A DNA stretch of 51,110 bases from Succiniclasticum ruminis DSM 9236 (lineage in GTDB: Bacteria; Bacillota; Negativicutes; Acidaminococcales; Acidaminococcaceae). Below the pieces are notes generated by a model. It was not told the origin of the DNA. It saw only the letters and a list, made by a program, of their open reading frames with translations, and did no database searches. Both the position numbers and the translations under genes were made by a program. Positions 1 to 51,110 of this stretch are shown here, piece after piece; the first letter of the stretch is position 1; each line of letters begins with the position of its first letter. The DNA is taken from assembly GCF_900112895.1 (NCBI RefSeq), contig NZ_FONL01000014.1:1-51110 (forward strand), given 5' to 3'.

Positions 1-142
1 CACCTTTCCATTTGCACAAATCTTTAAGAATCGTTCTGATATCCAAACGCAATTGGTTATAAATGATTTTTCTTCTGTATTTTGGTGTAAATACAATGTG
101 ATATTTGCATACCCACTTGGTATGTGCTAAACTATTTGCCAT
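1..142 (-). CDS. tnpA: IS200/IS605-family transposase TnpA, N-terminal part (cut by window start)
   Basis: Reading leftward from an ATG at 142, the frame stays open for 47 codons to the window edge. It begins MANSLAHTKWVCKYHIVFTP, the typical opening of Y1 (HUH) single-strand transposases of the IS200/IS605 group. The HUH motif and catalytic tyrosine lie outside the window. An AAGAAAGGA Shine-Dalgarno sits 9 bases before the ATG, inside one arm of a long hairpin. A second tnpA fragment in the same orientation ends the window. Whether a tnpB accompanies it is not visible. Confidence 0.9.
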   Translation of the reverse strand, partial: MANSLAHTKWVCKYHIVFTPKYRRKIIYNQLRLDIRTILKDLCKWKG

Positions 143-210
143 AGGGCAACATCCTTTCTTGTTTTAGTGACGGCTTGAACACTATCATTATACAAGAAGG
201 ATGTTGCCCT
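143..210 (-). promoter_or_regulatory. Leader hairpin of IS200-like tnpA that hides the ribosome site
   Basis: The arms 143-160 and 194-210 are inverted copies about 17 bp long with one extra base. The arm next to tnpA contains its Shine-Dalgarno, so folding would block translation. A TATAAT box on the minus strand (187-192) lies in the loop, so transcripts starting there would lack the distal arm, while read-through transcripts would carry the full hairpin. Protection against outside transcription by such leader structures is known for IS200. Applying it here is inference. Confidence 0.7.
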
Positions 211-228
211 TTTGCTTAAGCATTAATC

Positions 229-247
229 CCACCTGCGTAGCAGGTGG
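229..247. repeat. Subterminal hairpin at the left end of the IS200-like element
   Basis: A perfect 8-bp stem with a 3-base loop (CCACCTGC, GTA, GCAGGTGG) lies upstream of tnpA, where IS200/IS605 elements carry the hairpin recognised by TnpA. A second palindrome at 253-281 has a 12-bp stem with one mismatch. It may belong to the element or to flanking DNA. The exact tip of the element was not determined. Confidence 0.6.
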
Positions 248-303
248 TTTTTGAGCCAAATCCCCTTGAGGGATTCGGCTCCCAAGCTAAAGCCATAATA
301 AAA

Positions 304-338
304 AACAGGGATGTGGCAAAATCTGCTACATCCCTGTT
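304..338 (-). terminator. Terminator after the acyl-CoA ligase gene
   Basis: Perfect 11-bp arms (304-314 and 328-338) are followed on the minus strand by a T-rich run. The T tract at 337-343 could make it work on the plus strand as well. It lies just past the ligase stop codon and separates that gene from the insertion sequence. Confidence 0.8.
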
Positions 339-347
339 TTTTTATCT

Positions 348-1829
348 TTACTTCCGGTTGATCAGGTTGTTCAGTGCCTGTTCCCGCAACACCTGCTTCA
401 GCACTTTACCCGTATTGTTCCTGGGCAGGTGGTCACAGAAGATAAATTCTTTAGGAACCTTATAAGCTGCTACCTTGGAAAGCAAATATTTACGAATCAT
501 ACGCTTATCCCTGGCACAACCGTCTTCCGGCACAATGTAGGCACAGATAGCCTGACCACGCAGTTTGTCTGGAATGCCCACGACTGCCGCCTCCCTGATA
601 TCGGGATGAGCCGCCAAAACTTCCTCCACCTCACGGGGATACACATTTTCACCACTGCTGATAATCATATCCTTCAACCGGTCTACAATAAATATCCAAC
701 CGTCTTCATCCTTGTAACAAAGGTCTTCCGTATGAAGCCAACCGTTCCGCATCGTCCAGGCGGTTTCCTTCGGACGGTTCCAATAACCCAACATCACGTT
801 GGGGCCTTTCACACACAGTTCACCTACCGCCCCAACCGGCACTTCGTTGAAGTTTTCATCCACTATTTTTACTTCCACATTGGGAATCGATGCTCCGATA
901 GATCCCTGCTTGTTCTTATTTATGCGGTTAAAAGTCACAACCGGCGAAGCTTCCGATAAACCGTAACCCTCCATAACATGCCGACCAAACTTCTTTGCGA
1001 AAGCATCATACAACACTAACGGCAGTGCTGCGCCACCGCTGACGAACAGTGTAAAGTTCGCCAGATTTTCCGGTTCCGCTCCTTTAACGAACAACTGATA
1101 CATGGTAGGTACACCGCACATGGTGTTCACACGGTATTTTTTAATCAGGCTCATGGCATCGCCAAACTGATACGTTTCCTGAACCACCAGCGTGGCGCCA
1201 ATATAAAGGTTGCAGCAAACCGAGCATATCCAGCCGAAGCAATGATACATCGGCAGCACACATAAGGCTACGTCATCCTCCTTCATGGGTGTGAGGGACA
1301 TAAAGTCCTGCGTGTTGTGAACGATATTCCCCTGGCTCAGCATAGCGCCCTTGGGACGGCCCGTTGTTCCGGACGTGTAGATAATAGCCGCGGGGCTCAT
1401 TTCATTCATTTCATATTCAACCAGTTCAGCGCCTTCCGGTGCCGCCAGTTCATCAAAGGTAAACTGTTTCAGTTCCTGCTCCCAGCCCAGATCCAACAAC
1501 GCCTGATTCACATCCAGACGGTTTTTTGTGAGCAGGATTTTCATCCCCGTATCTTTCACAATATAAGCAATCTCCGGCGCAATAAGCTGGAAGTTAAAAG
1601 GCACCACGATGCCTCCCGCTTTTACCACAGCAAAATAAGCAGCCACAAAGTCCGGAGAATTTTTACTGAAAAGCCCGACACGGTCTCCCTGCTTAACACC
1701 CTGAGCCTGTAAAAACATCGCCCAGTCCTTAACCTTTTTGCGAAAATCGCCATAGGTCATAAATTCGTCTTTAAAAATAAAAGCTGTTTTTTCATCCGGA
1801 TGCTTTTGAAAAATTTCATTTAATAACAT
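348..1829 (-). CDS. AMP-forming acyl-CoA ligase (long-chain fatty acid-CoA ligase type)
   Basis: The 493-residue protein is a full-length member of the ANL adenylating superfamily, which activates a carboxylic acid with ATP and joins it to CoA. Visible motifs are the phosphate-binding loop YTSGTTGRPKG (151-161), YGLSEASP (289-296), the TED motif (367-369), the hinge region DRLKDMIISSGENVYPREVE starting at 383, and the C-terminal NNTGK motif with the catalytic lysine near 475. There is no signal peptide or membrane segment, so it is cytoplasmic. A GAGGT ribosome site lies 7 bases before the ATG. The substrate cannot be told from sequence; medium or long acyl chains are the usual guess for this LcfB-like length. 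It is transcribed alone, ending at a strong terminator. Confidence 0.88.
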   Translation of the reverse strand: MLLNEIFQKHPDEKTAFIFKDEFMTYGDFRKKVKDWAMFLQAQGVKQGDRVGLFSKNSPDFVAAYFAVVKAGGIVVPFNFQLIAPEIAYIVKDTGMKILLTKNRLDVNQALLDLGWEQELKQFTFDELAAPEGAELVEYEMNEMSPAAIIYTSGTTGRPKGAMLSQGNIVHNTQDFMSLTPMKEDDVALCVLPMYHCFGWICSVCCNLYIGATLVVQETYQFGDAMSLIKKYRVNTMCGVPTMYQLFVKGAEPENLANFTLFVSGGAALPLVLYDAFAKKFGRHVMEGYGLSEASPVVTFNRINKNKQGSIGASIPNVEVKIVDENFNEVPVGAVGELCVKGPNVMLGYWNRPKETAWTMRNGWLHTEDLCYKDEDGWIFIVDRLKDMIISSGENVYPREVEEVLAAHPDIREAAVVGIPDKLRGQAICAYIVPEDGCARDKRMIRKYLLSKVAAYKVPKEFIFCDHLPRNNTGKVLKQVLREQALNNLINRK

Positions 1830-1955
1830 AAACGTACCTCACTTGCCAATTTATTTGCCCTCCCTTACTGTATTCACGTTGCAACATATATTTCATCCGT
1901 GTCTTGCGTTACGCAGGGCAAAGCGAAAAACACGCTTCCTATTTTTTTAATTTTA

Positions 1956-3308
1956 CTAAATATCCGGGTTCTTGTAAACCTCCCGGCCATCTACAAAAGT
2001 ATGTAAAACCGCAAAATCTTCGTTACATATGGTTACGTCAGCCGCCGCGCCGGGACTCAGGCTTCCGATTTTTTCAAACAGCCCCAGTTCCTGGGCCTGA
2101 TTCTCCGTAACCATGCGGACAACTTCCGGAACCGTCGCGCCAGTATTCTTCCGGAAATTTGCCATGGCACGGTTCAGGGTAACTATACTGCCTGCCAGCG
2201 TCCCGTCTGCCAGCCGCGCTTCTCCGTTTTTCACAATAACAGTCTGTCCGCCCAGTTCAGAAATACCGTCAGACAATCCACAGGCGCGCATGGAATCGGT
2301 AATCAGTTCAAGCCCTGCCACACCTTTCGTACGATATATGAGCCTCTGCACCGCCGGATGCACGTGCAGATTATCCGCTATCAGTTCACAGGTAACAGCT
2401 GAATCAAGGGCAGCGCCCAGCAGGCCGGGGGTTCTGTGATGCAGTCCGGTCATTGCATTGCACAGGTGTGTGACATGGGATGCCCCTTCCATGACCGCCT
2501 GCAGCGCCGTATCATAATCCGCTCCGCTGTGACCCAGGGATACAATAATATTATGGGCCTTACATTGCGCGATAAACTCCTTAACCTGCTCCGGATTTCC
2601 CAGTGTTTCCGGAGCCAGCACGACGACTTTGATTACATCGGCATAATCTTTTATTTGCATAAAATCCGCCGGCATAATGCTGTCTTCATGTTGAGCCCCT
2701 TTATATTTACTGCTGATGAAGGGACCTTCCAGGTACGCGCCCAATACTTTCGCGCCAGGCAGCCGGTACTGCTGCATTTTTTCCGTTTTATTATCAAACG
2801 GCTCAGATTCCCCTGCACAAGAACAATCCTTTGGATTATTTCCGGAAGCACTCATGTCTCCCTTCATTTCTTCGCTCGTGTGCTGCCCAGACTGTAGAGA
2901 CCCGCGTTTTTCCTCACGACGCCGGGTAATCAGTGTCATGTTTTCCCGGACACGTTCCAGCGCCTTATAGATTGTCTGCATATCACAAGTCATGGTTGTG
3001 GGCAGGAACGACGTCACCCCGGTCTGTACCAGGAACCGGCTCATGACCGCCAGCGAATCTTCCGTTGCGTCCATTGTATCCGCACCGCCGCAGCCGTGGA
3101 TATGCAGGTTGATAAAACCCGGCGCAACATAATTGCCGCCTGCATCTGTTATGTCCAGCGGTTTCCCCTTCCAGCTTTGTCCGTCTGCCCACGCAGTGTC
3201 CAGCGTTTCACGGGAGACAATTCCAATAATATTTTTATCAAACAAAAGAGCACAGCCGTCTAAAATTTTGTCAGATAATACAATACGCCCATTAACAATT
3301 GCATGCAT
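1956..3308 (-). CDS. nagA: N-acetylglucosamine-6-phosphate deacetylase with an extra internal segment
   Basis: NagA removes acetate from GlcNAc-6-phosphate to give glucosamine-6-phosphate, feeding amino-sugar catabolism and cell-wall recycling. The amidohydrolase motifs are present: NLHIHGCGG (H69, H71), LEGPF with metal ligand E194, SLGHSGADY (H260), HVTH (H278, H281) and the catalytic aspartate in ITDSM (D338). At 450 residues it is about 60 longer than the usual 380-390. The surplus is a hydrophilic, charged stretch at about residues 127-182, between two core strands and just before EGPF. The flanking motifs are intact, so the enzyme is probably active. AGGAG lies 9 bases before the ATG. 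It would act downstream of MurQ and MupG encoded at 38.8-41 kb. Confidence 0.93.
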   Translation of the reverse strand: MHAIVNGRIVLSDKILDGCALLFDKNIIGIVSRETLDTAWADGQSWKGKPLDITDAGGNYVAPGFINLHIHGCGGADTMDATEDSLAVMSRFLVQTGVTSFLPTTMTCDMQTIYKALERVRENMTLITRRREEKRGSLQSGQHTSEEMKGDMSASGNNPKDCSCAGESEPFDNKTEKMQQYRLPGAKVLGAYLEGPFISSKYKGAQHEDSIMPADFMQIKDYADVIKVVVLAPETLGNPEQVKEFIAQCKAHNIIVSLGHSGADYDTALQAVMEGASHVTHLCNAMTGLHHRTPGLLGAALDSAVTCELIADNLHVHPAVQRLIYRTKGVAGLELITDSMRACGLSDGISELGGQTVIVKNGEARLADGTLAGSIVTLNRAMANFRKNTGATVPEVVRMVTENQAQELGLFEKIGSLSPGAAADVTICNEDFAVLHTFVDGREVYKNPDI

Positions 3309-3354
3309 AACGATACGCTCCTGAATGTCGTAATAGTAGAAAAACGTGTATTTT

Positions 3355-3363
3355 ATTATAACA
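3355..3363 (-). promoter_or_regulatory. Extended -10 promoter of nagA
   Basis: The minus strand reads TGTTATAAT, an extended -10 element (TGnTATAAT), about 47 bases before the nagA start. No good -35 was found. It begins immediately after the terminator of the upstream M23 gene, so nagA is probably transcribed on its own. Confidence 0.55.
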
Positions 3364-3366
3364 CAA

Positions 3367-3391
3367 AAGGCAACCCTTTTGGGATTGCCTT
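3367..3391 (-). terminator. Terminator after the M23 peptidase gene
   Basis: Ten-base arms with one bulged A and a TTTT loop are followed on the minus strand by TTTTGTGTT. It lies between the stop of the M23 peptidase gene and the nagA promoter. Confidence 0.6.
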
Positions 3392-3427
3392 CGTACGGTT
3401 TCGCTATGACCGAAGCCGGTAAAACGT

Positions 3428-4402
3428 CTATCTAGCTTTCTTCAGCATATATAACGGATCGATATTTTCCCCGTCCACAAACACTTCGAAATGCAGGTGG
3501 GGGCCGGTGCTGTAACCGGTACTGCCAACAAAACCGATGATTTCACCTTTACGTACCTGCTGCCCTGCCGTTACGGCAATGCCGCTCATGTGTCCGTACG
3601 CGCTTTCATAACCATTGCCATGGCGGATTTTCACATACTGCCCGTAACCGCCGTTCCAGCCGGCCATCTCCACAGTCCCCATAGCCGCAGCATATACCGG
3701 TGTGCCGATATCTACAGCGATGTCCAGACCCGGATGCCAGTCGAAACCGCCGTTGATGGGTCCCGTCCTTCCTCCGTAGAGGGAGCTGATAACGCCGCCG
3801 TCCGTCGGCCACAGATCCGGCAAAATGGAAAGGCGATTGTTTCGCCCTTCAATAATGGTCAGAAGCTCATGCATGTTTTTCTTCTGCCGGTCAATCTGGG
3901 ACGTCAGGTTCTTATTCTGGGCCGCTGCCACGTCCATCATGCTTATGTCAGCGCCCGGCCCACCCTTTCCGTTATAAGAAGGATCTGTTGATTTGGCTCC
4001 CGGTGTCGCGCCGATGGAATCAAGGCTGCTGGAAAATTCCCTGTCACCGCTGTTCTGAATCACCGCGCGACGCAGTTTGGTTTCCAGCGTATGGATCTCG
4101 CTCATATCCCGCAGCATCTTTTCATTATCATCCAGCAGCGACTGGATTTTTGCTTCCTGCTCCGACTTATGATCAAGATATTCCTGATACGCCGCCCTAT
4201 CAATTTTTGAATGATGATACTGCCAGCCATAAAACCCTGCCGCGCCGGCCATACAGACAAATACAACTGCAAAGATTCCCGCCAGCGTCATCGCTTTCTT
4301 ACGGGTTACGGAAACAACTTTTTCCTGCCCGCTGCCCCTGGGAATAATCAGCTGAATTACCGGTTCCGTATTCACTTCTTCTAATTTGTTATTCGCTTCC
4401 AT
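3428..4402 (-). CDS. Membrane-anchored M23 (LytM-type) peptidase with coiled coil
   Basis: Proteins of this design cut peptide cross-links in peptidoglycan or act as regulators of amidases. A short cytoplasmic N-terminus is followed by one membrane segment (roughly residues 35-60). A polar, helix-prone region with probable coiled coil comes next, then the M23 domain. The zinc motif HPGLDIA (Hx3D) and the C-terminal HLHFE are intact, as is the HGNGYESAYGHM strand, so a catalytically competent domain is expected. The start is uncertain. The ATG at 4402 has a GGTGAG only three bases away, while in-frame ATG 4447 and TTG 4453 lack any ribosome site. It follows the flippase gene by under 100 bases on the same strand, so the two may be cotranscribed. 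Confidence 0.85.
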   Translation of the reverse strand: MEANNKLEEVNTEPVIQLIIPRGSGQEKVVSVTRKKAMTLAGIFAVVFVCMAGAAGFYGWQYHHSKIDRAAYQEYLDHKSEQEAKIQSLLDDNEKMLRDMSEIHTLETKLRRAVIQNSGDREFSSSLDSIGATPGAKSTDPSYNGKGGPGADISMMDVAAAQNKNLTSQIDRQKKNMHELLTIIEGRNNRLSILPDLWPTDGGVISSLYGGRTGPINGGFDWHPGLDIAVDIGTPVYAAAMGTVEMAGWNGGYGQYVKIRHGNGYESAYGHMSGIAVTAGQQVRKGEIIGFVGSTGYSTGPHLHFEVFVDGENIDPLYMLKKAR

Positions 4403-4494
4403 AATCTCACCAGTATTTTTCAGTTTTGCAACTTTTACATCCAACATTTGCAAAACAGTGTACGCAAAACTTTTGACAATTGTATGTCAGACGA

Positions 4495-6093
4495 TTACTC
4501 TTTAAACGCACCCAGCCTCTGCCCGATGCGCAGAATACGGCCCCCCAGATAGGGCAGGCTTTCCAGGTCTTCTTTCGTAAGGCCTCCGATAGCTGTCAAT
4601 ACTACGCCATATACTATGGCAGCAACGGGAATACACAGCAGGAGAACCCAGCCGCCAAGCCCGGATGCCACATACAGGACGCCGAGAATCGCAACGCCCA
4701 TGACGCCGGCCGAAACCAGCGGCTTCAGGAAAACAGGCAAAGATATTTTATATCCGGTCAGTTTATAAATAAAGTACATATTGATCAGCGCCGCTACACC
4801 GAAATCCGCCACGGTAGCTATGGCAGAACCGCGAATCCCCAGCCAGGGGACGGCGGTCAGCGTCCAGTTCAGGCAGACTTTTACCACGCAGGCAGCAATC
4901 ATATTGAGAACAGGGATGCTGGTACGCCCCATGCCCTGCAGCACCGCCGTGCTGACCTGGTGCATACCCAGCAGCACGATGCCAATACTCATGGCCTGGA
5001 TAGCCGGCGCAGCGCCGGGAGCATTGTAAATCAGCCCTGCCACCTTTTCCGCCAGACAAAACAGCCCCATAAAGCAGGGAAAGGTCACGATCATGGCAAC
5101 CCGGAACGCCACACCAGTCTTGTGGCGGATGCTTTCCTGCCAGCCCAGGGCGCGGGCTTCCGAAATGGCAGGCACAAGACTGATGGCCAGCGCCGCCGTA
5201 AAAATCGTAGACAAATTCACCAGCGGTACAGCCATACCGGTCAGGTAACCGAACAACTCTGTAGCGTGGCGCACGTCAAACCCGGCCGCTTCCAGCCGCT
5301 GGGGCACAATGAGCAGATCCAGGTTAGCCACGATGGGAAGCATCAGGCTGGTAAGCGAAACCGGCAGCGCCAACTTCAGTAGGCGCGAAATAATAGACGA
5401 AGACGATTCCTGAACCGCATCCGTGTTTTGCAGGCTCTGCTTTGCTTTCAGGCCTTTTTTCAGCCGCTGATAGAAAAACATCAGCACCAGTAACGCGCAG
5501 AACGCGCCGGCGCCCGCCCCCATACTGGCGCCCCCTGCCGCCGCAGCCAGGCCCCGGGGCAGGAAATAGGATGCAAAAAACAGCATGGTTACAACCCGCA
5601 CCAGCTGTTCCGTAATTTCGGAACAGGCGGTGGGCGTCATAATCTGCCAGCCCTGCAGGTACCCGCGGAAGCTGGCCAGAAATGTTACGAAAAATACCGC
5701 CGGCGCCAGGGCAATGATAGAGTAATAGGCCCGGGCGTCCCGGATAAACTGCCAGTCAATCAGTTTCTGCGCGCCGAAGAACAGCGCCAGGGAAAAAACC
5801 AGTCCGGTTACAAACAGCAGGCGCAGCGTAACACGGAAAACCCGTTCTGCGCCTTTGAAATCATTTTGGGCAACCTTTTCCGCCGTCACGATGGAAATCG
5901 CCACCGGTATGCCTGCCGAGGAAACCGTGATTGCCATCAGGTAAATAGGAAAGCCCATCTGGTACAGACCGATGCCCTCCCCACCCAGCACACGGCTCAA
6001 CAATATCCAGTTCAGTGCGCCGATGACCTTCACCACGATACTGGATACGGTGAGGATCAGCGTGCCTTTCAGAAAACTGTTATCGCTTTTCAT
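4495..6093 (-). CDS. MOP-superfamily polysaccharide/lipid flippase (SpoVB/MurJ-like)
   Basis: The 532-residue protein is hydrophobic throughout, with about 14 predicted membrane segments. Its opening, NSFLKGTLILTVSSIVVKVIGA, is typical of the SpoVB/polysaccharide biosynthesis branch. Members move undecaprenyl-linked sugars, including lipid II, across the membrane. AAGGAG precedes the ATG, and a good promoter lies at 6132-6160. The downstream M23 peptidase gene supports a cell-wall role, but the exact cargo (lipid II, teichoic acid or capsule unit) cannot be assigned. Confidence 0.85.
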   Translation of the reverse strand: MKSDNSFLKGTLILTVSSIVVKVIGALNWILLSRVLGGEGIGLYQMGFPIYLMAITVSSAGIPVAISIVTAEKVAQNDFKGAERVFRVTLRLLFVTGLVFSLALFFGAQKLIDWQFIRDARAYYSIIALAPAVFFVTFLASFRGYLQGWQIMTPTACSEITEQLVRVVTMLFFASYFLPRGLAAAAGGASMGAGAGAFCALLVLMFFYQRLKKGLKAKQSLQNTDAVQESSSSIISRLLKLALPVSLTSLMLPIVANLDLLIVPQRLEAAGFDVRHATELFGYLTGMAVPLVNLSTIFTAALAISLVPAISEARALGWQESIRHKTGVAFRVAMIVTFPCFMGLFCLAEKVAGLIYNAPGAAPAIQAMSIGIVLLGMHQVSTAVLQGMGRTSIPVLNMIAACVVKVCLNWTLTAVPWLGIRGSAIATVADFGVAALINMYFIYKLTGYKISLPVFLKPLVSAGVMGVAILGVLYVASGLGGWVLLLCIPVAAIVYGVVLTAIGGLTKEDLESLPYLGGRILRIGQRLGAFKE

Positions 6094-6131
6094 CAGCTTC
6101 TCCTTAAAAATGCAAACAAAGATACATGATA

Positions 6132-6160
6132 ATATTATCGTTTTTGACCGTATTTGACAA
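6132..6160 (-). promoter_or_regulatory. Promoter of the flippase gene
   Basis: On the minus strand TTGTCA and TAATAT are separated by 17 bases, ending about 40 bases before the flippase ATG. The -10 lies inside a perfect 12-bp palindrome (GATAATATTATC, 6128-6139) that could be a repressor site. The 318-base gap 6094-6411 otherwise holds only the divergent rubrerythrin promoter. Confidence 0.65.
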
Positions 6161-6308
6161 GCGTTTCATTGCGTTTTTCAAAAATCGTTAATAAATTTGC
6201 TTTGGTCATGTACTGCTTTCGATGTATTGGGAACAATACCCCTCTTTCTTCGGCGTAACCACTCTGCAAAATACTCCTTTGGTACAGATTAATTCACAAA
6301 TTGTTTCG

Positions 6309-6338
6309 TTGACAGGGATTCCTCCGCAATGCTATACT
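6309..6338 (+). promoter_or_regulatory. Promoter of the reverse rubrerythrin gene
   Basis: A consensus TTGACA (6309-6314) and a TATACT (6333-6338) are separated by 18 bases. The CGGAGG ribosome site at 6398-6403 is near-perfect, suggesting high expression. Confidence 0.75.
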
Positions 6339-6411
6339 TTTTTTATGAGGAACGGTAGTATCCGTACCATAGAGATATTTAATGTATTAAAAAGATACGG
6401 AGGTAATCATC

Positions 6412-6954
6412 ATGAAAAAATTTGTTTGTTCTGTTTGCGGCTATGTGTATGAAGGGGCCGAACCCCCGGCAAAATGCCCCCAGTGCGGCGCTCCTGCTTC
6501 CAAATTTGTAGAGCAGGCCGGCGATATGACCTGGGCTGCTGAACACGTTGTAGGCGTAGCCGCTGACGTTCCCGAAGATATTAAAGCCGACCTGCGCGCC
6601 AACTTCAACGGCGAATGCTCCGAAGTAGGCATGTACCTGGCCATGGCCCGCGTAGCATTCCGGGAAGGCTATCCGGAAATCGGTCTGTACTGGGAAAAAG
6701 CTGCTTATGAAGAAGCGGAACATGCCGCTAAATTTGCGGAACTGCTGGGCGAAGTTATTACCGACAGCACCAAAAAGAATCTGGAAATGCGCGTAGAAGC
6801 CGAAAACGGTGCAACCGCCGGCAAGACTGATCTGGCAAAACGCGCCAAAGCACTGAACCTGGACGCAATCCATGACACCGTTCATGAAATGGCCCGGGAC
6901 GAAGCCCGTCATGGCAAAGCTTTCAAAGGCTTACTGGAACGTTACTTCAAATAA
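6412..6954 (+). CDS. Reverse rubrerythrin (N-terminal rubredoxin domain plus diiron ferritin-like domain)
   Basis: Cytoplasmic oxidative-stress enzyme that reduces hydrogen peroxide, and in clostridia oxygen, with electrons from NAD(P)H via rubredoxin-type carriers. The order of domains is the key observation. A rubredoxin-like Fe(Cys)4 site (C6, C9, C22, C25) comes first and the diiron four-helix domain follows. Classical rubrerythrin has the reverse order. Diiron ligands are visible in [21 protein letters not shown] and the final DEARHGKAF. The 180-residue length fits reverse rubrerythrins. It has its own strong promoter, ribosome site and terminator, so it is monocistronic. Confidence 0.93.
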
Positions 6955-6968
6955 TATTGTCCTTTCGC

Positions 6969-7009
6969 AAGACCGGTTTTCCTGTTCGGGAAGCCGGTCT
7001 TCGTTTTTT
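6969..7009 (+). terminator. Terminator of the reverse rubrerythrin gene
   Basis: AAGACCGG and its complement CCGGTCTT, with a further paired section inside, are followed by TTTTTT at 7004-7009. Confidence 0.85.
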
Positions 7010-7010
7010 C

Positions 7011-7039
7011 TTGACAACCGTGTTGCGCTCATATATAAT
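7011..7039 (+). promoter_or_regulatory. Consensus promoter of tRNA-Pro
   Basis: Perfect TTGACA and TATAAT boxes are separated by 17 bases, about 60 bases before the tRNA. It starts two bases after the preceding terminator. Confidence 0.85.
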
Positions 7040-7100
7040 AGCTTTACTGTGAAGCAATGAAGAACTGTCCGGCAATACGCAGGCCGGTTCCGAAATACGT

Positions 7101-7177
<77 letters not shown>

Positions 7178-7194
7178 CCTTAATTTAAAAGGAA

Positions 7195-7235
7195 ACAGCC
7201 GGTTGCATATGTGAATTGCAATCGGCTGTTTTTTT
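7195..7235 (+). terminator. Terminator of tRNA-Pro
   Basis: A 13-bp stem with arms 7195-7207 and 7217-7229 (one mismatch) is followed by seven T residues. Confidence 0.85.
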
Positions 7236-7315
7236 ATGGAATATCTGTTTTGTTGCATAACTATCCACAACAGGACCGGCGTTTCAGCCAGAATTTCTTT
7301 TTCAGCGCAGAACAC

Positions 7316-7726
7316 TTACGCCTTTAAGTCCAGCACTTCTTCGGCGATACGGGCCGCGTTCATAATGCAGTCCGGGCAGGGAGTCAGAACTTTTCCTGTA
7401 TCCAGCCCTTTCAGTTCCCGGCATACTAAAGAATGGCACTGTTCCTGAAATTTGTTTACGATTTCTTCAGCAAGCTTATAGGTTTCCAGTTTACTGTCCG
7501 GCGTTTCCAGATTTCCCGTGCTGCGTTTCATGCCTGCCAGCACACAGGCGCCGCTTAACGCGCCACAGGTCGCCAGGGTTCCGCCCATGCCCTTGCCCAG
7601 ACCTTCCGTCGCCTTAAACATGGTTGCTTCATCCAGCCCTACCAGATCAGCATAGGTACAGGCCACGGACTGCGCACAGTTGTAACCTTTGTCATGGCGT
7701 TCAATCGTCTCTTTTACCCTCGTCAA
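7316..7726 (-). CDS. C_GCAxxG_C_C family putative redox protein
   Basis: The 136-residue cytoplasmic protein belongs to the cysteine-rich C_GCAxxG_C_C family of anaerobes, whose function is not established. Conserved cysteines appear in GYNCAQSV, in TCGALSGACVLAG after a glycine-rich stretch, in QCHSLVC and in TPCPDC near the end. The pattern suggests a redox or metal site. The start is a TTG at 7726, chosen because AGGAGGGG lies 5 bases upstream. The in-frame ATG at 7774 lacks a ribosome site and overlaps the oppositely directed tRNA-Gly promoter. No partner gene is obvious; both neighbours are tRNAs. Confidence 0.85.
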   Translation of the reverse strand: MTRVKETIERHDKGYNCAQSVACTYADLVGLDEATMFKATEGLGKGMGGTLATCGALSGACVLAGMKRSTGNLETPDSKLETYKLAEEIVNKFQEQCHSLVCRELKGLDTGKVLTPCPDCIMNAARIAEEVLDLKA

Positions 7727-7752
7727 GATAACCCCTCCTCTTTTAATTAAAC

Positions 7753-7781
7753 TTGACAAACCAAAACGTTTCATGTATTAT
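7753..7781 (+). promoter_or_regulatory. Promoter of tRNA-Gly
   Basis: TTGACA and TATTAT are separated by 17 bases, about 33 bases before the tRNA. It faces away from the C_GCAxxG_C_C gene. Confidence 0.8.
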
Positions 7782-7814
7782 ATTTTGTAGATTTTGGTTA
7801 TCCAAAATTAATAT

Positions 7815-7888
7815 GCGGGTGTAGTTTAGTGGTAAAACTCCAGCCTTCCAAGCTGATGTTGTGGGTTCGATTCCCATCGCCCGCTCCA
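7815..7888 (+). tRNA. tRNA-Gly (anticodon UCC)
   Basis: A 74-base cloverleaf with acceptor GCGGGTG, anticodon loop CTTCCAA giving UCC, T arm GTGGGTTCGATTCCCAT and an encoded CCA. Confidence 0.97.
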
Positions 7889-7900
7889 TTTTTTTGTCTG

Positions 7901-7960
7901 AAAAGACTTTCTGTAACGCAGGATGAAAATCTGGCGGTTCCGACGCAGAAAGTCTTTTTT
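7901..7960 (+). terminator. Terminator of tRNA-Gly
   Basis: Perfect 13-base arms (7901-7913 and 7946-7958) enclose a 32-base loop and end in a T run. The run overlaps the last codons of the convergent glycosyltransferase gene. Confidence 0.75.
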
Positions 7961-8930
7961 ATTTTTCCTTATTCATGTTGGCGTCTATAAACTCCTGCAC
8001 CAGATACCGGGGACGGCGCTTCACTTCCAGATAAATCTTCCCCACGTACTCACCGATGATACCGATAGCGAGCAGGATCAGCCCGCCCAGCAACCACAGA
8101 GAAATAATCAGACTGGTCCAGCCCGCGATGGTCTGGCCGGTAAAATGCCGGAACAGCGACCAGATCAATACCAGCCCGCTGATTACCGAGATGCCAAGTC
8201 CCAAATCCACAATAAATTTGATAGGTTTGGACGACAGGGAAGTAATTCCCTGCCAGGCAAAGGCAAACATCTTTTTCAGCGGATACTTGCTCTCCCCTGC
8301 CAGCCGTTCTTTCCGCTTATAATACACGCAATCATGTTTTAACCCGATCATAGGCACAATGCCGCGCAGGAACAGGTTCACTTCCTGATACTCCCCAAAC
8401 GCAGCCAGCGCATCTTTGTCCATAAGGCGGAAATCAGCATGGTTAAAAATCACGTCTGCTCCCATCATCTTCATGAAGTGATAGAAGCCTTCTGCCGTAA
8501 ACCGTTTGAAGAAAGTATCTGTCTCCCTGTTATCCCTGACGCCGTACACGATATTATAGCCTTCGTCGTATTTATCTATCATAGCGTCTATGGCATCAAT
8601 ATCGTCCTGCAGGTCCGCATCCATGCTGATGGCTGCGTCACAGTAGGGCTGTACCGTCATAAGACCGGCCAGCACAGCATTCTGATGCCCTTCATTGTGA
8701 GCCAGACAGATGCCGGAATAAACCGGGTCCCGTTGACAGAATTCCCGGATAATCGCCCAGGTGCGGTCCCTGCTTCCGTCATTCACAAAACAGATTTTGC
8801 TTTGTTTGCTGATCTTCTTCCGCGCAATTAAATCCGAAATTTTATTTTTAAGTTTTTCCGCTGAGTCTGGCAAAACCTCCTGCTCATTATAACAGGGAAT
8901 CACCATATACAGCACGGTTTCTGAAGCCAT
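7959..8930 (-). CDS. GT2-family polyprenyl-phosphate glycosyltransferase (GtrB/DPM1-like)
   Basis: Enzymes of this design move a sugar from a nucleotide donor to undecaprenyl phosphate at the inner membrane face. The catalytic domain (about 1-230) has VIPCYNEQEVL at the start, FVNDGSRD near 48-55, and the metal motif DADLQDD (104-110). Two C-terminal membrane helices (about 240-300) follow, as in GtrB and related proteins. It lies 96 bases downstream of a GT39/GT83-type transferase on the same strand. The pair probably works together: this enzyme makes the lipid-linked donor and the other uses it outside. The sugar is unknown. Confidence 0.88.
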   Translation of the reverse strand: MASETVLYMVIPCYNEQEVLPDSAEKLKNKISDLIARKKISKQSKICFVNDGSRDRTWAIIREFCQRDPVYSGICLAHNEGHQNAVLAGLMTVQPYCDAAISMDADLQDDIDAIDAMIDKYDEGYNIVYGVRDNRETDTFFKRFTAEGFYHFMKMMGADVIFNHADFRLMDKDALAAFGEYQEVNLFLRGIVPMIGLKHDCVYYKRKERLAGESKYPLKKMFAFAWQGITSLSSKPIKFIVDLGLGISVISGLVLIWSLFRHFTGQTIAGWTSLIISLWLLGGLILLAIGIIGEYVGKIYLEVKRRPRYLVQEFIDANMNKEK

Positions 8931-9026
8931 TATTGGTTCAACCTCGTGTTTCAGTTAATACTATTTCTGTATTGATTTGCAGGCTAAAACGTCAAAAGTT
9001 GTTACAAATTTTTACGAAGCCAGCCG

Positions 9027-10586
9027 TTAGCGGCTCTTATAAATGCAGATTCCTGCTTTATTTTCCAGCAGTTCCCAATCTTCGCCGCCCATTTTCTCTT
9101 TCATCTTAGTGTACATAGATTCACGCATAACAATATATTTGGAACGGTTGTCCTGCTTCACTGCGTCCAGAGACTTTTCACTGTTAGTATCCGCCTCAAT
9201 ACCCGGAATATCCGTGTACAGCATGAAGCCCGGGCGCAGGAACTTATCGATATAAAGCACCCTCGACGCATCTTTTTCTGCTGCCACATAAGTCTGTGCA
9301 ACTGTTTTCACGCTAAACCGGTCCTGAAGTTGTGGCATCATGACACCAAAAGCCATTACCATGGTTACCAGCCCCGTAACCACATGAAGCCAGGCTGCCG
9401 TTTCCACATTGCAGTATTTCTTCAGTGCCAGCAAAATCAGCGCACCCAGCAGAAGAGTAACGACTCCCAAGATCATACCATATGTTGCCACCTCAGGCAG
9501 CTGACGTCCGCCCAGGATCCATCCGATTCCCATGAGCAGGTACATAATGAAGGTCCCGGCTACCCATCCGGACTGTAATTTCCCATTGTCGCAGGTCATC
9601 CGTTCAATATTCCAGCCGATAATCATAGACAGCGCTGGCAGCAGCACCAACATATAGGAAACCTGTTTTGTTTTGGCGATGGAAAAGAATACGAACACAA
9701 AAATCCACCAGACTTGTAGGAACAGCAGCCTGGCACTATCCTTTCCTATGCTTCTGGTAAAAGCATCTTTAACCGATTTCAGCAACATGCCGGTCCAAGG
9801 GAACAACCCCAGGATAATGACCGGCAGGTAAAACCACCAGTGCACCCGGTTCGGATGAAGCGGCGCGGCAAACCTGCTGATGTTATGGAAACCGATAAAC
9901 TCAAAAATAAAGTCCATGCCGTGATTCTGATACATAAATACATACCAGGGCATTCCCACCGCCGCTACCAGTAGCAAGCCCGGGATTACATGCATACGGA
10001 ACAGGCGCCCCAGATCGCGGGTAATCAGCAGGTACAAAAAGACAATCGCGCCAGGGAACACCACCCCGATAGGCCCCTTTGTCATCACCGCAAGCCCGCA
10101 GAACAGATACATCAGCCAGTATTTGTCATGCATGAAGCAAAGAAGCGCGCCTGTCATGAAAAACAACAGTGTCGTATCCGTCACCGAAGCCTTGCCCATG
10201 TACATAATCATGACGGTGGTCCCCATAACCAGCCCGGACCAGAAGCCTGCCCTGGCATTAAACTGCCGGGCTGCAGAAAACGTTGTCATCAGAACCGCAC
10301 CGATGGCCATCAGAGATGCAGGCAGGCGGGCCGCCAATTCGGAAAAACCGCCGAACAGCTTCAATGAACCTACCAGCAGCCAGTAAAAGATGGGCGGCTT
10401 ATCATACCAGTATTCATTATAAATACGGGGAGAAAGATATTCATTAAAGCGGATCATCTCTTTGGCAGTTTCCGCATAGACCGGCTCATCAGGGTCAAGC
10501 AACGCTACCCCGTCGATGCCAAACAAAATATTAAAACCGATGATTACCAATAAAATAATGATTGCCTTACCGGGTAACTGCTTCAT
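9027..10586 (-). CDS. ArnT/PMT-type membrane glycosyltransferase (GT83/GT39)
   Basis: The 519-residue integral membrane protein has about 11-12 membrane segments. Its first external loop carries LDPDEPVYAET with the acidic pair D33/E34, the mark of ArnT and protein mannosyltransferase-like enzymes that use polyprenyl-phosphate sugars. The motifs YDKPPIFYW and VMTKGP are typical of the ArnT branch. ArnT itself adds aminoarabinose to lipid A. Here the acceptor is unknown and could be lipid A, another envelope glycolipid or a protein. A GGAGA ribosome site lies 8 bases before the ATG. The paired GtrB-like gene downstream likely provides its donor. Confidence 0.87.
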   Translation of the reverse strand: MKQLPGKAIIILLVIIGFNILFGIDGVALLDPDEPVYAETAKEMIRFNEYLSPRIYNEYWYDKPPIFYWLLVGSLKLFGGFSELAARLPASLMAIGAVLMTTFSAARQFNARAGFWSGLVMGTTVMIMYMGKASVTDTTLLFFMTGALLCFMHDKYWLMYLFCGLAVMTKGPIGVVFPGAIVFLYLLITRDLGRLFRMHVIPGLLLVAAVGMPWYVFMYQNHGMDFIFEFIGFHNISRFAAPLHPNRVHWWFYLPVIILGLFPWTGMLLKSVKDAFTRSIGKDSARLLFLQVWWIFVFVFFSIAKTKQVSYMLVLLPALSMIIGWNIERMTCDNGKLQSGWVAGTFIMYLLMGIGWILGGRQLPEVATYGMILGVVTLLLGALILLALKKYCNVETAAWLHVVTGLVTMVMAFGVMMPQLQDRFSVKTVAQTYVAAEKDASRVLYIDKFLRPGFMLYTDIPGIEADTNSEKSLDAVKQDNRSKYIVMRESMYTKMKEKMGGEDWELLENKAGICIYKSR

Positions 10587-10728
10587 TGTAATATCTCCAA
10601 ATATTTCCAGACATTATTTCATTATAATACGTTAGCATATTTGATTTATTATAACACATGAAACAATGAATAAAAAGAATCAGGCAGACTTCCCGTAATA
10701 ACTTTTCTTAACATTTTTGTTTGTTACC

Positions 10729-10756
10729 TTGCATTTAGCAAAAAATGTGATATAAT
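10729..10756 (+). promoter_or_regulatory. Promoter of tRNA-Arg
   Basis: TTGCAT and TATAAT are separated by 16 bases, about 20 bases before the tRNA. The short distance is normal for a tRNA gene. Confidence 0.65.
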
Positions 10757-10775
10757 AATTTCTGCAAATCTACAT

Positions 10776-10852
<77 letters not shown>

Positions 10853-10861
10853 CACCAAATC

Positions 10862-10891
10862 AAGCTCCGGAAGCGACTTCCGGAGCTTTTT
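10862..10891 (+). terminator. Terminator of tRNA-Arg
   Basis: A perfect 12-bp stem (10862-10873 and 10877-10888) with a 3-base loop is followed by a short T run. Confidence 0.85.
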
Positions 10892-10982
10892 GATTTCTTA
10901 TTTCATAGCGGAAATTTCTGAAAAATATGCCGTTCTTACGTTAGTAGTCTCTTTACCCCTCTTTGCTGTAATTGCCATTGAC

Positions 10983-11105
10983 CTAGCCCTGGATCCAGCC
11001 ATACTGCTTATTGTAATATTTTACTTCGTACCAGGAATCGCCGTCTGCAATCAAATCCTGACCTGGCAAACGAAGATGTACGCTTGATTTTGTGGTATAA
11101 TGAAG
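10983..11105 (-). pseudogene. Possible relic of an SH3b-type domain (C-terminal end only)
   Basis: Between two in-frame stops this minus-strand stretch reads through LPGQDLIADGDSWYEVKYYN and then KQYGWIQG before TAG. The spacing of W-Y-x-V-K-Y and Y-G-W-I resembles the last strands of a bacterial SH3 domain. No start codon, ribosome site or N-terminal half is present, and the segment runs into the promoter of the thioesterase gene. It could be the remains of a lost secreted protein or chance. Confidence 0.3.
11093..11101 (+). promoter_or_regulatory. Extended -10 promoter of the thioesterase gene
   Basis: TGGTATAAT fits the extended -10 consensus. No convincing -35 is present. It lies about 50 bases before the chosen start. 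Confidence 0.6.
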
Positions 11106-11152
11106 TCAGATATAAGCAACACTGCGTTGTTCCGGGAAAGGGAGGCTTCAGC

Positions 11153-11581
11153 ATGAACAAAGAAGAATGTCTGCAGTTACTGAAAAAGTTTGAAGGAAGC
11201 ACCTTTATTAACTATTGCGGGGTAAAACTGGAAGACGCGGACTGCGGCTGGGTGAAGGCCAGTATGCCGGTGAAAAAAGAAATTACGAACCCCTTTGGCT
11301 TTATTCATGGCGGCGCGCTGGACACGCTGATCGATTCGGCAGGCGGTATCGTCTGCTGGACCGTGGGCTGCAAGGTCTGCACCCTAAGCCTGTCAACCTC
11401 ATTTATGAGCAACGTAAAAGTGGGGCATACGGTATTTGCAGAAGCCGGCGTGGTCCGTAAAACCGACCATGTAATATTTACGGAAGTAAAAGTTTACAGC
11501 GATGAGGGAGATATGCTGGCAAAAGGAAACGCCACCATGTACATAGTCGGCATGTATGATAAAATACCACCTCAATGGTAA
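11153..11581 (+). CDS. PaaI-type hotdog-fold thioesterase
   Basis: The 142-residue protein has the hotdog motif NPFGFIHGGALDTLIDSAGG, placing it in the PaaI/YbgC thioesterase superfamily, which hydrolyses acyl-CoA or aryl-CoA esters in the cytoplasm. The start at 11153 is chosen because GGGAGG lies 7 bases before it. The longer frame from 11084 would begin upstream of the -10 box. It has its own promoter and terminator. The physiological thioester cannot be assigned; no CoA pathway genes are adjacent. Confidence 0.85.
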   Translation: MNKEECLQLLKKFEGSTFINYCGVKLEDADCGWVKASMPVKKEITNPFGFIHGGALDTLIDSAGGIVCWTVGCKVCTLSLSTSFMSNVKVGHTVFAEAGVVRKTDHVIFTEVKVYSDEGDMLAKGNATMYIVGMYDKIPPQW

Positions 11582-11619
11582 AGGAAAACGTTATCAACAG
11601 TTAAACTTAAGATACAAAA

Positions 11620-11667
11620 ACACGGCATTGCCTGCCCGAAGGTAAACGATGTCGTGTTGGATTTTTT
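11620..11667. terminator. Bidirectional terminator between thioesterase and alr
   Basis: Nine-base arms with one G-T pair (11620-11628 and 11649-11657) have T runs on both strands. They serve the convergent thioesterase and alanine racemase genes. Confidence 0.65.
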
Positions 11668-11705
11668 ATGGAGTAATCGGCCCACAGCGCGTCAGCCTGA
11701 ACCCG

Positions 11706-12827
11706 TTAGTCCCGCACGTAGATTCGGGGAATGCGGGGATGCAGCACACAGAACATTTCATAGGAAATCGTGCCGGCAGTCGCCGCCACTTCTTCGGCAG
11801 GCAGTTCCGGCCCCCCATAAACGATTACGTCATCACCCACAGCCACGTCCGGAATATCCGTAACGTCCAGCATGATCTGATCCATGCAGACACGGCCCAC
11901 AATGGGCGCCCGTTTGCCCCGGATCACCATGCAGCCTTTATTTGACAGATGCCGGCTGACACCGTCCGCATAGCCTATGGGAACCGTAGCAATGCGGCTT
12001 TCTTTTTGTGTGGTAAAGGTTCGGCCGTAACCGATATCCCGCCCGGCAGGCAGCGTTTTCACAAAGGCTACCTGAGTCTTTAAGGTCATAACCGGACGGT
12101 AGTCCCTGTAAGGTTCTTTGATGTCCGCCGGCCGCGAACCATACAGCGTGATACCCAGGCGAACCATATCCAGCTGGTATTGTGGCAGTTCCGCTATGGC
12201 TGCGCTGTTGGCAATATGCTTGACAGGAATCTTCAGCCCTGCGGCTTCCAGAGCCTCAATGCCTTTCATAAACTGCTGGTACTGAAAATCCGCATAGCTT
12301 TTATCTTCCACATCCGCCGCGGAAAAATGGGAAAAGGCGCCGACCACTTCAATCCCCTGCATTGTTTTCACTTTTTCTGCAAACGCGGCCGCTTCATCAA
12401 CCCGTATGCCAATCCGGTGCATGCCCGTTTCCAGAGCAATATGGACTTTAGCTTTTTTGCCGCGCCGCAGCCCGGCTTCATTCAAAAGGGCCAGACGTTC
12501 TTCATCAAACACTGCGTGGGCGATGTTAAACCGCACGCAAAGATCCGCCATAGACGGACGGACAGGCATAGCCCCCAGCACGAGGATCGGTTTGGTAATC
12601 CCCGCTTCCCGCAGTTCCACAGCTTCCTGTACCAGAGCCACCGCAAAATAATCCACGCCGGCCTCGATACAGGCTATGGCCACCGGAATCGCGCCGTGGC
12701 CGTATGCGTTGGCCTTCACCACCGCACATAGTTTTGTACCCATGTTCAGATTTTTCTTGGCCACTTTAATATTATTCACGATAGCGTCCAAATTCACTAC
12801 CGCCCTTGTTCCCCGGTCAGGTTGCAT
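11706..12827 (-). CDS. alr: Alanine racemase
   Basis: PLP-dependent conversion of L-alanine to D-alanine for peptidoglycan. The 373-residue protein is full length. The PLP lysine lies in AVVKANAYGHG (K38), the catalytic tyrosine in PIGYADGVSR, and the C-terminal barrel carries GRVCMDQIMLDVT. The start at 12827 is chosen because AGGAGG lies 8 bases upstream. Transcription probably begins at the extended -10 near 12967, leaving a leader of about 130 bases that contains the perfect palindrome GTAACGTTAC (12857-12866). It is monocistronic. Other DAP/D-Ala cell-wall genes (ddh, lysA) are in the window but not adjacent. Confidence 0.95.
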   Translation of the reverse strand: MQPDRGTRAVVNLDAIVNNIKVAKKNLNMGTKLCAVVKANAYGHGAIPVAIACIEAGVDYFAVALVQEAVELREAGITKPILVLGAMPVRPSMADLCVRFNIAHAVFDEERLALLNEAGLRRGKKAKVHIALETGMHRIGIRVDEAAAFAEKVKTMQGIEVVGAFSHFSAADVEDKSYADFQYQQFMKGIEALEAAGLKIPVKHIANSAAIAELPQYQLDMVRLGITLYGSRPADIKEPYRDYRPVMTLKTQVAFVKTLPAGRDIGYGRTFTTQKESRIATVPIGYADGVSRHLSNKGCMVIRGKRAPIVGRVCMDQIMLDVTDIPDVAVGDDVIVYGGPELPAEEVAATAGTISYEMFCVLHPRIPRIYVRD

Positions 12828-12966
12828 GAGTTTTTCCTCCTGTATTGAAAAAATCTGTAACGTTACGAACGTTTGCATTTTCGCAAAACATCGGCCGGAC
12901 AGCCATTCTTTTCTGTATTATTTTCCAAATCTTCTCCCCAAAGGGCAAATAACAAACAACAGTAGT

Positions 12967-12975
12967 ATTATAGCA
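12967..12975 (-). promoter_or_regulatory. Extended -10 promoter of alr
   Basis: The minus strand reads TGCTATAAT with no clear -35. The 317-base gap 12828-13144 holds this, the divergent ttcA-like promoter and the GTAACGTTAC palindrome. No small gene is seen there. Confidence 0.55.
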
Positions 12976-13062
12976 TACTTTTTACCGTTGCATGTAACAT
13001 TTTTTTGGAAAAACAAAAAAAATTAATTATTCTTTGCTTCTTTTCCGTTACAGACGGATATG

Positions 13063-13071
13063 TGATATAAT
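13063..13071 (+). promoter_or_regulatory. Extended -10 promoter of the TtcA-like gene
   Basis: TGATATAAT fits the extended -10 consensus, about 74 bases before the chosen start. The -35 region is poor. Confidence 0.5.
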
Positions 13072-13144
13072 AAATTATATATTAAGCTTTCGACTTACCA
13101 GGTATCATGAATATATAACACAGAACAACGAAAAGGACAACAAC

Positions 13145-14050
13145 ATGTGCGACACAAGTAAAAAAGAGCAGCGTCAGGAAAACGCAGATCCGGCTTACGC
13201 AGACCGCAACCGCTTGAAACACATCGAAGCTTCCCTGCGGACAAAATACAAACATAAAATTTTTAATAAATTCGTCCAGGCGATCTGCGACTTTGATTTA
13301 GTGCGCCCCGATGATAAAATCGCCGTCTGCATTTCCGGCGGCAAAGATTCCATGCTCATGGCAAAGCTGTTCCAGGAACTGAAGCGGAGAAACAAAATTC
13401 CCTTTGAAGTGAAGTTCCTTAGCATGAATCCGGGCTATACAGAACGAAACCGGCAGCAAATCGAACATAATGCCGCATTGCTTAACATTCCTATCTTTTT
13501 TTTTAATACAAAAGTATTTGATGCGGTTTCTCACGTGGAACAGAACCCTTGCTATCTATGTGCCAAAATGCGCCGTGGCTTTCTGTACCGGTACGCCCAA
13601 GAGGCGGGATGCAATAAAATTGCGTTGGGCCATCACTTCAACGATATCATCGAAACAAGTCTCATGAGCATGATCTACGGCGGCGAGATACGCACCATGA
13701 TGCCCAAGGTGAAAAGCGCCAACTGGACCGGGATGGAACTGATCCGCCCCATGTACTACGTGCGGGAAGACGATATCAAAAACTGGCGTGACGAAAACCA
13801 TCTGGAGTTTTTACAATGTGCCTGCCGTTTCACCGAACAGATTGCCGATGCCAACCCTGACGATCCCGCCCCCTCCAAACGGCAGGAGATCAAACATCTG
13901 ATTGCCAGGCTGTCGGCAGAGAACCCGCAGGTTCCCGACAACATCTTCCATGCCATGGAGAATGTAAATCTTTCCGTTGTATTAAAGTATAAATTGAATG
14001 GAACTCTTCACAACGTTTTAGATACGTATGATAATGCAAAACAAGATTAA
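13145..14050 (+). CDS. TtcA-family PP-loop ATPase (tRNA 2-thiocytidine synthase-like)
   Basis: TtcA adds sulfur to cytidine 32 of certain tRNAs using ATP and an iron-sulfur cluster. The 301-residue protein has the PP-loop SGGKDS (64-69), the CxxC pair C136/C139 in NPCYLC, and a third cysteine in LQCACRF (C225 or C227), which together match the cluster ligands of TtcA. GHHFNDIIET is the usual second ATP motif. The start at 13145 (MCDTSKK) is supported by AAAGGA and by lying after the -10 box. The EamA transporter starts 30 bases later, so the two are probably cotranscribed. Some archaeal and Firmicute relatives act on other tRNA positions, so substrate identity is inferred. Confidence 0.85.
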   Translation: MCDTSKKEQRQENADPAYADRNRLKHIEASLRTKYKHKIFNKFVQAICDFDLVRPDDKIAVCISGGKDSMLMAKLFQELKRRNKIPFEVKFLSMNPGYTERNRQQIEHNAALLNIPIFFFNTKVFDAVSHVEQNPCYLCAKMRRGFLYRYAQEAGCNKIALGHHFNDIIETSLMSMIYGGEIRTMMPKVKSANWTGMELIRPMYYVREDDIKNWRDENHLEFLQCACRFTEQIADANPDDPAPSKRQEIKHLIARLSAENPQVPDNIFHAMENVNLSVVLKYKLNGTLHNVLDTYDNAKQD

Positions 14051-14080
14051 CCATTCTATCATTAAAGGATGTTCCCTGAC

Positions 14081-14959
14081 ATGAAAAACTCTGCGGCTCT
14101 TTCCATAGCAGGCGCCGGAACCCTTTGGGGCCTGATTGGCCTCTTTGTCAACATTTTGGCTGCCAAAGGCTTTGCCCCGTTACAAATCGCTACCCTACGC
14201 GTGACCACCGCCATGCTGCTTACCGCCCTGATCATCTGGCGTACGGACATACGCCAGTTTTTTATCCGCCCCAAAGACTGGTGGATGTTTTTTGGCAACG
14301 GTGTGATCGGCCTGGTCTTTTTCAACTGGTGCTACTTCAACGCCATCGCCGGCGGCAGCCTGGCTATCGCCGCTTTGCTGCTGTATACGGCGCCGGTATT
14401 TGTGATGCTGATGTCCGTGTTCCTGTTCCACGAAAAACTGACAAAAGAAAAAATTGTTGCCCTGATTATCACCTTTATCGGCTGCGGCTGTATCACCGGT
14501 GCCTTTGCAGGCAACCTTTCTGTCAGCAGGGAAACCTTTCTGTACGGTTTGGCCAGTGGTTTCGGCTATGCGTTGTACAGCATTTTTGGCAAGCCCGCCA
14601 CAAAAAAATATTCTGCCCTCACGGTCAGCCTCTGGTGTTTTATCTTTGCCACTGCCTTTACCCTGCCCCTTTCCGGCCTGGCCGCTAAAACCCCTTTGTT
14701 CAGCGATGCGGTGGTATGGGGTGGTATCCTGGGTATCGGACTGGTCAGCTGTGTATTTCCCAACATATTATATATGTGGGGCCTGCAGCAACTGGAAGCC
14801 GGCCACGCCGCCATCCTGGCAACCATTGAACCGGTAGTGGCCGCCATCGTCAGCTATCTCTTTTTAGGAGAATCCTTTACGTGGCAAAAAGTACTCGGCA
14901 TTATTTTAATTCTTTCAGCAGTACCTATACTGAACCGGGAAGCAGGAAAACAAAAATAA
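14081..14959 (+). CDS. EamA/DMT-superfamily transporter
   Basis: The 292-residue protein has ten predicted membrane segments arranged as two EamA repeats (about 8-135 and 150-288). Members of the drug/metabolite transporter family export or import amino acids, sugars or other small molecules; the substrate is not predictable here. The start at 14081 is preferred because AAAGGA lies 11 bases upstream. The ATG at 14069 overlaps that ribosome site. It follows the TtcA-like gene and ends at a terminator. Confidence 0.87.
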   Translation: MKNSAALSIAGAGTLWGLIGLFVNILAAKGFAPLQIATLRVTTAMLLTALIIWRTDIRQFFIRPKDWWMFFGNGVIGLVFFNWCYFNAIAGGSLAIAALLLYTAPVFVMLMSVFLFHEKLTKEKIVALIITFIGCGCITGAFAGNLSVSRETFLYGLASGFGYALYSIFGKPATKKYSALTVSLWCFIFATAFTLPLSGLAAKTPLFSDAVVWGGILGIGLVSCVFPNILYMWGLQQLEAGHAAILATIEPVVAAIVSYLFLGESFTWQKVLGIILILSAVPILNREAGKQK

Positions 14960-14960
14960 C

Positions 14961-15003
14961 AAAGCGTGCAGGGTTTAGCAAAACCTTACACGCTTTCTTT
15001 TTA
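14961..15003. terminator. Terminator between the EamA and DUF6765-like genes
   Basis: Eight-base arms (14961-14968 and 14989-14996) with an inner GGTTT/AAACC pairing are followed by a T-rich run. It stands between two convergent genes and may act both ways. Confidence 0.75.
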
Positions 15004-15016
15004 ATTGTTTCTAATT

Positions 15017-16027
15017 TCAATACCCTTTGTACTTTTTCCCCAACCGGTCAATCCCGCTACCTTCCAATTGCTGTTTTACCCAGAAGAAATGGTCGTTAAC
15101 CTCATCATAGAACTGCTTCCGCCAGTTCATATCATTTAAGATCAGGCCAATACTGTACTCCACATTCCGGTCTCCGTCATCGAAATCCTTAAAACCAAAG
15201 TAGTTTTCCCGAATTCGGTCGATCCAGAACCCGTAACGACGGTCAATATTTTCCGACTGGAAACCCTTGAAACATTCTGACAGTTTATCCCGCTGTTCCA
15301 TGGTCAGCCCCGTTTCCGGCACACCGCTGACGTGCTGCAGTATCGCGTACAACTCTTCCGAAGCGTCCAGAAACTCATCCCAGTTTTTGCGTCCGCCGGT
15401 AAAGCGTTCCCCGCTCTTCCACCACAGGTACGGCATATCCGGACAGTGCACTGCCGCCGCATGTCCCAGAGGCATCACAAGGTCCAGCACTTTACTGAGG
15501 AAGGTAGAGTCCAGCATTTCGTCCAACATCTTTTCCACCATACTTCCCTGTGTGGAAAACAGAAGGTCCTTCACCTGGTTCACCGCATTGTTGATACCCG
15601 CAAACTCCTGATGGGCCCAAGTATCTGCCAGTACATGCATCCCCACGCCCAAACGGAACACATAATTGGAATTATCCAGTTTGGTATCGTATAATCTGTA
15701 TTTCAACCGTTTGGCCATTACACTGTGCTTTTTGCAGACCAGCTTCTCAGCTTCAGTCTCCCCCTGTAATCCCGGCAGAAAATGGAAAGGAATCCAGATA
15801 TCTTCGTTACCCTTTCCGGAAATATTGCCCCATACGTTCTGGCAGGAATAACGAACCTGTATGCCGCGGGCAATATTTTTTTTCTCTTCTGCATCAGAAA
15901 AGGGCGTCGTGTCGAAATTGTCATCCACGAGTTGGGAACTGGCTGCAATGGTCCGGGCATTAAAGCTGCCAAAATCTGCCCAGCGTGATAGTACATACAC
16001 TGTCCCAAAATGATAATCCAGATCCAT
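15017..16027 (-). CDS. DUF6765-like protein with a zinc-phospholipase-type HxxxDxxxH motif
   Basis: The 336-residue protein is of unestablished function and appears to match DUF6765. Visible conserved polar positions are D4 and H6 in MDLDYHF, D35/D36 in SQLVDDNFD, H82 in IPFHFLPG, and H131, D135, H139 in GMHVLADTWAHQEFAG. The last motif, HxxxDxxxH, recalls the trinuclear zinc site of bacterial phospholipase C and S1/P1 nuclease, which also use an N-terminal residue as ligand. A metal-dependent hydrolase is a reasonable inference. There is no signal peptide, unlike secreted phospholipases. GGGGTG lies 6 bases before the ATG. It stands alone, divergent from ddh. Confidence 0.7.
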   Translation of the reverse strand: MDLDYHFGTVYVLSRWADFGSFNARTIAASSQLVDDNFDTTPFSDAEEKKNIARGIQVRYSCQNVWGNISGKGNEDIWIPFHFLPGLQGETEAEKLVCKKHSVMAKRLKYRLYDTKLDNSNYVFRLGVGMHVLADTWAHQEFAGINNAVNQVKDLLFSTQGSMVEKMLDEMLDSTFLSKVLDLVMPLGHAAAVHCPDMPYLWWKSGERFTGGRKNWDEFLDASEELYAILQHVSGVPETGLTMEQRDKLSECFKGFQSENIDRRYGFWIDRIRENYFGFKDFDDGDRNVEYSIGLILNDMNWRKQFYDEVNDHFFWVKQQLEGSGIDRLGKKYKGY

Positions 16028-16170
16028 AACTCACACCCCTTTCTCAAGAAAATACTTGCCAATTGTATTCTAATTAGTAATTATATCACAGACACACTTT
16101 TTTGGTAAAATTTTTATAAAAATGTTCACAAAATCGCCTAAATTTGATACATTATTATTAGAACCAAACG

Positions 16171-16256
16171 GTTGCCTGCCCGCAATAGCACAAATGCTCT
16201 GAGTGCTTATTTCCAAACGGAGACCCTTGTGAAAACTGCGGGCAGGAGACAATGGC
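16171..16256 (+). ncRNA. Candidate structured leader RNA upstream of ddh
   Basis: A perfect 9-bp stem (16175-16183 with 16238-16246) closes a 54-base region. Inside it either AGCAC/GTGCT, or CACAA/TTGTG together with CTCTG/CGGAG, can pair. Outside it TTG/CAA pairing extends the stem past an asymmetric loop. A possible TTCACA/TACATT promoter lies upstream. There is no T run, so it is not a simple terminator. It matches no riboswitch consensus I know, including the lysine type. Confidence 0.4.
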
Positions 16257-16291
16257 TTTGAATACATATACAGAGGGGAGCTATTCTTATT

Positions 16292-17272
16292 ATGACAAAA
16301 AAAATCCGAATCGGTATCTGTGGTTACGGTAATCTGGGCCACGGCGTGGAATTGGCAGTCAACCGGGCAGAAGACATGGAACTGGTGGGCATATTCTCCC
16401 GCCGCGATCTTCCCGGCACAGCAAGCGGTGTTCCCGCCATCAACCTGAAACATGTGCTGGAATATAAGGACAAAATCGACGTGATGATCCTGTGCGGCGG
16501 CTCTGCCACGGACCTGATCGACCAGGGACCGGAACTGGCGCAGCACTTTGTCACGGTCGACAGTTTCGATACCCATCCCCGTATTCCGGAGCATTTCGCA
16601 AACATGGATGCGATAACGAAAGCAAATAACACTGCCGCCATCATCTCCGTAGGCTGGGATCCGGGCCTGTTCTCCCTTATGCGGGTACTGGGCGACAGCG
16701 TGCTGCCGGAAGGAAAGAGTTATACCTTCTGGGGCAAGGGCGTAAGCCAGGGCCACTCCGATGCCATCCGCAGGATCCCCGGCGTAAAGAACGGCAAACA
16801 ATACACCATTCCCAAGGAAGAGTATCTGGAAGCCGTCCGCAGTGGTAAAGGCACGGATGCCCCCGGCAATGAGATGCATCTGCGGGAATGCTTTGTGGTG
16901 CCGGAAGAAGGCGCCGATCTGCAGGCTATCGAAACGGCCATCAAGACCATGCCCAACTACTTCGTCGGCTACGAAACCACCGTTCATTTTATTTCCGAAG
17001 ACGAATTCGCGAAAAACCACAGTGGCATTCCTCACGGCGGTTTTGTATTCCGCAACGGGAAGACAGATGATACCACCAGCCATGTTATGGAATTCTCCCT
17101 GAAGCTGGACAGCAACCCGCAATTCACCTCCAGCGTGCTGACAGCCTTTGCCAGAGCCATGTACCGACTTCACTTCGAGCAGGGCAAAAGCGGTGCCTTT
17201 ACCGTATTGGATATCCCCTTTGCGTTGCTTTCCCCTAAAGCACCGGCTGATTTGCGTAAATTTATGCTGTAA
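16292..17272 (+). CDS. ddh: meso-Diaminopimelate D-dehydrogenase
   Basis: Ddh performs the NADPH-dependent reductive amination of tetrahydrodipicolinate straight to meso-diaminopimelate, bypassing the acylated intermediates of the other DAP routes. The 326-residue protein has the Rossmann motif GICGYGNLGHG (8-18). It also has the conserved VDSFDTHPRIPEH and SVGWDPGLFSLMR segments of the substrate site, and WGKGVSQGHSDAIRRI. Length matches the Corynebacterium and clostridial enzymes. GGGGAG lies about 11 bases before the ATG. A structured leader precedes it. LysA-like decarboxylase at 37.2 kb would take the product on to lysine. Confidence 0.95.
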   Translation: MTKKIRIGICGYGNLGHGVELAVNRAEDMELVGIFSRRDLPGTASGVPAINLKHVLEYKDKIDVMILCGGSATDLIDQGPELAQHFVTVDSFDTHPRIPEHFANMDAITKANNTAAIISVGWDPGLFSLMRVLGDSVLPEGKSYTFWGKGVSQGHSDAIRRIPGVKNGKQYTIPKEEYLEAVRSGKGTDAPGNEMHLRECFVVPEEGADLQAIETAIKTMPNYFVGYETTVHFISEDEFAKNHSGIPHGGFVFRNGKTDDTTSHVMEFSLKLDSNPQFTSSVLTAFARAMYRLHFEQGKSGAFTVLDIPFALLSPKAPADLRKFML

Positions 17273-17286
17273 TTCGCAGATTTTCC

Positions 17287-17315
17287 TTGAATTTTAGCGT
17301 AAATCGTGGTATCTT
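17287..17315 (+). promoter_or_regulatory. Promoter of the tandem DUF1508 gene
   Basis: TTGAAT and TATCTT are separated by 17 bases, with TG in the extended position. A perfect AAGGAGG ribosome site follows at 17341-17347. Confidence 0.65.
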
Positions 17316-17355
17316 GAGCATAGGGAACCATATAATATGTAAGGAGGCAATTCAA

Positions 17356-17724
17356 ATGGGAAAATTTGTGGTAAAAGAGTCCAAAGCAGGTATGCGCTTT
17401 AACCTCGTAGCCAACAATGGCGAAATCATTGCAGCCTCTCAGGTTTACAAATCCGCTTCCGGCTGCAAAAATGGTATTGCAAGTGTAGCAAAAAATGCGC
17501 CCATTGCCGCAATCGAAGACCAGACCGCAGAAGGCTTCAAAGTTGAAAAACATCCGAAATTTGAAGTATACGCAGACAAAGCCGGCGAATTCCGTTTCCG
17601 TCTGAAAGCAACCAACGGTCAGATTATTGCCGTAAGTGAAGGCTATAAAGCGATGAAGAGCTGCCTGAACGGCATTGCTTCTGTAAAAAAGAATGCTGCT
17701 GACGCAAAGATTGTAAAAGAATAA
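17356..17724 (+). CDS. YegP-like protein with two DUF1508 repeats
   Basis: The 122-residue protein is two copies of a roughly 55-residue beta-rich module (about 1-57 and 66-120). Each has a K-F-x-V strand, an aromatic R-F-x-L stretch, the N-G-(E/Q)-I-I turn and a C-x-N-G-I-A-S-V helix. This is the DUF1508/YegP arrangement; function is not established. The start at 17356 is fixed by AAGGAGG. Its strong promoter, strong ribosome site and own terminator suggest high expression as a single gene. Confidence 0.9.
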   Translation: MGKFVVKESKAGMRFNLVANNGEIIAASQVYKSASGCKNGIASVAKNAPIAAIEDQTAEGFKVEKHPKFEVYADKAGEFRFRLKATNGQIIAVSEGYKAMKSCLNGIASVKKNAADAKIVKE

Positions 17725-17752
17725 GCATATTATATTTGAAAACGAATCACTA

Positions 17753-17787
17753 AAAACGGCCTGCAGATTTTCTGCAGACCGTTTTTT
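17753..17787. terminator. Bidirectional terminator between the DUF1508 gene and argD
   Basis: A 14-bp stem with one mismatch (17753-17767 and 17771-17785) is flanked by T runs on both strands. It closes both the DUF1508 gene and the arginine operon. Confidence 0.8.
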
Positions 17788-17797
17788 ATTATGCACG

Positions 17798-18964
17798 TTA
17801 TTCCGCGCACGCCTCTTTAATAATATTCACTGCCTTCACCAGAACTTCTTCCGGCATATTCAGCGCCGGCAGCAGGCGGACCTTGTCTTTGGCCGTCAGG
17901 CAGAGCACACCTTTTTCAATACACTTTTTCACCACATCTGTGGCAGGCTTTACCGGTTTCACACCGCACATCATGCCCATACCGGTAACCGTCTCGATAC
18001 CGGGTGCCTCTTCCAACGCTCCGAAAAGAATCTTCCCTTTCCGTTGTACCTCCGCCAAAAACGCATCGTCAAGCCGGTTGATAATGCTCACCGCCCCTGC
18101 GCAGGCCACCGGGTTGCCCCCAAAGGTAGAGCCGTGGTCTCCGTGTCCCAGCACGTGTTCCACTTTTTCGCCCATCAGGCAGGCGCCCAGGGGCAGGCCG
18201 CCGCCGATGCCTTTGGCTGTTGTTACCACGTCCGGGTTCACGCCGAAGTTCATATACGAATACAGTTTGCCCGTGCGGCCGTTGCCGGTCTGCACTTCGT
18301 CCACCATGAACACGATATCCTTTTCGTGGCAGATGGCGTCCACACCCTGAATGAATTCAGCCGTCAGCGGGTTCACGCCGCCTTCGCCCTGGATGCACTC
18401 GATCAGAATGCCCGCCACTTTATGTGCTTCCACCAGTTTTTGCACGCTGACCAGATCGTTGGCCGTGGCATGAACAAAACCGGGAGTCAAAGGCTGGAAC
18501 AGTTCGTGGTAATGGTCCTGCCCGGTTGCGGCCAGGGTGGTGAGGGTACGCCCGTGGAAACTGTTCCACAGGGTGAGGATGGTGTAATACTCCGGCCCTT
18601 TTTTCTCCGCCGCGTATTTCCGTGCCACCTTGATGGCGCATTCGTTGGCTTCCCCGCCGGAATTGCTGAAGAACACTTTCTTCATGCCCGTCTTCTCGCA
18701 GAGCAGCTCTGCCAGTTTCACGCAGGGCTCCGTGTAATACAGGTTGGACATGTGCTGCACCTTGTCCAGCTGGTCGAGGACCGCCTGTTTCCAGATGTCG
18801 TCGGCGATGCCGAAGCTGGTAACCCCGATGCCGGAACCCATGTCGATGTATTCTTTACCGTCTGTATCTTTGGCAATGCTTCCCTTACCGCTGACGATTT
18901 CCACCGGAAACCGCGCGTAAGTATTGGCTACGTATTTGTTGTCCAGTTCCTGCAGCTTGCTCAT
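17798..18964 (-). CDS. argD: Acetylornithine aminotransferase
   Basis: PLP enzyme that turns N-acetylglutamate semialdehyde plus glutamate into N-acetylornithine and 2-oxoglutarate, the fourth step of arginine synthesis. The 388-residue length is normal. Motifs are SNSGGEANE (100-107), FHGRTLTTLAATGQ (136-149), VDEVQTG with D222, and the Schiff-base lysine K251 in TTAKGIGGG. It is the last gene of argCJBD. Its GGGGAG ribosome site lies in the final codons of argB, and only 4 bases separate the genes, so translation is likely coupled. Such enzymes may also serve as succinyl-DAP aminotransferase, but Ddh makes that unnecessary here. Confidence 0.95.
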   Translation of the reverse strand: MSKLQELDNKYVANTYARFPVEIVSGKGSIAKDTDGKEYIDMGSGIGVTSFGIADDIWKQAVLDQLDKVQHMSNLYYTEPCVKLAELLCEKTGMKKVFFSNSGGEANECAIKVARKYAAEKKGPEYYTILTLWNSFHGRTLTTLAATGQDHYHELFQPLTPGFVHATANDLVSVQKLVEAHKVAGILIECIQGEGGVNPLTAEFIQGVDAICHEKDIVFMVDEVQTGNGRTGKLYSYMNFGVNPDVVTTAKGIGGGLPLGACLMGEKVEHVLGHGDHGSTFGGNPVACAGAVSIINRLDDAFLAEVQRKGKILFGALEEAPGIETVTGMGMMCGVKPVKPATDVVKKCIEKGVLCLTAKDKVRLLPALNMPEEVLVKAVNIIKEACAE

Positions 18965-18968
18965 GTTC

Positions 18969-19832
18969 TCACTCCCCTGTCACCATGGTGCCTGCGCCTT
19001 CATCCGTCAGCAGTTCCATCAGGATGGAATGGGGCACGCGCCCGTCCATAATAATTACATTTTTTACGCCTTTTTCAATGGCGTCTTCGCAGCATTTCAC
19101 CTTGGGCAGCATGCCGCCGGCAATAACGCCTTCTTCTTTCAGCCGTTTCGTTTCCGCAACGGTGACCGCCGGAATCAGCGTTTTGTCATCGTCCTTGTCC
19201 CGCAGAATGCCCGGCACGTCCGTCATGAGAATAAAGGTTTCGGCTTTCAGGGCACCCGCGATGCAGGCCGCCGCCGTATCGCCGTTGATGTTGTAGGCAT
19301 TTCCCTGATCGTCGCAGCCTACGGTGGAAACTACCGGAATATAACCTTTTTCCAGCAAATCCAGAACGGGTTTTTCGTTGACTTCGGTCACTTCCCCTAC
19401 AAAACCCAGGCGTGGGTCTTTGATCTTGCACTTGATCAGGTGCCCGTCCGCGCCGGAAAGTCCCAGGGCGTTGCCGCCCTGCATCTGCAGCAGGTTTACC
19501 AGTGTGTTGTTAACTTTCCCTGCCAGCACCATCTGCACAATGTCGATGGTCTCTTTATCGGTGACCCGGAGGCCGTCCACAAATTCCGCCTTCTTGCCAA
19601 GGCGTTTCATCAGGTCGTTGATTTCAGGCCCGCCCCCGTGCACCAGCACGATTTTTACGCCTACGTGCCACAACAGCACAATGTCTTCCATGACCTGCTG
19701 TTTCAGGGTTTCGTTGATCATGGCGTTGCCGCCGTATTTGATGACCACGATCTTACCGCTGTGCTTTTTTATGTATGGCAGCGCTTCCACCAGAATCTGG
19801 GCGCGTTCTGCATTGGAATAGGAATATGACAT
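18969..19832 (-). CDS. argB: Acetylglutamate kinase
   Basis: Phosphorylates N-acetylglutamate with ATP, the second step of arginine synthesis. The 287-residue protein has VIKYGGNAM and LVHGGGPEINDLMKRLG near the N-terminus, and the usual INGDTAAACIAGAL and AGGMLPKV segments. The N-terminal helix (about 1-25) found in arginine-inhibited hexameric forms is present, so feedback inhibition by arginine is plausible. It sits 10 bases after argJ and 4 before argD, with AAGGAG before the ATG. Confidence 0.96.
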   Translation of the reverse strand: MSYSYSNAERAQILVEALPYIKKHSGKIVVIKYGGNAMINETLKQQVMEDIVLLWHVGVKIVLVHGGGPEINDLMKRLGKKAEFVDGLRVTDKETIDIVQMVLAGKVNNTLVNLLQMQGGNALGLSGADGHLIKCKIKDPRLGFVGEVTEVNEKPVLDLLEKGYIPVVSTVGCDDQGNAYNINGDTAAACIAGALKAETFILMTDVPGILRDKDDDKTLIPAVTVAETKRLKEEGVIAGGMLPKVKCCEDAIEKGVKNVIIMDGRVPHSILMELLTDEGAGTMVTGE

Positions 19833-19842
19833 GTTTTTCTCC

Positions 19843-21060
19843 TTACGAACGGTAATCGCCGTTAATCTTCACATAATCATAGGTCAGGTCGCAGCCCCAG
19901 GCCGTAGCGCCGGCACTGCCGCTGTTCAGTTCCACCAGAATCGTGATTTCTTTTTCCAGCAGGACTTCCTTGGCAAATTCTTCGGAAAAATCTACCCCGG
20001 CTCCGTTTTTGCAGACGGGAAGAATTCCTTTTGCCGATTTAAACGCCACGTCCACTTTGTTCACGTCCAAATCCGCACCGCTGTATCCGATGGCGCAGAG
20101 CACACGGCCCCAGTTGGCGTCGGCGCCGAACATGGCGGCTTTCAGCAGGCTGCTGGTGATTACGCTTTTGGCTACCACGGCCGCCGTTTTTTCATCGGCG
20201 GCGCCGGTCACGTCGCATTCCAGCAGTTTGGTGGCCCCTTCCCCGTCTCCGGCAATGGAACGGCACAGCGCAATGGTAATGGTATTCAGCGCTTTCATAA
20301 AGGTATCAAAGGCGGGTCCTTCTTCCGTAATTTCCCCATTGCCCGCCAGCCCGTTGGCCAGAATCGTCACCATGTCGTTGGTGGATGTGTCCCCATCTAC
20401 ACTGAGCATGTTGAAGGTCTTCTGCACGTCGTGGCTAAGGGCTTTTTGCAGCATGGCTGCGGAAATGGCCGCGTCCGTGGTGAGGAACACCAGCATGGTA
20501 GCCATGTTGGGATGGATCATGCCGCTGCCTTTGGCAATGCCGCCCATACGGCAGGTCTTGCCGTCAATTTCAAATTCCACCGCCACTTTTTTCATGACCG
20601 TGTCCGTGGTCATGATGGCTTTGGCCGCTTCGTCTTCCCCGGTTTCCGATAAGAGGCTTACCAGCTTGTCCATGCCGTTGGCGATGGGCGTAATGTTCAG
20701 CTTCTGGCCGATAACGCCGGTAGAGGCGATCACCATATCGTCTTTGCTGATGCCCAGCTTTTCCGCAGCCAGGCTGCTCATCTTCTCCGCGATTTCGATG
20801 CCGTCGCTGTTGCAGGTATTGGCATTGCCGCTGTTGCAGAGCACTGCCTGGGCGATGCCGTCGGCAATATGGTTTTTGGTTACGGTTAAGGGCGCGCCTT
20901 TTACCAGGTTTGTTGTGTAAACGGCGGCCGCATGAGCCGGAACCTTACTGAAGATCAATGCCAGATCGTTTTTATTGTTCTTCTTCCGAATACCGCAGTA
21001 AATGCCGCTGGCAGTAAATCCTTTTGCAGCGCAGACGCCGCCTTCTATCTGTTTTATCAT
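19843..21060 (-). CDS. argJ: Glutamate N-acetyltransferase (ArgJ ornithine acetyltransferase)
   Basis: ArgJ moves the acetyl group from N-acetylornithine back to glutamate, giving the cyclic form of arginine synthesis; some members also use acetyl-CoA. The precursor cuts itself before a threonine. The site is visible as MIHPNMATMLVF, T188. The 405-residue length is standard. The start at 21060 (MIKQIEGGVCAAKGF) is chosen because GGAGG lies 5 bases before it. The longer frame from 21096 reaches into the palindromic repeat between argC and argJ. Whether it is bifunctional cannot be judged, but no argA is seen in the window. Confidence 0.95.
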   Translation of the reverse strand: MIKQIEGGVCAAKGFTASGIYCGIRKKNNKNDLALIFSKVPAHAAAVYTTNLVKGAPLTVTKNHIADGIAQAVLCNSGNANTCNSDGIEIAEKMSSLAAEKLGISKDDMVIASTGVIGQKLNITPIANGMDKLVSLLSETGEDEAAKAIMTTDTVMKKVAVEFEIDGKTCRMGGIAKGSGMIHPNMATMLVFLTTDAAISAAMLQKALSHDVQKTFNMLSVDGDTSTNDMVTILANGLAGNGEITEEGPAFDTFMKALNTITIALCRSIAGDGEGATKLLECDVTGAADEKTAAVVAKSVITSSLLKAAMFGADANWGRVLCAIGYSGADLDVNKVDVAFKSAKGILPVCKNGAGVDFSEEFAKEVLLEKEITILVELNSGSAGATAWGCDLTYDYVKINGDYRS

Positions 21061-21088
21061 TTGTTCCTCCGATATTGCTTTTCCTTGT

Positions 21089-21153
21089 GGAAACACTGTT
21101 TAAATTTATTTGTGCGCCGGCACGCGTGTCGGCGAATGAATCAGCGTTTCCTT
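21089..21153. repeat. Palindromic intergenic repeat, family A, copy 1 (between argC and argJ)
   Basis: The ends are inverted matches: GGAAACACTG on the left and the complement of GGAAACGCTGATT on the right. A GC-rich inner palindrome (CGCCG/CGGCG) lies around GCACGCGT. It fills most of the argC-argJ gap and overlaps the argC stop codon. Related copies are at 25033-25194 and 46278-46350. Confidence 0.6.
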
Positions 21154-22075
21154 AAACTTCCAGTCCTGTCGTTTCCGGCAGTCCCAGCACAATGTTCATA
21201 TTCTGGATGGCCGCGCCGGACGCCCCTTTTCCCAGATTGTCGAAACGGGACACCAGCAGGATCCGGTCTTCGTTTCCTGTCACGGTGATCTCCATATCGT
21301 CCCGTCCGGTAAAGGCCGCTGCGGACAGGAAACCGTTTTCGTCCGCCGTTTCTTTAAAATGAATCAGGGGACCCGTGTAATAGGATGCGTACGTTCGTCG
21401 GACATCTGCCAGGGAACCCTGCAGGTCTTTTTTGAACAGGGACACCGTCACTTCCATGCCGCTGTAAAAATCCGCCACGATAGGACAGAACACCGGGGCG
21501 TTTTTCAATCCGCAGATTGCGTTCATCTCTTTCAGGTGTTTATGCATCTGGCCCAGCGCATATTGCCTGGGAGCATTCAGCAGCGGGCTTCGCTGCGGAT
21601 CTTCGTACTCGGCGATCATATTTTTCCCGCCGCCGGAATACCCGGTGAGGGAGAAGCAGGTCAGCAGCGCATCCCTGGCCAGCAGGCCCTTTTCCACCAG
21701 CGGCGCCACCAGGGCGATAAATCCGCTGGCATGGCAGCCGGGATTGGCGATCCGTTTTGCTTTCGCTATTTTTTCTTTGCATCCCGTCAGTTCCGGCATG
21801 CCGTAAGTCCAGCCTGCCGCTGTCCGGTGGGCCGTGGACGTATCGATGATGACGGCCCCGCTGTCCGATGCCAGTTCCACCGCTTCGACAGCAGCCACGT
21901 CAGGCAGGCAGAGAAACGCCACATCCGCTTTTTGGAACGCGTCCCGCCGCGCTCCCGCATCCTTGCGGTGCGCTTCATCCAGCGCAATCAGTTCTATATC
22001 CTTACGAGTGCATAATCTTTCACGAATTCGTAATCCGGTGGTCCCGGAACTTCCGTCGATAAATACTTTTGTCAT
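21152..22075 (-). CDS. argC: N-acetyl-gamma-glutamyl-phosphate reductase, short (type 2) form
   Basis: Reduces N-acetylglutamyl phosphate to the semialdehyde with NADPH, the third step of arginine synthesis. At 307 residues it belongs to the short ArgC branch rather than the 340-plus form common in Firmicutes. The nucleotide loop is DGSSGTTGLRI (7-17) and the active-site cysteine is C114 in NPGCHASGF. The SLTGYSGGGK and GLKNAPVFCPIV segments are as in type 2 enzymes. It is the first gene of the operon, preceded by GAGGT and a strong promoter. Confidence 0.95.
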   Translation of the reverse strand: MTKVFIDGSSGTTGLRIRERLCTRKDIELIALDEAHRKDAGARRDAFQKADVAFLCLPDVAAVEAVELASDSGAVIIDTSTAHRTAAGWTYGMPELTGCKEKIAKAKRIANPGCHASGFIALVAPLVEKGLLARDALLTCFSLTGYSGGGKNMIAEYEDPQRSPLLNAPRQYALGQMHKHLKEMNAICGLKNAPVFCPIVADFYSGMEVTVSLFKKDLQGSLADVRRTYASYYTGPLIHFKETADENGFLSAAAFTGRDDMEITVTGNEDRILLVSRFDNLGKGASGAAIQNMNIVLGLPETTGLEV

Positions 22076-22125
22076 GATGGACCTCGGTTTTTACATAATA
22101 TAATACGACACGTATGATTAAGCAT

Positions 22126-22154
22126 ATAATAGATGAAATTGCGTTTCCTGTCAA
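22126..22154 (-). promoter_or_regulatory. Promoter of the argCJBD operon
   Basis: TTGACA and TATTAT on the minus strand are separated by 17 bases, about 50 bases before argC. Two inverted repeats flank it: TGCATAA/TTATGCA with an 11-base gap upstream (22164-22188), and ATACG/CGTAT around 3 bases downstream (22103-22115). Either could bind an arginine repressor, but neither fits the ArgR consensus well. Confidence 0.75.
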
Positions 22155-22203
22155 GTTGTTTTTTGCATAATTATTAAATCTTTATGCATTTTAATAAAAC
22201 AAA

Positions 22204-22236
22204 ACAGGCGGTTCGGTTTTCCGCAAAGCCGCCTGT
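22204..22236 (-). terminator. Terminator downstream of ppdK
   Basis: Perfect 8-bp arms (22204-22211 and 22229-22236) are followed on the minus strand by TTTGTTTTATT. Another hairpin (GGGCCGG/CCGGCCC) lies between it and the ppdK stop. Confidence 0.65.
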
Positions 22237-22360
22237 AATGATACGTCACCGGGCCGGCGTCTGCACCGGCCCGTTATTTGTTTAATTTTTCACTGCACCG
22301 GATGCTGAAAGGTTTATTCATTCAGCATTTTTCTTTTGGCAACTTACAAACTGCGCCGCC

Positions 22361-24997
22361 TTATTTTTTCTTCAGGTTAATGGCTGCCTGGGCTGCCGCC
22401 AGCCGGGCAATCGGTACGCGGAAGGGCGAGCAGGACACATAGTCCAGACCTAGTTCCTGGCAGAACGCTACCGAAGAAGGATCGCCGCCGTGTTCGCCGC
22501 AGATGCCGCAGTGCAGCATCGGGTTTTCCTGACGGCCTTTCTTTACGGCCATCTGCATCAGCTGGCCGACACCGGTCTGGTCCAGTTTGCTGAAGGGATC
22601 AAACTCATAAATTTTCTGATCGTAATAGCTTTCCAGGAATTTACCCGCGTCGTCCCGGGAGAAGCCAAAGGTCATCTGGGTCAGGTCGTTGGTGCCAAAG
22701 CTGAAGAAGTCGGCTTCCTTCGCCACATCGTCCGCTGTCAGCGCGGCTCTCGGGATTTCGATCATGGTGCCGACCTGGTAATTCAGGAAGTAGCCCTGTT
22801 CCTTCATAACCTGTTCCGCGGTTTCCACGATGATATTCTTTACGAACAGCAATTCTTTGCGTTCCCCGGTCAGCGGTACCATGATTTCGGGAACGATATC
22901 GTAATTCATTTCTTTCTTGACCGCAATGGCCGCTTCGATAACGGCGCGGGTCTGCATGCGGGAAATTTCCGGATAAATGACGCTGAGGCGGCAGCCGCGC
23001 AGGCCCATCATGGGGTTGAACTCGTGCATGGCGTCGCAGCGGGCTTTCACTTCTTCGAAGGTCAGGCCCATGCTGTCCCCCAGTTCCCGCATTTCCGCTT
23101 CCGTCTTGGGCAGGAACTCATGCAGCGGCGGATCCAGGAAACGAACCGTCATGGGACGGCCCCGCAGCGCTTTGTACATGCCGATAAAGTCTTCGCGCTG
23201 GTACGGAAGCAGTTCGGCCAGAGCCGCTTCCCGCTGTTCCACGGTATCCGACAGGATCATGCGGCGGAATTTGGGAATGCGTTCCGCTTCGAAGAACATA
23301 TGCTCCGTACGGCACAGGCCGATGCCTTCTGCGCCTAACCGCACCGCGTTTTCCGCGTCGGCCGGCGTATCCGCGTTGGTCCGCACTTTCATCTTGCGGA
23401 ACTGGTCGGCCCAGCGCATAATGCAGCCGAAGTTGCCGCTAATCTGCGCTTCCACCGTGGGGATATCCCCTTCGTAAATGGTACCGGTGGAACCGTCCAG
23501 GGAAATATAATCCCCCTCATGGTAAACCGTACCGTTCAGTTCAAATTCTTTTCCTTCTTCGTTAACTTTCAAATCATTGCAGCCAGATACGCAACAGGTA
23601 CCCATGCCTCTGGCTACTACTGCCGCGTGGCTGGTCATGCCGCCCCGGGCGGTCAGGATGCCTTCCGCCGCGTGCATGCCTTCAATATCTTCCGGCGAGG
23701 TCTCCAGACGTACGAGGATGACCCGTTCGCCTTTGGCCGCTGCGTTTTTGGCATCTTCTGCCGTAAAGTAGACTTTGCCCGCCGCACTGCCCGGAGAGGC
23801 CGGCAGCGCATGCCCGATTACCTTTCCTTCTTTCAGTGCTTTGGCGTCAAAGGTGGGATGCAGAAGCTGATCCAGGGATTTCGCTTCGATGCGCAGCAAC
23901 GCTTCTTCCGGCGTGATCATGCCTTCTTCTACCAGGTCGCAGGCGATATTGATGGCCGCTTCCGCCGTGCGCTTGCCGTTACGGGTCTGCAGGAAAAACA
24001 GTTTGCCTTCCTGAATGGTAAATTCCATATCCTGCATGTCGCGGTAGTGGCTTTCCAGTTTGTGGGCCAGGTTGATAAATTCGCTGTAGCAGCCCGGCAT
24101 ATCTTCTTCCAGCTTGCTGATAGGCTGCGGTGTCCGTACGCCGGCCACCACGTCTTCGCCCTGGGCGTCGATCAGGTACTCGCCGTAAATTCCCTTGGCG
24201 CCGGTAGCCGGGTTCCGGGTAAAGGCCACGCCGGTTCCGGATGTGTTGCCCATATTGCCGAATACCATGGTCTGAATATTAACCGCCGTGCCCCAGTCAC
24301 CGGGGATGTCGTTCATGCGGCGGTATACGTTGGCCCGGGGGTTATCCCAGGAACGGAATACGGCCTTCACGGCTTCCATCAGCTGGACGTCCGGATCCTG
24401 CGGGAAGTCCTGTCCGATTGCTTCTTTATACAATGCTTTGAAGCGTTTGATCAGTTTTTTCATGTCGTTGACATCCAGGTCGATATCAAACTTAACGCCT
24501 TTCTGCTCTTTGATCTCGTCAATAATTTTTTCAAATTTCGACTTGGGAACTTCCATGACTACGTCGGAAAACATCTGGATGAAACGACGGTAGGAGTCAT
24601 AGGCAAAACGGGGATTATTTGTTTTCTGCGCAAAGCCTTTCACGGAAATATCGTTCATGCCCAGATTTAAAATCGTGTCCATCATGCCCGGCATGGAGAC
24701 CCGTGCGCCGCTGCGGACGGAAACCAGCAACGGGTCGTTGTTGTCGCCGAACTTTTTCCCGTTTTCTTTTTCCAGCCAGCGCAGCGCTTCGAAAATCTGC
24801 TGCTTGATCTCGTTGGAAATTTTGCGGCCGGATTTGTAATAATCCGTGCAGGCTTCCGTTGTAATCGTAAAGCCCATGGGAATCGGCAGTCCCAAATTCG
24901 TCATTTCCGCCAGATTGGCCCCTTTGCCGCCCAGCAGCTCGCGCATCTGTGCATTACCTTCGTTAAACTTATACACCCATTTTTTTTCAGTTACCAT
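22361..24997 (-). CDS. ppdK: Pyruvate, phosphate dikinase
   Basis: Interconverts pyruvate, ATP and phosphate with phosphoenolpyruvate, AMP and pyrophosphate; in anaerobes it runs in glycolysis or gluconeogenesis. The 878-residue protein has the ATP-grasp part (1-340, with LLGGKGANLAEM at 21-32 and SVRSGARVSMPGMMDT at 93-108). The swivelling phosphohistidine domain has GGMTSHAAVVARGMG with H457. The PEP/pyruvate barrel ends with the catalytic cysteine in LHCGICGEHGGDP. The regulatory threonine two residues before the histidine is present (TSH), as in plant and bacterial enzymes controlled by PDRP, but no PDRP gene is in view. GAGG lies 11 bases before the ATG. Confidence 0.97.
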   Translation of the reverse strand: MVTEKKWVYKFNEGNAQMRELLGGKGANLAEMTNLGLPIPMGFTITTEACTDYYKSGRKISNEIKQQIFEALRWLEKENGKKFGDNNDPLLVSVRSGARVSMPGMMDTILNLGMNDISVKGFAQKTNNPRFAYDSYRRFIQMFSDVVMEVPKSKFEKIIDEIKEQKGVKFDIDLDVNDMKKLIKRFKALYKEAIGQDFPQDPDVQLMEAVKAVFRSWDNPRANVYRRMNDIPGDWGTAVNIQTMVFGNMGNTSGTGVAFTRNPATGAKGIYGEYLIDAQGEDVVAGVRTPQPISKLEEDMPGCYSEFINLAHKLESHYRDMQDMEFTIQEGKLFFLQTRNGKRTAEAAINIACDLVEEGMITPEEALLRIEAKSLDQLLHPTFDAKALKEGKVIGHALPASPGSAAGKVYFTAEDAKNAAAKGERVILVRLETSPEDIEGMHAAEGILTARGGMTSHAAVVARGMGTCCVSGCNDLKVNEEGKEFELNGTVYHEGDYISLDGSTGTIYEGDIPTVEAQISGNFGCIMRWADQFRKMKVRTNADTPADAENAVRLGAEGIGLCRTEHMFFEAERIPKFRRMILSDTVEQREAALAELLPYQREDFIGMYKALRGRPMTVRFLDPPLHEFLPKTEAEMRELGDSMGLTFEEVKARCDAMHEFNPMMGLRGCRLSVIYPEISRMQTRAVIEAAIAVKKEMNYDIVPEIMVPLTGERKELLFVKNIIVETAEQVMKEQGYFLNYQVGTMIEIPRAALTADDVAKEADFFSFGTNDLTQMTFGFSRDDAGKFLESYYDQKIYEFDPFSKLDQTGVGQLMQMAVKKGRQENPMLHCGICGEHGGDPSSVAFCQELGLDYVSCSPFRVPIARLAAAQAAINLKKK

Positions 24998-25032
24998 AAA
25001 AACTAAGCCTCTTTCCTTTTTTTATTTCTTTT

Positions 25033-25194
25033 AAGGAGACGCTGATTAAATGAGTTTGTGCGATGACCGAGGACTTTTTGCGACTGACAAGAAAATGGTC
25101 CGAAGGCGCAGCCATAGCTGCGTTGAGGGGCATTGACGCAGTCAGTCACAAAAAGCACCGGTCAGCGTGCAGACGAATTAATCAGCGTTTCCTT
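25033..25194. repeat. Palindromic intergenic repeat, family A, copy 2 (162 bp, upstream of ppdK)
   Basis: The element opens with AAGGAGACGCTGATTAA and closes with the complement of AAGGAAACGCTGATTAA. The arms run about 56 bases each at roughly three-quarters identity, through to matching GACTGAC blocks. The centre contains the small hairpin CGCAGC-CATA-GCTGCG. There is no gene inside, so it looks like a non-autonomous palindromic element. It fills much of the 397-base gap 24998-25394, whose remainder holds only the terminator at 25283-25314. Confidence 0.7.
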
Positions 25195-25282
25195 ACATTT
25201 GCTGCAATTGTATTGCAATGACACTGCCTTCCGCAATGTCATGATAAAAGTTCTTGCCGGTTTCCGGTCTGTTTCTGAAAAA

Positions 25283-25314
25283 GACCTGCCGCATGCATCA
25301 GCAGTCGGCAGGTC
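25283..25314 (-). terminator. Terminator of the SPFH/zinc-ribbon gene
   Basis: Perfect 9-bp arms (25283-25291 and 25306-25314) are followed on the minus strand by TTTTT, about 80 bases after the stop codon. Confidence 0.75.
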
Positions 25315-25394
25315 GATTCATCAGCCTTTATTAAATTGCTTCAGTCTGTATTACAACAAATTAGCATACAACCGGAACACTGTCAGCTACTGAA

Positions 25395-26864
25395 TTATTT
25401 TACGATATCCCCTTCATTGAACGGGTCGCCGCACTGCGGGCAGAATTTAGGCGGATTATGCGGATCTTCCGGCTGCCAGCCACACTTATCGCATTTATAC
25501 AACGGTGCGTCTGCCGGTTTCCGGGAACCGCAGTTCGGGCAGAACTGACCCTGGTTCACGCTGCCGCAGCTGCAGGTCCAGCCAGCCGGGGCTGCCGGTT
25601 GCGGTTTGCCGCAGTTGGCGCAGAACTTGCCGGTGTTGCCTTTGGCGCCGCAGGCACAATCCCAGCCGCCTGCCGGTTTGGGTTCCGGCTTCGGTTGTCC
25701 GCAATTGGCGCAGAATTTACCAGTGTTTCCGGCATGTCCGCAGGCACATGCCCAGCCTGCTGCCGCTGCGGGAGCTGCCGCCGGCTGCGGTGGCTGCTGC
25801 TGCGGGTACGGCTGTTGCGGCTGTCCGTACTGAGGCGGATACTGACCGGCCGGACCATACGCATTCCCCATGGCCATGCCGCCGGCCATGTTCGCCATAC
25901 CCATGCCGATAAACGCGCCCATGGGACCCATACCGCCGCCTTCATTAGCGGATGCGTTACGAATTCCGTCAGCGGTCGCGTCGGTCAGGACGCCCATACG
26001 CATATCCGGATTGCTCATCATAGCGCCCATCTGTACTTTCTGGAGTTTCGCTTCGTCTTCTTCGTTGGCTTTAACACTGTTCACACCGAAGGAAACGATT
26101 TCAATGCCGCGCAGGTCACGCCACTTGGAAGACAGCACGTCATTCAGGGCGTCGGCCAGTTCCATGGTACGCATCGGCAGTTCGGTATAGTCGATACGCT
26201 GTGCGGAAATTTTACCGAATGCAGGCTGCAACGCAGTCAGCAATTCGGATTTCAGCTGGCTGTCCCACTGGCTCCGCAGGTATTGGTCGGGAGCATTACC
26301 GGCAATCGTGGAATAGAACAGGATCGGGTCCACGATTTTGTAGCTGTATTCGCCGAAGCAGCGGATGCGAACCAGCAAGCTGCGACCGGTATTTTCTTCA
26401 ATTACTTTAAAGGGAATTTCCGCCGGGGTACCGTATTTGTTGCCGATAATTTCTTTCGTGTTGAAGTAATAGACACGCTGATCCTTACCGGTATCGCCGC
26501 CGAAAGTAAAACGTTTACCCATGCGCTGGAATACCTGAATCACGCTTTCTTTCAGGTCGCCTGTGAAAACAGAAGGTTCTGTGGATTTGTCGTAGGTGTA
26601 TTCGCCGGGTTCAGCACAAAGGTCAACGACTTTGCCCTGTTCCACGATCATCATACACTGGCCTACGTTAACCGCAATCACGGAGCCGTTGGAGATGATG
26701 TTGTCTTCCGCGCTGGTGTTGGAGCTGCGGCCCTGGTTGCTGATCCGTTTCTGGCCTTTGCACATCAGTACGTCCGGGGTCATGCTGTCGCAGTAAAAAT
26801 ACTCTTTCCACTGGTCAGCCAATACGCCGCCAATGGCGCCCATGCCTGCTTTAATTAATCCCAT
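25395..26864 (-). CDS. SPFH-domain protein fused to four C-terminal zinc ribbons (YdjI-like)
   Basis: Residues about 1-300 form an SPFH (stomatin/flotillin-like) domain of the 'virion core protein' type seen in Bacillus YdjI. A glycine/methionine-rich stretch and a Pro/Gln-rich linker follow (about 320-370). Then come four zinc-ribbon modules from about 371 to 489. The first three have a WxCxCG...KFCANCG form and the last is YKCDKCGW...KFCPQCG. There is no obvious membrane helix, so membrane association would be through the SPFH domain or partners. In Bacillus the YdjI system recruits PspA under envelope stress; that role here is inference. It is monocistronic, with GGAGGG before the ATG and a terminator after it. 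Confidence 0.85.
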   Translation of the reverse strand: MGLIKAGMGAIGGVLADQWKEYFYCDSMTPDVLMCKGQKRISNQGRSSNTSAEDNIISNGSVIAVNVGQCMMIVEQGKVVDLCAEPGEYTYDKSTEPSVFTGDLKESVIQVFQRMGKRFTFGGDTGKDQRVYYFNTKEIIGNKYGTPAEIPFKVIEENTGRSLLVRIRCFGEYSYKIVDPILFYSTIAGNAPDQYLRSQWDSQLKSELLTALQPAFGKISAQRIDYTELPMRTMELADALNDVLSSKWRDLRGIEIVSFGVNSVKANEEDEAKLQKVQMGAMMSNPDMRMGVLTDATADGIRNASANEGGGMGPMGAFIGMGMANMAGGMAMGNAYGPAGQYPPQYGQPQQPYPQQQPPQPAAAPAAAAGWACACGHAGNTGKFCANCGQPKPEPKPAGGWDCACGAKGNTGKFCANCGKPQPAAPAGWTCSCGSVNQGQFCPNCGSRKPADAPLYKCDKCGWQPEDPHNPPKFCPQCGDPFNEGDIVK

Positions 26865-27106
26865 GTGTTGTTCCCTCCTTAAATTAATAATATTTCAAAT
26901 TACTGATTTCCTGTCTGATTGGTTTTGCTGATTGCCCATCGGTTCCGGTGATGATTTAATCTTTTTGATACATAATCCTTATGCTGTATTACTATTTTAC
27001 CACAAAATGCATTTTCTTACACTGTAAATTTAGGACAAACATACTATAATCCGCAATTATGTTTTTTTCATGTTTCTTTGGGTCGCAGTTTCCTGTTCGT
27101 CCTGTG

Positions 27107-28729
27107 TTATTTTATCGTGATGCGTCCGGCACCGTACGGATTTTCATAACCTTCTTTGATTTTTGCGTTCAGATGGTTCTGCACATATTCCATAATAGCG
27201 TCCACATCTGTCATGATGCCGTCCTTCAGCAGCCTGCTCTGTTTGAACATCACCAGGCCGTTACCGCCGTCCTTCAGCACATAGGTGCTGCCGCCGATAG
27301 TATACTTGCCGTTCAAGTCGATGGGCTTGCCGTTGATCATCACGTCTTTCACGCGGCGTTCGCCTTTCACTTCCACAAAATTGCCTTTGGCATCTACAAC
27401 CAGGCCGGAAGGAATGGATGAGTCGACCGTATAGCTCATACCGGAAACCTGCATGAAAGCCCCGTGCTCACCCGGATATGCGGATGCGCCGACTTCCAGG
27501 GCGTCAACAATCTGCTGGCCCGTAGCTTCAATCACCGTGCACATGTTACCGAAGGGGAAAGCCTCCAGCAAATCATTATATGTGAACACGCCTTTTTTGA
27601 TAGTATTGCGGATAGAACCTCCATTGACCATGGAAATGTCTGTATCCAGCACGAAGCGGTAAGCATCTGCCACAAAATCGCCCAGATTGGTTTCCCCGTT
27701 ACGCACCCGGCGTTCCCCGGTCTTGGGGTCGTCGCCGGTCAGGTCCGTCAGCGCCTCACCTACGGGCTGTTTCAGGATGGGCTCAAACTTTTTGTTTTCT
27801 TTGGCAACCAGTTTGGTAACTTTCGGATCCGCGGTTTTCAAGTCTTTCACTAGCTCGGAAGTAATGGTCCCATCTTCTTTGATCGTCATTTTTCCCAGGC
27901 TTTTGAGCTTGGTTCCCGTCTGGGCCACCAGCACTTCCTTGCCTGCTTTGTTGATGATTTTGTGAGGGGGGATATACTGTTCATGGGAGTGTCCGTCAAT
28001 GATGGCGTCAATGTTATAGGTATTGGCCGCTATCGCGCCGCTGGACCAGTAAGGAATAGAACCATCGGTGCCCAGGTGCCCTACCAGGAACACGTATTCC
28101 GCGCCTTCTTTGCGTACATTGTTAACGGCCCGCTGCACAGCTTCATAAACTTTTTCACCGGTCTGGTCTTCACAGAAACTGTAGATAAATTTGCCGTTCT
28201 TATCCTGGAAGTATTTAGGTGTGGAAGTCACCAGGGTTTCCGGAGTAGTTACACCCACAAAGCCAATCTTTTTTCCGCCCAGAACAATAATCTTGGAAGG
28301 TTTCAGAATCGGTTTACGGGTCTTTACATCCACAAAGTTACAGGAGTAATAACCGCATTTCATCCGGGGAGCCAGCTGCAGGAAACGCTCCATACCGTAA
28401 TCAAATTCATGGTTGCCGGGGATGACAAAGTCATAGCCCACTGCATTCATAATCTTGATAATGGACTCGCCGGTGGAAAGTTTCCCGATGGGTGCGCCCT
28501 GGATGGCATCGCCGGCATCTGCCAGAGCTACGGGATGTCCCTGTTTTTTCAAATCTTTTTTGTATTGGGACACCTTATCAATGCCAAGGTTATCCGTGAT
28601 GCCGCAGTGGATGTCGTTGGTATGCAATATAATAATTTCCTTGCCGGCTGCCAATACCGCTACCGGAAGCAAAAGCGTTACCAGCATCGCCAATGCTGCG
28701 CTGTAGAATTTCTTCAGGTTTCTGGTCAT
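27107..28729 (-). CDS. Secreted 5'-nucleotidase / metallophosphatase (UshA family)
   Basis: Exported enzyme that removes phosphate from nucleotides or related esters. An N-terminal signal peptide (1-28, ending VLAAG) is followed by the metallophosphoesterase domain. Metal ligands are visible in LHTNDIHCG (D39, H41), DAGDAIQG (D74), PGNHEFDYG (N106, H107) and DGHSHEQ. The C-terminal 5'-nucleotidase domain includes NGGSIRNTIKKG and YNDLLEAFPFGN. The 540-residue length is normal. AAAGGA lies 8 bases before the ATG. No cell-wall anchor is seen. Substrate (AMP, UDP-sugar or 2',3'-cyclic nucleotide) cannot be fixed. Confidence 0.92.
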   Translation of the reverse strand: MTRNLKKFYSAALAMLVTLLLPVAVLAAGKEIIILHTNDIHCGITDNLGIDKVSQYKKDLKKQGHPVALADAGDAIQGAPIGKLSTGESIIKIMNAVGYDFVIPGNHEFDYGMERFLQLAPRMKCGYYSCNFVDVKTRKPILKPSKIIVLGGKKIGFVGVTTPETLVTSTPKYFQDKNGKFIYSFCEDQTGEKVYEAVQRAVNNVRKEGAEYVFLVGHLGTDGSIPYWSSGAIAANTYNIDAIIDGHSHEQYIPPHKIINKAGKEVLVAQTGTKLKSLGKMTIKEDGTITSELVKDLKTADPKVTKLVAKENKKFEPILKQPVGEALTDLTGDDPKTGERRVRNGETNLGDFVADAYRFVLDTDISMVNGGSIRNTIKKGVFTYNDLLEAFPFGNMCTVIEATGQQIVDALEVGASAYPGEHGAFMQVSGMSYTVDSSIPSGLVVDAKGNFVEVKGERRVKDVMINGKPIDLNGKYTIGGSTYVLKDGGNGLVMFKQSRLLKDGIMTDVDAIMEYVQNHLNAKIKEGYENPYGAGRITIK

Positions 28730-28785
28730 TTTTTGCGTCCTTTCTGATTATTCAGGAAAGAAAAATTGAAGACGAAAATAACTGT

Positions 28786-29553
28786 TTATTGTTTAGGCGT
28801 AAGCGCGTACACTCGCGCCGGCAGACCGGTTGCGCCCTCGATACGCGGCCAGGACGCAAACAATACCGCCCCGGCAGGAGCCACTTTGTCCAGATTGCAA
28901 AGCACTTCAATCTGAAGTTTTCCGGATGCCAGTACAAAACGCTCGCAGGCCAGATCACCGGCTTCAACAGCCAGATAACTGGCATCCGTATCCAACGTCT
29001 CGTGTCCGTTAGCCGCTGCTTTGCGTACTTCAAAAATATATTTCAGAGCATCAATTGACCAGCCCGGGCAATGTTCATTCCCGTCTGCACCAACGTTAGA
29101 CAGTTTGTCCATATCGGGCCAGCGCTTGTACCAGTCAGTCCGCAGAGCCACAAAGGCGCCTTCCGGAATGGGACCGTATTTTTCTTCATAGGCTTTGATA
29201 TCTTCCACAGTCACGGCATAATCAACGTTACCTTTTACCTTTTCACTGATGTCGATGACTGCCAGTGGGAACACAAAGTCCTTGACACCGTATTGTTCAG
29301 ACAAAGGAGCATCTTTCACAAAATGACCTGGGAAATCAACATGGGTGCCGAACTGACCGGGGAATTTAAATGTATGAATCAGGCATTCCAGCATGGGATT
29401 GCCCCAGTCAAACACCACCTTGCTCAGTTCCACCGAACCTTCCGGTATGCCGCTCCAGAACGGACTGTCGTTGTTGAGAGAATGGGAAAGTTCCACCCAC
29501 TCATACCCTTCAGATTTCAGTTCCTTTAAAGCATTCCATAATTTATTTTCCAT
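28786..29553 (-). CDS. Cyclase-family metal hydrolase (kynurenine formamidase/isatin hydrolase-like)
   Basis: The 255-residue protein belongs to the cyclase superfamily, whose members hydrolyse amide or lactam bonds using Mn or Zn. The signature HxGTHxDxPxH appears as QFGTHVDFPGH (67-77). H71, D73 and H77 are kept, but the first histidine, a metal ligand in isatin hydrolase, is glutamine. A Gln-type branch of the family seems to exist, so this may mark a subfamily rather than an inactive enzyme. GGAGG precedes the ATG. It lies between the M48 genes and the nucleotidase gene on the same strand; the substrate is unknown. Confidence 0.83.
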   Translation of the reverse strand: MENKLWNALKELKSEGYEWVELSHSLNNDSPFWSGIPEGSVELSKVVFDWGNPMLECLIHTFKFPGQFGTHVDFPGHFVKDAPLSEQYGVKDFVFPLAVIDISEKVKGNVDYAVTVEDIKAYEEKYGPIPEGAFVALRTDWYKRWPDMDKLSNVGADGNEHCPGWSIDALKYIFEVRKAAANGHETLDTDASYLAVEAGDLACERFVLASGKLQIEVLCNLDKVAPAGAVLFASWPRIEGATGLPARVYALTPKQ

Positions 29554-29588
29554 AACTACCCCTCCAAAATTAATATTGTATTAAATAT

Positions 29589-30701
29589 TTACTTAATTTT
29601 ATTCAACAGAGCGGCCAGTTCGTAAGCAGAAGTGTCTCCGCCATAACAGGTCATAATTGGTTGCTGCCCCAGCATAAGCGTGTTACCGGAAGCATAGGCA
29701 TCGGATTTATTATGTCCGTTATGATAGGCTGCCGCCAGATTGCCCAGCACAAAATAGGAACGCTCCGCTCCGCTCATATCATTGGCAGCAACAGGCTGGA
29801 CCAGGGCCTTGCCGTTCACTTTTACAACACCTTTTTCCGCGGTAACGTGTTTACCGCTGTATTCAAACAATCTCTTAACATAGTTTTCCCTGCGCTGTTG
29901 GTGGGTAGGATGATCACTGGGAGAGAAAATCTCGCCTGCAAAGTTTTTCTTGGATTTTCCGTATTTTTCTTCCACCCGCTGCCAGATTGCGGCGGCAGCG
30001 CCCGGGTTATAGCCGGCGTTAATTACATAGTCAAGGGCAAGGTTATCTGCTTCCCACTCGTCCTTTTTGGTAATGGAAACCGAATCAATCTGGTTTACCA
30101 GCACATTAAGGGCGATATTGGTCAGGGCGGAGCTTCCCACTGCAGAACCTACCATCGCAGCGCCAATAGCAACATTCAGTTTCTTCCGCATAGAGGAAGC
30201 TACATGGTTCTTCTGGCCATGACCCATTTCATGCGCTAAAACAACAGCAACTTCATCCGGATTATCCGTAAGGCTGTACAGCCCTTCGTTGACGCTCATT
30301 ACGTGCCCCATGCTGCAAAACGCATTAAACGATTCCTGTTTATTGATAAAATACAAATACGGTTTTTGAAGTATGGTAGGATCCACCGCCGCGATACCTT
30401 TCGTAAGGCGGGGCATCATCTCATCCAGTTGCTGCTTGCGGTAATAATTTTCAGACACGCCGTATTTTTCCTGATAACCGGCAAAAAGCTCCTGACGCCC
30501 TTCTTCCGTCTGATCATAATGTTTGATCAATGCCTCCACCTGCTGCTTGGCTGCCACGCCCTGGACAACGGTACCAAGGATACCACCAATAGCTCCAGCC
30601 TGTGCCGATGGCAACGGCTGGACTGCAGCCTGCAAACTCACACCAATCATACCGCACAGAATTACTGAACCCAACTTCTTTTTCCAGGAATTTGTTTTCA
30701 T
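29589..30701 (-). CDS. Exported M48-family metalloprotease (first of two)
   Basis: The 370-residue protein has a signal peptide (about 1-35, KKKLGSVILCGMIG...AQAG). The zinc motif HEMGH lies in VVLAHEMGHGQKNH, and a third ligand is likely in KKDEWEADNLALDY. These are the marks of M48 peptidases such as BepA, which act as proteases or chaperones for envelope proteins. A hydrophobic stretch after the motif may associate with membrane. The start is the ATG at 30701, after GAGGTG. A second M48 gene lies 98 bases upstream on the same strand. The C-terminal 70 residues are not recognised. Confidence 0.87.
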   Translation of the reverse strand: MKTNSWKKKLGSVILCGMIGVSLQAAVQPLPSAQAGAIGGILGTVVQGVAAKQQVEALIKHYDQTEEGRQELFAGYQEKYGVSENYYRKQQLDEMMPRLTKGIAAVDPTILQKPYLYFINKQESFNAFCSMGHVMSVNEGLYSLTDNPDEVAVVLAHEMGHGQKNHVASSMRKKLNVAIGAAMVGSAVGSSALTNIALNVLVNQIDSVSITKKDEWEADNLALDYVINAGYNPGAAAAIWQRVEEKYGKSKKNFAGEIFSPSDHPTHQQRRENYVKRLFEYSGKHVTAEKGVVKVNGKALVQPVAANDMSGAERSYFVLGNLAAAYHNGHNKSDAYASGNTLMLGQQPIMTCYGGDTSAYELAALLNKIK

Positions 30702-30799
30702 CACTGCACCTCGCTTTTACTGAACCGAATACTCACATAATATTCCGAAATACTCCGTCATATTAATCTTCTATAATATAAATTTTATACAAATCCTGA

Positions 30800-31897
30800 C
30801 TATTTTGCAACTGTTTTCGTCATATTTACTTTGTCCGCCCATTCCCTGAAACGTTCCACGCAGAAAGCCGCATAGCCTCCGATTTCTGCAAATCCCACAA
30901 CATCTTGCCGCCAGACAGTATGAATCTGTATATCTTCATAAAAAATCTCAGCTTTATCGTTGCTTTCAAAGACGATGAAATGTGTCGGCTCGATTTTTTC
31001 TTTTTGTCTCACCTGGTAAAGGGCCCCTGCCAACAGTTCTGCCCGGTACAGCGGTTTGTTGCCGCCTGCAACCGCTGCGATCCGGAATTCCCAGATATCT
31101 TTACTGGTATTCCCAAAAGATTCTTTCACGCTTGCGGTGCCATCAGTATTTGAAACCGGTGCCGGGGTCATCTTCAGCGGATCCATCAGCTTATACATAT
31201 TCCGTATGCGCTGTTCCGGATCGGGATGGCTGTCAAAAATCCCCCAGCCCGGGTTACCATATTCCACAGCCAGTTCCTGCAGCTTATGCATGGTTACCAG
31301 CATGGCATAGGGGCTGTAGCCCGCTTTCACCGTATAAGCAAATCCTTCCCTGTCCGCAGCGCTTTCATCCGCCCTGCTGTAACCTGCAGCCAAGGCATCA
31401 CCGACCACCATTCCCATGGCCAGCACATCGCCATTTCCAGTAGCCGCCCCTGCAAGGATAGCCGCCAGCTGGGTCCACATGTTTTTTTCAAGCTGGTGCA
31501 CCGTATGGCGCTTCACCACGTGTCCGATTTCATGCCCCAGTACGCCTGCCAGTTCCGCGTCGGACGGCATGTAGTCCAGCAGTCCTTTAAAAACATATAT
31601 ATAACCGCCAGGGCAGGCCAGCGCATTCACATCATCGGTATTCAACACCTTAAACGAATATTTTATGTTTTTACGGCCGCACACGTCCACCAGGCTTTGC
31701 CCGATACGTTCGACCCGTTCAGCGATTTCCATATCGTTGATGACCCCATAACGGGCTTCTATCTGTTCAGCGGCAGCCTTGCCCATCTCTAACTCCTGTT
31801 TTTCGCTGATCAGGCCGGCTTCGGCAGCCGGCAGGAAAGAACAGGTAATTCCCAGCAGGCAGAGTATTGAAAAAATAATTCTCAAAAAATGTTTCAC
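30800..31897 (-). CDS. Exported M48-family metalloprotease (second of two)
   Basis: The 365-residue protein has a signal peptide (KHFLRIIFSILCLLGITC...AEAG). Its M48 catalytic motif is HEIGH in GVLGHEIGHVVKRH, and the third ligand is in DESAADREGFAY, as in BepA/YfgC. After about residue 240 comes a mostly beta region not typical of the core family. The start is GTG 31897, supported by AAGGAG 6 bases away; a longer frame from 31948 has no ribosome site. The start codon and ribosome site lie within or beside a near-perfect parS palindrome (31890-31905). Confidence 0.87.
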   Translation of the reverse strand: MKHFLRIIFSILCLLGITCSFLPAAEAGLISEKQELEMGKAAAEQIEARYGVINDMEIAERVERIGQSLVDVCGRKNIKYSFKVLNTDDVNALACPGGYIYVFKGLLDYMPSDAELAGVLGHEIGHVVKRHTVHQLEKNMWTQLAAILAGAATGNGDVLAMGMVVGDALAAGYSRADESAADREGFAYTVKAGYSPYAMLVTMHKLQELAVEYGNPGWGIFDSHPDPEQRIRNMYKLMDPLKMTPAPVSNTDGTASVKESFGNTSKDIWEFRIAAVAGGNKPLYRAELLAGALYQVRQKEKIEPTHFIVFESNDKAEIFYEDIQIHTVWRQDVVGFAEIGGYAAFCVERFREWADKVNMTKTVAK

Positions 31898-31905
31898 GTG
31901 AAACT
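31890..31905. promoter_or_regulatory. parS-like ParB/Spo0J binding site
   Basis: TGTTTCACGTGAAACT contains the perfect 14-bp palindrome GTTTCACGTGAAAC and matches the bacterial parS consensus TGTTTCACGTGAAACA at 15 of 16 positions. ParB bound here would load and spread during chromosome segregation. parS sites cluster near the replication origin, so this part of the chromosome may be origin-proximal. It overlaps the GTG start of the M48 gene. A poorer match (13 of 16) lies at 13527-13542. Confidence 0.8.
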
Positions 31906-31990
31906 CCTTTTTGGCAGTTAAAACGGTTGTCCCTGCATATTTAATCATCCATTGGCATCAATCAAGGCAATGCTTCTGTCCTGACGCAAA

Positions 31991-33145
31991 TCATATAATC
32001 CCTTTTTCCTTAAAACTTACAATTTCTTCGTCTGTATACCCCAAAGCGCCTAACACTTCCCGGTTATGTTCACCTGCATAAGGCCCCCGGAAGCGAATGC
32101 TGCAGGGAGTACCGGAAAGCTTCACCGCCGGTTTCAGATACGCCACTTCCCCAAAATCTTCCCGCCGGGTTTCCAGCATGCCGGACTCTTTCGTCATATC
32201 ATTTTCCAACACTTCCTCCGGATTGTTTACAGGTGTTACACAGAACTCCCCGTTTTGCGCCAGCGCGACCCATTCGTCCCGGGTTTTCGTCAGCAGCTTG
32301 TTACGGATCCGTTGTGTTATTTCTTCTTCATGGGCGAAATCGTACTGCCTGTCTTTTAACTCCGGTAATTCAATCATTTCGCAAAACGTTTGCCAGAACT
32401 TCGGCTCAATGGTACCCACGCTGATGTATTTTCCGTCTTTTGTTTTATAAACATCATAATAATGGGCACGCCGGCCAAAAGGTGTGTCTCCCGTTACCCT
32501 ACAGCCTAAAATACTGGCAAACGAGACAATTTGCATACTTAAGGCAGTATTGTAAAGACTCACGTCAATGTACTGCCCTTTCCCCGTTTTCTCTCGCGCC
32601 AGCAGTGCCATGGAAATGGCCGCTACCGCATTCAGACTGCTGCCGATGGCAGAGACCTGCACTTCGCTGATGGCTACATCGCCCGTATCATTCAGGAAAT
32701 TCATTCCGGAAAGCCCGATAATGTTTAAATCATGGGCAGGTTGCTGTTTGTATTTGCTTTCCTGCCCGAAACCGGTAATGGAACAGTAAATCAGCCCGGG
32801 ATTCATTTTTACAATTTCTTCATAGCCCAACCCCTTTGACTGCAGATAACCGGGACGGAAACCTTCCAGAAACACATCAGCCTGCCGCAATAGCTTTTTC
32901 AGTATTTCCTGCCCTTCTTCCGTCTTAATATTAACTGTAATCCCCTTTTTGTTCCGGTTCAGCGCCAGGTTCCAGCTGCTCATGCCTGGCGCAAGTTGTG
33001 GCGCAAAATTACGGTTGGGATCACCTTTCACGCCTTCCACCTTGATCACGTCCGCTCCGAAATCCGCCAGTACCATTCCGCAATACTGCCCGGGCAGCCA
33101 CTGGGAGAAATCAATTACTTTTATACCCTGTAACGCGCTGTTCAT
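31991..33145 (-). CDS. Class III (CaiB/BaiF family) CoA-transferase
   Basis: Family III enzymes transfer CoA between organic acids through a covalent aspartyl intermediate. The 384-residue protein has the opening GIKVIDFSQWLPGQYCGMVL, ADFGADVIKVE, the catalytic aspartate D139 in AHDLNIIGLSG, and the C-terminal TPFGRRAHYYDVYKTKDGKY. Length is normal for a single-chain, interlocked dimer. AGGTGAG lies 7 bases before the ATG. Candidate substrates include carnitine-, formyl-, succinyl- or aryl-CoA esters; none is supported by neighbours. It lies 93 bases upstream of the M48 gene on the same strand. Confidence 0.9.
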   Translation of the reverse strand: MNSALQGIKVIDFSQWLPGQYCGMVLADFGADVIKVEGVKGDPNRNFAPQLAPGMSSWNLALNRNKKGITVNIKTEEGQEILKKLLRQADVFLEGFRPGYLQSKGLGYEEIVKMNPGLIYCSITGFGQESKYKQQPAHDLNIIGLSGMNFLNDTGDVAISEVQVSAIGSSLNAVAAISMALLAREKTGKGQYIDVSLYNTALSMQIVSFASILGCRVTGDTPFGRRAHYYDVYKTKDGKYISVGTIEPKFWQTFCEMIELPELKDRQYDFAHEEEITQRIRNKLLTKTRDEWVALAQNGEFCVTPVNNPEEVLENDMTKESGMLETRREDFGEVAYLKPAVKLSGTPCSIRFRGPYAGEHNREVLGALGYTDEEIVSFKEKGII

Positions 33146-33328
33146 ATGCCGCTCACCTGCTTTCTTAATTCTGACTATGTATTTTATTAAGATAATTTTA
33201 TCATAAATGTGGCACTTTGTTTTTGTTTTTGCAAACCTCCGGCATAAGAACCTGTCTTAAAAAAGCAGCTTGATGCGTCTGTCTGCTTTCCGGTGAACAA
33301 TCCCATTTAAACAGCGCCCCCCGCCCTC

Positions 33329-33357
33329 TTGTCCATATCTTTCAATGCAGTTATAAT
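33329..33357 (+). promoter_or_regulatory. Promoter of the small membrane protein gene
   Basis: TTGTCC and TATAAT are separated by 17 bases, about 33 bases before the ATG. Confidence 0.7.
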
Positions 33358-33390
33358 AAATTTAACAGTAAAAAAACCGGAGGCAACATC

Positions 33391-33687
33391 ATGAGCAGCT
33401 TCAGCCAGATTGTCAATTCGCTCTTATATATTATCAGCGGTTTCTTTTTTGGTATCTTTGCCTCAAGGCACAGCATCTTTTCTGTCATGAATATACGCAG
33501 GACCCTGGCGGAAAAAGATTTTTCCCCAGCTTCCCTGTTCCGGCTGGCTTTCAGCATTCTTTTTATCGTACTGGCCTTTCTTGTATTCCCTTCCTGGATG
33601 GCCTCCCGCACAACCATCGGGGCCATTGCCTATTACGCGGTTCTGCTCTTCTATTTTTCAAAAGGATGGAAAAACTCTCCTAAATAA
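33391..33687 (+). CDS. Small membrane protein of unknown function
   Basis: The 98-residue protein is not recognised. Hydrophobic stretches at about 9-25, 48-66 and 73-90 suggest two or three membrane helices, with a basic, charged loop between the first two. It is a real gene by its signals: consensus-like promoter, GGAGG ribosome site 7 bases before the ATG, and a strong terminator. It stands alone between two leftward genes. Confidence 0.75.
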   Translation: MSSFSQIVNSLLYIISGFFFGIFASRHSIFSVMNIRRTLAEKDFSPASLFRLAFSILFIVLAFLVFPSWMASRTTIGAIAYYAVLLFYFSKGWKNSPK

Positions 33688-33707
33688 CCCTTCCGGTATT
33701 AAAAACT

Positions 33708-33768
33708 TACGGATACTTTCCCGGTCTTCCTAAACAGGTGCCGGAAAAGTATCCGTATTTTTCTTTTT
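33708..33768. terminator. Bidirectional terminator between small membrane protein and PHP genes
   Basis: A 17-bp stem (33708-33724 and 33741-33757), with one mismatch, has a long T-rich tail on the plus strand and TTTTT on the minus strand. Confidence 0.85.
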
Positions 33769-33804
33769 ACAGTATGCTAAAATGCTGATTGTATATGGAT
33801 TTCT

Positions 33805-34623
33805 TCAGTGTTGTAATTGCGGAAGACACAACATGTCCGTGTCAATAAACGGAACTCCTAAATGGCGGGTTTTCACAAAGTTTCCATGACAGTCGCTGCC
33901 GCCGGAAATGTATAGCTTGTGACGGTGGCAGAAATGGGCCAGAAGCCTGCTGTCCTCCAACCTGTGCCCTGAGTGATAGCATTCGAAGCCGTCCAGTTTT
34001 TCGTCGACAAGCCGGGGCAGGTATTCCTGCATGCCGGCGCCATGAAAATCACTGGCCAGATGGGCGCAAAGGGCAACCCCACCGGCCTGCCGGATTACCT
34101 GTACCACTTCTGAAATGGCCGGAAAATCCGGAAAGCCCAGATCATTTTCCGCTGTAAATATCCGCCGGAAAAAATCGTTCACATCACCGCACAACCCTTT
34201 GTCCTGCAGGTACGCCAGCGCTTTCCAGCCGCCCCGGTGGGGATCATAGGTGTATTTCTTAAACTCCTCCATGGAAAGGGGCCAGCCCCTGTCAATCAGG
34301 TTGCGGACGCTGTCGTCATCTTTCAGTTCCAGCAGTCTCTGGTTATGACGGCAGAGTTCCCGCAGTCTTTTGTTTTCAATATCGATTCCGTAACCGAGGA
34401 TATGGTAATTATGCCCATCCTTGGTAGAATTCAGTTCCACGCCGGTTATAAAACCCAGACCCGTATCAGCCGCCAGTTTTTTCGTTTCTGCCACGTTGGC
34501 CACGCTGTCGTGGTCCGTAACAGCAAAGAATTCAATTCCCGCGGCGCAAACCGCTTTCACAACCTGACCCGGGTCCCAGGTCCCATCGGAGGCCGTGGTG
34601 TGGATATGTAAATCAGCCCGCAT
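33805..34623 (-). CDS. PHP-domain phosphoesterase
   Basis: The 272-residue protein has the four PHP motifs: DLHIHTTASDG (H6, H8, D13), VTDHDS, CAHLASDFHG and GGSDCHG near the end. This matches YciV/TrpH-type enzymes, several of which are 5'-3' nucleases or 3',5'-nucleoside bisphosphate phosphatases. The start at 34623 (MRADLHIH) follows GGAGA by 7 bases. It lies 29 bases after the yigZ-like gene, so the two are probably one operon ending at 33708-33757. Confidence 0.87.
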   Translation of the reverse strand: MRADLHIHTTASDGTWDPGQVVKAVCAAGIEFFAVTDHDSVANVAETKKLAADTGLGFITGVELNSTKDGHNYHILGYGIDIENKRLRELCRHNQRLLELKDDDSVRNLIDRGWPLSMEEFKKYTYDPHRGGWKALAYLQDKGLCGDVNDFFRRIFTAENDLGFPDFPAISEVVQVIRQAGGVALCAHLASDFHGAGMQEYLPRLVDEKLDGFECYHSGHRLEDSRLLAHFCHRHKLYISGGSDCHGNFVKTRHLGVPFIDTDMLCLPQLQH

Positions 34624-34652
34624 AAAAACGTCTCCAATAATTATATTCTTTT

Positions 34653-35273
34653 TCAAACAGGTACTTCTTCATATTCAAATCCGGCTTCCGTCAGTTCGAT
34701 GGGCTTCTGCAATGTGTCCGTCAGCCATTTTTCCGCCGCAGGTTTTCTTTCCTCCGGCATACGCAGGGTAAAGATCACTGCATTGCCATATTCCGTGTCT
34801 GCCAGGTTAAACAACTGCTGCTGATAGAGAAGATTAGTTATCCTGCCCGCCTCGCCCGGTGCGCAGGAAAAGACATAGAGCCCCATCTTCACTTTTTGCG
34901 CAAGGCCTGCTACATCCGCAGCATTAGCAACGGCGCCCGAATAGGCCCTTACAAGGCCTCCGGCCCCCAGTTTGATCCCTCCGAAATAGCGGGTCACTAC
35001 GGCAGCCACCTGCTGCAGTCCCTGTTTGCGCAACACCCCCAGCATGGGCATGCCGGCTGTACCGGAAGGTTCCCCGTCATCACTGGACCTCTGGTGCTGC
35101 TCATCAATTACATAAGCGCTGCAGTTATGGGTAGCGTCCCAAAACTCTTTTTTCACCGCTTTTATGAATTCCTGCGCTTCCTCTTCCGTTTTAACTTTTT
35201 TAAGGGAACAGATAAAGCGGCTTTTGGATATTACCTGCTCCGTCCGTATATCCTTTGCGATCGTGAGATTCAT
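34653..35273 (-). CDS. YigZ/IMPACT-family protein
   Basis: The 206-residue protein opens with SKSRFICSLKKVKTEEEAQE and has the IMPACT signature DDGEPSGTAGMPML followed by TRYFGGIKLGAGGLVRAYSG. Bacterial YigZ proteins are cytoplasmic and linked to ribosome or RNA binding, but the activity is unsettled. The start is placed at 35273 by homology. An in-frame ATG at 35306 also lacks a clear ribosome site. It probably shares a transcript with the PHP gene. Confidence 0.87.
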   Translation of the reverse strand: MNLTIAKDIRTEQVISKSRFICSLKKVKTEEEAQEFIKAVKKEFWDATHNCSAYVIDEQHQRSSDDGEPSGTAGMPMLGVLRKQGLQQVAAVVTRYFGGIKLGAGGLVRAYSGAVANAADVAGLAQKVKMGLYVFSCAPGEAGRITNLLYQQQLFNLADTEYGNAVIFTLRMPEERKPAAEKWLTDTLQKPIELTEAGFEYEEVPV

Positions 35274-35405
35274 GATTTGACGCTTCCGCCTTTCCCGACG
35301 CAACATTTCACATGATACATTACCGTTTAATTATACCATAAATCAAATCCCGTTTGGTTTTGAAATTTATTTTTGCTCAGTATCATTACTGCTGCGGGTT
35401 TTTTA

Positions 35406-35433
35406 TTGCCCTGTATCGCATTAGTGGTATAAT
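35406..35433 (+). promoter_or_regulatory. Promoter of the ClC-type gene
   Basis: TTGCCC and TATAAT are separated by 16 bases, and TGG precedes the -10 in extended form. It ends 31 bases before the ATG. Confidence 0.65.
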
Positions 35434-35464
35434 AAGATGACATTCATTTATAAGGACTTTTTGT

Positions 35465-37087
35465 ATGAAGGCAAATTTCTTTCACCCGCATAAAAAGATT
35501 AATACAGAAGCTGCCTCCCGGTCACAACTGGTAAACACCTACCGTTCCCTGAACCACTGGAACGGTTTCCAGTTCAAATTGTTCTGGGAAGGAATTGTCG
35601 TGGGTATTTTTTCCGGCCTGGTGGTCAGCCTGTTCCGTTTTTTACTTTCCAGAGCGGAAGAATTCCGCATCGGACTGTATGGATACCTGAGCCAGTTGCC
35701 TGCTGTATATACGGCAGGCTGGTTCGCGGCGCTGCTGGCCGTAGGGGGCGTCCTTTACTGGCTCACCCGGCACGAACCCATGGCGGGCGGTTCCGGCATC
35801 CCTCAGGTCAAGGGTGTTATCCTGGGCCTGATGCGCATGAACTGGTTCCGGATTTTATGGGTGAAGCTTACTGCCGGCGTTATCGGTCTGGGCGCGGGCC
35901 TGTCCCTTGGACGGGAAGGTCCTTCCATCCAGTTAGGCGCCGTAACGGCCCAGGGTGTCAGCCGTTTCCTGGGGCGTACCCGCATGGAAGAACGCTATCT
36001 GATTACCAGCGGCGCCAGTGCCGGCCTGGCCGCGGCCTTTAACGCGCCCCTGGCCGGGGTCATGTTTTCCCTGGAAGAGCTGCACCGCAACTTTTCCGCC
36101 GTTGTGTTGCTGCCTGCCATGACGGCAGCCATGACTTCCACTTTTGTTTCCCGGTTGTTCTTCGGCGGAGGCCTGACTTTCAGTTTCCGCAGTATCCCGC
36201 GTTTCCCGCTGGATCTCCATATCGTGTACGCAATCCTCATCGCCGTGATTGCCGGTCTCTGCGGTGTCATTTTCAATGCAGGCCTGTTGAATATACACCG
36301 GTTTTACAGCCTGCCGGTCTTTAAAAACCTGTACATGAAAATCACGTTTGCCCTGTTATGCGCCGGTGTTTTAGGCTTTGTGCTGCCCCAGGTGCTGGGC
36401 GGTGGCAACCGTCTGGTAGACGAGCTGGCAACAAAGTCGTTTCCGTTGCAGCTGCTGTTTGCCCTGCTGGCCGGAAAGTTTATCTTCACCCTGATCAGCT
36501 ACGGGACAGGCGTCCCGGGCGGTTTTTTCCTGCCTATGCTGGTACTGGGAGCGCTTGTGGGAAGCATATGCGCCTATTTTCTGACGGCCTTCCAGCTGAT
36601 TCTTCCCAGTCACGGTGCCAACATCATCATCATCGCCATGGCAGCGTTCTTTTCCGCTTCCGTGCGGGCACCTATTACCGGTACGGTACTGATCAGTGAA
36701 ATGACCGGCAGTTTTTACCACCTGATGATCCTGGGTATGGCATCAGCCATCGCCTACATTGTGGCACAGCTTTGCGGCAGCCAGCCCATTTATGAAGCGC
36801 TGCTGCTGAAATCCCTGAACAGTCACAGCACGCCTGAACCCAATACCGTCAGGAAAGAACGGAATATTGTGGAAGTTCCGGTGAGCAGCGGCAGCCTGAT
36901 TGAAAATAAAAGAGTGCAGGATATCCCCTGGCCCGGTCACACGTTGCTGGTAGACGTAAAGCGCGGGTCGGAACAGCTGATACCCGACGCAAATACTGTA
37001 ATCATGGCCGGCGACTTCCTGTATGTACTGACGGAAACAGAACACGCCGAAGATGTACAGGCGTTAGGTTCTGATTTGAAAGATTAA
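35465..37087 (+). CDS. ClC-family chloride/proton antiporter with a C-terminal RCK (TrkA-C) domain
   Basis: The 540-residue protein has the selectivity motifs GSGIP (109-113), GREGP (149-153) and GTGVPGGFF (near 348). The gating glutamate E151 is present, and so is the internal proton glutamate (E204/E205 in FSLEELHR), so proton-coupled exchange rather than a channel is expected. After the membrane core, about 80 residues form a TrkA-C/RCK_C domain (EVPVSSGSLIENKRVQDI onward), which may sense a ligand. AAGGA lies 8 bases before the ATG. It is monocistronic with its own promoter and terminator. Confidence 0.92.
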   Translation: MKANFFHPHKKINTEAASRSQLVNTYRSLNHWNGFQFKLFWEGIVVGIFSGLVVSLFRFLLSRAEEFRIGLYGYLSQLPAVYTAGWFAALLAVGGVLYWLTRHEPMAGGSGIPQVKGVILGLMRMNWFRILWVKLTAGVIGLGAGLSLGREGPSIQLGAVTAQGVSRFLGRTRMEERYLITSGASAGLAAAFNAPLAGVMFSLEELHRNFSAVVLLPAMTAAMTSTFVSRLFFGGGLTFSFRSIPRFPLDLHIVYAILIAVIAGLCGVIFNAGLLNIHRFYSLPVFKNLYMKITFALLCAGVLGFVLPQVLGGGNRLVDELATKSFPLQLLFALLAGKFIFTLISYGTGVPGGFFLPMLVLGALVGSICAYFLTAFQLILPSHGANIIIIAMAAFFSASVRAPITGTVLISEMTGSFYHLMILGMASAIAYIVAQLCGSQPIYEALLLKSLNSHSTPEPNTVRKERNIVEVPVSSGSLIENKRVQDIPWPGHTLLVDVKRGSEQLIPDANTVIMAGDFLYVLTETEHAEDVQALGSDLKD

Positions 37088-37094
37088 AAAGAAA

Positions 37095-37145
37095 AACGCG
37101 GCAACCGGTTTTGCTTACGTCTTACCGGCTGCCGCGTTCCTTTTT
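37095..37145. terminator. Bidirectional terminator between the ClC gene and lysA
   Basis: A 15-bp stem with one mismatch (37095-37109 and 37124-37138) has T runs on both strands. Confidence 0.88.
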
Positions 37146-37210
37146 ACCTTTGCGGCACATCGAATGATGCTATCGTTTCAGATGTCATGTCTGTTTTCAG
37201 CTGAAACTTC

Positions 37211-38485
37211 TCAATACGTTTTCAGTTCCGGAAACTCTTCGCTGAAATCAAAGGTTGCGAAATAATCCTTCGGTTCCTCTGCCCGGCGGATCAGTTTCAC
37301 TTCACCGTTTTCCTGCAGTAGCAGTTCCGCGCTGCGCAGCTTGCCGTTGTAATTGTATCCCATGGAAAAACCGTGGGCGCCGGCATCGTGGATAAACAGT
37401 ATATCGCCTTTTACAATTTCCGGAAGTTTCCGGTCAATGGCAAACTTATCATTGTTCTCGCACAGCCCGCCCACCACGTCGTAAACATGGGACAGTTCCG
37501 CATTTTCTTTTCCCAGCACGGTGATATGATGGTAAGAACCGTACATGGCCGGCCGCATCAGGTTTGCTGCGCAGGCGTCCACACCGATATATTCTTTATA
37601 AATATGCTTCTCGTGGATAGCGCGGGTCACCAGCGCACCGAACGGGGCCAGCATGAAACGGCCCATTTCCGTGAACAGGCTTACGTTGCCCATACCGGCA
37701 GGCACAAGCACCTCTTCAAAAACCTTGCGTACCCCTTCGCCAATCGCCAGAATGTCATTTTCCGCCTGTTCCGGATGATAGGAGATGCCCACGCCGCCGG
37801 ACAGATTAATGAACGTGATATCCGCTCCGGTTTCTTCTTTCAGTTCCACAGCCAGCGTGAACAGCTGCCGGGCCAGTTCCGGATAATACGCATTGGTCAC
37901 GGTATTGGATGCAAGGAACGCATGAATGCCAAAATGCTTTGCGCCCTTCTGCATCAGCATTTTGTATGCCTGCACCATCTGCTCCCGGGTCATACCGTAT
38001 TTGGAATCGCCGGGGTTATCCATAATGCTGTTGGCAATAGCAAAATGGCCGCCGGGATTAAAACGGCAGCAGATGGTTTCGGGTATGCCCGCCACCTGTT
38101 CCAGAAATTCCACATGGGTCAGGTCGTCCAGATTGATGATCGCGCCCATTTTTTTGGCCAGCTGCATATCTTCCGCCGGGGTTTCATTGGAACTGAACAT
38201 CACGTCATGGCCAGTCAGCCCCGCGGCATGGCTCATCTGCAGCTCGGTCAGGGACGAGCAGTCCGCACCGCAGCCTTCTTCTTTTAAAATCTGCAAAATA
38301 TACGGGTTCGGCGTAGCCTTTACCGCAAAATATTCTTTAAAGCCTTTATTCCAGGCAAATGCCTTGTTCACCAGACGGGCTCTGTTACGAATCCCCGCCT
38401 CATCATACAGGTAAAAAGGCGTCGGGTATTTTTTCGCAATCTGTTCTGCTTTTTCTTTTGAAATGTACGGAATCTTCCTGCTCAT
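37211..38485 (-). CDS. lysA: Diaminopimelate decarboxylase (LysA-like PLP enzyme)
   Basis: Fold-III PLP enzyme that decarboxylates meso-DAP to lysine. The 424-residue protein has the PLP lysine in YFAVKATPNP, the glycine loop INLSGGVGISYHPE, and the conserved FTEMGRFMLAPFGA and DACAANLMRPAMYGSYHH segments. The catalytic cysteine region is VVGGLCENNDKFA. The sequence departs somewhat from standard LysA (for example GGVGISYHPE in place of GGGLGI), so a related decarboxylase acting on another diamino acid is possible. The start at 38485 (MSRKIPYISKEKAEQ) follows GGAG by 10 bases. Ddh at 16.3 kb supplies its expected substrate. Confidence 0.82.
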   Translation of the reverse strand: MSRKIPYISKEKAEQIAKKYPTPFYLYDEAGIRNRARLVNKAFAWNKGFKEYFAVKATPNPYILQILKEEGCGADCSSLTELQMSHAAGLTGHDVMFSSNETPAEDMQLAKKMGAIINLDDLTHVEFLEQVAGIPETICCRFNPGGHFAIANSIMDNPGDSKYGMTREQMVQAYKMLMQKGAKHFGIHAFLASNTVTNAYYPELARQLFTLAVELKEETGADITFINLSGGVGISYHPEQAENDILAIGEGVRKVFEEVLVPAGMGNVSLFTEMGRFMLAPFGALVTRAIHEKHIYKEYIGVDACAANLMRPAMYGSYHHITVLGKENAELSHVYDVVGGLCENNDKFAIDRKLPEIVKGDILFIHDAGAHGFSMGYNYNGKLRSAELLLQENGEVKLIRRAEEPKDYFATFDFSEEFPELKTY

Positions 38486-38590
38486 AATTATATGTCTCCT
38501 TCTGCAGCGCAGCTTAAATCTGGCCGCGCTCCCCTCAAAGTGCTTTCGAAACATCCCGAACCGTCATAAAAGAATTGACAGTTCCTACTT

Positions 38591-38619
38591 ATCATATTAT
38601 AAACTGCCCGCAGGGTCAA
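38591..38619 (-). promoter_or_regulatory. Promoter of lysA
   Basis: TTGACC and TATGAT on the minus strand are separated by 17 bases. It leaves a leader of about 100 bases with no recognised riboswitch. Confidence 0.6.
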
Positions 38620-38710
38620 TGTGAAAATTATGAAACAGCAAAGAAATCCGTAAGGAAACTCCTTTATATTTTGTAACCTGCTTTTCTTTTCGGCAATCCC
38701 CGATTTATTT

Positions 38711-38739
38711 TTGCCACGTCATCTCATTTAGGATATAAT
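38711..38739 (+). promoter_or_regulatory. Promoter of murQ-mupG
   Basis: TTGCCA and TATAAT are separated by 17 bases, about 45 bases before murQ. Confidence 0.7.
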
Positions 38740-38784
38740 TATATGAAAACCACCTGAAAGTTTTCTTTTGCGAAAGGTATTATC

Positions 38785-39678
38785 ATGATCGACTTGACAA
38801 AACTGACCACAGAACAACAGAATCCCAAAACCAAAGCCATCGACGAAGCATCAGCGCTGGAAATTGTAAAACTGATCAATGCGGAAGACCAGACTGTACC
38901 GAAAGCAGTCAAAAAAATCCTCCCGGATATTTCCCGGGCAATAATTGTCATTGCCAACCGTCTTTCCCACGGGGGACGCTTGTTTTATATCGGCTCCGGC
39001 ACCTCCGGGCGGCTGGGCATTTTGGATGCGTCCGAATGTCCGCCCACCTACAACACGCCGCCGGAACTGGTACAGGGTATCATCGCCGGTGGTACGCCTG
39101 CTGTCTTTCGTGCGCAGGAAGGCGCGGAAGATTCCGAATCCGCCGGCGCAGAAGACCTGCAAAACCAAAAACTGACGAACCTGGACGTTGTCGTCGGCCT
39201 TTCCGCATCAGGCAGGACACCCTATGTAATCGGTGCGCTGAAATATGCACAACAGACCGGCGCCTATGCCATCGCCGTAACCTGTACGGAAAATCCGGAA
39301 ACCGAAGCACACGCAAACCTTTCCCTCACCGCCGTAACCGGTCCGGAAGTCATTACCGGTTCAACCCGTATGAAAGCCGGCACAGCGCAAAAGCTGATTT
39401 TGAACATGCTTTCCACCGGCAGCATGATCCTGATGGGAAAAGTGTACGGCAATTTGATGGTCGATTTGCAATGTACCAACAGCAAGCTGAAGGCACGGGC
39501 AAGGCGTATAGTAATGGAAGCTTCCGGCTGCGACGGCGAAACGGCGGACAAACTGCTGGAACAGTCCCGCGGAGAAGTAAAGCCTGCGATTCTGATGCAT
39601 CTGGCCGGTATTGATTACGAAACAGCTGTGCAGAAACTGAAAGAAAACCAGGGGCGCCTAAAGCAGGCCCTGAAATAA
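38785..39678 (+). CDS. murQ: N-acetylmuramic acid 6-phosphate etherase
   Basis: Cleaves the lactyl ether of MurNAc-6-phosphate to give GlcNAc-6-phosphate and D-lactate, in the cytoplasm. The 297-residue protein has the SIS sugar-phosphate loop FYIGSGTSGRLGILDASE, with the catalytic glutamate E84 and the second acidic residue E115 in QEGAEDS. It also has the GLSASGRTPYV loop and the ITGSTRMKAGTAQK motif typical of MurQ. AAAGG lies 7 bases before the ATG. mupG follows on the same strand, and NagA at 2-3.3 kb takes the next step. Confidence 0.96.
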   Translation: MIDLTKLTTEQQNPKTKAIDEASALEIVKLINAEDQTVPKAVKKILPDISRAIIVIANRLSHGGRLFYIGSGTSGRLGILDASECPPTYNTPPELVQGIIAGGTPAVFRAQEGAEDSESAGAEDLQNQKLTNLDVVVGLSASGRTPYVIGALKYAQQTGAYAIAVTCTENPETEAHANLSLTAVTGPEVITGSTRMKAGTAQKLILNMLSTGSMILMGKVYGNLMVDLQCTNSKLKARARRIVMEASGCDGETADKLLEQSRGEVKPAILMHLAGIDYETAVQKLKENQGRLKQALK

Positions 39679-39829
39679 AGCTTCGAAAAGCTTCGATAGT
39701 AACAACATTGCACTCATATTGGGTTGCATTTGATTCAACAGCAAAAGCCAAAACGGAAAACGCATCACCTATTTTAAAAGATTGAAAAACTGAAAAAGGT
39801 TTGGTCAACCGTAATAGGAGTACAATACT

Positions 39830-41044
39830 ATGAAACTTGGAATTTCCATATATCCGGGACTTGACGCGGACAGGGAAAAAAGCCTGCTGCTGTTGCAAAA
39901 GGCAGCGGCCTTAGGTTACAGCCGCGTCTTTTCTTCCCTGCACATTCCGGAAAGCAATGCCACTTCCCTGCGTGAAGACGCCCTTTATCTTTTTGCCTTT
40001 GCGGAGAGTCTGGGATTGGATGTGATTGCCGATATTTCGCCACACACCTTGAAGATTCTGGACATACCCGAGCTGACACCGGCCCGGCTGAAACAACTTC
40101 ACATTACCACGGCCCGCTTTGATTACGGAATCGGAACGGAAACCATCGCAGCCTTCAGCCGCGAAATGAATGTCCAGCTAAACGCGTCCACCGCCCGTTC
40201 CGTGGAGTTACATGCGTTATTAAAGGCGGAGGCGGATTTTTCCCGCATCGACGGCCAGCATAATTTTTATCCCCGCCCCCATACCGGCCTCAGTTCTGAA
40301 ACGGTTCAGCGGCAGAATGCGTTGCTGCACCGGCACGATATTCCGGCAGGGGTTTTCGCGGCCAGCCAGACCGGCAGACGGGGACCGCTGTATGCCGGCC
40401 TGCCCACCATGGAAAGCCTCCGGGGTATTGCCCCCTGTGACGCCGCCCCCATTTTGACTGCCATCGGCTGCGACAGCCTGATTATCGGGGACAGTAATCC
40501 TACGCTGGCGGAACTGGAAGCACTGGCCGATCCGGAGACCCTGGCCAAAGCCGATGCCCGTTATTCCCGCAAGGCCCTGCCGCCCAAAAAAGAATGGCAG
40601 CCGGACGCGCCGCTGCCATTACATATTCATGTTTTATCAGAGGCTCCCTTTATCAGAAGCCTTTTGTCCCGGTCCTATACCAACCGCCCCGACCCGGCGG
40701 CAGATGTCATCCGTGCCACGGAAAGCCGGGACACCGCAAAAGACGTTACCATCGTACCGGAACGGAACGAAAACAAACTCATCATCGAAATGCCGAAAGA
40801 ATACGCCGCCGTATTCGCAGGTCCCCAACATCTGGCTAACGGGAAAAAATCTTCCCTGCTGCCGGTGGGAACTGTCCTGCTCGATAATAATACGTACGGA
40901 CGCTATAAAGGCGAACTCCAGATTTTAACCGTGCCCCAGCCAATGGATCCCCGCAGCAATGTGATTGCCCAGGTGAAAAAAGAAGACGTGCCGTTGCTGT
41001 CGTTGATCAGTGCGGAGATTCCATTCTGTTTTGTAATAGAATAA
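39830..41044 (+). CDS. mupG: 6-Phospho-N-acetylmuramidase (MupG, DUF871)
   Basis: MupG cleaves imported MurNAc-6P-GlcNAc into MurNAc-6-phosphate and GlcNAc. The protein opens MKLGISIYPG, followed by GYSRVFSSLHIPE, DVIADISPHTLKIL and the HNFYPRPHTGLS segment, all typical of the DUF871 barrel. The C-terminal part with NTYGRYKGELQI and SNVIAQV is the family's cyclophilin-like domain. At 404 residues it is somewhat longer than the roughly 350-360 of Gram-positive MupG, from additions in the linker (about 270-310). AGGAG lies 9 bases before the ATG. It pairs with murQ, but no MurP PTS permease is present in the window. Confidence 0.9.
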   Translation: MKLGISIYPGLDADREKSLLLLQKAAALGYSRVFSSLHIPESNATSLREDALYLFAFAESLGLDVIADISPHTLKILDIPELTPARLKQLHITTARFDYGIGTETIAAFSREMNVQLNASTARSVELHALLKAEADFSRIDGQHNFYPRPHTGLSSETVQRQNALLHRHDIPAGVFAASQTGRRGPLYAGLPTMESLRGIAPCDAAPILTAIGCDSLIIGDSNPTLAELEALADPETLAKADARYSRKALPPKKEWQPDAPLPLHIHVLSEAPFIRSLLSRSYTNRPDPAADVIRATESRDTAKDVTIVPERNENKLIIEMPKEYAAVFAGPQHLANGKKSSLLPVGTVLLDNNTYGRYKGELQILTVPQPMDPRSNVIAQVKKEDVPLLSLISAEIPFCFVIE

Positions 41045-41066
41045 AAGTTTTGCCCATAAAAAATTA

Positions 41067-41236
41067 CAAGGGAAAAGTTCTCGCAAAACCGTTCCCGTTT
41101 GCTATTTCATGGACTCATTTGCCTGTGGCTTCGAAACTCGGGGCTTCGCCCCTCAGACAGTCTCGCCACGACGGCAAATTTCATCTCATTAGATTTCGCA
41201 AACGCTCACGATGTTTTGCTTAGAACTTTTCCCTTG
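41067..41236. repeat. 170-bp palindromic element between mupG and the NagD-like gene
   Basis: The ends are perfect 15-bp inverted repeats (41067-41081 and 41222-41236). Further matching blocks run inward (GCAAAAC/GTTTTGC, CGTTTGC/GCAAACG, ATTTGCC/GGCAAAT) to the hairpin GGGGC-TTC-GCCCC at 41140-41152. No gene fits inside. It resembles a MITE or a very long hairpin, and could also end transcription of the two convergent genes. Confidence 0.75.
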
Positions 41237-41257
41237 CTGTATCTTCTGTGCAAACTT

Positions 41258-42067
41258 TTACAAATACTTCAATATCTCTTTCGCATGGGGCAGGATAATA
41301 TCCGGCTTCACCGGACCCCGCTCCACATCTTCCAGCGTTGCTTCCCCGGTCAGCACCAAAATCGAAAGAATGCCGTTATCTGTCCCGAACCGGATATCCG
41401 TCATCAGCCGGTCGCCCACCATGGCGATCTCTTCTTTTTTCAAACCGGTTCGTTCCATCACCGTATCTACCATATATCCGTAGGGCTTGCCTGTAATATA
41501 TTCCGGGTCTTTGCCCGTAGCGGTTTTGATGCAGGCCAGAAAAGCACCCGTGTCGGGAATATACTCCCCGCCTTCGATGGGGCACCGCACGTCCGGATGG
41601 GTCGCAACGTAAGGCACGCCCCTGTCAATGAGACGACAGGCAATCGTCAGTGTCTCATAGGTCAGGGTCTGGTCAAACCCCACCACCACTAAATCCGTTT
41701 CATCCTCCAGACGGGAAGAAAGTGTAAATCCGCCTTCTTTAATGGTGGCTTTCAGTTCCGGCGTACCCAGTACAAAGAGTCGCGCCCCCGGTTTACTGTG
41801 TTTCAGATGACTTACCAGCGCATCCGAAGAAATCAGGATGTTGTTTTTTGTCACCGGCACGCCCATGGAGTTCATCTTCTTCACATAATGTCCGTGATCT
41901 TTGGAGGAATTATTGGTAACCAGATAGTATGAGCGCCCCGCTTCTTTCAGCCTGTCAAAAAAGCCTTCCATGCCGGGAATCAGTTCCATGCCCAGGTTGA
42001 TGGTACCGTCCATATCAAACAAAAAACATTTTATCTGTTTCAACCGCTGTAAATTACCTGTCTTCAT
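41258..42067 (-). CDS. HAD-IIA family sugar/nucleotide phosphatase (NagD-like)
   Basis: The 269-residue protein has HAD motif I FDMDGTI (D18, D20), motif II TNNSS, the large IIA cap, the lysine in GKPYGYM and the acidic motif GDRLMTDI. NagD/AraL-type enzymes dephosphorylate sugar phosphates or nucleotides and serve in metabolite repair. AAAGGA lies 8 bases before the ATG. Placement near mupG invites a role in amino-sugar phosphate clearance, but it is convergent with mupG and separated by the palindromic element. Confidence 0.88.
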   Translation of the reverse strand: MKTGNLQRLKQIKCFLFDMDGTINLGMELIPGMEGFFDRLKEAGRSYYLVTNNSSKDHGHYVKKMNSMGVPVTKNNILISSDALVSHLKHSKPGARLFVLGTPELKATIKEGGFTLSSRLEDETDLVVVGFDQTLTYETLTIACRLIDRGVPYVATHPDVRCPIEGGEYIPDTGAFLACIKTATGKDPEYITGKPYGYMVDTVMERTGLKKEEIAMVGDRLMTDIRFGTDNGILSILVLTGEATLEDVERGPVKPDIILPHAKEILKYL

Positions 42068-42166
42068 CTATGGATCCTTTCCGCAAAAGATTCGCCCATT
42101 CTTCTGTAAACATATGATTTGTTAAACCGGCTTAAATGCCGGTAACCATACAACTTATCCGTCCGG

Positions 42167-43162
42167 TTACTTTGCATTGATCCATTCCCGGATCAGCGCC
42201 TGCTTTTCCCCTGCCATCCAGCGAAGGTCATCGTTGGGAACAGTCCCGATATCGCCATACTTGTTTTTGTCATTCAGCGCATCAGCCAGCGGGTTCATCC
42301 GGTAATCACGCATAATCTGCAGCGCTTCCTTTGACAAAAGATATTCCATGAGACGCTCCGCCTCTTTACGCTTTTCCCCGTTTTTCAGGATCGCAACCGC
42401 CGTAATCATATTTTTATTCCCATCCCGCACCGGAACGGCATATAAAAACGGATGTTCCCTTTCCAGGGCCAGAGCATGACGCAGTGACATGACCGCCACT
42501 GCCTTGTTCCCAAGATACACTTCGTATCCTGCCTTTGCCTCCGTCGGCAGATACAGTACCTGCTGTGTACGCAGACTGCCCGCAAACTGCAGCGCGGCAT
42601 CCCGGCCCCGCAGCTGCCATAAAGAAGTAATCAGCCCGTAGGGCGGTCCCCCGGTCGCCGGGTCGGCCATAACGATTTCATTGTGCAGTACCGGCTGCAG
42701 CAGTTCGTCCCAGGATGACGGCGGCTCGATTCCCAGCTTCCGCATATTGTTCCGGTTGCTCAGCAATGCAATGTAGTCGATGGACAGGGGAACCCACCTT
42801 CCGTCACGGTCCATGTACTGCGGCGGAATATTGGCAGCGCCCCGGGGCAGATACGGAACCAGCATATCGCGTTCTGCCGCCATGTAATATTCCTCGGCAG
42901 AACCGCCCAGCCATACGTCCACTTTGCTGGCACCCAGCAAATCCAGGCGTTGGGATAAGGACGTCGCAACCAGGGGATCAAATTCCACTACAATCCCCGT
43001 CTTGTTGGCAAAATCCTCCATAAGGGCTTCCGAGAGATTCCGGTTCATGCTGCTGCAGACCCGGACGACTCCTTCCGCAGGCGGATCCTGTTTTTGCGAA
43101 CCGCAGCCCGCCAGAAGCAGCAGGCACAACATCGCTAAAAGTAAAACATAAAACCTTTTCAT
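42167..43162 (-). CDS. ABC transporter substrate-binding lipoprotein (iron-type), second copy
   Basis: The 331-residue protein has a lipoprotein signal with lipobox LLAGC (about 16-20) and a type 2 periplasmic-binding fold (VVRVCSSMNRNLSEALMEDF onward). It resembles the ferric ion/putrescine-type binding proteins that accompany FbpB/FbpC-like transporters. It is the last gene of the transporter cluster, but a terminator (43321-43353) and its own promoter (43305-43313) separate it from the ATPase gene. It therefore seems separately regulated. The ligand is unknown. It differs clearly from the binding protein at 46445-47497. Confidence 0.83.
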   Translation of the reverse strand: MKRFYVLLLAMLCLLLLAGCGSQKQDPPAEGVVRVCSSMNRNLSEALMEDFANKTGIVVEFDPLVATSLSQRLDLLGASKVDVWLGGSAEEYYMAAERDMLVPYLPRGAANIPPQYMDRDGRWVPLSIDYIALLSNRNNMRKLGIEPPSSWDELLQPVLHNEIVMADPATGGPPYGLITSLWQLRGRDAALQFAGSLRTQQVLYLPTEAKAGYEVYLGNKAVAVMSLRHALALEREHPFLYAVPVRDGNKNMITAVAILKNGEKRKEAERLMEYLLSKEALQIMRDYRMNPLADALNDKNKYGDIGTVPNDDLRWMAGEKQALIREWINAK

Positions 43163-43304
43163 ATCGATTTCTTAACTTTCCTAACATAAGTGTGCAACAT
43201 TACAGATGAATTGACATTTCAAACCGCAATGAGTTAACAATTTGATTACACTGCCGGATAATACTCCGCATTCCCTTACAGCGGCAATACTATCCCGTAA
43301 CAGC

Positions 43305-43313
43305 ATTATACCA
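43305..43313 (-). promoter_or_regulatory. Extended -10 promoter of the second binding protein gene
   Basis: The minus strand reads TGGTATAAT directly after the T run of the ATPase-gene terminator. No -35 consensus is seen, because that region is the terminator stem. Confidence 0.55.
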
Positions 43314-43320
43314 TAAAAAA

Positions 43321-43353
43321 CAGGGCAGTAACGTCTCTTTTGTTACTGCCCTG
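43321..43353 (-). terminator. Terminator after the ABC ATPase gene
   Basis: Perfect 12-bp arms (43321-43332 and 43342-43353) are followed on the minus strand by TTTTTT. Confidence 0.85.
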
Positions 43354-43395
43354 CTGTTATTATGGGATTGGAACTCAATAAATCATTCGCTTTCT

Positions 43396-44448
43396 TTACT
43401 CATCTTTGGCAAAGGACATCACATTATCAAAATCCAGGTACACGGTTTCCCCGTCCTTATACTTTTCGTATTCAGCGCCTTTCTGGATCACACGGACGAT
43501 GTGGTCTTTTACCTTGACCCGGTAATCCACGCTGTCGCCCATATAGAACCGATGATTCATGACGCCTTCCACCATGCCCCCGGTCTTGGAGAGGGTAATC
43601 TGTTCCGGACGAACTGCCAGTACTGCTTCCCCGACCAGTTTTTTCGGGTTCGGGAAGGAAACGCCCTCATACCCCTGCATAAAAATCCGATCGCCTTTCG
43701 CCGTAGCCGGAATAAAGTTTACCAGTCCGATAAAGTCAGCTACCATCTGGTTGGCAGGTTTTGTATAAATGTCATAAGGCCTGCCAATCTGCTGCACCTT
43801 GCCCATGCTCATAACCACAATCCGGTCAGACATGGTCATGGCCTCGCTCTGGTCATGGGTTACGTAAATGACGGTAATGCCCAGTTCTTTCTGGATGGCG
43901 GAAATTTCAAAACGCATGCTTTCCCGCAGTTTTGCATCCAGGTTGGACAAAGGTTCATCCAATAACAGCAGACTGGGTTTGGCTACCAGAGCGCGGGCCA
44001 GGGCCACGCGCTGCTGCTGCCCGCCGGACAGCTGGCTGGGCAGACGCTCCCCGTATTCTTTCAGATGAACCAGTTCCAGCATCTGCATGACCTGCTTCAG
44101 CCGTTCTTCTTTGGGCACATTCTGGATCTTCAGCGGATAGCCTACGTTATCAATTACATTCATATGGGGCCACACGGCGTAACTCTGGAACACCATGCCG
44201 ATGCCGCGTTTTTCAGGTGCCATAAAATAGCCCTTTTCCGCATTGGAGATTTCCTGATCCCCGATCATGATTACGCCTTCCGTAGGCTTTTCAAAGCCGG
44301 CGATCATTCGCAGCGTGGTAGTCTTGCCGCAGCCGGACGGACCCAGGAACGAAATAAACTCGCCGTCCGCCACTTCAATATTAAAATCCCCTACCGCAGT
44401 CACATTGCCATACCGCTTGTATATATGATGAAGCTTTAACTCTGCCAC
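43396..44448 (-). CDS. ABC transporter ATPase (FbpC/PotA type)
   Basis: Energises the transporter encoded with it. The 350-residue protein has Walker [10 protein letters not shown] (36-44), the Q-loop [10 protein letters not shown], signature LSGGQQQR (140-147), Walker B LLLLDEP (160-166) and the switch histidine H198. A C-terminal TOBE-type regulatory domain follows (about 240-350, VRPEQITLS). The start is GTG 44448, with GGAGGG 9 bases upstream. It lies 113 bases after the permease gene, and its transcript ends at 43321-43353. Confidence 0.93.
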
Positions 44449-44561
44449 GTTACTCTTCCCTCCGTTTCACAGCTTTAAATAATTCTCTCATCCGTAAGTA
44501 CCGGTGGCGCACAACGTGCCGCCTCCGGAATCTGCTCCCGTAATTCTCCGGGCAGCACTTT

Positions 44562-46241
44562 TTAAATGCTTACCTTTCCTTTCGTCACTTTATTCAGAAT
44601 AATGTTACCGATTAAAACAATCAGCAGGATGATGACCGAAAGAACGGAAGCATTCTGGGTATCCGCATAGGTCTGCAGTTCGTACAGCAGCACGCCGAGC
44701 GATTTCGTATCCGCGCCGTACAACAGGTTGGACATGGTCAATTCGTAAAAGCTGGGCATGAATATCAGGAACCAGCCCGCCACAATGGAAGGAGCAACCA
44801 GCGGCATGATGATATCCTTGCAGGTACGGATCCAGCTGGCGCCGGAACTCAGGGCCGCTTCTTCCAGGCTGATGTGCACCTGACTTAAGGACGCGGCGAT
44901 GGTACGGACGCTCATGGTCATATATTTAACGAGATAGGAAACGATCAGGATCCACATTGTGGAATACAGGTTAAGGCCATAATTCCCGGAGAATGTGACA
45001 ATCAGGGCCAGGGCGATAACGATGGAAGGGGTAGCGCCCCCCAGCACCACCAGCAGGTCCGGTATGCTGCGGCCGGTAATATTCGTCTTAACGGAAAGAT
45101 AGGCAACGAACAGGGCCAGCACAGTACCGATACAGGCGGCCACGATACCGTAACCGATGGAACGCCATACGCTTTCCATATACTGGGAACTGGTTACTAC
45201 CGGTATCCAGGCGTCAATGCCGAAATTATCCAGCGCCAGTCCCTTGGACATACTCACCAGGAACGAGGTTACAACAATGGAGGACAGCGGAAGGATCACT
45301 GCGATGAAGGCATAGCCTGCCACCACGGCAAAGGCCGGCCATTTCCATTTTCCCAGCTCCACCATGTTGGGGCGGGTACTTTTTCCGCTGATGGTAGTAT
45401 AATCTTTGTGGCTCAGCATCCAGCTCATGAACATCAGCAGGCCGTTGGCTACCACCATCATGGAAACCGCAAGGGCCGTGGCGTCACGAATGCCTTTATC
45501 GTCACCCATATACAGGAACGTAACGATACGGGTCGTCATCACTTCGATATTGCCTGGCATGCCTACGATCGCCGGAATACCGAAACAGGAAGCCGCCGCG
45601 ATGAATACCAGCAGGCCGCCGGCCACGATGGACGGCATCATCAGGGGCAGAGTCACATCCCACAGTGTTTTCAGCGGCGAAGACCCGGAAATCCGGGCCG
45701 CTTCTTCCAGGGTGGGGTCCATTTTTTCCATGGCGCGGGAGATGGTAATGAAGGCGAAGGGTGAATAGAACAACGTAAGCACCCAGGCCAGTCCGCCCAT
45801 GGTATATATATCGAAAGGCGCCTTCTGCAACCCGAAAATAAATTTAAGAAACTCATTCAGGTACCCGACGCTTGGATTCAGCAGCTGGACCCAGGCGATG
45901 GCGCCCACATATGGCGGAATCATATAACTGGCAACCAGGACCGTCCGGAAGGTTTTCTTTCCCGGCAGATCCGTACGCCCCACCAGCCAGGCCAGCGGGA
46001 ACGTAACAATAACACTGGCTACCATGACGATCAGCGAAAGCTGAATCGTATTGGTAAGGGCTTTCCAATTTACCTTTTTACCATAAACATCTTTGTAATT
46101 ACTGATATCAAACACACCGTTGATGAACAGGCTGTCGTAAATCAGCACCAGCAGGGGCATAACAATAAAATACAGCAGCAACAGCACAGAGATAGCAATT
46201 ACAATAAATTTACTATCGAGGCGGGGCAAAGATTTTTTCAC
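44562..46241 (-). CDS. ABC transporter permease, double-length (FbpB type)
   Basis: The 559-residue protein has about 12 membrane segments and two inner-membrane permease domains, each with an EAA loop (LEEAARISGSSPLKTLWDVT and LEEAALSSGASWIRTCKDII). This fused form is usual for ferric ion and some phosphonate or sulfonate importers. The start is GTG 46241, with AAAGGAG 6 bases away. A palindromic repeat (copy 3 of family A) lies just upstream, between it and the binding protein gene. The pair of EAA loops indicates a homodimer-like core served by the one ATPase. Confidence 0.92.
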   Translation of the reverse strand: MKKSLPRLDSKFIVIAISVLLLLYFIVMPLLVLIYDSLFINGVFDISNYKDVYGKKVNWKALTNTIQLSLIVMVASVIVTFPLAWLVGRTDLPGKKTFRTVLVASYMIPPYVGAIAWVQLLNPSVGYLNEFLKFIFGLQKAPFDIYTMGGLAWVLTLFYSPFAFITISRAMEKMDPTLEEAARISGSSPLKTLWDVTLPLMMPSIVAGGLLVFIAAASCFGIPAIVGMPGNIEVMTTRIVTFLYMGDDKGIRDATALAVSMMVVANGLLMFMSWMLSHKDYTTISGKSTRPNMVELGKWKWPAFAVVAGYAFIAVILPLSSIVVTSFLVSMSKGLALDNFGIDAWIPVVTSSQYMESVWRSIGYGIVAACIGTVLALFVAYLSVKTNITGRSIPDLLVVLGGATPSIVIALALIVTFSGNYGLNLYSTMWILIVSYLVKYMTMSVRTIAASLSQVHISLEEAALSSGASWIRTCKDIIMPLVAPSIVAGWFLIFMPSFYELTMSNLLYGADTKSLGVLLYELQTYADTQNASVLSVIILLIVLIGNIILNKVTKGKVSI

Positions 46242-46277
46242 TTTCGCTCCTTTCCCCGGTTCTTCCGGTGAGAGTCG

Positions 46278-46350
46278 GGAAACTACTGAGCAGTTCGTCA
46301 GAAGCTTTTCCGAAAAACAGAAATACGTCCTGAATCAGCGCTTCTTAAGG
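46278..46350. repeat. Palindromic intergenic repeat, family A, copy 3 (degenerate)
   Basis: The left end GGAAACTACTGAGCAG and the complement of the right end (AAGAAGCGCTGATTCAG) align with the tips of copies 1 and 2, with several differences. It sits in the 203-base gap between binding-protein and permease genes of one operon. Confidence 0.4.
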
Positions 46351-46444
46351 AATGGGAAATCAGGGACCGCCAAAACGGCCCCTGATCAGCTTCCTGTCAA
46401 CTCAGATTTTTATAATGTACCCGTGTAATTCTTTTGTTAAGCCG

Positions 46445-47497
46445 TTATTCCATAACATTGGTACGGAATGCTTCTTTGATTTTGCCTTCTTCAAATGCCA
46501 GTTTTTCCCAGTCGATCTTAATGGCATTCTTGTTCAGGTCAGCCAGTTTAATGCCGGCGCCGTTAGGCGGATTTACGTCGCCACGTACAGAATGCATCCA
46601 GCCGGCGGTAACGGCCTTCTGTCCTTCAGGGCTCAGCCACCAGTCAACCAGTGCTTTGGCCGCTTCCGGATTCTTGGTATCCTTGAAGATACCGATTGGC
46701 GAATTGATGATGATGCAGCCTTCTTTCGGATAGCATACAGCCAAAGGTTCTTTCTTGGTTTCCTGCAGTTTCAGGATGTTTTCTTCCAAAATAACGGCAG
46801 CCATGTATTCGCCGGTCAGCAGTTTGTTCTGGATAGCGGAGTTGCCTTCTTCCACCCGCAGGCCATTGGCTTTCAGCTTCTTGAAATAATCCCAGCCGAA
46901 TCTGGAATCGAGGGCCATGGCGCCAACCATTACATAGGCCGTACCGGACAGCATCGGGTTCGGCATGGCGATTTTGCCTTTATATTTCGGTTTTGTCAGG
47001 TCTTCCCAGCTGGTCGGAATGTCTTCTTTGGCCAGTTTATCCTTATTATAGGCGATAATCATATTGTTAACACGGACCGGCAGCCAGGCGCCGTCCGGAT
47101 CGCTTGCCAGCACAACGTCTTTAAGCTGCGGCGATTTGTAGTTCATCAGCAGGCCCTGTTTCTTCAGTGCCAGATAGTAAGACGGATCGGCAACCATCAG
47201 CACGTCCGCGCCGATCTTTTTCGCTTTGATTTCGCCGGCAATCTTGGTCTTCAGTTTTTCCGTGCCGTTCTGGAACCAGGTTACTTTCAGGTTGGGGAAC
47301 GCTTTGGAAACGTTCGGTTTGCAGAGCTTGTCCACGATATCAGGATAGATGGAAGTGTAAACGCTTACTTCTCCTGACGGACCTTTTTTCGCGTCAGCAG
47401 CCGGCGCGGCCGCTTTTTTGTCGCCGCCTCCGCAGCCTGCAGCCATCACAGCGGCCATAGCCATTAATGCAGCAGCGCCCAAAAGTTTTTTGTTCAT
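46445..47497 (-). CDS. ABC transporter substrate-binding lipoprotein (iron-type), first copy
   Basis: The 350-residue protein has a lipoprotein signal with lipobox MAAGC (C22) and a short Ala/Lys linker. The binding fold starts at GEVSVYTSIYPDIV. VNNMIIAYNKDKL and TSWEDLTKPKYKGKIAMPNP are typical of AfuA/FbpA-like and related anion-binding proteins. Ferric ion is the commonest ligand for this transporter type, but phosphonates or sugar phosphates are possible. AAGGAG lies 8 bases before the ATG. It is the first gene of the operon, consistent with high expression of the binding protein. The promoter region carries a palindrome at 47684-47694. Confidence 0.87.
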   Translation of the reverse strand: MNKKLLGAAALMAMAAVMAAGCGGGDKKAAAPAADAKKGPSGEVSVYTSIYPDIVDKLCKPNVSKAFPNLKVTWFQNGTEKLKTKIAGEIKAKKIGADVLMVADPSYYLALKKQGLLMNYKSPQLKDVVLASDPDGAWLPVRVNNMIIAYNKDKLAKEDIPTSWEDLTKPKYKGKIAMPNPMLSGTAYVMVGAMALDSRFGWDYFKKLKANGLRVEEGNSAIQNKLLTGEYMAAVILEENILKLQETKKEPLAVCYPKEGCIIINSPIGIFKDTKNPEAAKALVDWWLSPEGQKAVTAGWMHSVRGDVNPPNGAGIKLADLNKNAIKIDWEKLAFEEGKIKEAFRTNVME

Positions 47498-47667
47498 AGC
47501 TTAATCTCCTTCTTTCCTTAAAAATTTTTTCTATGAATGTGCGGACTCCCTCTTTATAAAAAATACTAGAAGAACTCCGGCAAGGCCCGCTTTAGCAAAC
47601 ACTACTTGAGTATTTTTTCGATATCTTGTTAATTATTCCTGCTTACAGTGGTATGCTTTTTTCTTTT

Positions 47668-47694
47668 ATTTTACCATAAAATCGTAATAATTAC
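47668..47694 (-). promoter_or_regulatory. Promoter of the ABC operon with an overlapping palindrome
   Basis: The minus strand has the extended -10 TGGTAAAAT (47668-47676). The perfect palindrome GTAATAATTAC (47684-47694) lies where the -10/-35 spacer would be, a good place for a repressor. The leader to the first binding-protein gene is about 170 bases long. Confidence 0.5.
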
Positions 47695-47757
47695 ATCTTT
47701 TTTACAACTTTTCACCTCTAAGCAGGTCCTGTCTTTCTCCGGCCACGCGGATGCGGC

Positions 47758-48858
47758 TTATTTTGCGAAAATATTAATCTCCCACGCGGGCACATAGGGA
47801 TGTTTCCGCAAATAAATTTTATAATCCGGCTGCAGTTCCCATAAAAGCAGGGGCAGGGCAAAGATATCCTCATCGTGATGATATGCCGCAATCAGCAGTT
47901 TCGGCAAAACTCCGTTACAGTCCGGTACAAGATGCTGCGCCGCCCCCGTAAGAGCTTCTTTCTCCACGCCTTCCACGTCAAACTTCATATAATCCGCATG
48001 GTCATTACCTAAGACGGAATCAACAGAAACGACATCAACCTGTTGTGTTTTTATCTTTTTATGCCCGGAAGGCTTCCGGAACGTTGACTGCCGGCCCCCG
48101 TTTCCGTTCAGTTCCAGTAAGCCGCATTCGCTCCACACGCCCGCCTGCAGGCTACTTACAGCATTCAGTCCGTTCTGCCGGATAAATTCCGTCAGTTTCC
48201 TGAAATTTTTCGGATCCGGTTCCAACGCAACTATTTTTTTATAACGATGCCCTGACAGGTTCAAAAACTCTTTAACCGTATCACCGTCATAGGCCCCTGC
48301 GTCAACATAGGTTTCCTCTTCCCCAAAAGAAAAGAGTTCCTTCAGGTCATCGTCCCGCTTTGTCGTACATTCCTGCAGGTAAGAAAGTTTTCCGCTTAGT
48401 TTGTAATTTAATACTGCAGCAAACGTTTCCCGGGAAGCAACGTCCGCCAGCCGGTCATAAACTGTCTGCAGTTCTGCTTCATATTTATGTATCCATTCCG
48501 GCGTAACCGTCTGGTCGCCGGAAAAAACCGGCACATGAGGCGCATACGTTTCATGGACTTCTGCCAATTTATAAAAACGGTCCAGCACTTCCGGCAATTC
48601 ACTGGCAAACGCAATCAGCACAATCACGTTTTCCCGGAGCGCCAGCAGTTCGCTGTATTTCCGTACCGTAAAACCATGGAACTGCTGTCCCCTCACAAAC
48701 TCATCACTGGCAAAAATTCCGGAAACGGCAGTCCCGTTTTTCTCCAGACGGGCTATCACCTTATCTGCCCCGTCACCGGTTCCATATAAAACGACCGGCT
48801 TCCCCACTGTTTTTAAATAATCCCAGAGAGTATTCTCTTCCTTTACAAAAGGCAACAT
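47758..48858 (-). CDS. FkbM-family SAM-dependent methyltransferase with an N-terminal Rossmann-like segment
   Basis: The C-terminal half (about 180-366) is an FkbM methyltransferase domain. It has the SAM loop YVDAGAYDGDTVKEFL, IVALEPDPKNFRKL, and the DYMKFDVEGVEKEALTGA segment characteristic of the family. The N-terminal part (about 20-130) starts with VVLYGTGDGADKVIARL, like the nucleotide-binding segment found in some sugar-modifying fusion proteins. FkbM enzymes O-methylate sugars or natural products, so an envelope or capsule sugar is a likely target. AAGGA is about 12 bases before the ATG. It is transcribed alone. Confidence 0.83.
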   Translation of the reverse strand: MLPFVKEENTLWDYLKTVGKPVVLYGTGDGADKVIARLEKNGTAVSGIFASDEFVRGQQFHGFTVRKYSELLALRENVIVLIAFASELPEVLDRFYKLAEVHETYAPHVPVFSGDQTVTPEWIHKYEAELQTVYDRLADVASRETFAAVLNYKLSGKLSYLQECTTKRDDDLKELFSFGEEETYVDAGAYDGDTVKEFLNLSGHRYKKIVALEPDPKNFRKLTEFIRQNGLNAVSSLQAGVWSECGLLELNGNGGRQSTFRKPSGHKKIKTQQVDVVSVDSVLGNDHADYMKFDVEGVEKEALTGAAQHLVPDCNGVLPKLLIAAYHHDEDIFALPLLLWELQPDYKIYLRKHPYVPAWEINIFAK

Positions 48859-48905
48859 GACATCTGACCATCCTTGTTGTTTCCGGCTATTTCTATTATA
48901 TTACC

Positions 48906-48914
48906 ATTATACCA
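48906..48914 (-). promoter_or_regulatory. Extended -10 promoter of the FkbM gene
   Basis: TGGTATAAT on the minus strand, about 50 bases before the ATG. No clear -35 was found. Confidence 0.55.
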
Positions 48915-48968
48915 CCATACCAGGGAAGCGTACATGGTTCCGCCGTATCTCCAAACTCACAGTGCCGG

Positions 48969-48997
48969 TTGCGTTAAACGTGTTTCAATGTTACAAT
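48969..48997 (+). promoter_or_regulatory. Promoter of the DtxR-family gene
   Basis: TTGCGT and TACAAT are separated by 17 bases. A near-perfect GAGGAGG ribosome site lies 7 bases before the ATG. Confidence 0.55.
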
Positions 48998-49049
48998 TTA
49001 TTAAAACCTGTTAATAATAATCCATCTGAATTATGAGGAGGAAATAATT

Positions 49050-49442
49050 ATGGTGCTTCTGGAATCCGGTGAGAACTACCTGGAAACGATACTGATACTG
49101 CAACAGCGTAACGGTAACGTCCGCTCCATCGACATCGCCACTGAAATGAATTTTTCCAAGCCCAGCGTATCCCGTGCCATGAGTATCCTGAAAAAAAGCG
49201 GTTATATCATTATGGAACCCGACGGGCGGATCGTGCTGACGGAAAACGGCCTGAAAAAAGCGGCCTCGGTTCTGGATAGACATAAAACGCTCACTGTCTT
49301 CCTTTCAGAAATCCTGAATGTTCCCCAGGACATTGCGGAAAAAGATGCCTGCCGGATTGAACATATCATCAGCCCCGTAACCTTCGCCGGCATTAAAAAA
49401 ATGGTAGCGGACCAAAAGAAGAAATCTTCTTCTGCAAAGTAG
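49050..49442 (+). CDS. DtxR/MntR-family metal-dependent regulator
   Basis: The 130-residue protein has a winged helix (HTH about 23-48, SIDIATEMNFSKPSVSRAMS) and a short dimer/metal domain. It lacks the C-terminal SH3-like domain of full DtxR, as MntR does. Probable metal ligands are E12, H78, C101, E104 and H105. The cysteine in DACRIEH corresponds to the DtxR/IdeR iron site rather than the glutamate of MntR, so iron sensing is plausible. It probably represses metal uptake genes. It lies between the FkbM gene and the exported chelatase, near an iron-type ABC transporter. A 16-bp terminator stem follows it. Confidence 0.87.
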   Translation: MVLLESGENYLETILILQQRNGNVRSIDIATEMNFSKPSVSRAMSILKKSGYIIMEPDGRIVLTENGLKKAASVLDRHKTLTVFLSEILNVPQDIAEKDACRIEHIISPVTFAGIKKMVADQKKKSSSAK

Positions 49443-49469
49443 TACTTTATTTAACATACTGTCCTGCAG

Positions 49470-49518
49470 AACTGCAGGGAAACAGATTCATACTGTTTCC
49501 CTGCAGTTTTTGTTTTTT
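49470..49518 (+). terminator. Terminator of the DtxR-family gene
   Basis: A perfect 16-bp stem (49470-49485 and 49493-49508) is followed by a long T-rich run. Confidence 0.92.
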
Positions 49519-49549
49519 ATCTGTAATAAGGTTGTTCCTTAAAAATTTT

Positions 49550-49566
49550 TGATTTTATTAATATCA
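49550..49566. promoter_or_regulatory. Candidate operator upstream of the exported chelatase gene
   Basis: TGATTTTATTAATATCA is a 17-base palindrome with 14 of 17 positions symmetric. It lies 13 bases before the -35 of the chelatase promoter and just after the DtxR-type gene. Binding by that regulator is inference. Confidence 0.4.
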
Positions 49567-49579
49567 TTTACTATTAGTA

Positions 49580-49608
49580 TTGCTTTTTTACTTAAAAAGA
49601 TTTATAAT
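49580..49608 (+). promoter_or_regulatory. Promoter of the exported CbiK-like gene
   Basis: TTGCTT and TATAAT are separated by 17 bases, leaving a leader of about 100 bases. No cobalamin riboswitch is recognised in that leader. Confidence 0.6.
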
Positions 49609-49715
49609 TTCATTAACCTTAGACCGCAAAACTGTGACTTTCCTGGTTCGCAGATTTGCCGGCCGCAATAAAATACCTTTATTTAAAATTTTTAAAACGA
49701 GAGAGGTAATGCAAA

Positions 49716-50738
49716 ATGAAAAAGTTTGGCAAAATGTTAACTGCCGCTGCGCTGGCAGCAAGCTGCCTGGCTATCTCCATCCCCGGTTACGCTGCTTACA
49801 GCCTGAGCGAAGAAGTAAAAGCTCCGACCCCTGCCTTAAAGCAGGCTTCTGAAATCGGCGTTCGCTCTTACAGCAACCCCGCCTTGCAGAATCTGCCTGA
49901 CAAAGACGCTATGGTAGTTATGTCTTTCGGCACCACCATGAAAGAAACCCGCGACAAAACCATCAACCCGACCATCGATGCCATTAAGGCAGCGCTGCCC
50001 GGCGTAAAAGTGGTTACCGCCTACACCTCCCATATCATCATCGACCGTGTAAAAGCCAATGAAGGTCTGGAAATCCCCACTCCGGAAAAAGCCCTGGAAC
50101 AGCTGAAGGCTGAAGGCTATACCCGCATCGCCCTGGCCACACTGGACGTAATCCCCGGTATGGAATACGAATACAAGACTGCTATCTACCGTCTGTATCG
50201 CGATAACTTCAAGAAAATGACTTTCGGCACCCCGCTGCTGTACTGGCAGGGTCAGGAAGAACAGCCGGACGATGTAAAAGATTTCGCAGAAGCCATGTCG
50301 ACCCAGTTCCCGAAATTAGGCAAAGCAGACGCTGTTCTGGTTATGGCCCACGGCACGCCCCATCCGTCCAACGCTTACTACTCCGTAGTACAGGACCGCT
50401 TCAACAGCCTGAACAAAGGCAACATCCATGTTTACAGCGTTGAAGGCTGGCCTTCCCTGGGTGACGTAATTCCGAAACTGAAAGCGGAAAAAGTTAAAAA
50501 CGTAACCCTGATGCCCATGATGATGGTTGCCGGTGACCATGCCAACAACGATATGGCTGGCGATGAAGAAGATTCCCATAAATCCATTCTGCAAAAAGAA
50601 GGCTTCAAGGTAACTCCGTACATCCATGGCCTGGGCGAAAACGCCGCAGTTCAGAAGATGTTCGTTGCCCATGCTCTGGAAAGCTGGAATGCATTAAAAG
50701 GCGAAGCCAAAGAACAGAGCACCGGCATGCAGCATTGA
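49716..50738 (+). CDS. Exported CbiK-type sirohydrochlorin chelatase
   Basis: CbiK inserts cobalt (or iron) into sirohydrochlorin in anaerobic B12 synthesis. The 340-residue protein has the family core: VVMSFGTT, VVTAYTSHIIIDRV, the first metal histidine H212 in VMAHGTPHPSN and the second H275 in VAGDHANNDMAGDEEDS. It also carries a clear signal peptide (1-27, KKFGKMLTAAALAASC...GYAA), so it acts outside the cytoplasm. Exported forms are known, such as the periplasmic CbiK of Desulfovibrio vulgaris, and a role in haem or metal handling has been suggested. No other cobalamin genes are here; the neighbours are a DtxR-type regulator and an iron-type transporter. GAGAGG lies 8 bases before the ATG. 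Confidence 0.9.
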   Translation: MKKFGKMLTAAALAASCLAISIPGYAAYSLSEEVKAPTPALKQASEIGVRSYSNPALQNLPDKDAMVVMSFGTTMKETRDKTINPTIDAIKAALPGVKVVTAYTSHIIIDRVKANEGLEIPTPEKALEQLKAEGYTRIALATLDVIPGMEYEYKTAIYRLYRDNFKKMTFGTPLLYWQGQEEQPDDVKDFAEAMSTQFPKLGKADAVLVMAHGTPHPSNAYYSVVQDRFNSLNKGNIHVYSVEGWPSLGDVIPKLKAEKVKNVTLMPMMMVAGDHANNDMAGDEEDSHKSILQKEGFKVTPYIHGLGENAAVQKMFVAHALESWNALKGEAKEQSTGMQH

Positions 50739-50775
50739 TTCCGGATTTACCCTTTCGCGCAAAACAAAATCGCTT

Positions 50776-50847
50776 CCACCCCTTCAAGGGGTGGTTCGCT
50801 TAGCCCTATAAGGGCCCAACACAGGCCAGCGCCTAAATGACGCTGGC
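50776..50847. repeat. Hairpins at the right end of the second IS200-like element
   Basis: Three perfect stem-loops follow the tnpA stop: CCACCCC/GGGGTGG (50776-50794), GCCCT/AGGGC (50803-50815) and GCCAGCG/CGCTGGC (50825-50847). IS200/IS605 elements have such structures at the right end for TnpA recognition. Confidence 0.6.
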
Positions 50848-50877
50848 TTTCACTTTGTTCAAGCCGCAGTGGTATGA

Positions 50878-51110
50878 CTACTTGCTACCCTTAAAAGGGT
50901 CTTCGTATTCTTTACTGAATAACGAATCTTCCATTTGATCCATCTTATCCTGTTCCCGGATATATTTCTGTATGGTTTGCGCATTCAGCCCTACCGTACT
51001 AACGTAATATCCGGTTGCCCAGAATTTTCGATTTCCAAATTTATATTTCAGATTCGCATGTCGTTCAAATATCATCAGTGAACTTTTTCCCTTTAGATAC
51101 CCCATGATAT
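50878..51110 (-). CDS. tnpA: IS200/IS605-family transposase TnpA, C-terminal part (cut by window end)
   Basis: The last 77 or so residues of a Y1 transposase are encoded, from the window edge to TAA at 50878. MGYLKGKSSLMIFERHANLK and the following FGNRKFWATGYYVSTVG are highly typical of the region near the catalytic tyrosine (GYYVSTVG). The 5' part lies beyond the window. Orientation is the same as the fragment at 1-142. Confidence 0.92.
   Translation of the reverse strand, partial: IMGYLKGKSSLMIFERHANLKYKFGNRKFWATGYYVSTVGLNAQTIQKYIREQDKMDQMEDSLFSKEYEDPFKGSK

What the first reader, a model, noticed from the sequence alone, without database searches (positions are those of the whole stretch)
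49050..50738. Exported cobaltochelatase-like CbiK beside a DtxR-type regulator, with iron-type ABC genes nearby
A CbiK with a clear signal peptide and both metal histidines stands without any other B12 synthesis gene. It follows a metal-responsive regulator whose ligand set looks iron-type, and an iron-type transporter with two binding proteins lies just upstream. This points to an extracytoplasmic metal or tetrapyrrole handling system rather than cobalamin synthesis.
Basis: partly seen in the sequence, partly recalled or inferred. Interest (0 to 1): 0.66.

Follow-up and report, generated by a model that had tools for sequence, protein, structure and literature searches.

The report
Exported cobalt chelatase of B12 makers
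This rumen bacterium makes a vitamin B12 cobalt-inserting type of enzyme with an export signal, so it should work outside the cell's inner membrane; most relatives examined carry the same gene under predicted vitamin B12 control, which points to cobalt and B12 rather than to iron or haem.

Summary
The CbiK gene is real. It has a clear signal peptide and both catalytic histidines. A DtxR-type regulator lies 273 bases upstream, but a terminator-like hairpin separates them. The genome carries an anaerobic cbi cluster on another contig, yet no CbiX; its only two CbiK are both exported. Of 252 genomes of its class, 180 carry the exported type (by an E-value cut-off I set) and 179 of those have CbiD. 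Outside the Acidaminococcaceae group, 48 of 62 exported cbiK genes have a cobalamin-riboswitch motif upstream; Rfam found the riboswitch in 9 of 9 chosen loci. CbiL, FecBCD, ABC-2 or ABC-3 genes adjoin some of them. Fourteen of 30 chosen genomes, seven of one contig, have CbiD, one CbiK (exported) and no CbiX. In the window's group a conserved promoter element stands in place of the riboswitch; its exact core occurs twice in the genome, at both cbiK copies. Best reading: an extracytoplasmic chelatase of the Desulfovibrio CbiKP kind serving cobalt/B12. Whether cobalt is inserted outside the cytoplasm is untested; CobN homologues and a CysG-type protein leave other routes open.

The parts
49716..50738 (+). 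exported CbiK (class II chelatase), 340 aa; residues H212 (50349-50351), H275 (50538-50540), E150 (50163-50165)
   Evidence: PF06180 1.4e-80; PDB and fold matches; invariant residues
49716..49796 (+). signal peptide, residues 1-27, inferred cleavage before Y28
   Evidence: read by eye; same form in the alignment and in all 30 loci
49569..49585 (+). conserved promoter element TACTATTAGTA followed by TTGCTT (weak -35, 3 of 6 to consensus)
   Evidence: footprint read from alignments of the same group; 12-base core at <=1 mismatch in 15 of 19 related Acidaminococcaceae rows; exact core only at the two cbiK copies in the genome
49603..49608 (+). TATAAT, candidate -10, 17 bases after TTGCTT
   Evidence: conserved in the alignment; not listed by the promoter scan
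49468..49510 (+). terminator-like hairpin between dtxR and cbiK
49050..49442 (+). DtxR/MntR-type regulator, 130 aa
   Evidence: PF02742, PF01325; upstream of cbiK in 9 of 80 related loci; alignment
50878..51110 (-). C-terminal part of an IS200-type transposase, cut by the contig end
   Evidence: PF01797; the window is contig C36, 51110 bases

Best explanation
The gene encodes an exported class II cobalt chelatase, of the kind known from Desulfovibrio as CbiKP, that belongs to the cobalt/B12 system of its class. Shown by sequence: export signal, intact catalytic residues, co-occurrence with the anaerobic B12 pathway, predicted B12-riboswitch control in most relatives outside its own family. Inferred: outside the cytoplasm it captures Co(II) and either inserts it into sirohydrochlorin or presents cobalt (or a cobalt tetrapyrrole) to ABC importers such as those encoded beside it in some relatives. 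In the window's group the riboswitch is absent and another promoter element is shared by both cbiK copies; the neighbouring DtxR-type protein is a candidate, not a shown, regulator.
For: 179 of 180 genomes with the exported type (best E below 1e-130, my cut-off) have CbiD; of 20 CbiD-less genomes one has it. Riboswitch motif in 48 of 62 rows outside the Acidaminococcaceae group; Rfam RF00174 in 9 of 9 chosen loci, 7 directly upstream of cbiK. Own genome: cbi cluster on C31 behind a cobalamin riboswitch, no CbiX, exactly two CbiK, both with signal peptides. Fourteen of the 30 genomes (G032, 083, 085, 087, 089, 091, 093, 094, 095, 201, 210, 211, 214, 217; seven of one contig) have CbiD, one PF06180 match, no CbiX and a signal peptide at that gene. 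Exported-type sequences form one clade, 37 of 37, support 0.93. No ribosome site at the internal start candidate.
Against: No activity or location data. Two CbiD genomes (G016, G060) have neither CbiK nor strong CbiX, so another way to metalate may exist. Own genome has three CobN homologues, one with ChlI and ChlD, and a CysG-type precorrin-2 dehydrogenase; CobN was not counted in the other genomes. No sirohydrochlorin exporter is known to me. 14 of 62 rows outside the group lack the riboswitch motif, and in the window's group neither riboswitch nor CbiL adjoins cbiK. Some close homologues have no signal peptide.
Confidence: 0.55

Rival explanations
1. Iron or haem acquisition: an exported CbiK relative like FetB/IhtB, or like the haem-binding side of CbiKP, takes haem or removes its iron.
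For: FetB is the third-best solved relative; IhtB is thought to strip haem iron (PMC10913741, passage). DtxR-type neighbour. IsdE is the best, sub-cut-off model for three FecB proteins encoded near exported cbiK and for the one after CobN on C37. CobN-type genes follow cbiK in L015 and L016. A ferritin-like gene precedes cbiK in four Megasphaera loci (L027, L028, L035, L037, Pfam on L028), and a rubrerythrin gene lies beside the C21 copy (by reading).
Against: Riboswitches and the near-complete tie to CbiD. The residues recalled as haem ligands of CbiKP (H96, H103) fall on E152 and on a gap in the alignment (ligand identity recalled; the chain positions 96 and 103 do carry His in that alignment).
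Confidence: 0.15
2. Non-catalytic cobalt or tetrapyrrole binding protein for neighbouring ABC importers; cobalt is inserted in the cytoplasm by the CysG-type dehydrogenase or another enzyme.
For: In 12 of 81 rows an ABC-3 permease shares the cbiK run; the run genes examined there, representatives only, include no binding protein. Class II chelatases and such binding proteins share a fold class (recalled). CysG-type protein present. G016 and G060 have CbiD with neither CbiK nor strong CbiX.
Against: H212, H275 and E150 are invariant in the alignment, which binding alone might not require.
Confidence: 0.22
3. The protein is exported by sequence, but a cytoplasmic form made from an internal start does the B12 step.
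For: A Met or Leu lies six residues before the CbiK domain in many relatives; in the window the codon is TTG.
Against: 49 internal ATG codons there average -0.28 kcal/mol against the anti-SD, and 22 of 81 genes have no start codon there.
Confidence: 0.04

Closest known systems
Desulfovibrio vulgaris CbiKP (PDB 2xvx, 2xvz), periplasmic cobaltochelatase
   Same: fold (TM 0.92 by target length), export, catalytic histidines; in Desulfovibrio a B12 element controls cbiK-cbiL and btuCDF (PMC545781, passages), a gene set like that of Pectinatus and several Selenomonas ruminantium loci here
   Different: 34% identity; the recalled haem-ligand histidines absent; D. vulgaris also has a cytoplasmic CbiK (recalled), this genome has none
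Salmonella CbiK (PDB 1qgo)
   Same: fold and catalytic residues
   Different: cytoplasmic (recalled); 36% identity; the match covers only residues 63-327 of the window protein, so it lacks the signal peptide and the extension after it
Porphyromonas gingivalis FetB (PDB 9b86); IhtB is, as I recall, another name for it
   Same: CbiK homologue bound to haem uptake (33% identity)
   Different: IhtB is described as a lipoprotein of a haem/iron system (PMC10913741, passage); here no cysteine at the cleavage site and a B12-linked distribution
DtxR/MntR regulators
   Same: both Pfam domains over gathering score
   Different: mixed ligand set (numbering recalled); at 130 aa no room for the C-terminal SH3-like domain (recalled)

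Membership tests
CbiK (PF06180) | profile match over the gathering score, full domain | tested here: met
   270.9 bits against 26.2, profile 2-259 of 262
CbiK (PF06180) | two catalytic histidines in the C-terminal half | tested here: met
   H212, H275 invariant in 26 sequences; role from passages of PMC4063343 and PMC7689651
NCBIfam SiroCoChCbiK equivalog (NF047852) | score over the curated cut-off | tested here: not met
   223 against 400 bits: not filed as this equivalog
CbiKP-type periplasmic cobaltochelatase | signal peptide | tested here: met
   read from the sequence, same form in relatives; no prediction program or experiment
CbiKP-type periplasmic cobaltochelatase | B12-controlled operon with cbiL and BtuCDF-type genes | tested here: inconclusive
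   seen in some relatives, not at the window copy
CbiKP-type periplasmic cobaltochelatase | haem bound through H96 and H103 (ligands recalled) | tested here: inconclusive
   E152 and a gap at these places in the alignment; the ligands themselves could not be checked, the papers are not held
CbiKP-type periplasmic cobaltochelatase | Co(II) insertion into sirohydrochlorin | not testable with these tools
   needs purified protein
FetB/IhtB | lipoprotein signal | tested here: not met
   no cysteine at the cleavage site (sequence)
FetB/IhtB | locus with a haem TonB receptor | tested here: inconclusive
   none in the window's last 11 kb; the contig ends after cbiK; TonB receptors adjoin exported cbiK in L082
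DtxR family | N-terminal DNA-binding and metal-binding/dimerisation domains | tested here: met
   PF01325 45.9 bits, PF02742 58.9 bits
DtxR family | metal specificity | not testable with these tools
   ligand set mixed

The most novel reading that the evidence does not exclude
The cobalt-insertion step of B12 synthesis has moved out of the cytoplasm in these bacteria: an ABC-2 exporter releases sirohydrochlorin, which acts as a cobalt carrier; exported CbiK loads it with Co(II); a FecBCD or ABC-3 importer (with TonB/ExbBD in Anaerovibrio) brings cobalt-sirohydrochlorin back to CbiL. This would explain B12 makers with no other class II chelatase, why ABC-2, importer or CbiL genes adjoin exported cbiK in some genomes, and why many lack CbiM.
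Probability: 0.15. Interest if true: 0.87.

Novelty: new variant of a known kind. Interest (0 to 1): 0.52.

Why it matters
CbiK is treated as the cytoplasmic cobalt-insertion enzyme of anaerobic B12 synthesis. Here this genome, and fourteen of 30 chosen genomes of its class, have the B12 marker CbiD but no CbiK or CbiX other than an exported CbiK. Either a step of B12 synthesis happens outside the cytoplasm, or exported chelatases serve as cobalt binding proteins and another enzyme inserts cobalt. Both would change how cobalt supply to B12 is modelled, and both can be tested directly.

Tried and rejected
Iron/haem role as the main reading: weakened by riboswitches and CbiD co-occurrence, not excluded. 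Dual start giving a cytoplasmic form: rejected; note that my start choice itself favoured a good ribosome site, so the -8.95 kcal/mol mean of the chosen starts is biased; the argument rests on the unbiased internal sites. DtxR box: the dtxR upstream alignment shows no copy of the cbiK element, and that element is not enriched genome-wide at one mismatch (4 matches against 20 for the reversed control), so what binds it is unknown. 'Only chelatase in the genome': I first held this, then found three CobN homologues and narrowed the claim to CbiK and CbiX. CobN was not counted across the class. CbiM: exported-type genomes have it less often (53 of 179 against 37 of 51; by genus 19 of 49 against 21 of 30, Fisher 0.01), weak support, confounded by kinship. 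Genus g42 is not among the exported-only genomes: in several of its genomes CbiX-like hits lie in ORFs other than the exported CbiK. Signal-less homologues: L024, L025, L026, L031, G212 and perhaps G207 and G012; L024, L025, L031 also lack the promoter element, L026 keeps it. Gene calls around related loci come from my own codon-based picker, which misses or merges some genes; cluster names rest on family scans of one or two members.

Literature: the listings and the 15 of 3,946 papers listed show no title on exported CbiK in Negativicutes. One CbiKP paper was asked for and is not held; Lobo 2017 was seen only as a reference entry. No paper was read whole; passages only.

Full report
What is there. 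The window is the whole of contig C36 of a 2.54 Mb genome in 39 contigs, 98% complete; its nearest named relative at this locus is Succiniclasticum RUG14664, 98% identical (L011). The ORF at 49716-50738 is a CbiK. An AlphaFold model from an alignment of 27 sequences (pLDDT 83.4, pTM 0.79) matches Salmonella CbiK 1qgo, D. vulgaris CbiKP 2xvz/2xvx and FetB 9b86 best. The equivalents of Salmonella His145 and His207, whose role I took from passages of PMC4063343 and PMC7689651, are H212 and H275; both are invariant in 26 aligned sequences, as is E150, the equivalent of E89 (role of E89 recalled).

Export. The signal peptide keeps its form across the family, and the genes of all 30 further loci shown start with one; this was judged by eye. 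Could a cytoplasmic form arise from a start just before the CbiK domain? In 81 related genes the chosen starts average -8.95 kcal/mol against the anti-SD (the choice favoured good sites), ATG codons inside the genes -1.3; 49 ATG codons at the internal place average -0.28, and 22 of 81 genes have no start codon there. I reject that idea. Some homologues lack the signal: L024, L025, L026, L031 by my start choice, G212, perhaps G207 and G012. G023, G038 and G010 carry an exported CbiK beside a signal-less one. In a midpoint-rooted tree the 37 exported-type sequences, labelled by identity and including three signal-less ones, form one clade (support 0.93), apart from nine signal-less CbiK of the same class. 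The window copy and the C21 copy come from a duplication within the group.

Is it tied to B12 or to iron? The own genome has cbiD, L, F, G, H, J, ET, A, B and a cobD-like gene on contig C31 (L091; names from my reading of the translations, TP-methylases, CbiD), with a cobalamin riboswitch just before cbiD (C31:14815). It has no CbiX and exactly two CbiK; the second (C21:53520, L003) is also exported. In 252 genomes of the class (at least 90% complete), the exported-family profile matches 227 and CbiD 232. Counting best E below 1e-130 as the exported type, a threshold I set, 180 genomes have it and 179 of these have CbiD; 20 genomes lack CbiD, and one of them (G134, 92% complete) has the exported type. 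230 of 232 CbiD genomes have a CbiK or a strong CbiX match; G016 and G060 have neither (from lists typed off the tables). Strong CbiX (E 1e-20 or better) occurs in 10 genomes; most other CbiX hits are weak or partial.

Exported-only genomes. re-examined 52 genomes with one match: 49 cover the profile from positions 1-3 to 328-329; G012, G207 and G212 do not. Of the 30 genomes given to PF06180, fourteen have one CbiK, CbiD, no CbiX (by absence from the 192 matched rows or listed as without) and a visible signal peptide at that gene: G032, G083, G085, G087, G089, G091, G093, G094, G095, G201, G210, G211, G214, G217; seven are single contigs (G083, G091, G093, G095, G201, G210, G217). The riboswitch motif is upstream in 11 of the 14, not in G032, G085, G201. 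Four of the 30 (G009, G014, G021, G041) have a single CbiK that is not of the exported type by score.

Riboswitch and neighbours. In the 80 related loci plus the C21 copy (81 exported-type rows), the core motif of the cobalamin riboswitch (at most 3 mismatches in 16 bases within 600 bases upstream) is present in 48 of 62 rows outside the Acidaminococcaceae group and in 0 of 19 inside it; of the best of 20 shuffles per row, three rows reached 3 or fewer. Rfam RF00174 was found in 9 of 9 loci, chosen partly because such strings were already visible: directly upstream of cbiK in seven, and at the head of a TonB-receptor, FecBCD, cbiK, cbiD, cbiL stretch in L034 and L069 (CbiD and CbiL of L034, receptor cluster). 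Same-strand runs with cbiK contain an ABC-2 permease in 19 of 81 rows, FecCD in 14, ABC-3 in 12, CbiL-like in 11, ExbB in 7 and CobN in 2. In Anaerovibrio (for example L046, L053) the run is cbiK, ExbB, ExbD, TonB, ABC-2 pair, ABC-3 pair, with a riboswitch in front and no binding protein; glycyl-tRNA synthetase follows in L046. Many rows have none of these neighbours: the operon is not uniform, and in four Megasphaera loci a ferritin-like gene lies upstream. The literature reports the same pairing of a B12 element with cbiK-cbiL and btuCDF in Desulfovibrio (PMC545781, passages) and a cobalamin riboswitch at cbiKP in Oleidesulfovibrio (PMC11124144, passage).

The window's own control region. 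No riboswitch is present in the window. A terminator-like hairpin follows the DtxR-type gene. Upstream of cbiK the alignment of the window with seven loci shows CTATTAGTATTGC, then TATAAT 17 bases after TTGCTT; a second alignment of the C21-copy type shows the same. Fifteen of 19 related Acidaminococcaceae rows keep the 12-base core with at most one mismatch; the core was read from these same rows. None of the 62 others has fewer than three mismatches on the forward strand; one has two on the reverse strand. In the own genome the exact core occurs only at the two cbiK copies; at one mismatch there are 4 matches against 20 for the reversed control, so only the exact pair is telling. The -35 match is weak (3 of 6) and the promoter scan did not list it. 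The DtxR-type gene is found upstream in 9 of 80 related loci, only in this group. Whether it acts on cbiK is unknown.

CobN. The own genome has three CobN homologues. One, on C37, is followed by ChlI, ChlD, an ABC-2 pair, an IsdE/BtuF-like binding protein (below cut-off), a FecCD-type permease and an ATPase. In L015 and L016 exported cbiK is followed by CobN and ChlI-type genes, and in L066 by the ABC-2 pair and FecBCD. C36 ends in the C-terminal half of an IS200 transposase; the start of C37 reads like the other half on the same strand (my reading), so the two contigs may adjoin. This is not shown; such elements are repeated. CobN-type proteins may remove or insert metals, so haem is not excluded.

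How it may work. Most likely it is an extracytoplasmic cobaltochelatase serving cobalt supply for B12. The boldest version is a loop in which sirohydrochlorin leaves, is loaded by CbiK and returns to CbiL. The leaving step is pure inference. Fewer exported-type genomes have CbiM (53 of 179 against 37 of 51), but kinship weakens this (genus level 19 of 49 against 21 of 30, p 0.01), and PF01891 also detects nickel transporters (recalled). The haem reading keeps some weight through FetB and IhtB, but the residues I recall as the haem ligands of CbiKP fall on E152 and a gap here.

Verdict.

Noticed in passing
L003:8521-9543 (G000:C21): A second exported cbiK in the same genome, with the same promoter element, near a rubrerythrin gene and a His-rich P-type ATPase (by reading); further on, methylmalonyl-CoA mutase genes behind a cobalamin riboswitch (C21:56438).
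   Followed up: partly
L153, L154, L156 (G000 contigs C37, C27): Three CobN homologues, two with ChlI/ChlD-type genes nearby by reading (family-tested only on C37), in regions with FecBCD, TonB-receptor or other ABC genes; possible metal-tetrapyrrole handling loci in an anaerobe with an early-cobalt B12 pathway.
   Followed up: partly
L155:5319-7508 and riboswitch C27:393680-393842: A TonB-dependent receptor of the siderophore type (below cut-off) directly behind a cobalamin riboswitch, perhaps a corrinoid receptor.
   Followed up: no
L024, L025, L026, L031: Relatives of the C21 copy that seem to have lost the signal peptide; L024, L025 and L031 also lack the shared promoter element, L026 keeps it.
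   Followed up: partly
L145, L146 (G235, G245, grouping with Veillonella magna L050 in the tree): Three CbiK-type genes side by side: one exported, divergently transcribed from two signal-less ones, one of which is very divergent (about 20-24% identity).
   Followed up: no
window 42167-47497: ABC transporter with a fused two-domain permease and two binding proteins, best models 2-aminoethylphosphonate-type but below cut-off; substrate unresolved.
   Followed up: partly
G016, G060: Genomes with CbiD but neither CbiK nor strong CbiX match: B12 makers with no known class II chelatase, or gaps in the assemblies.
   Followed up: no
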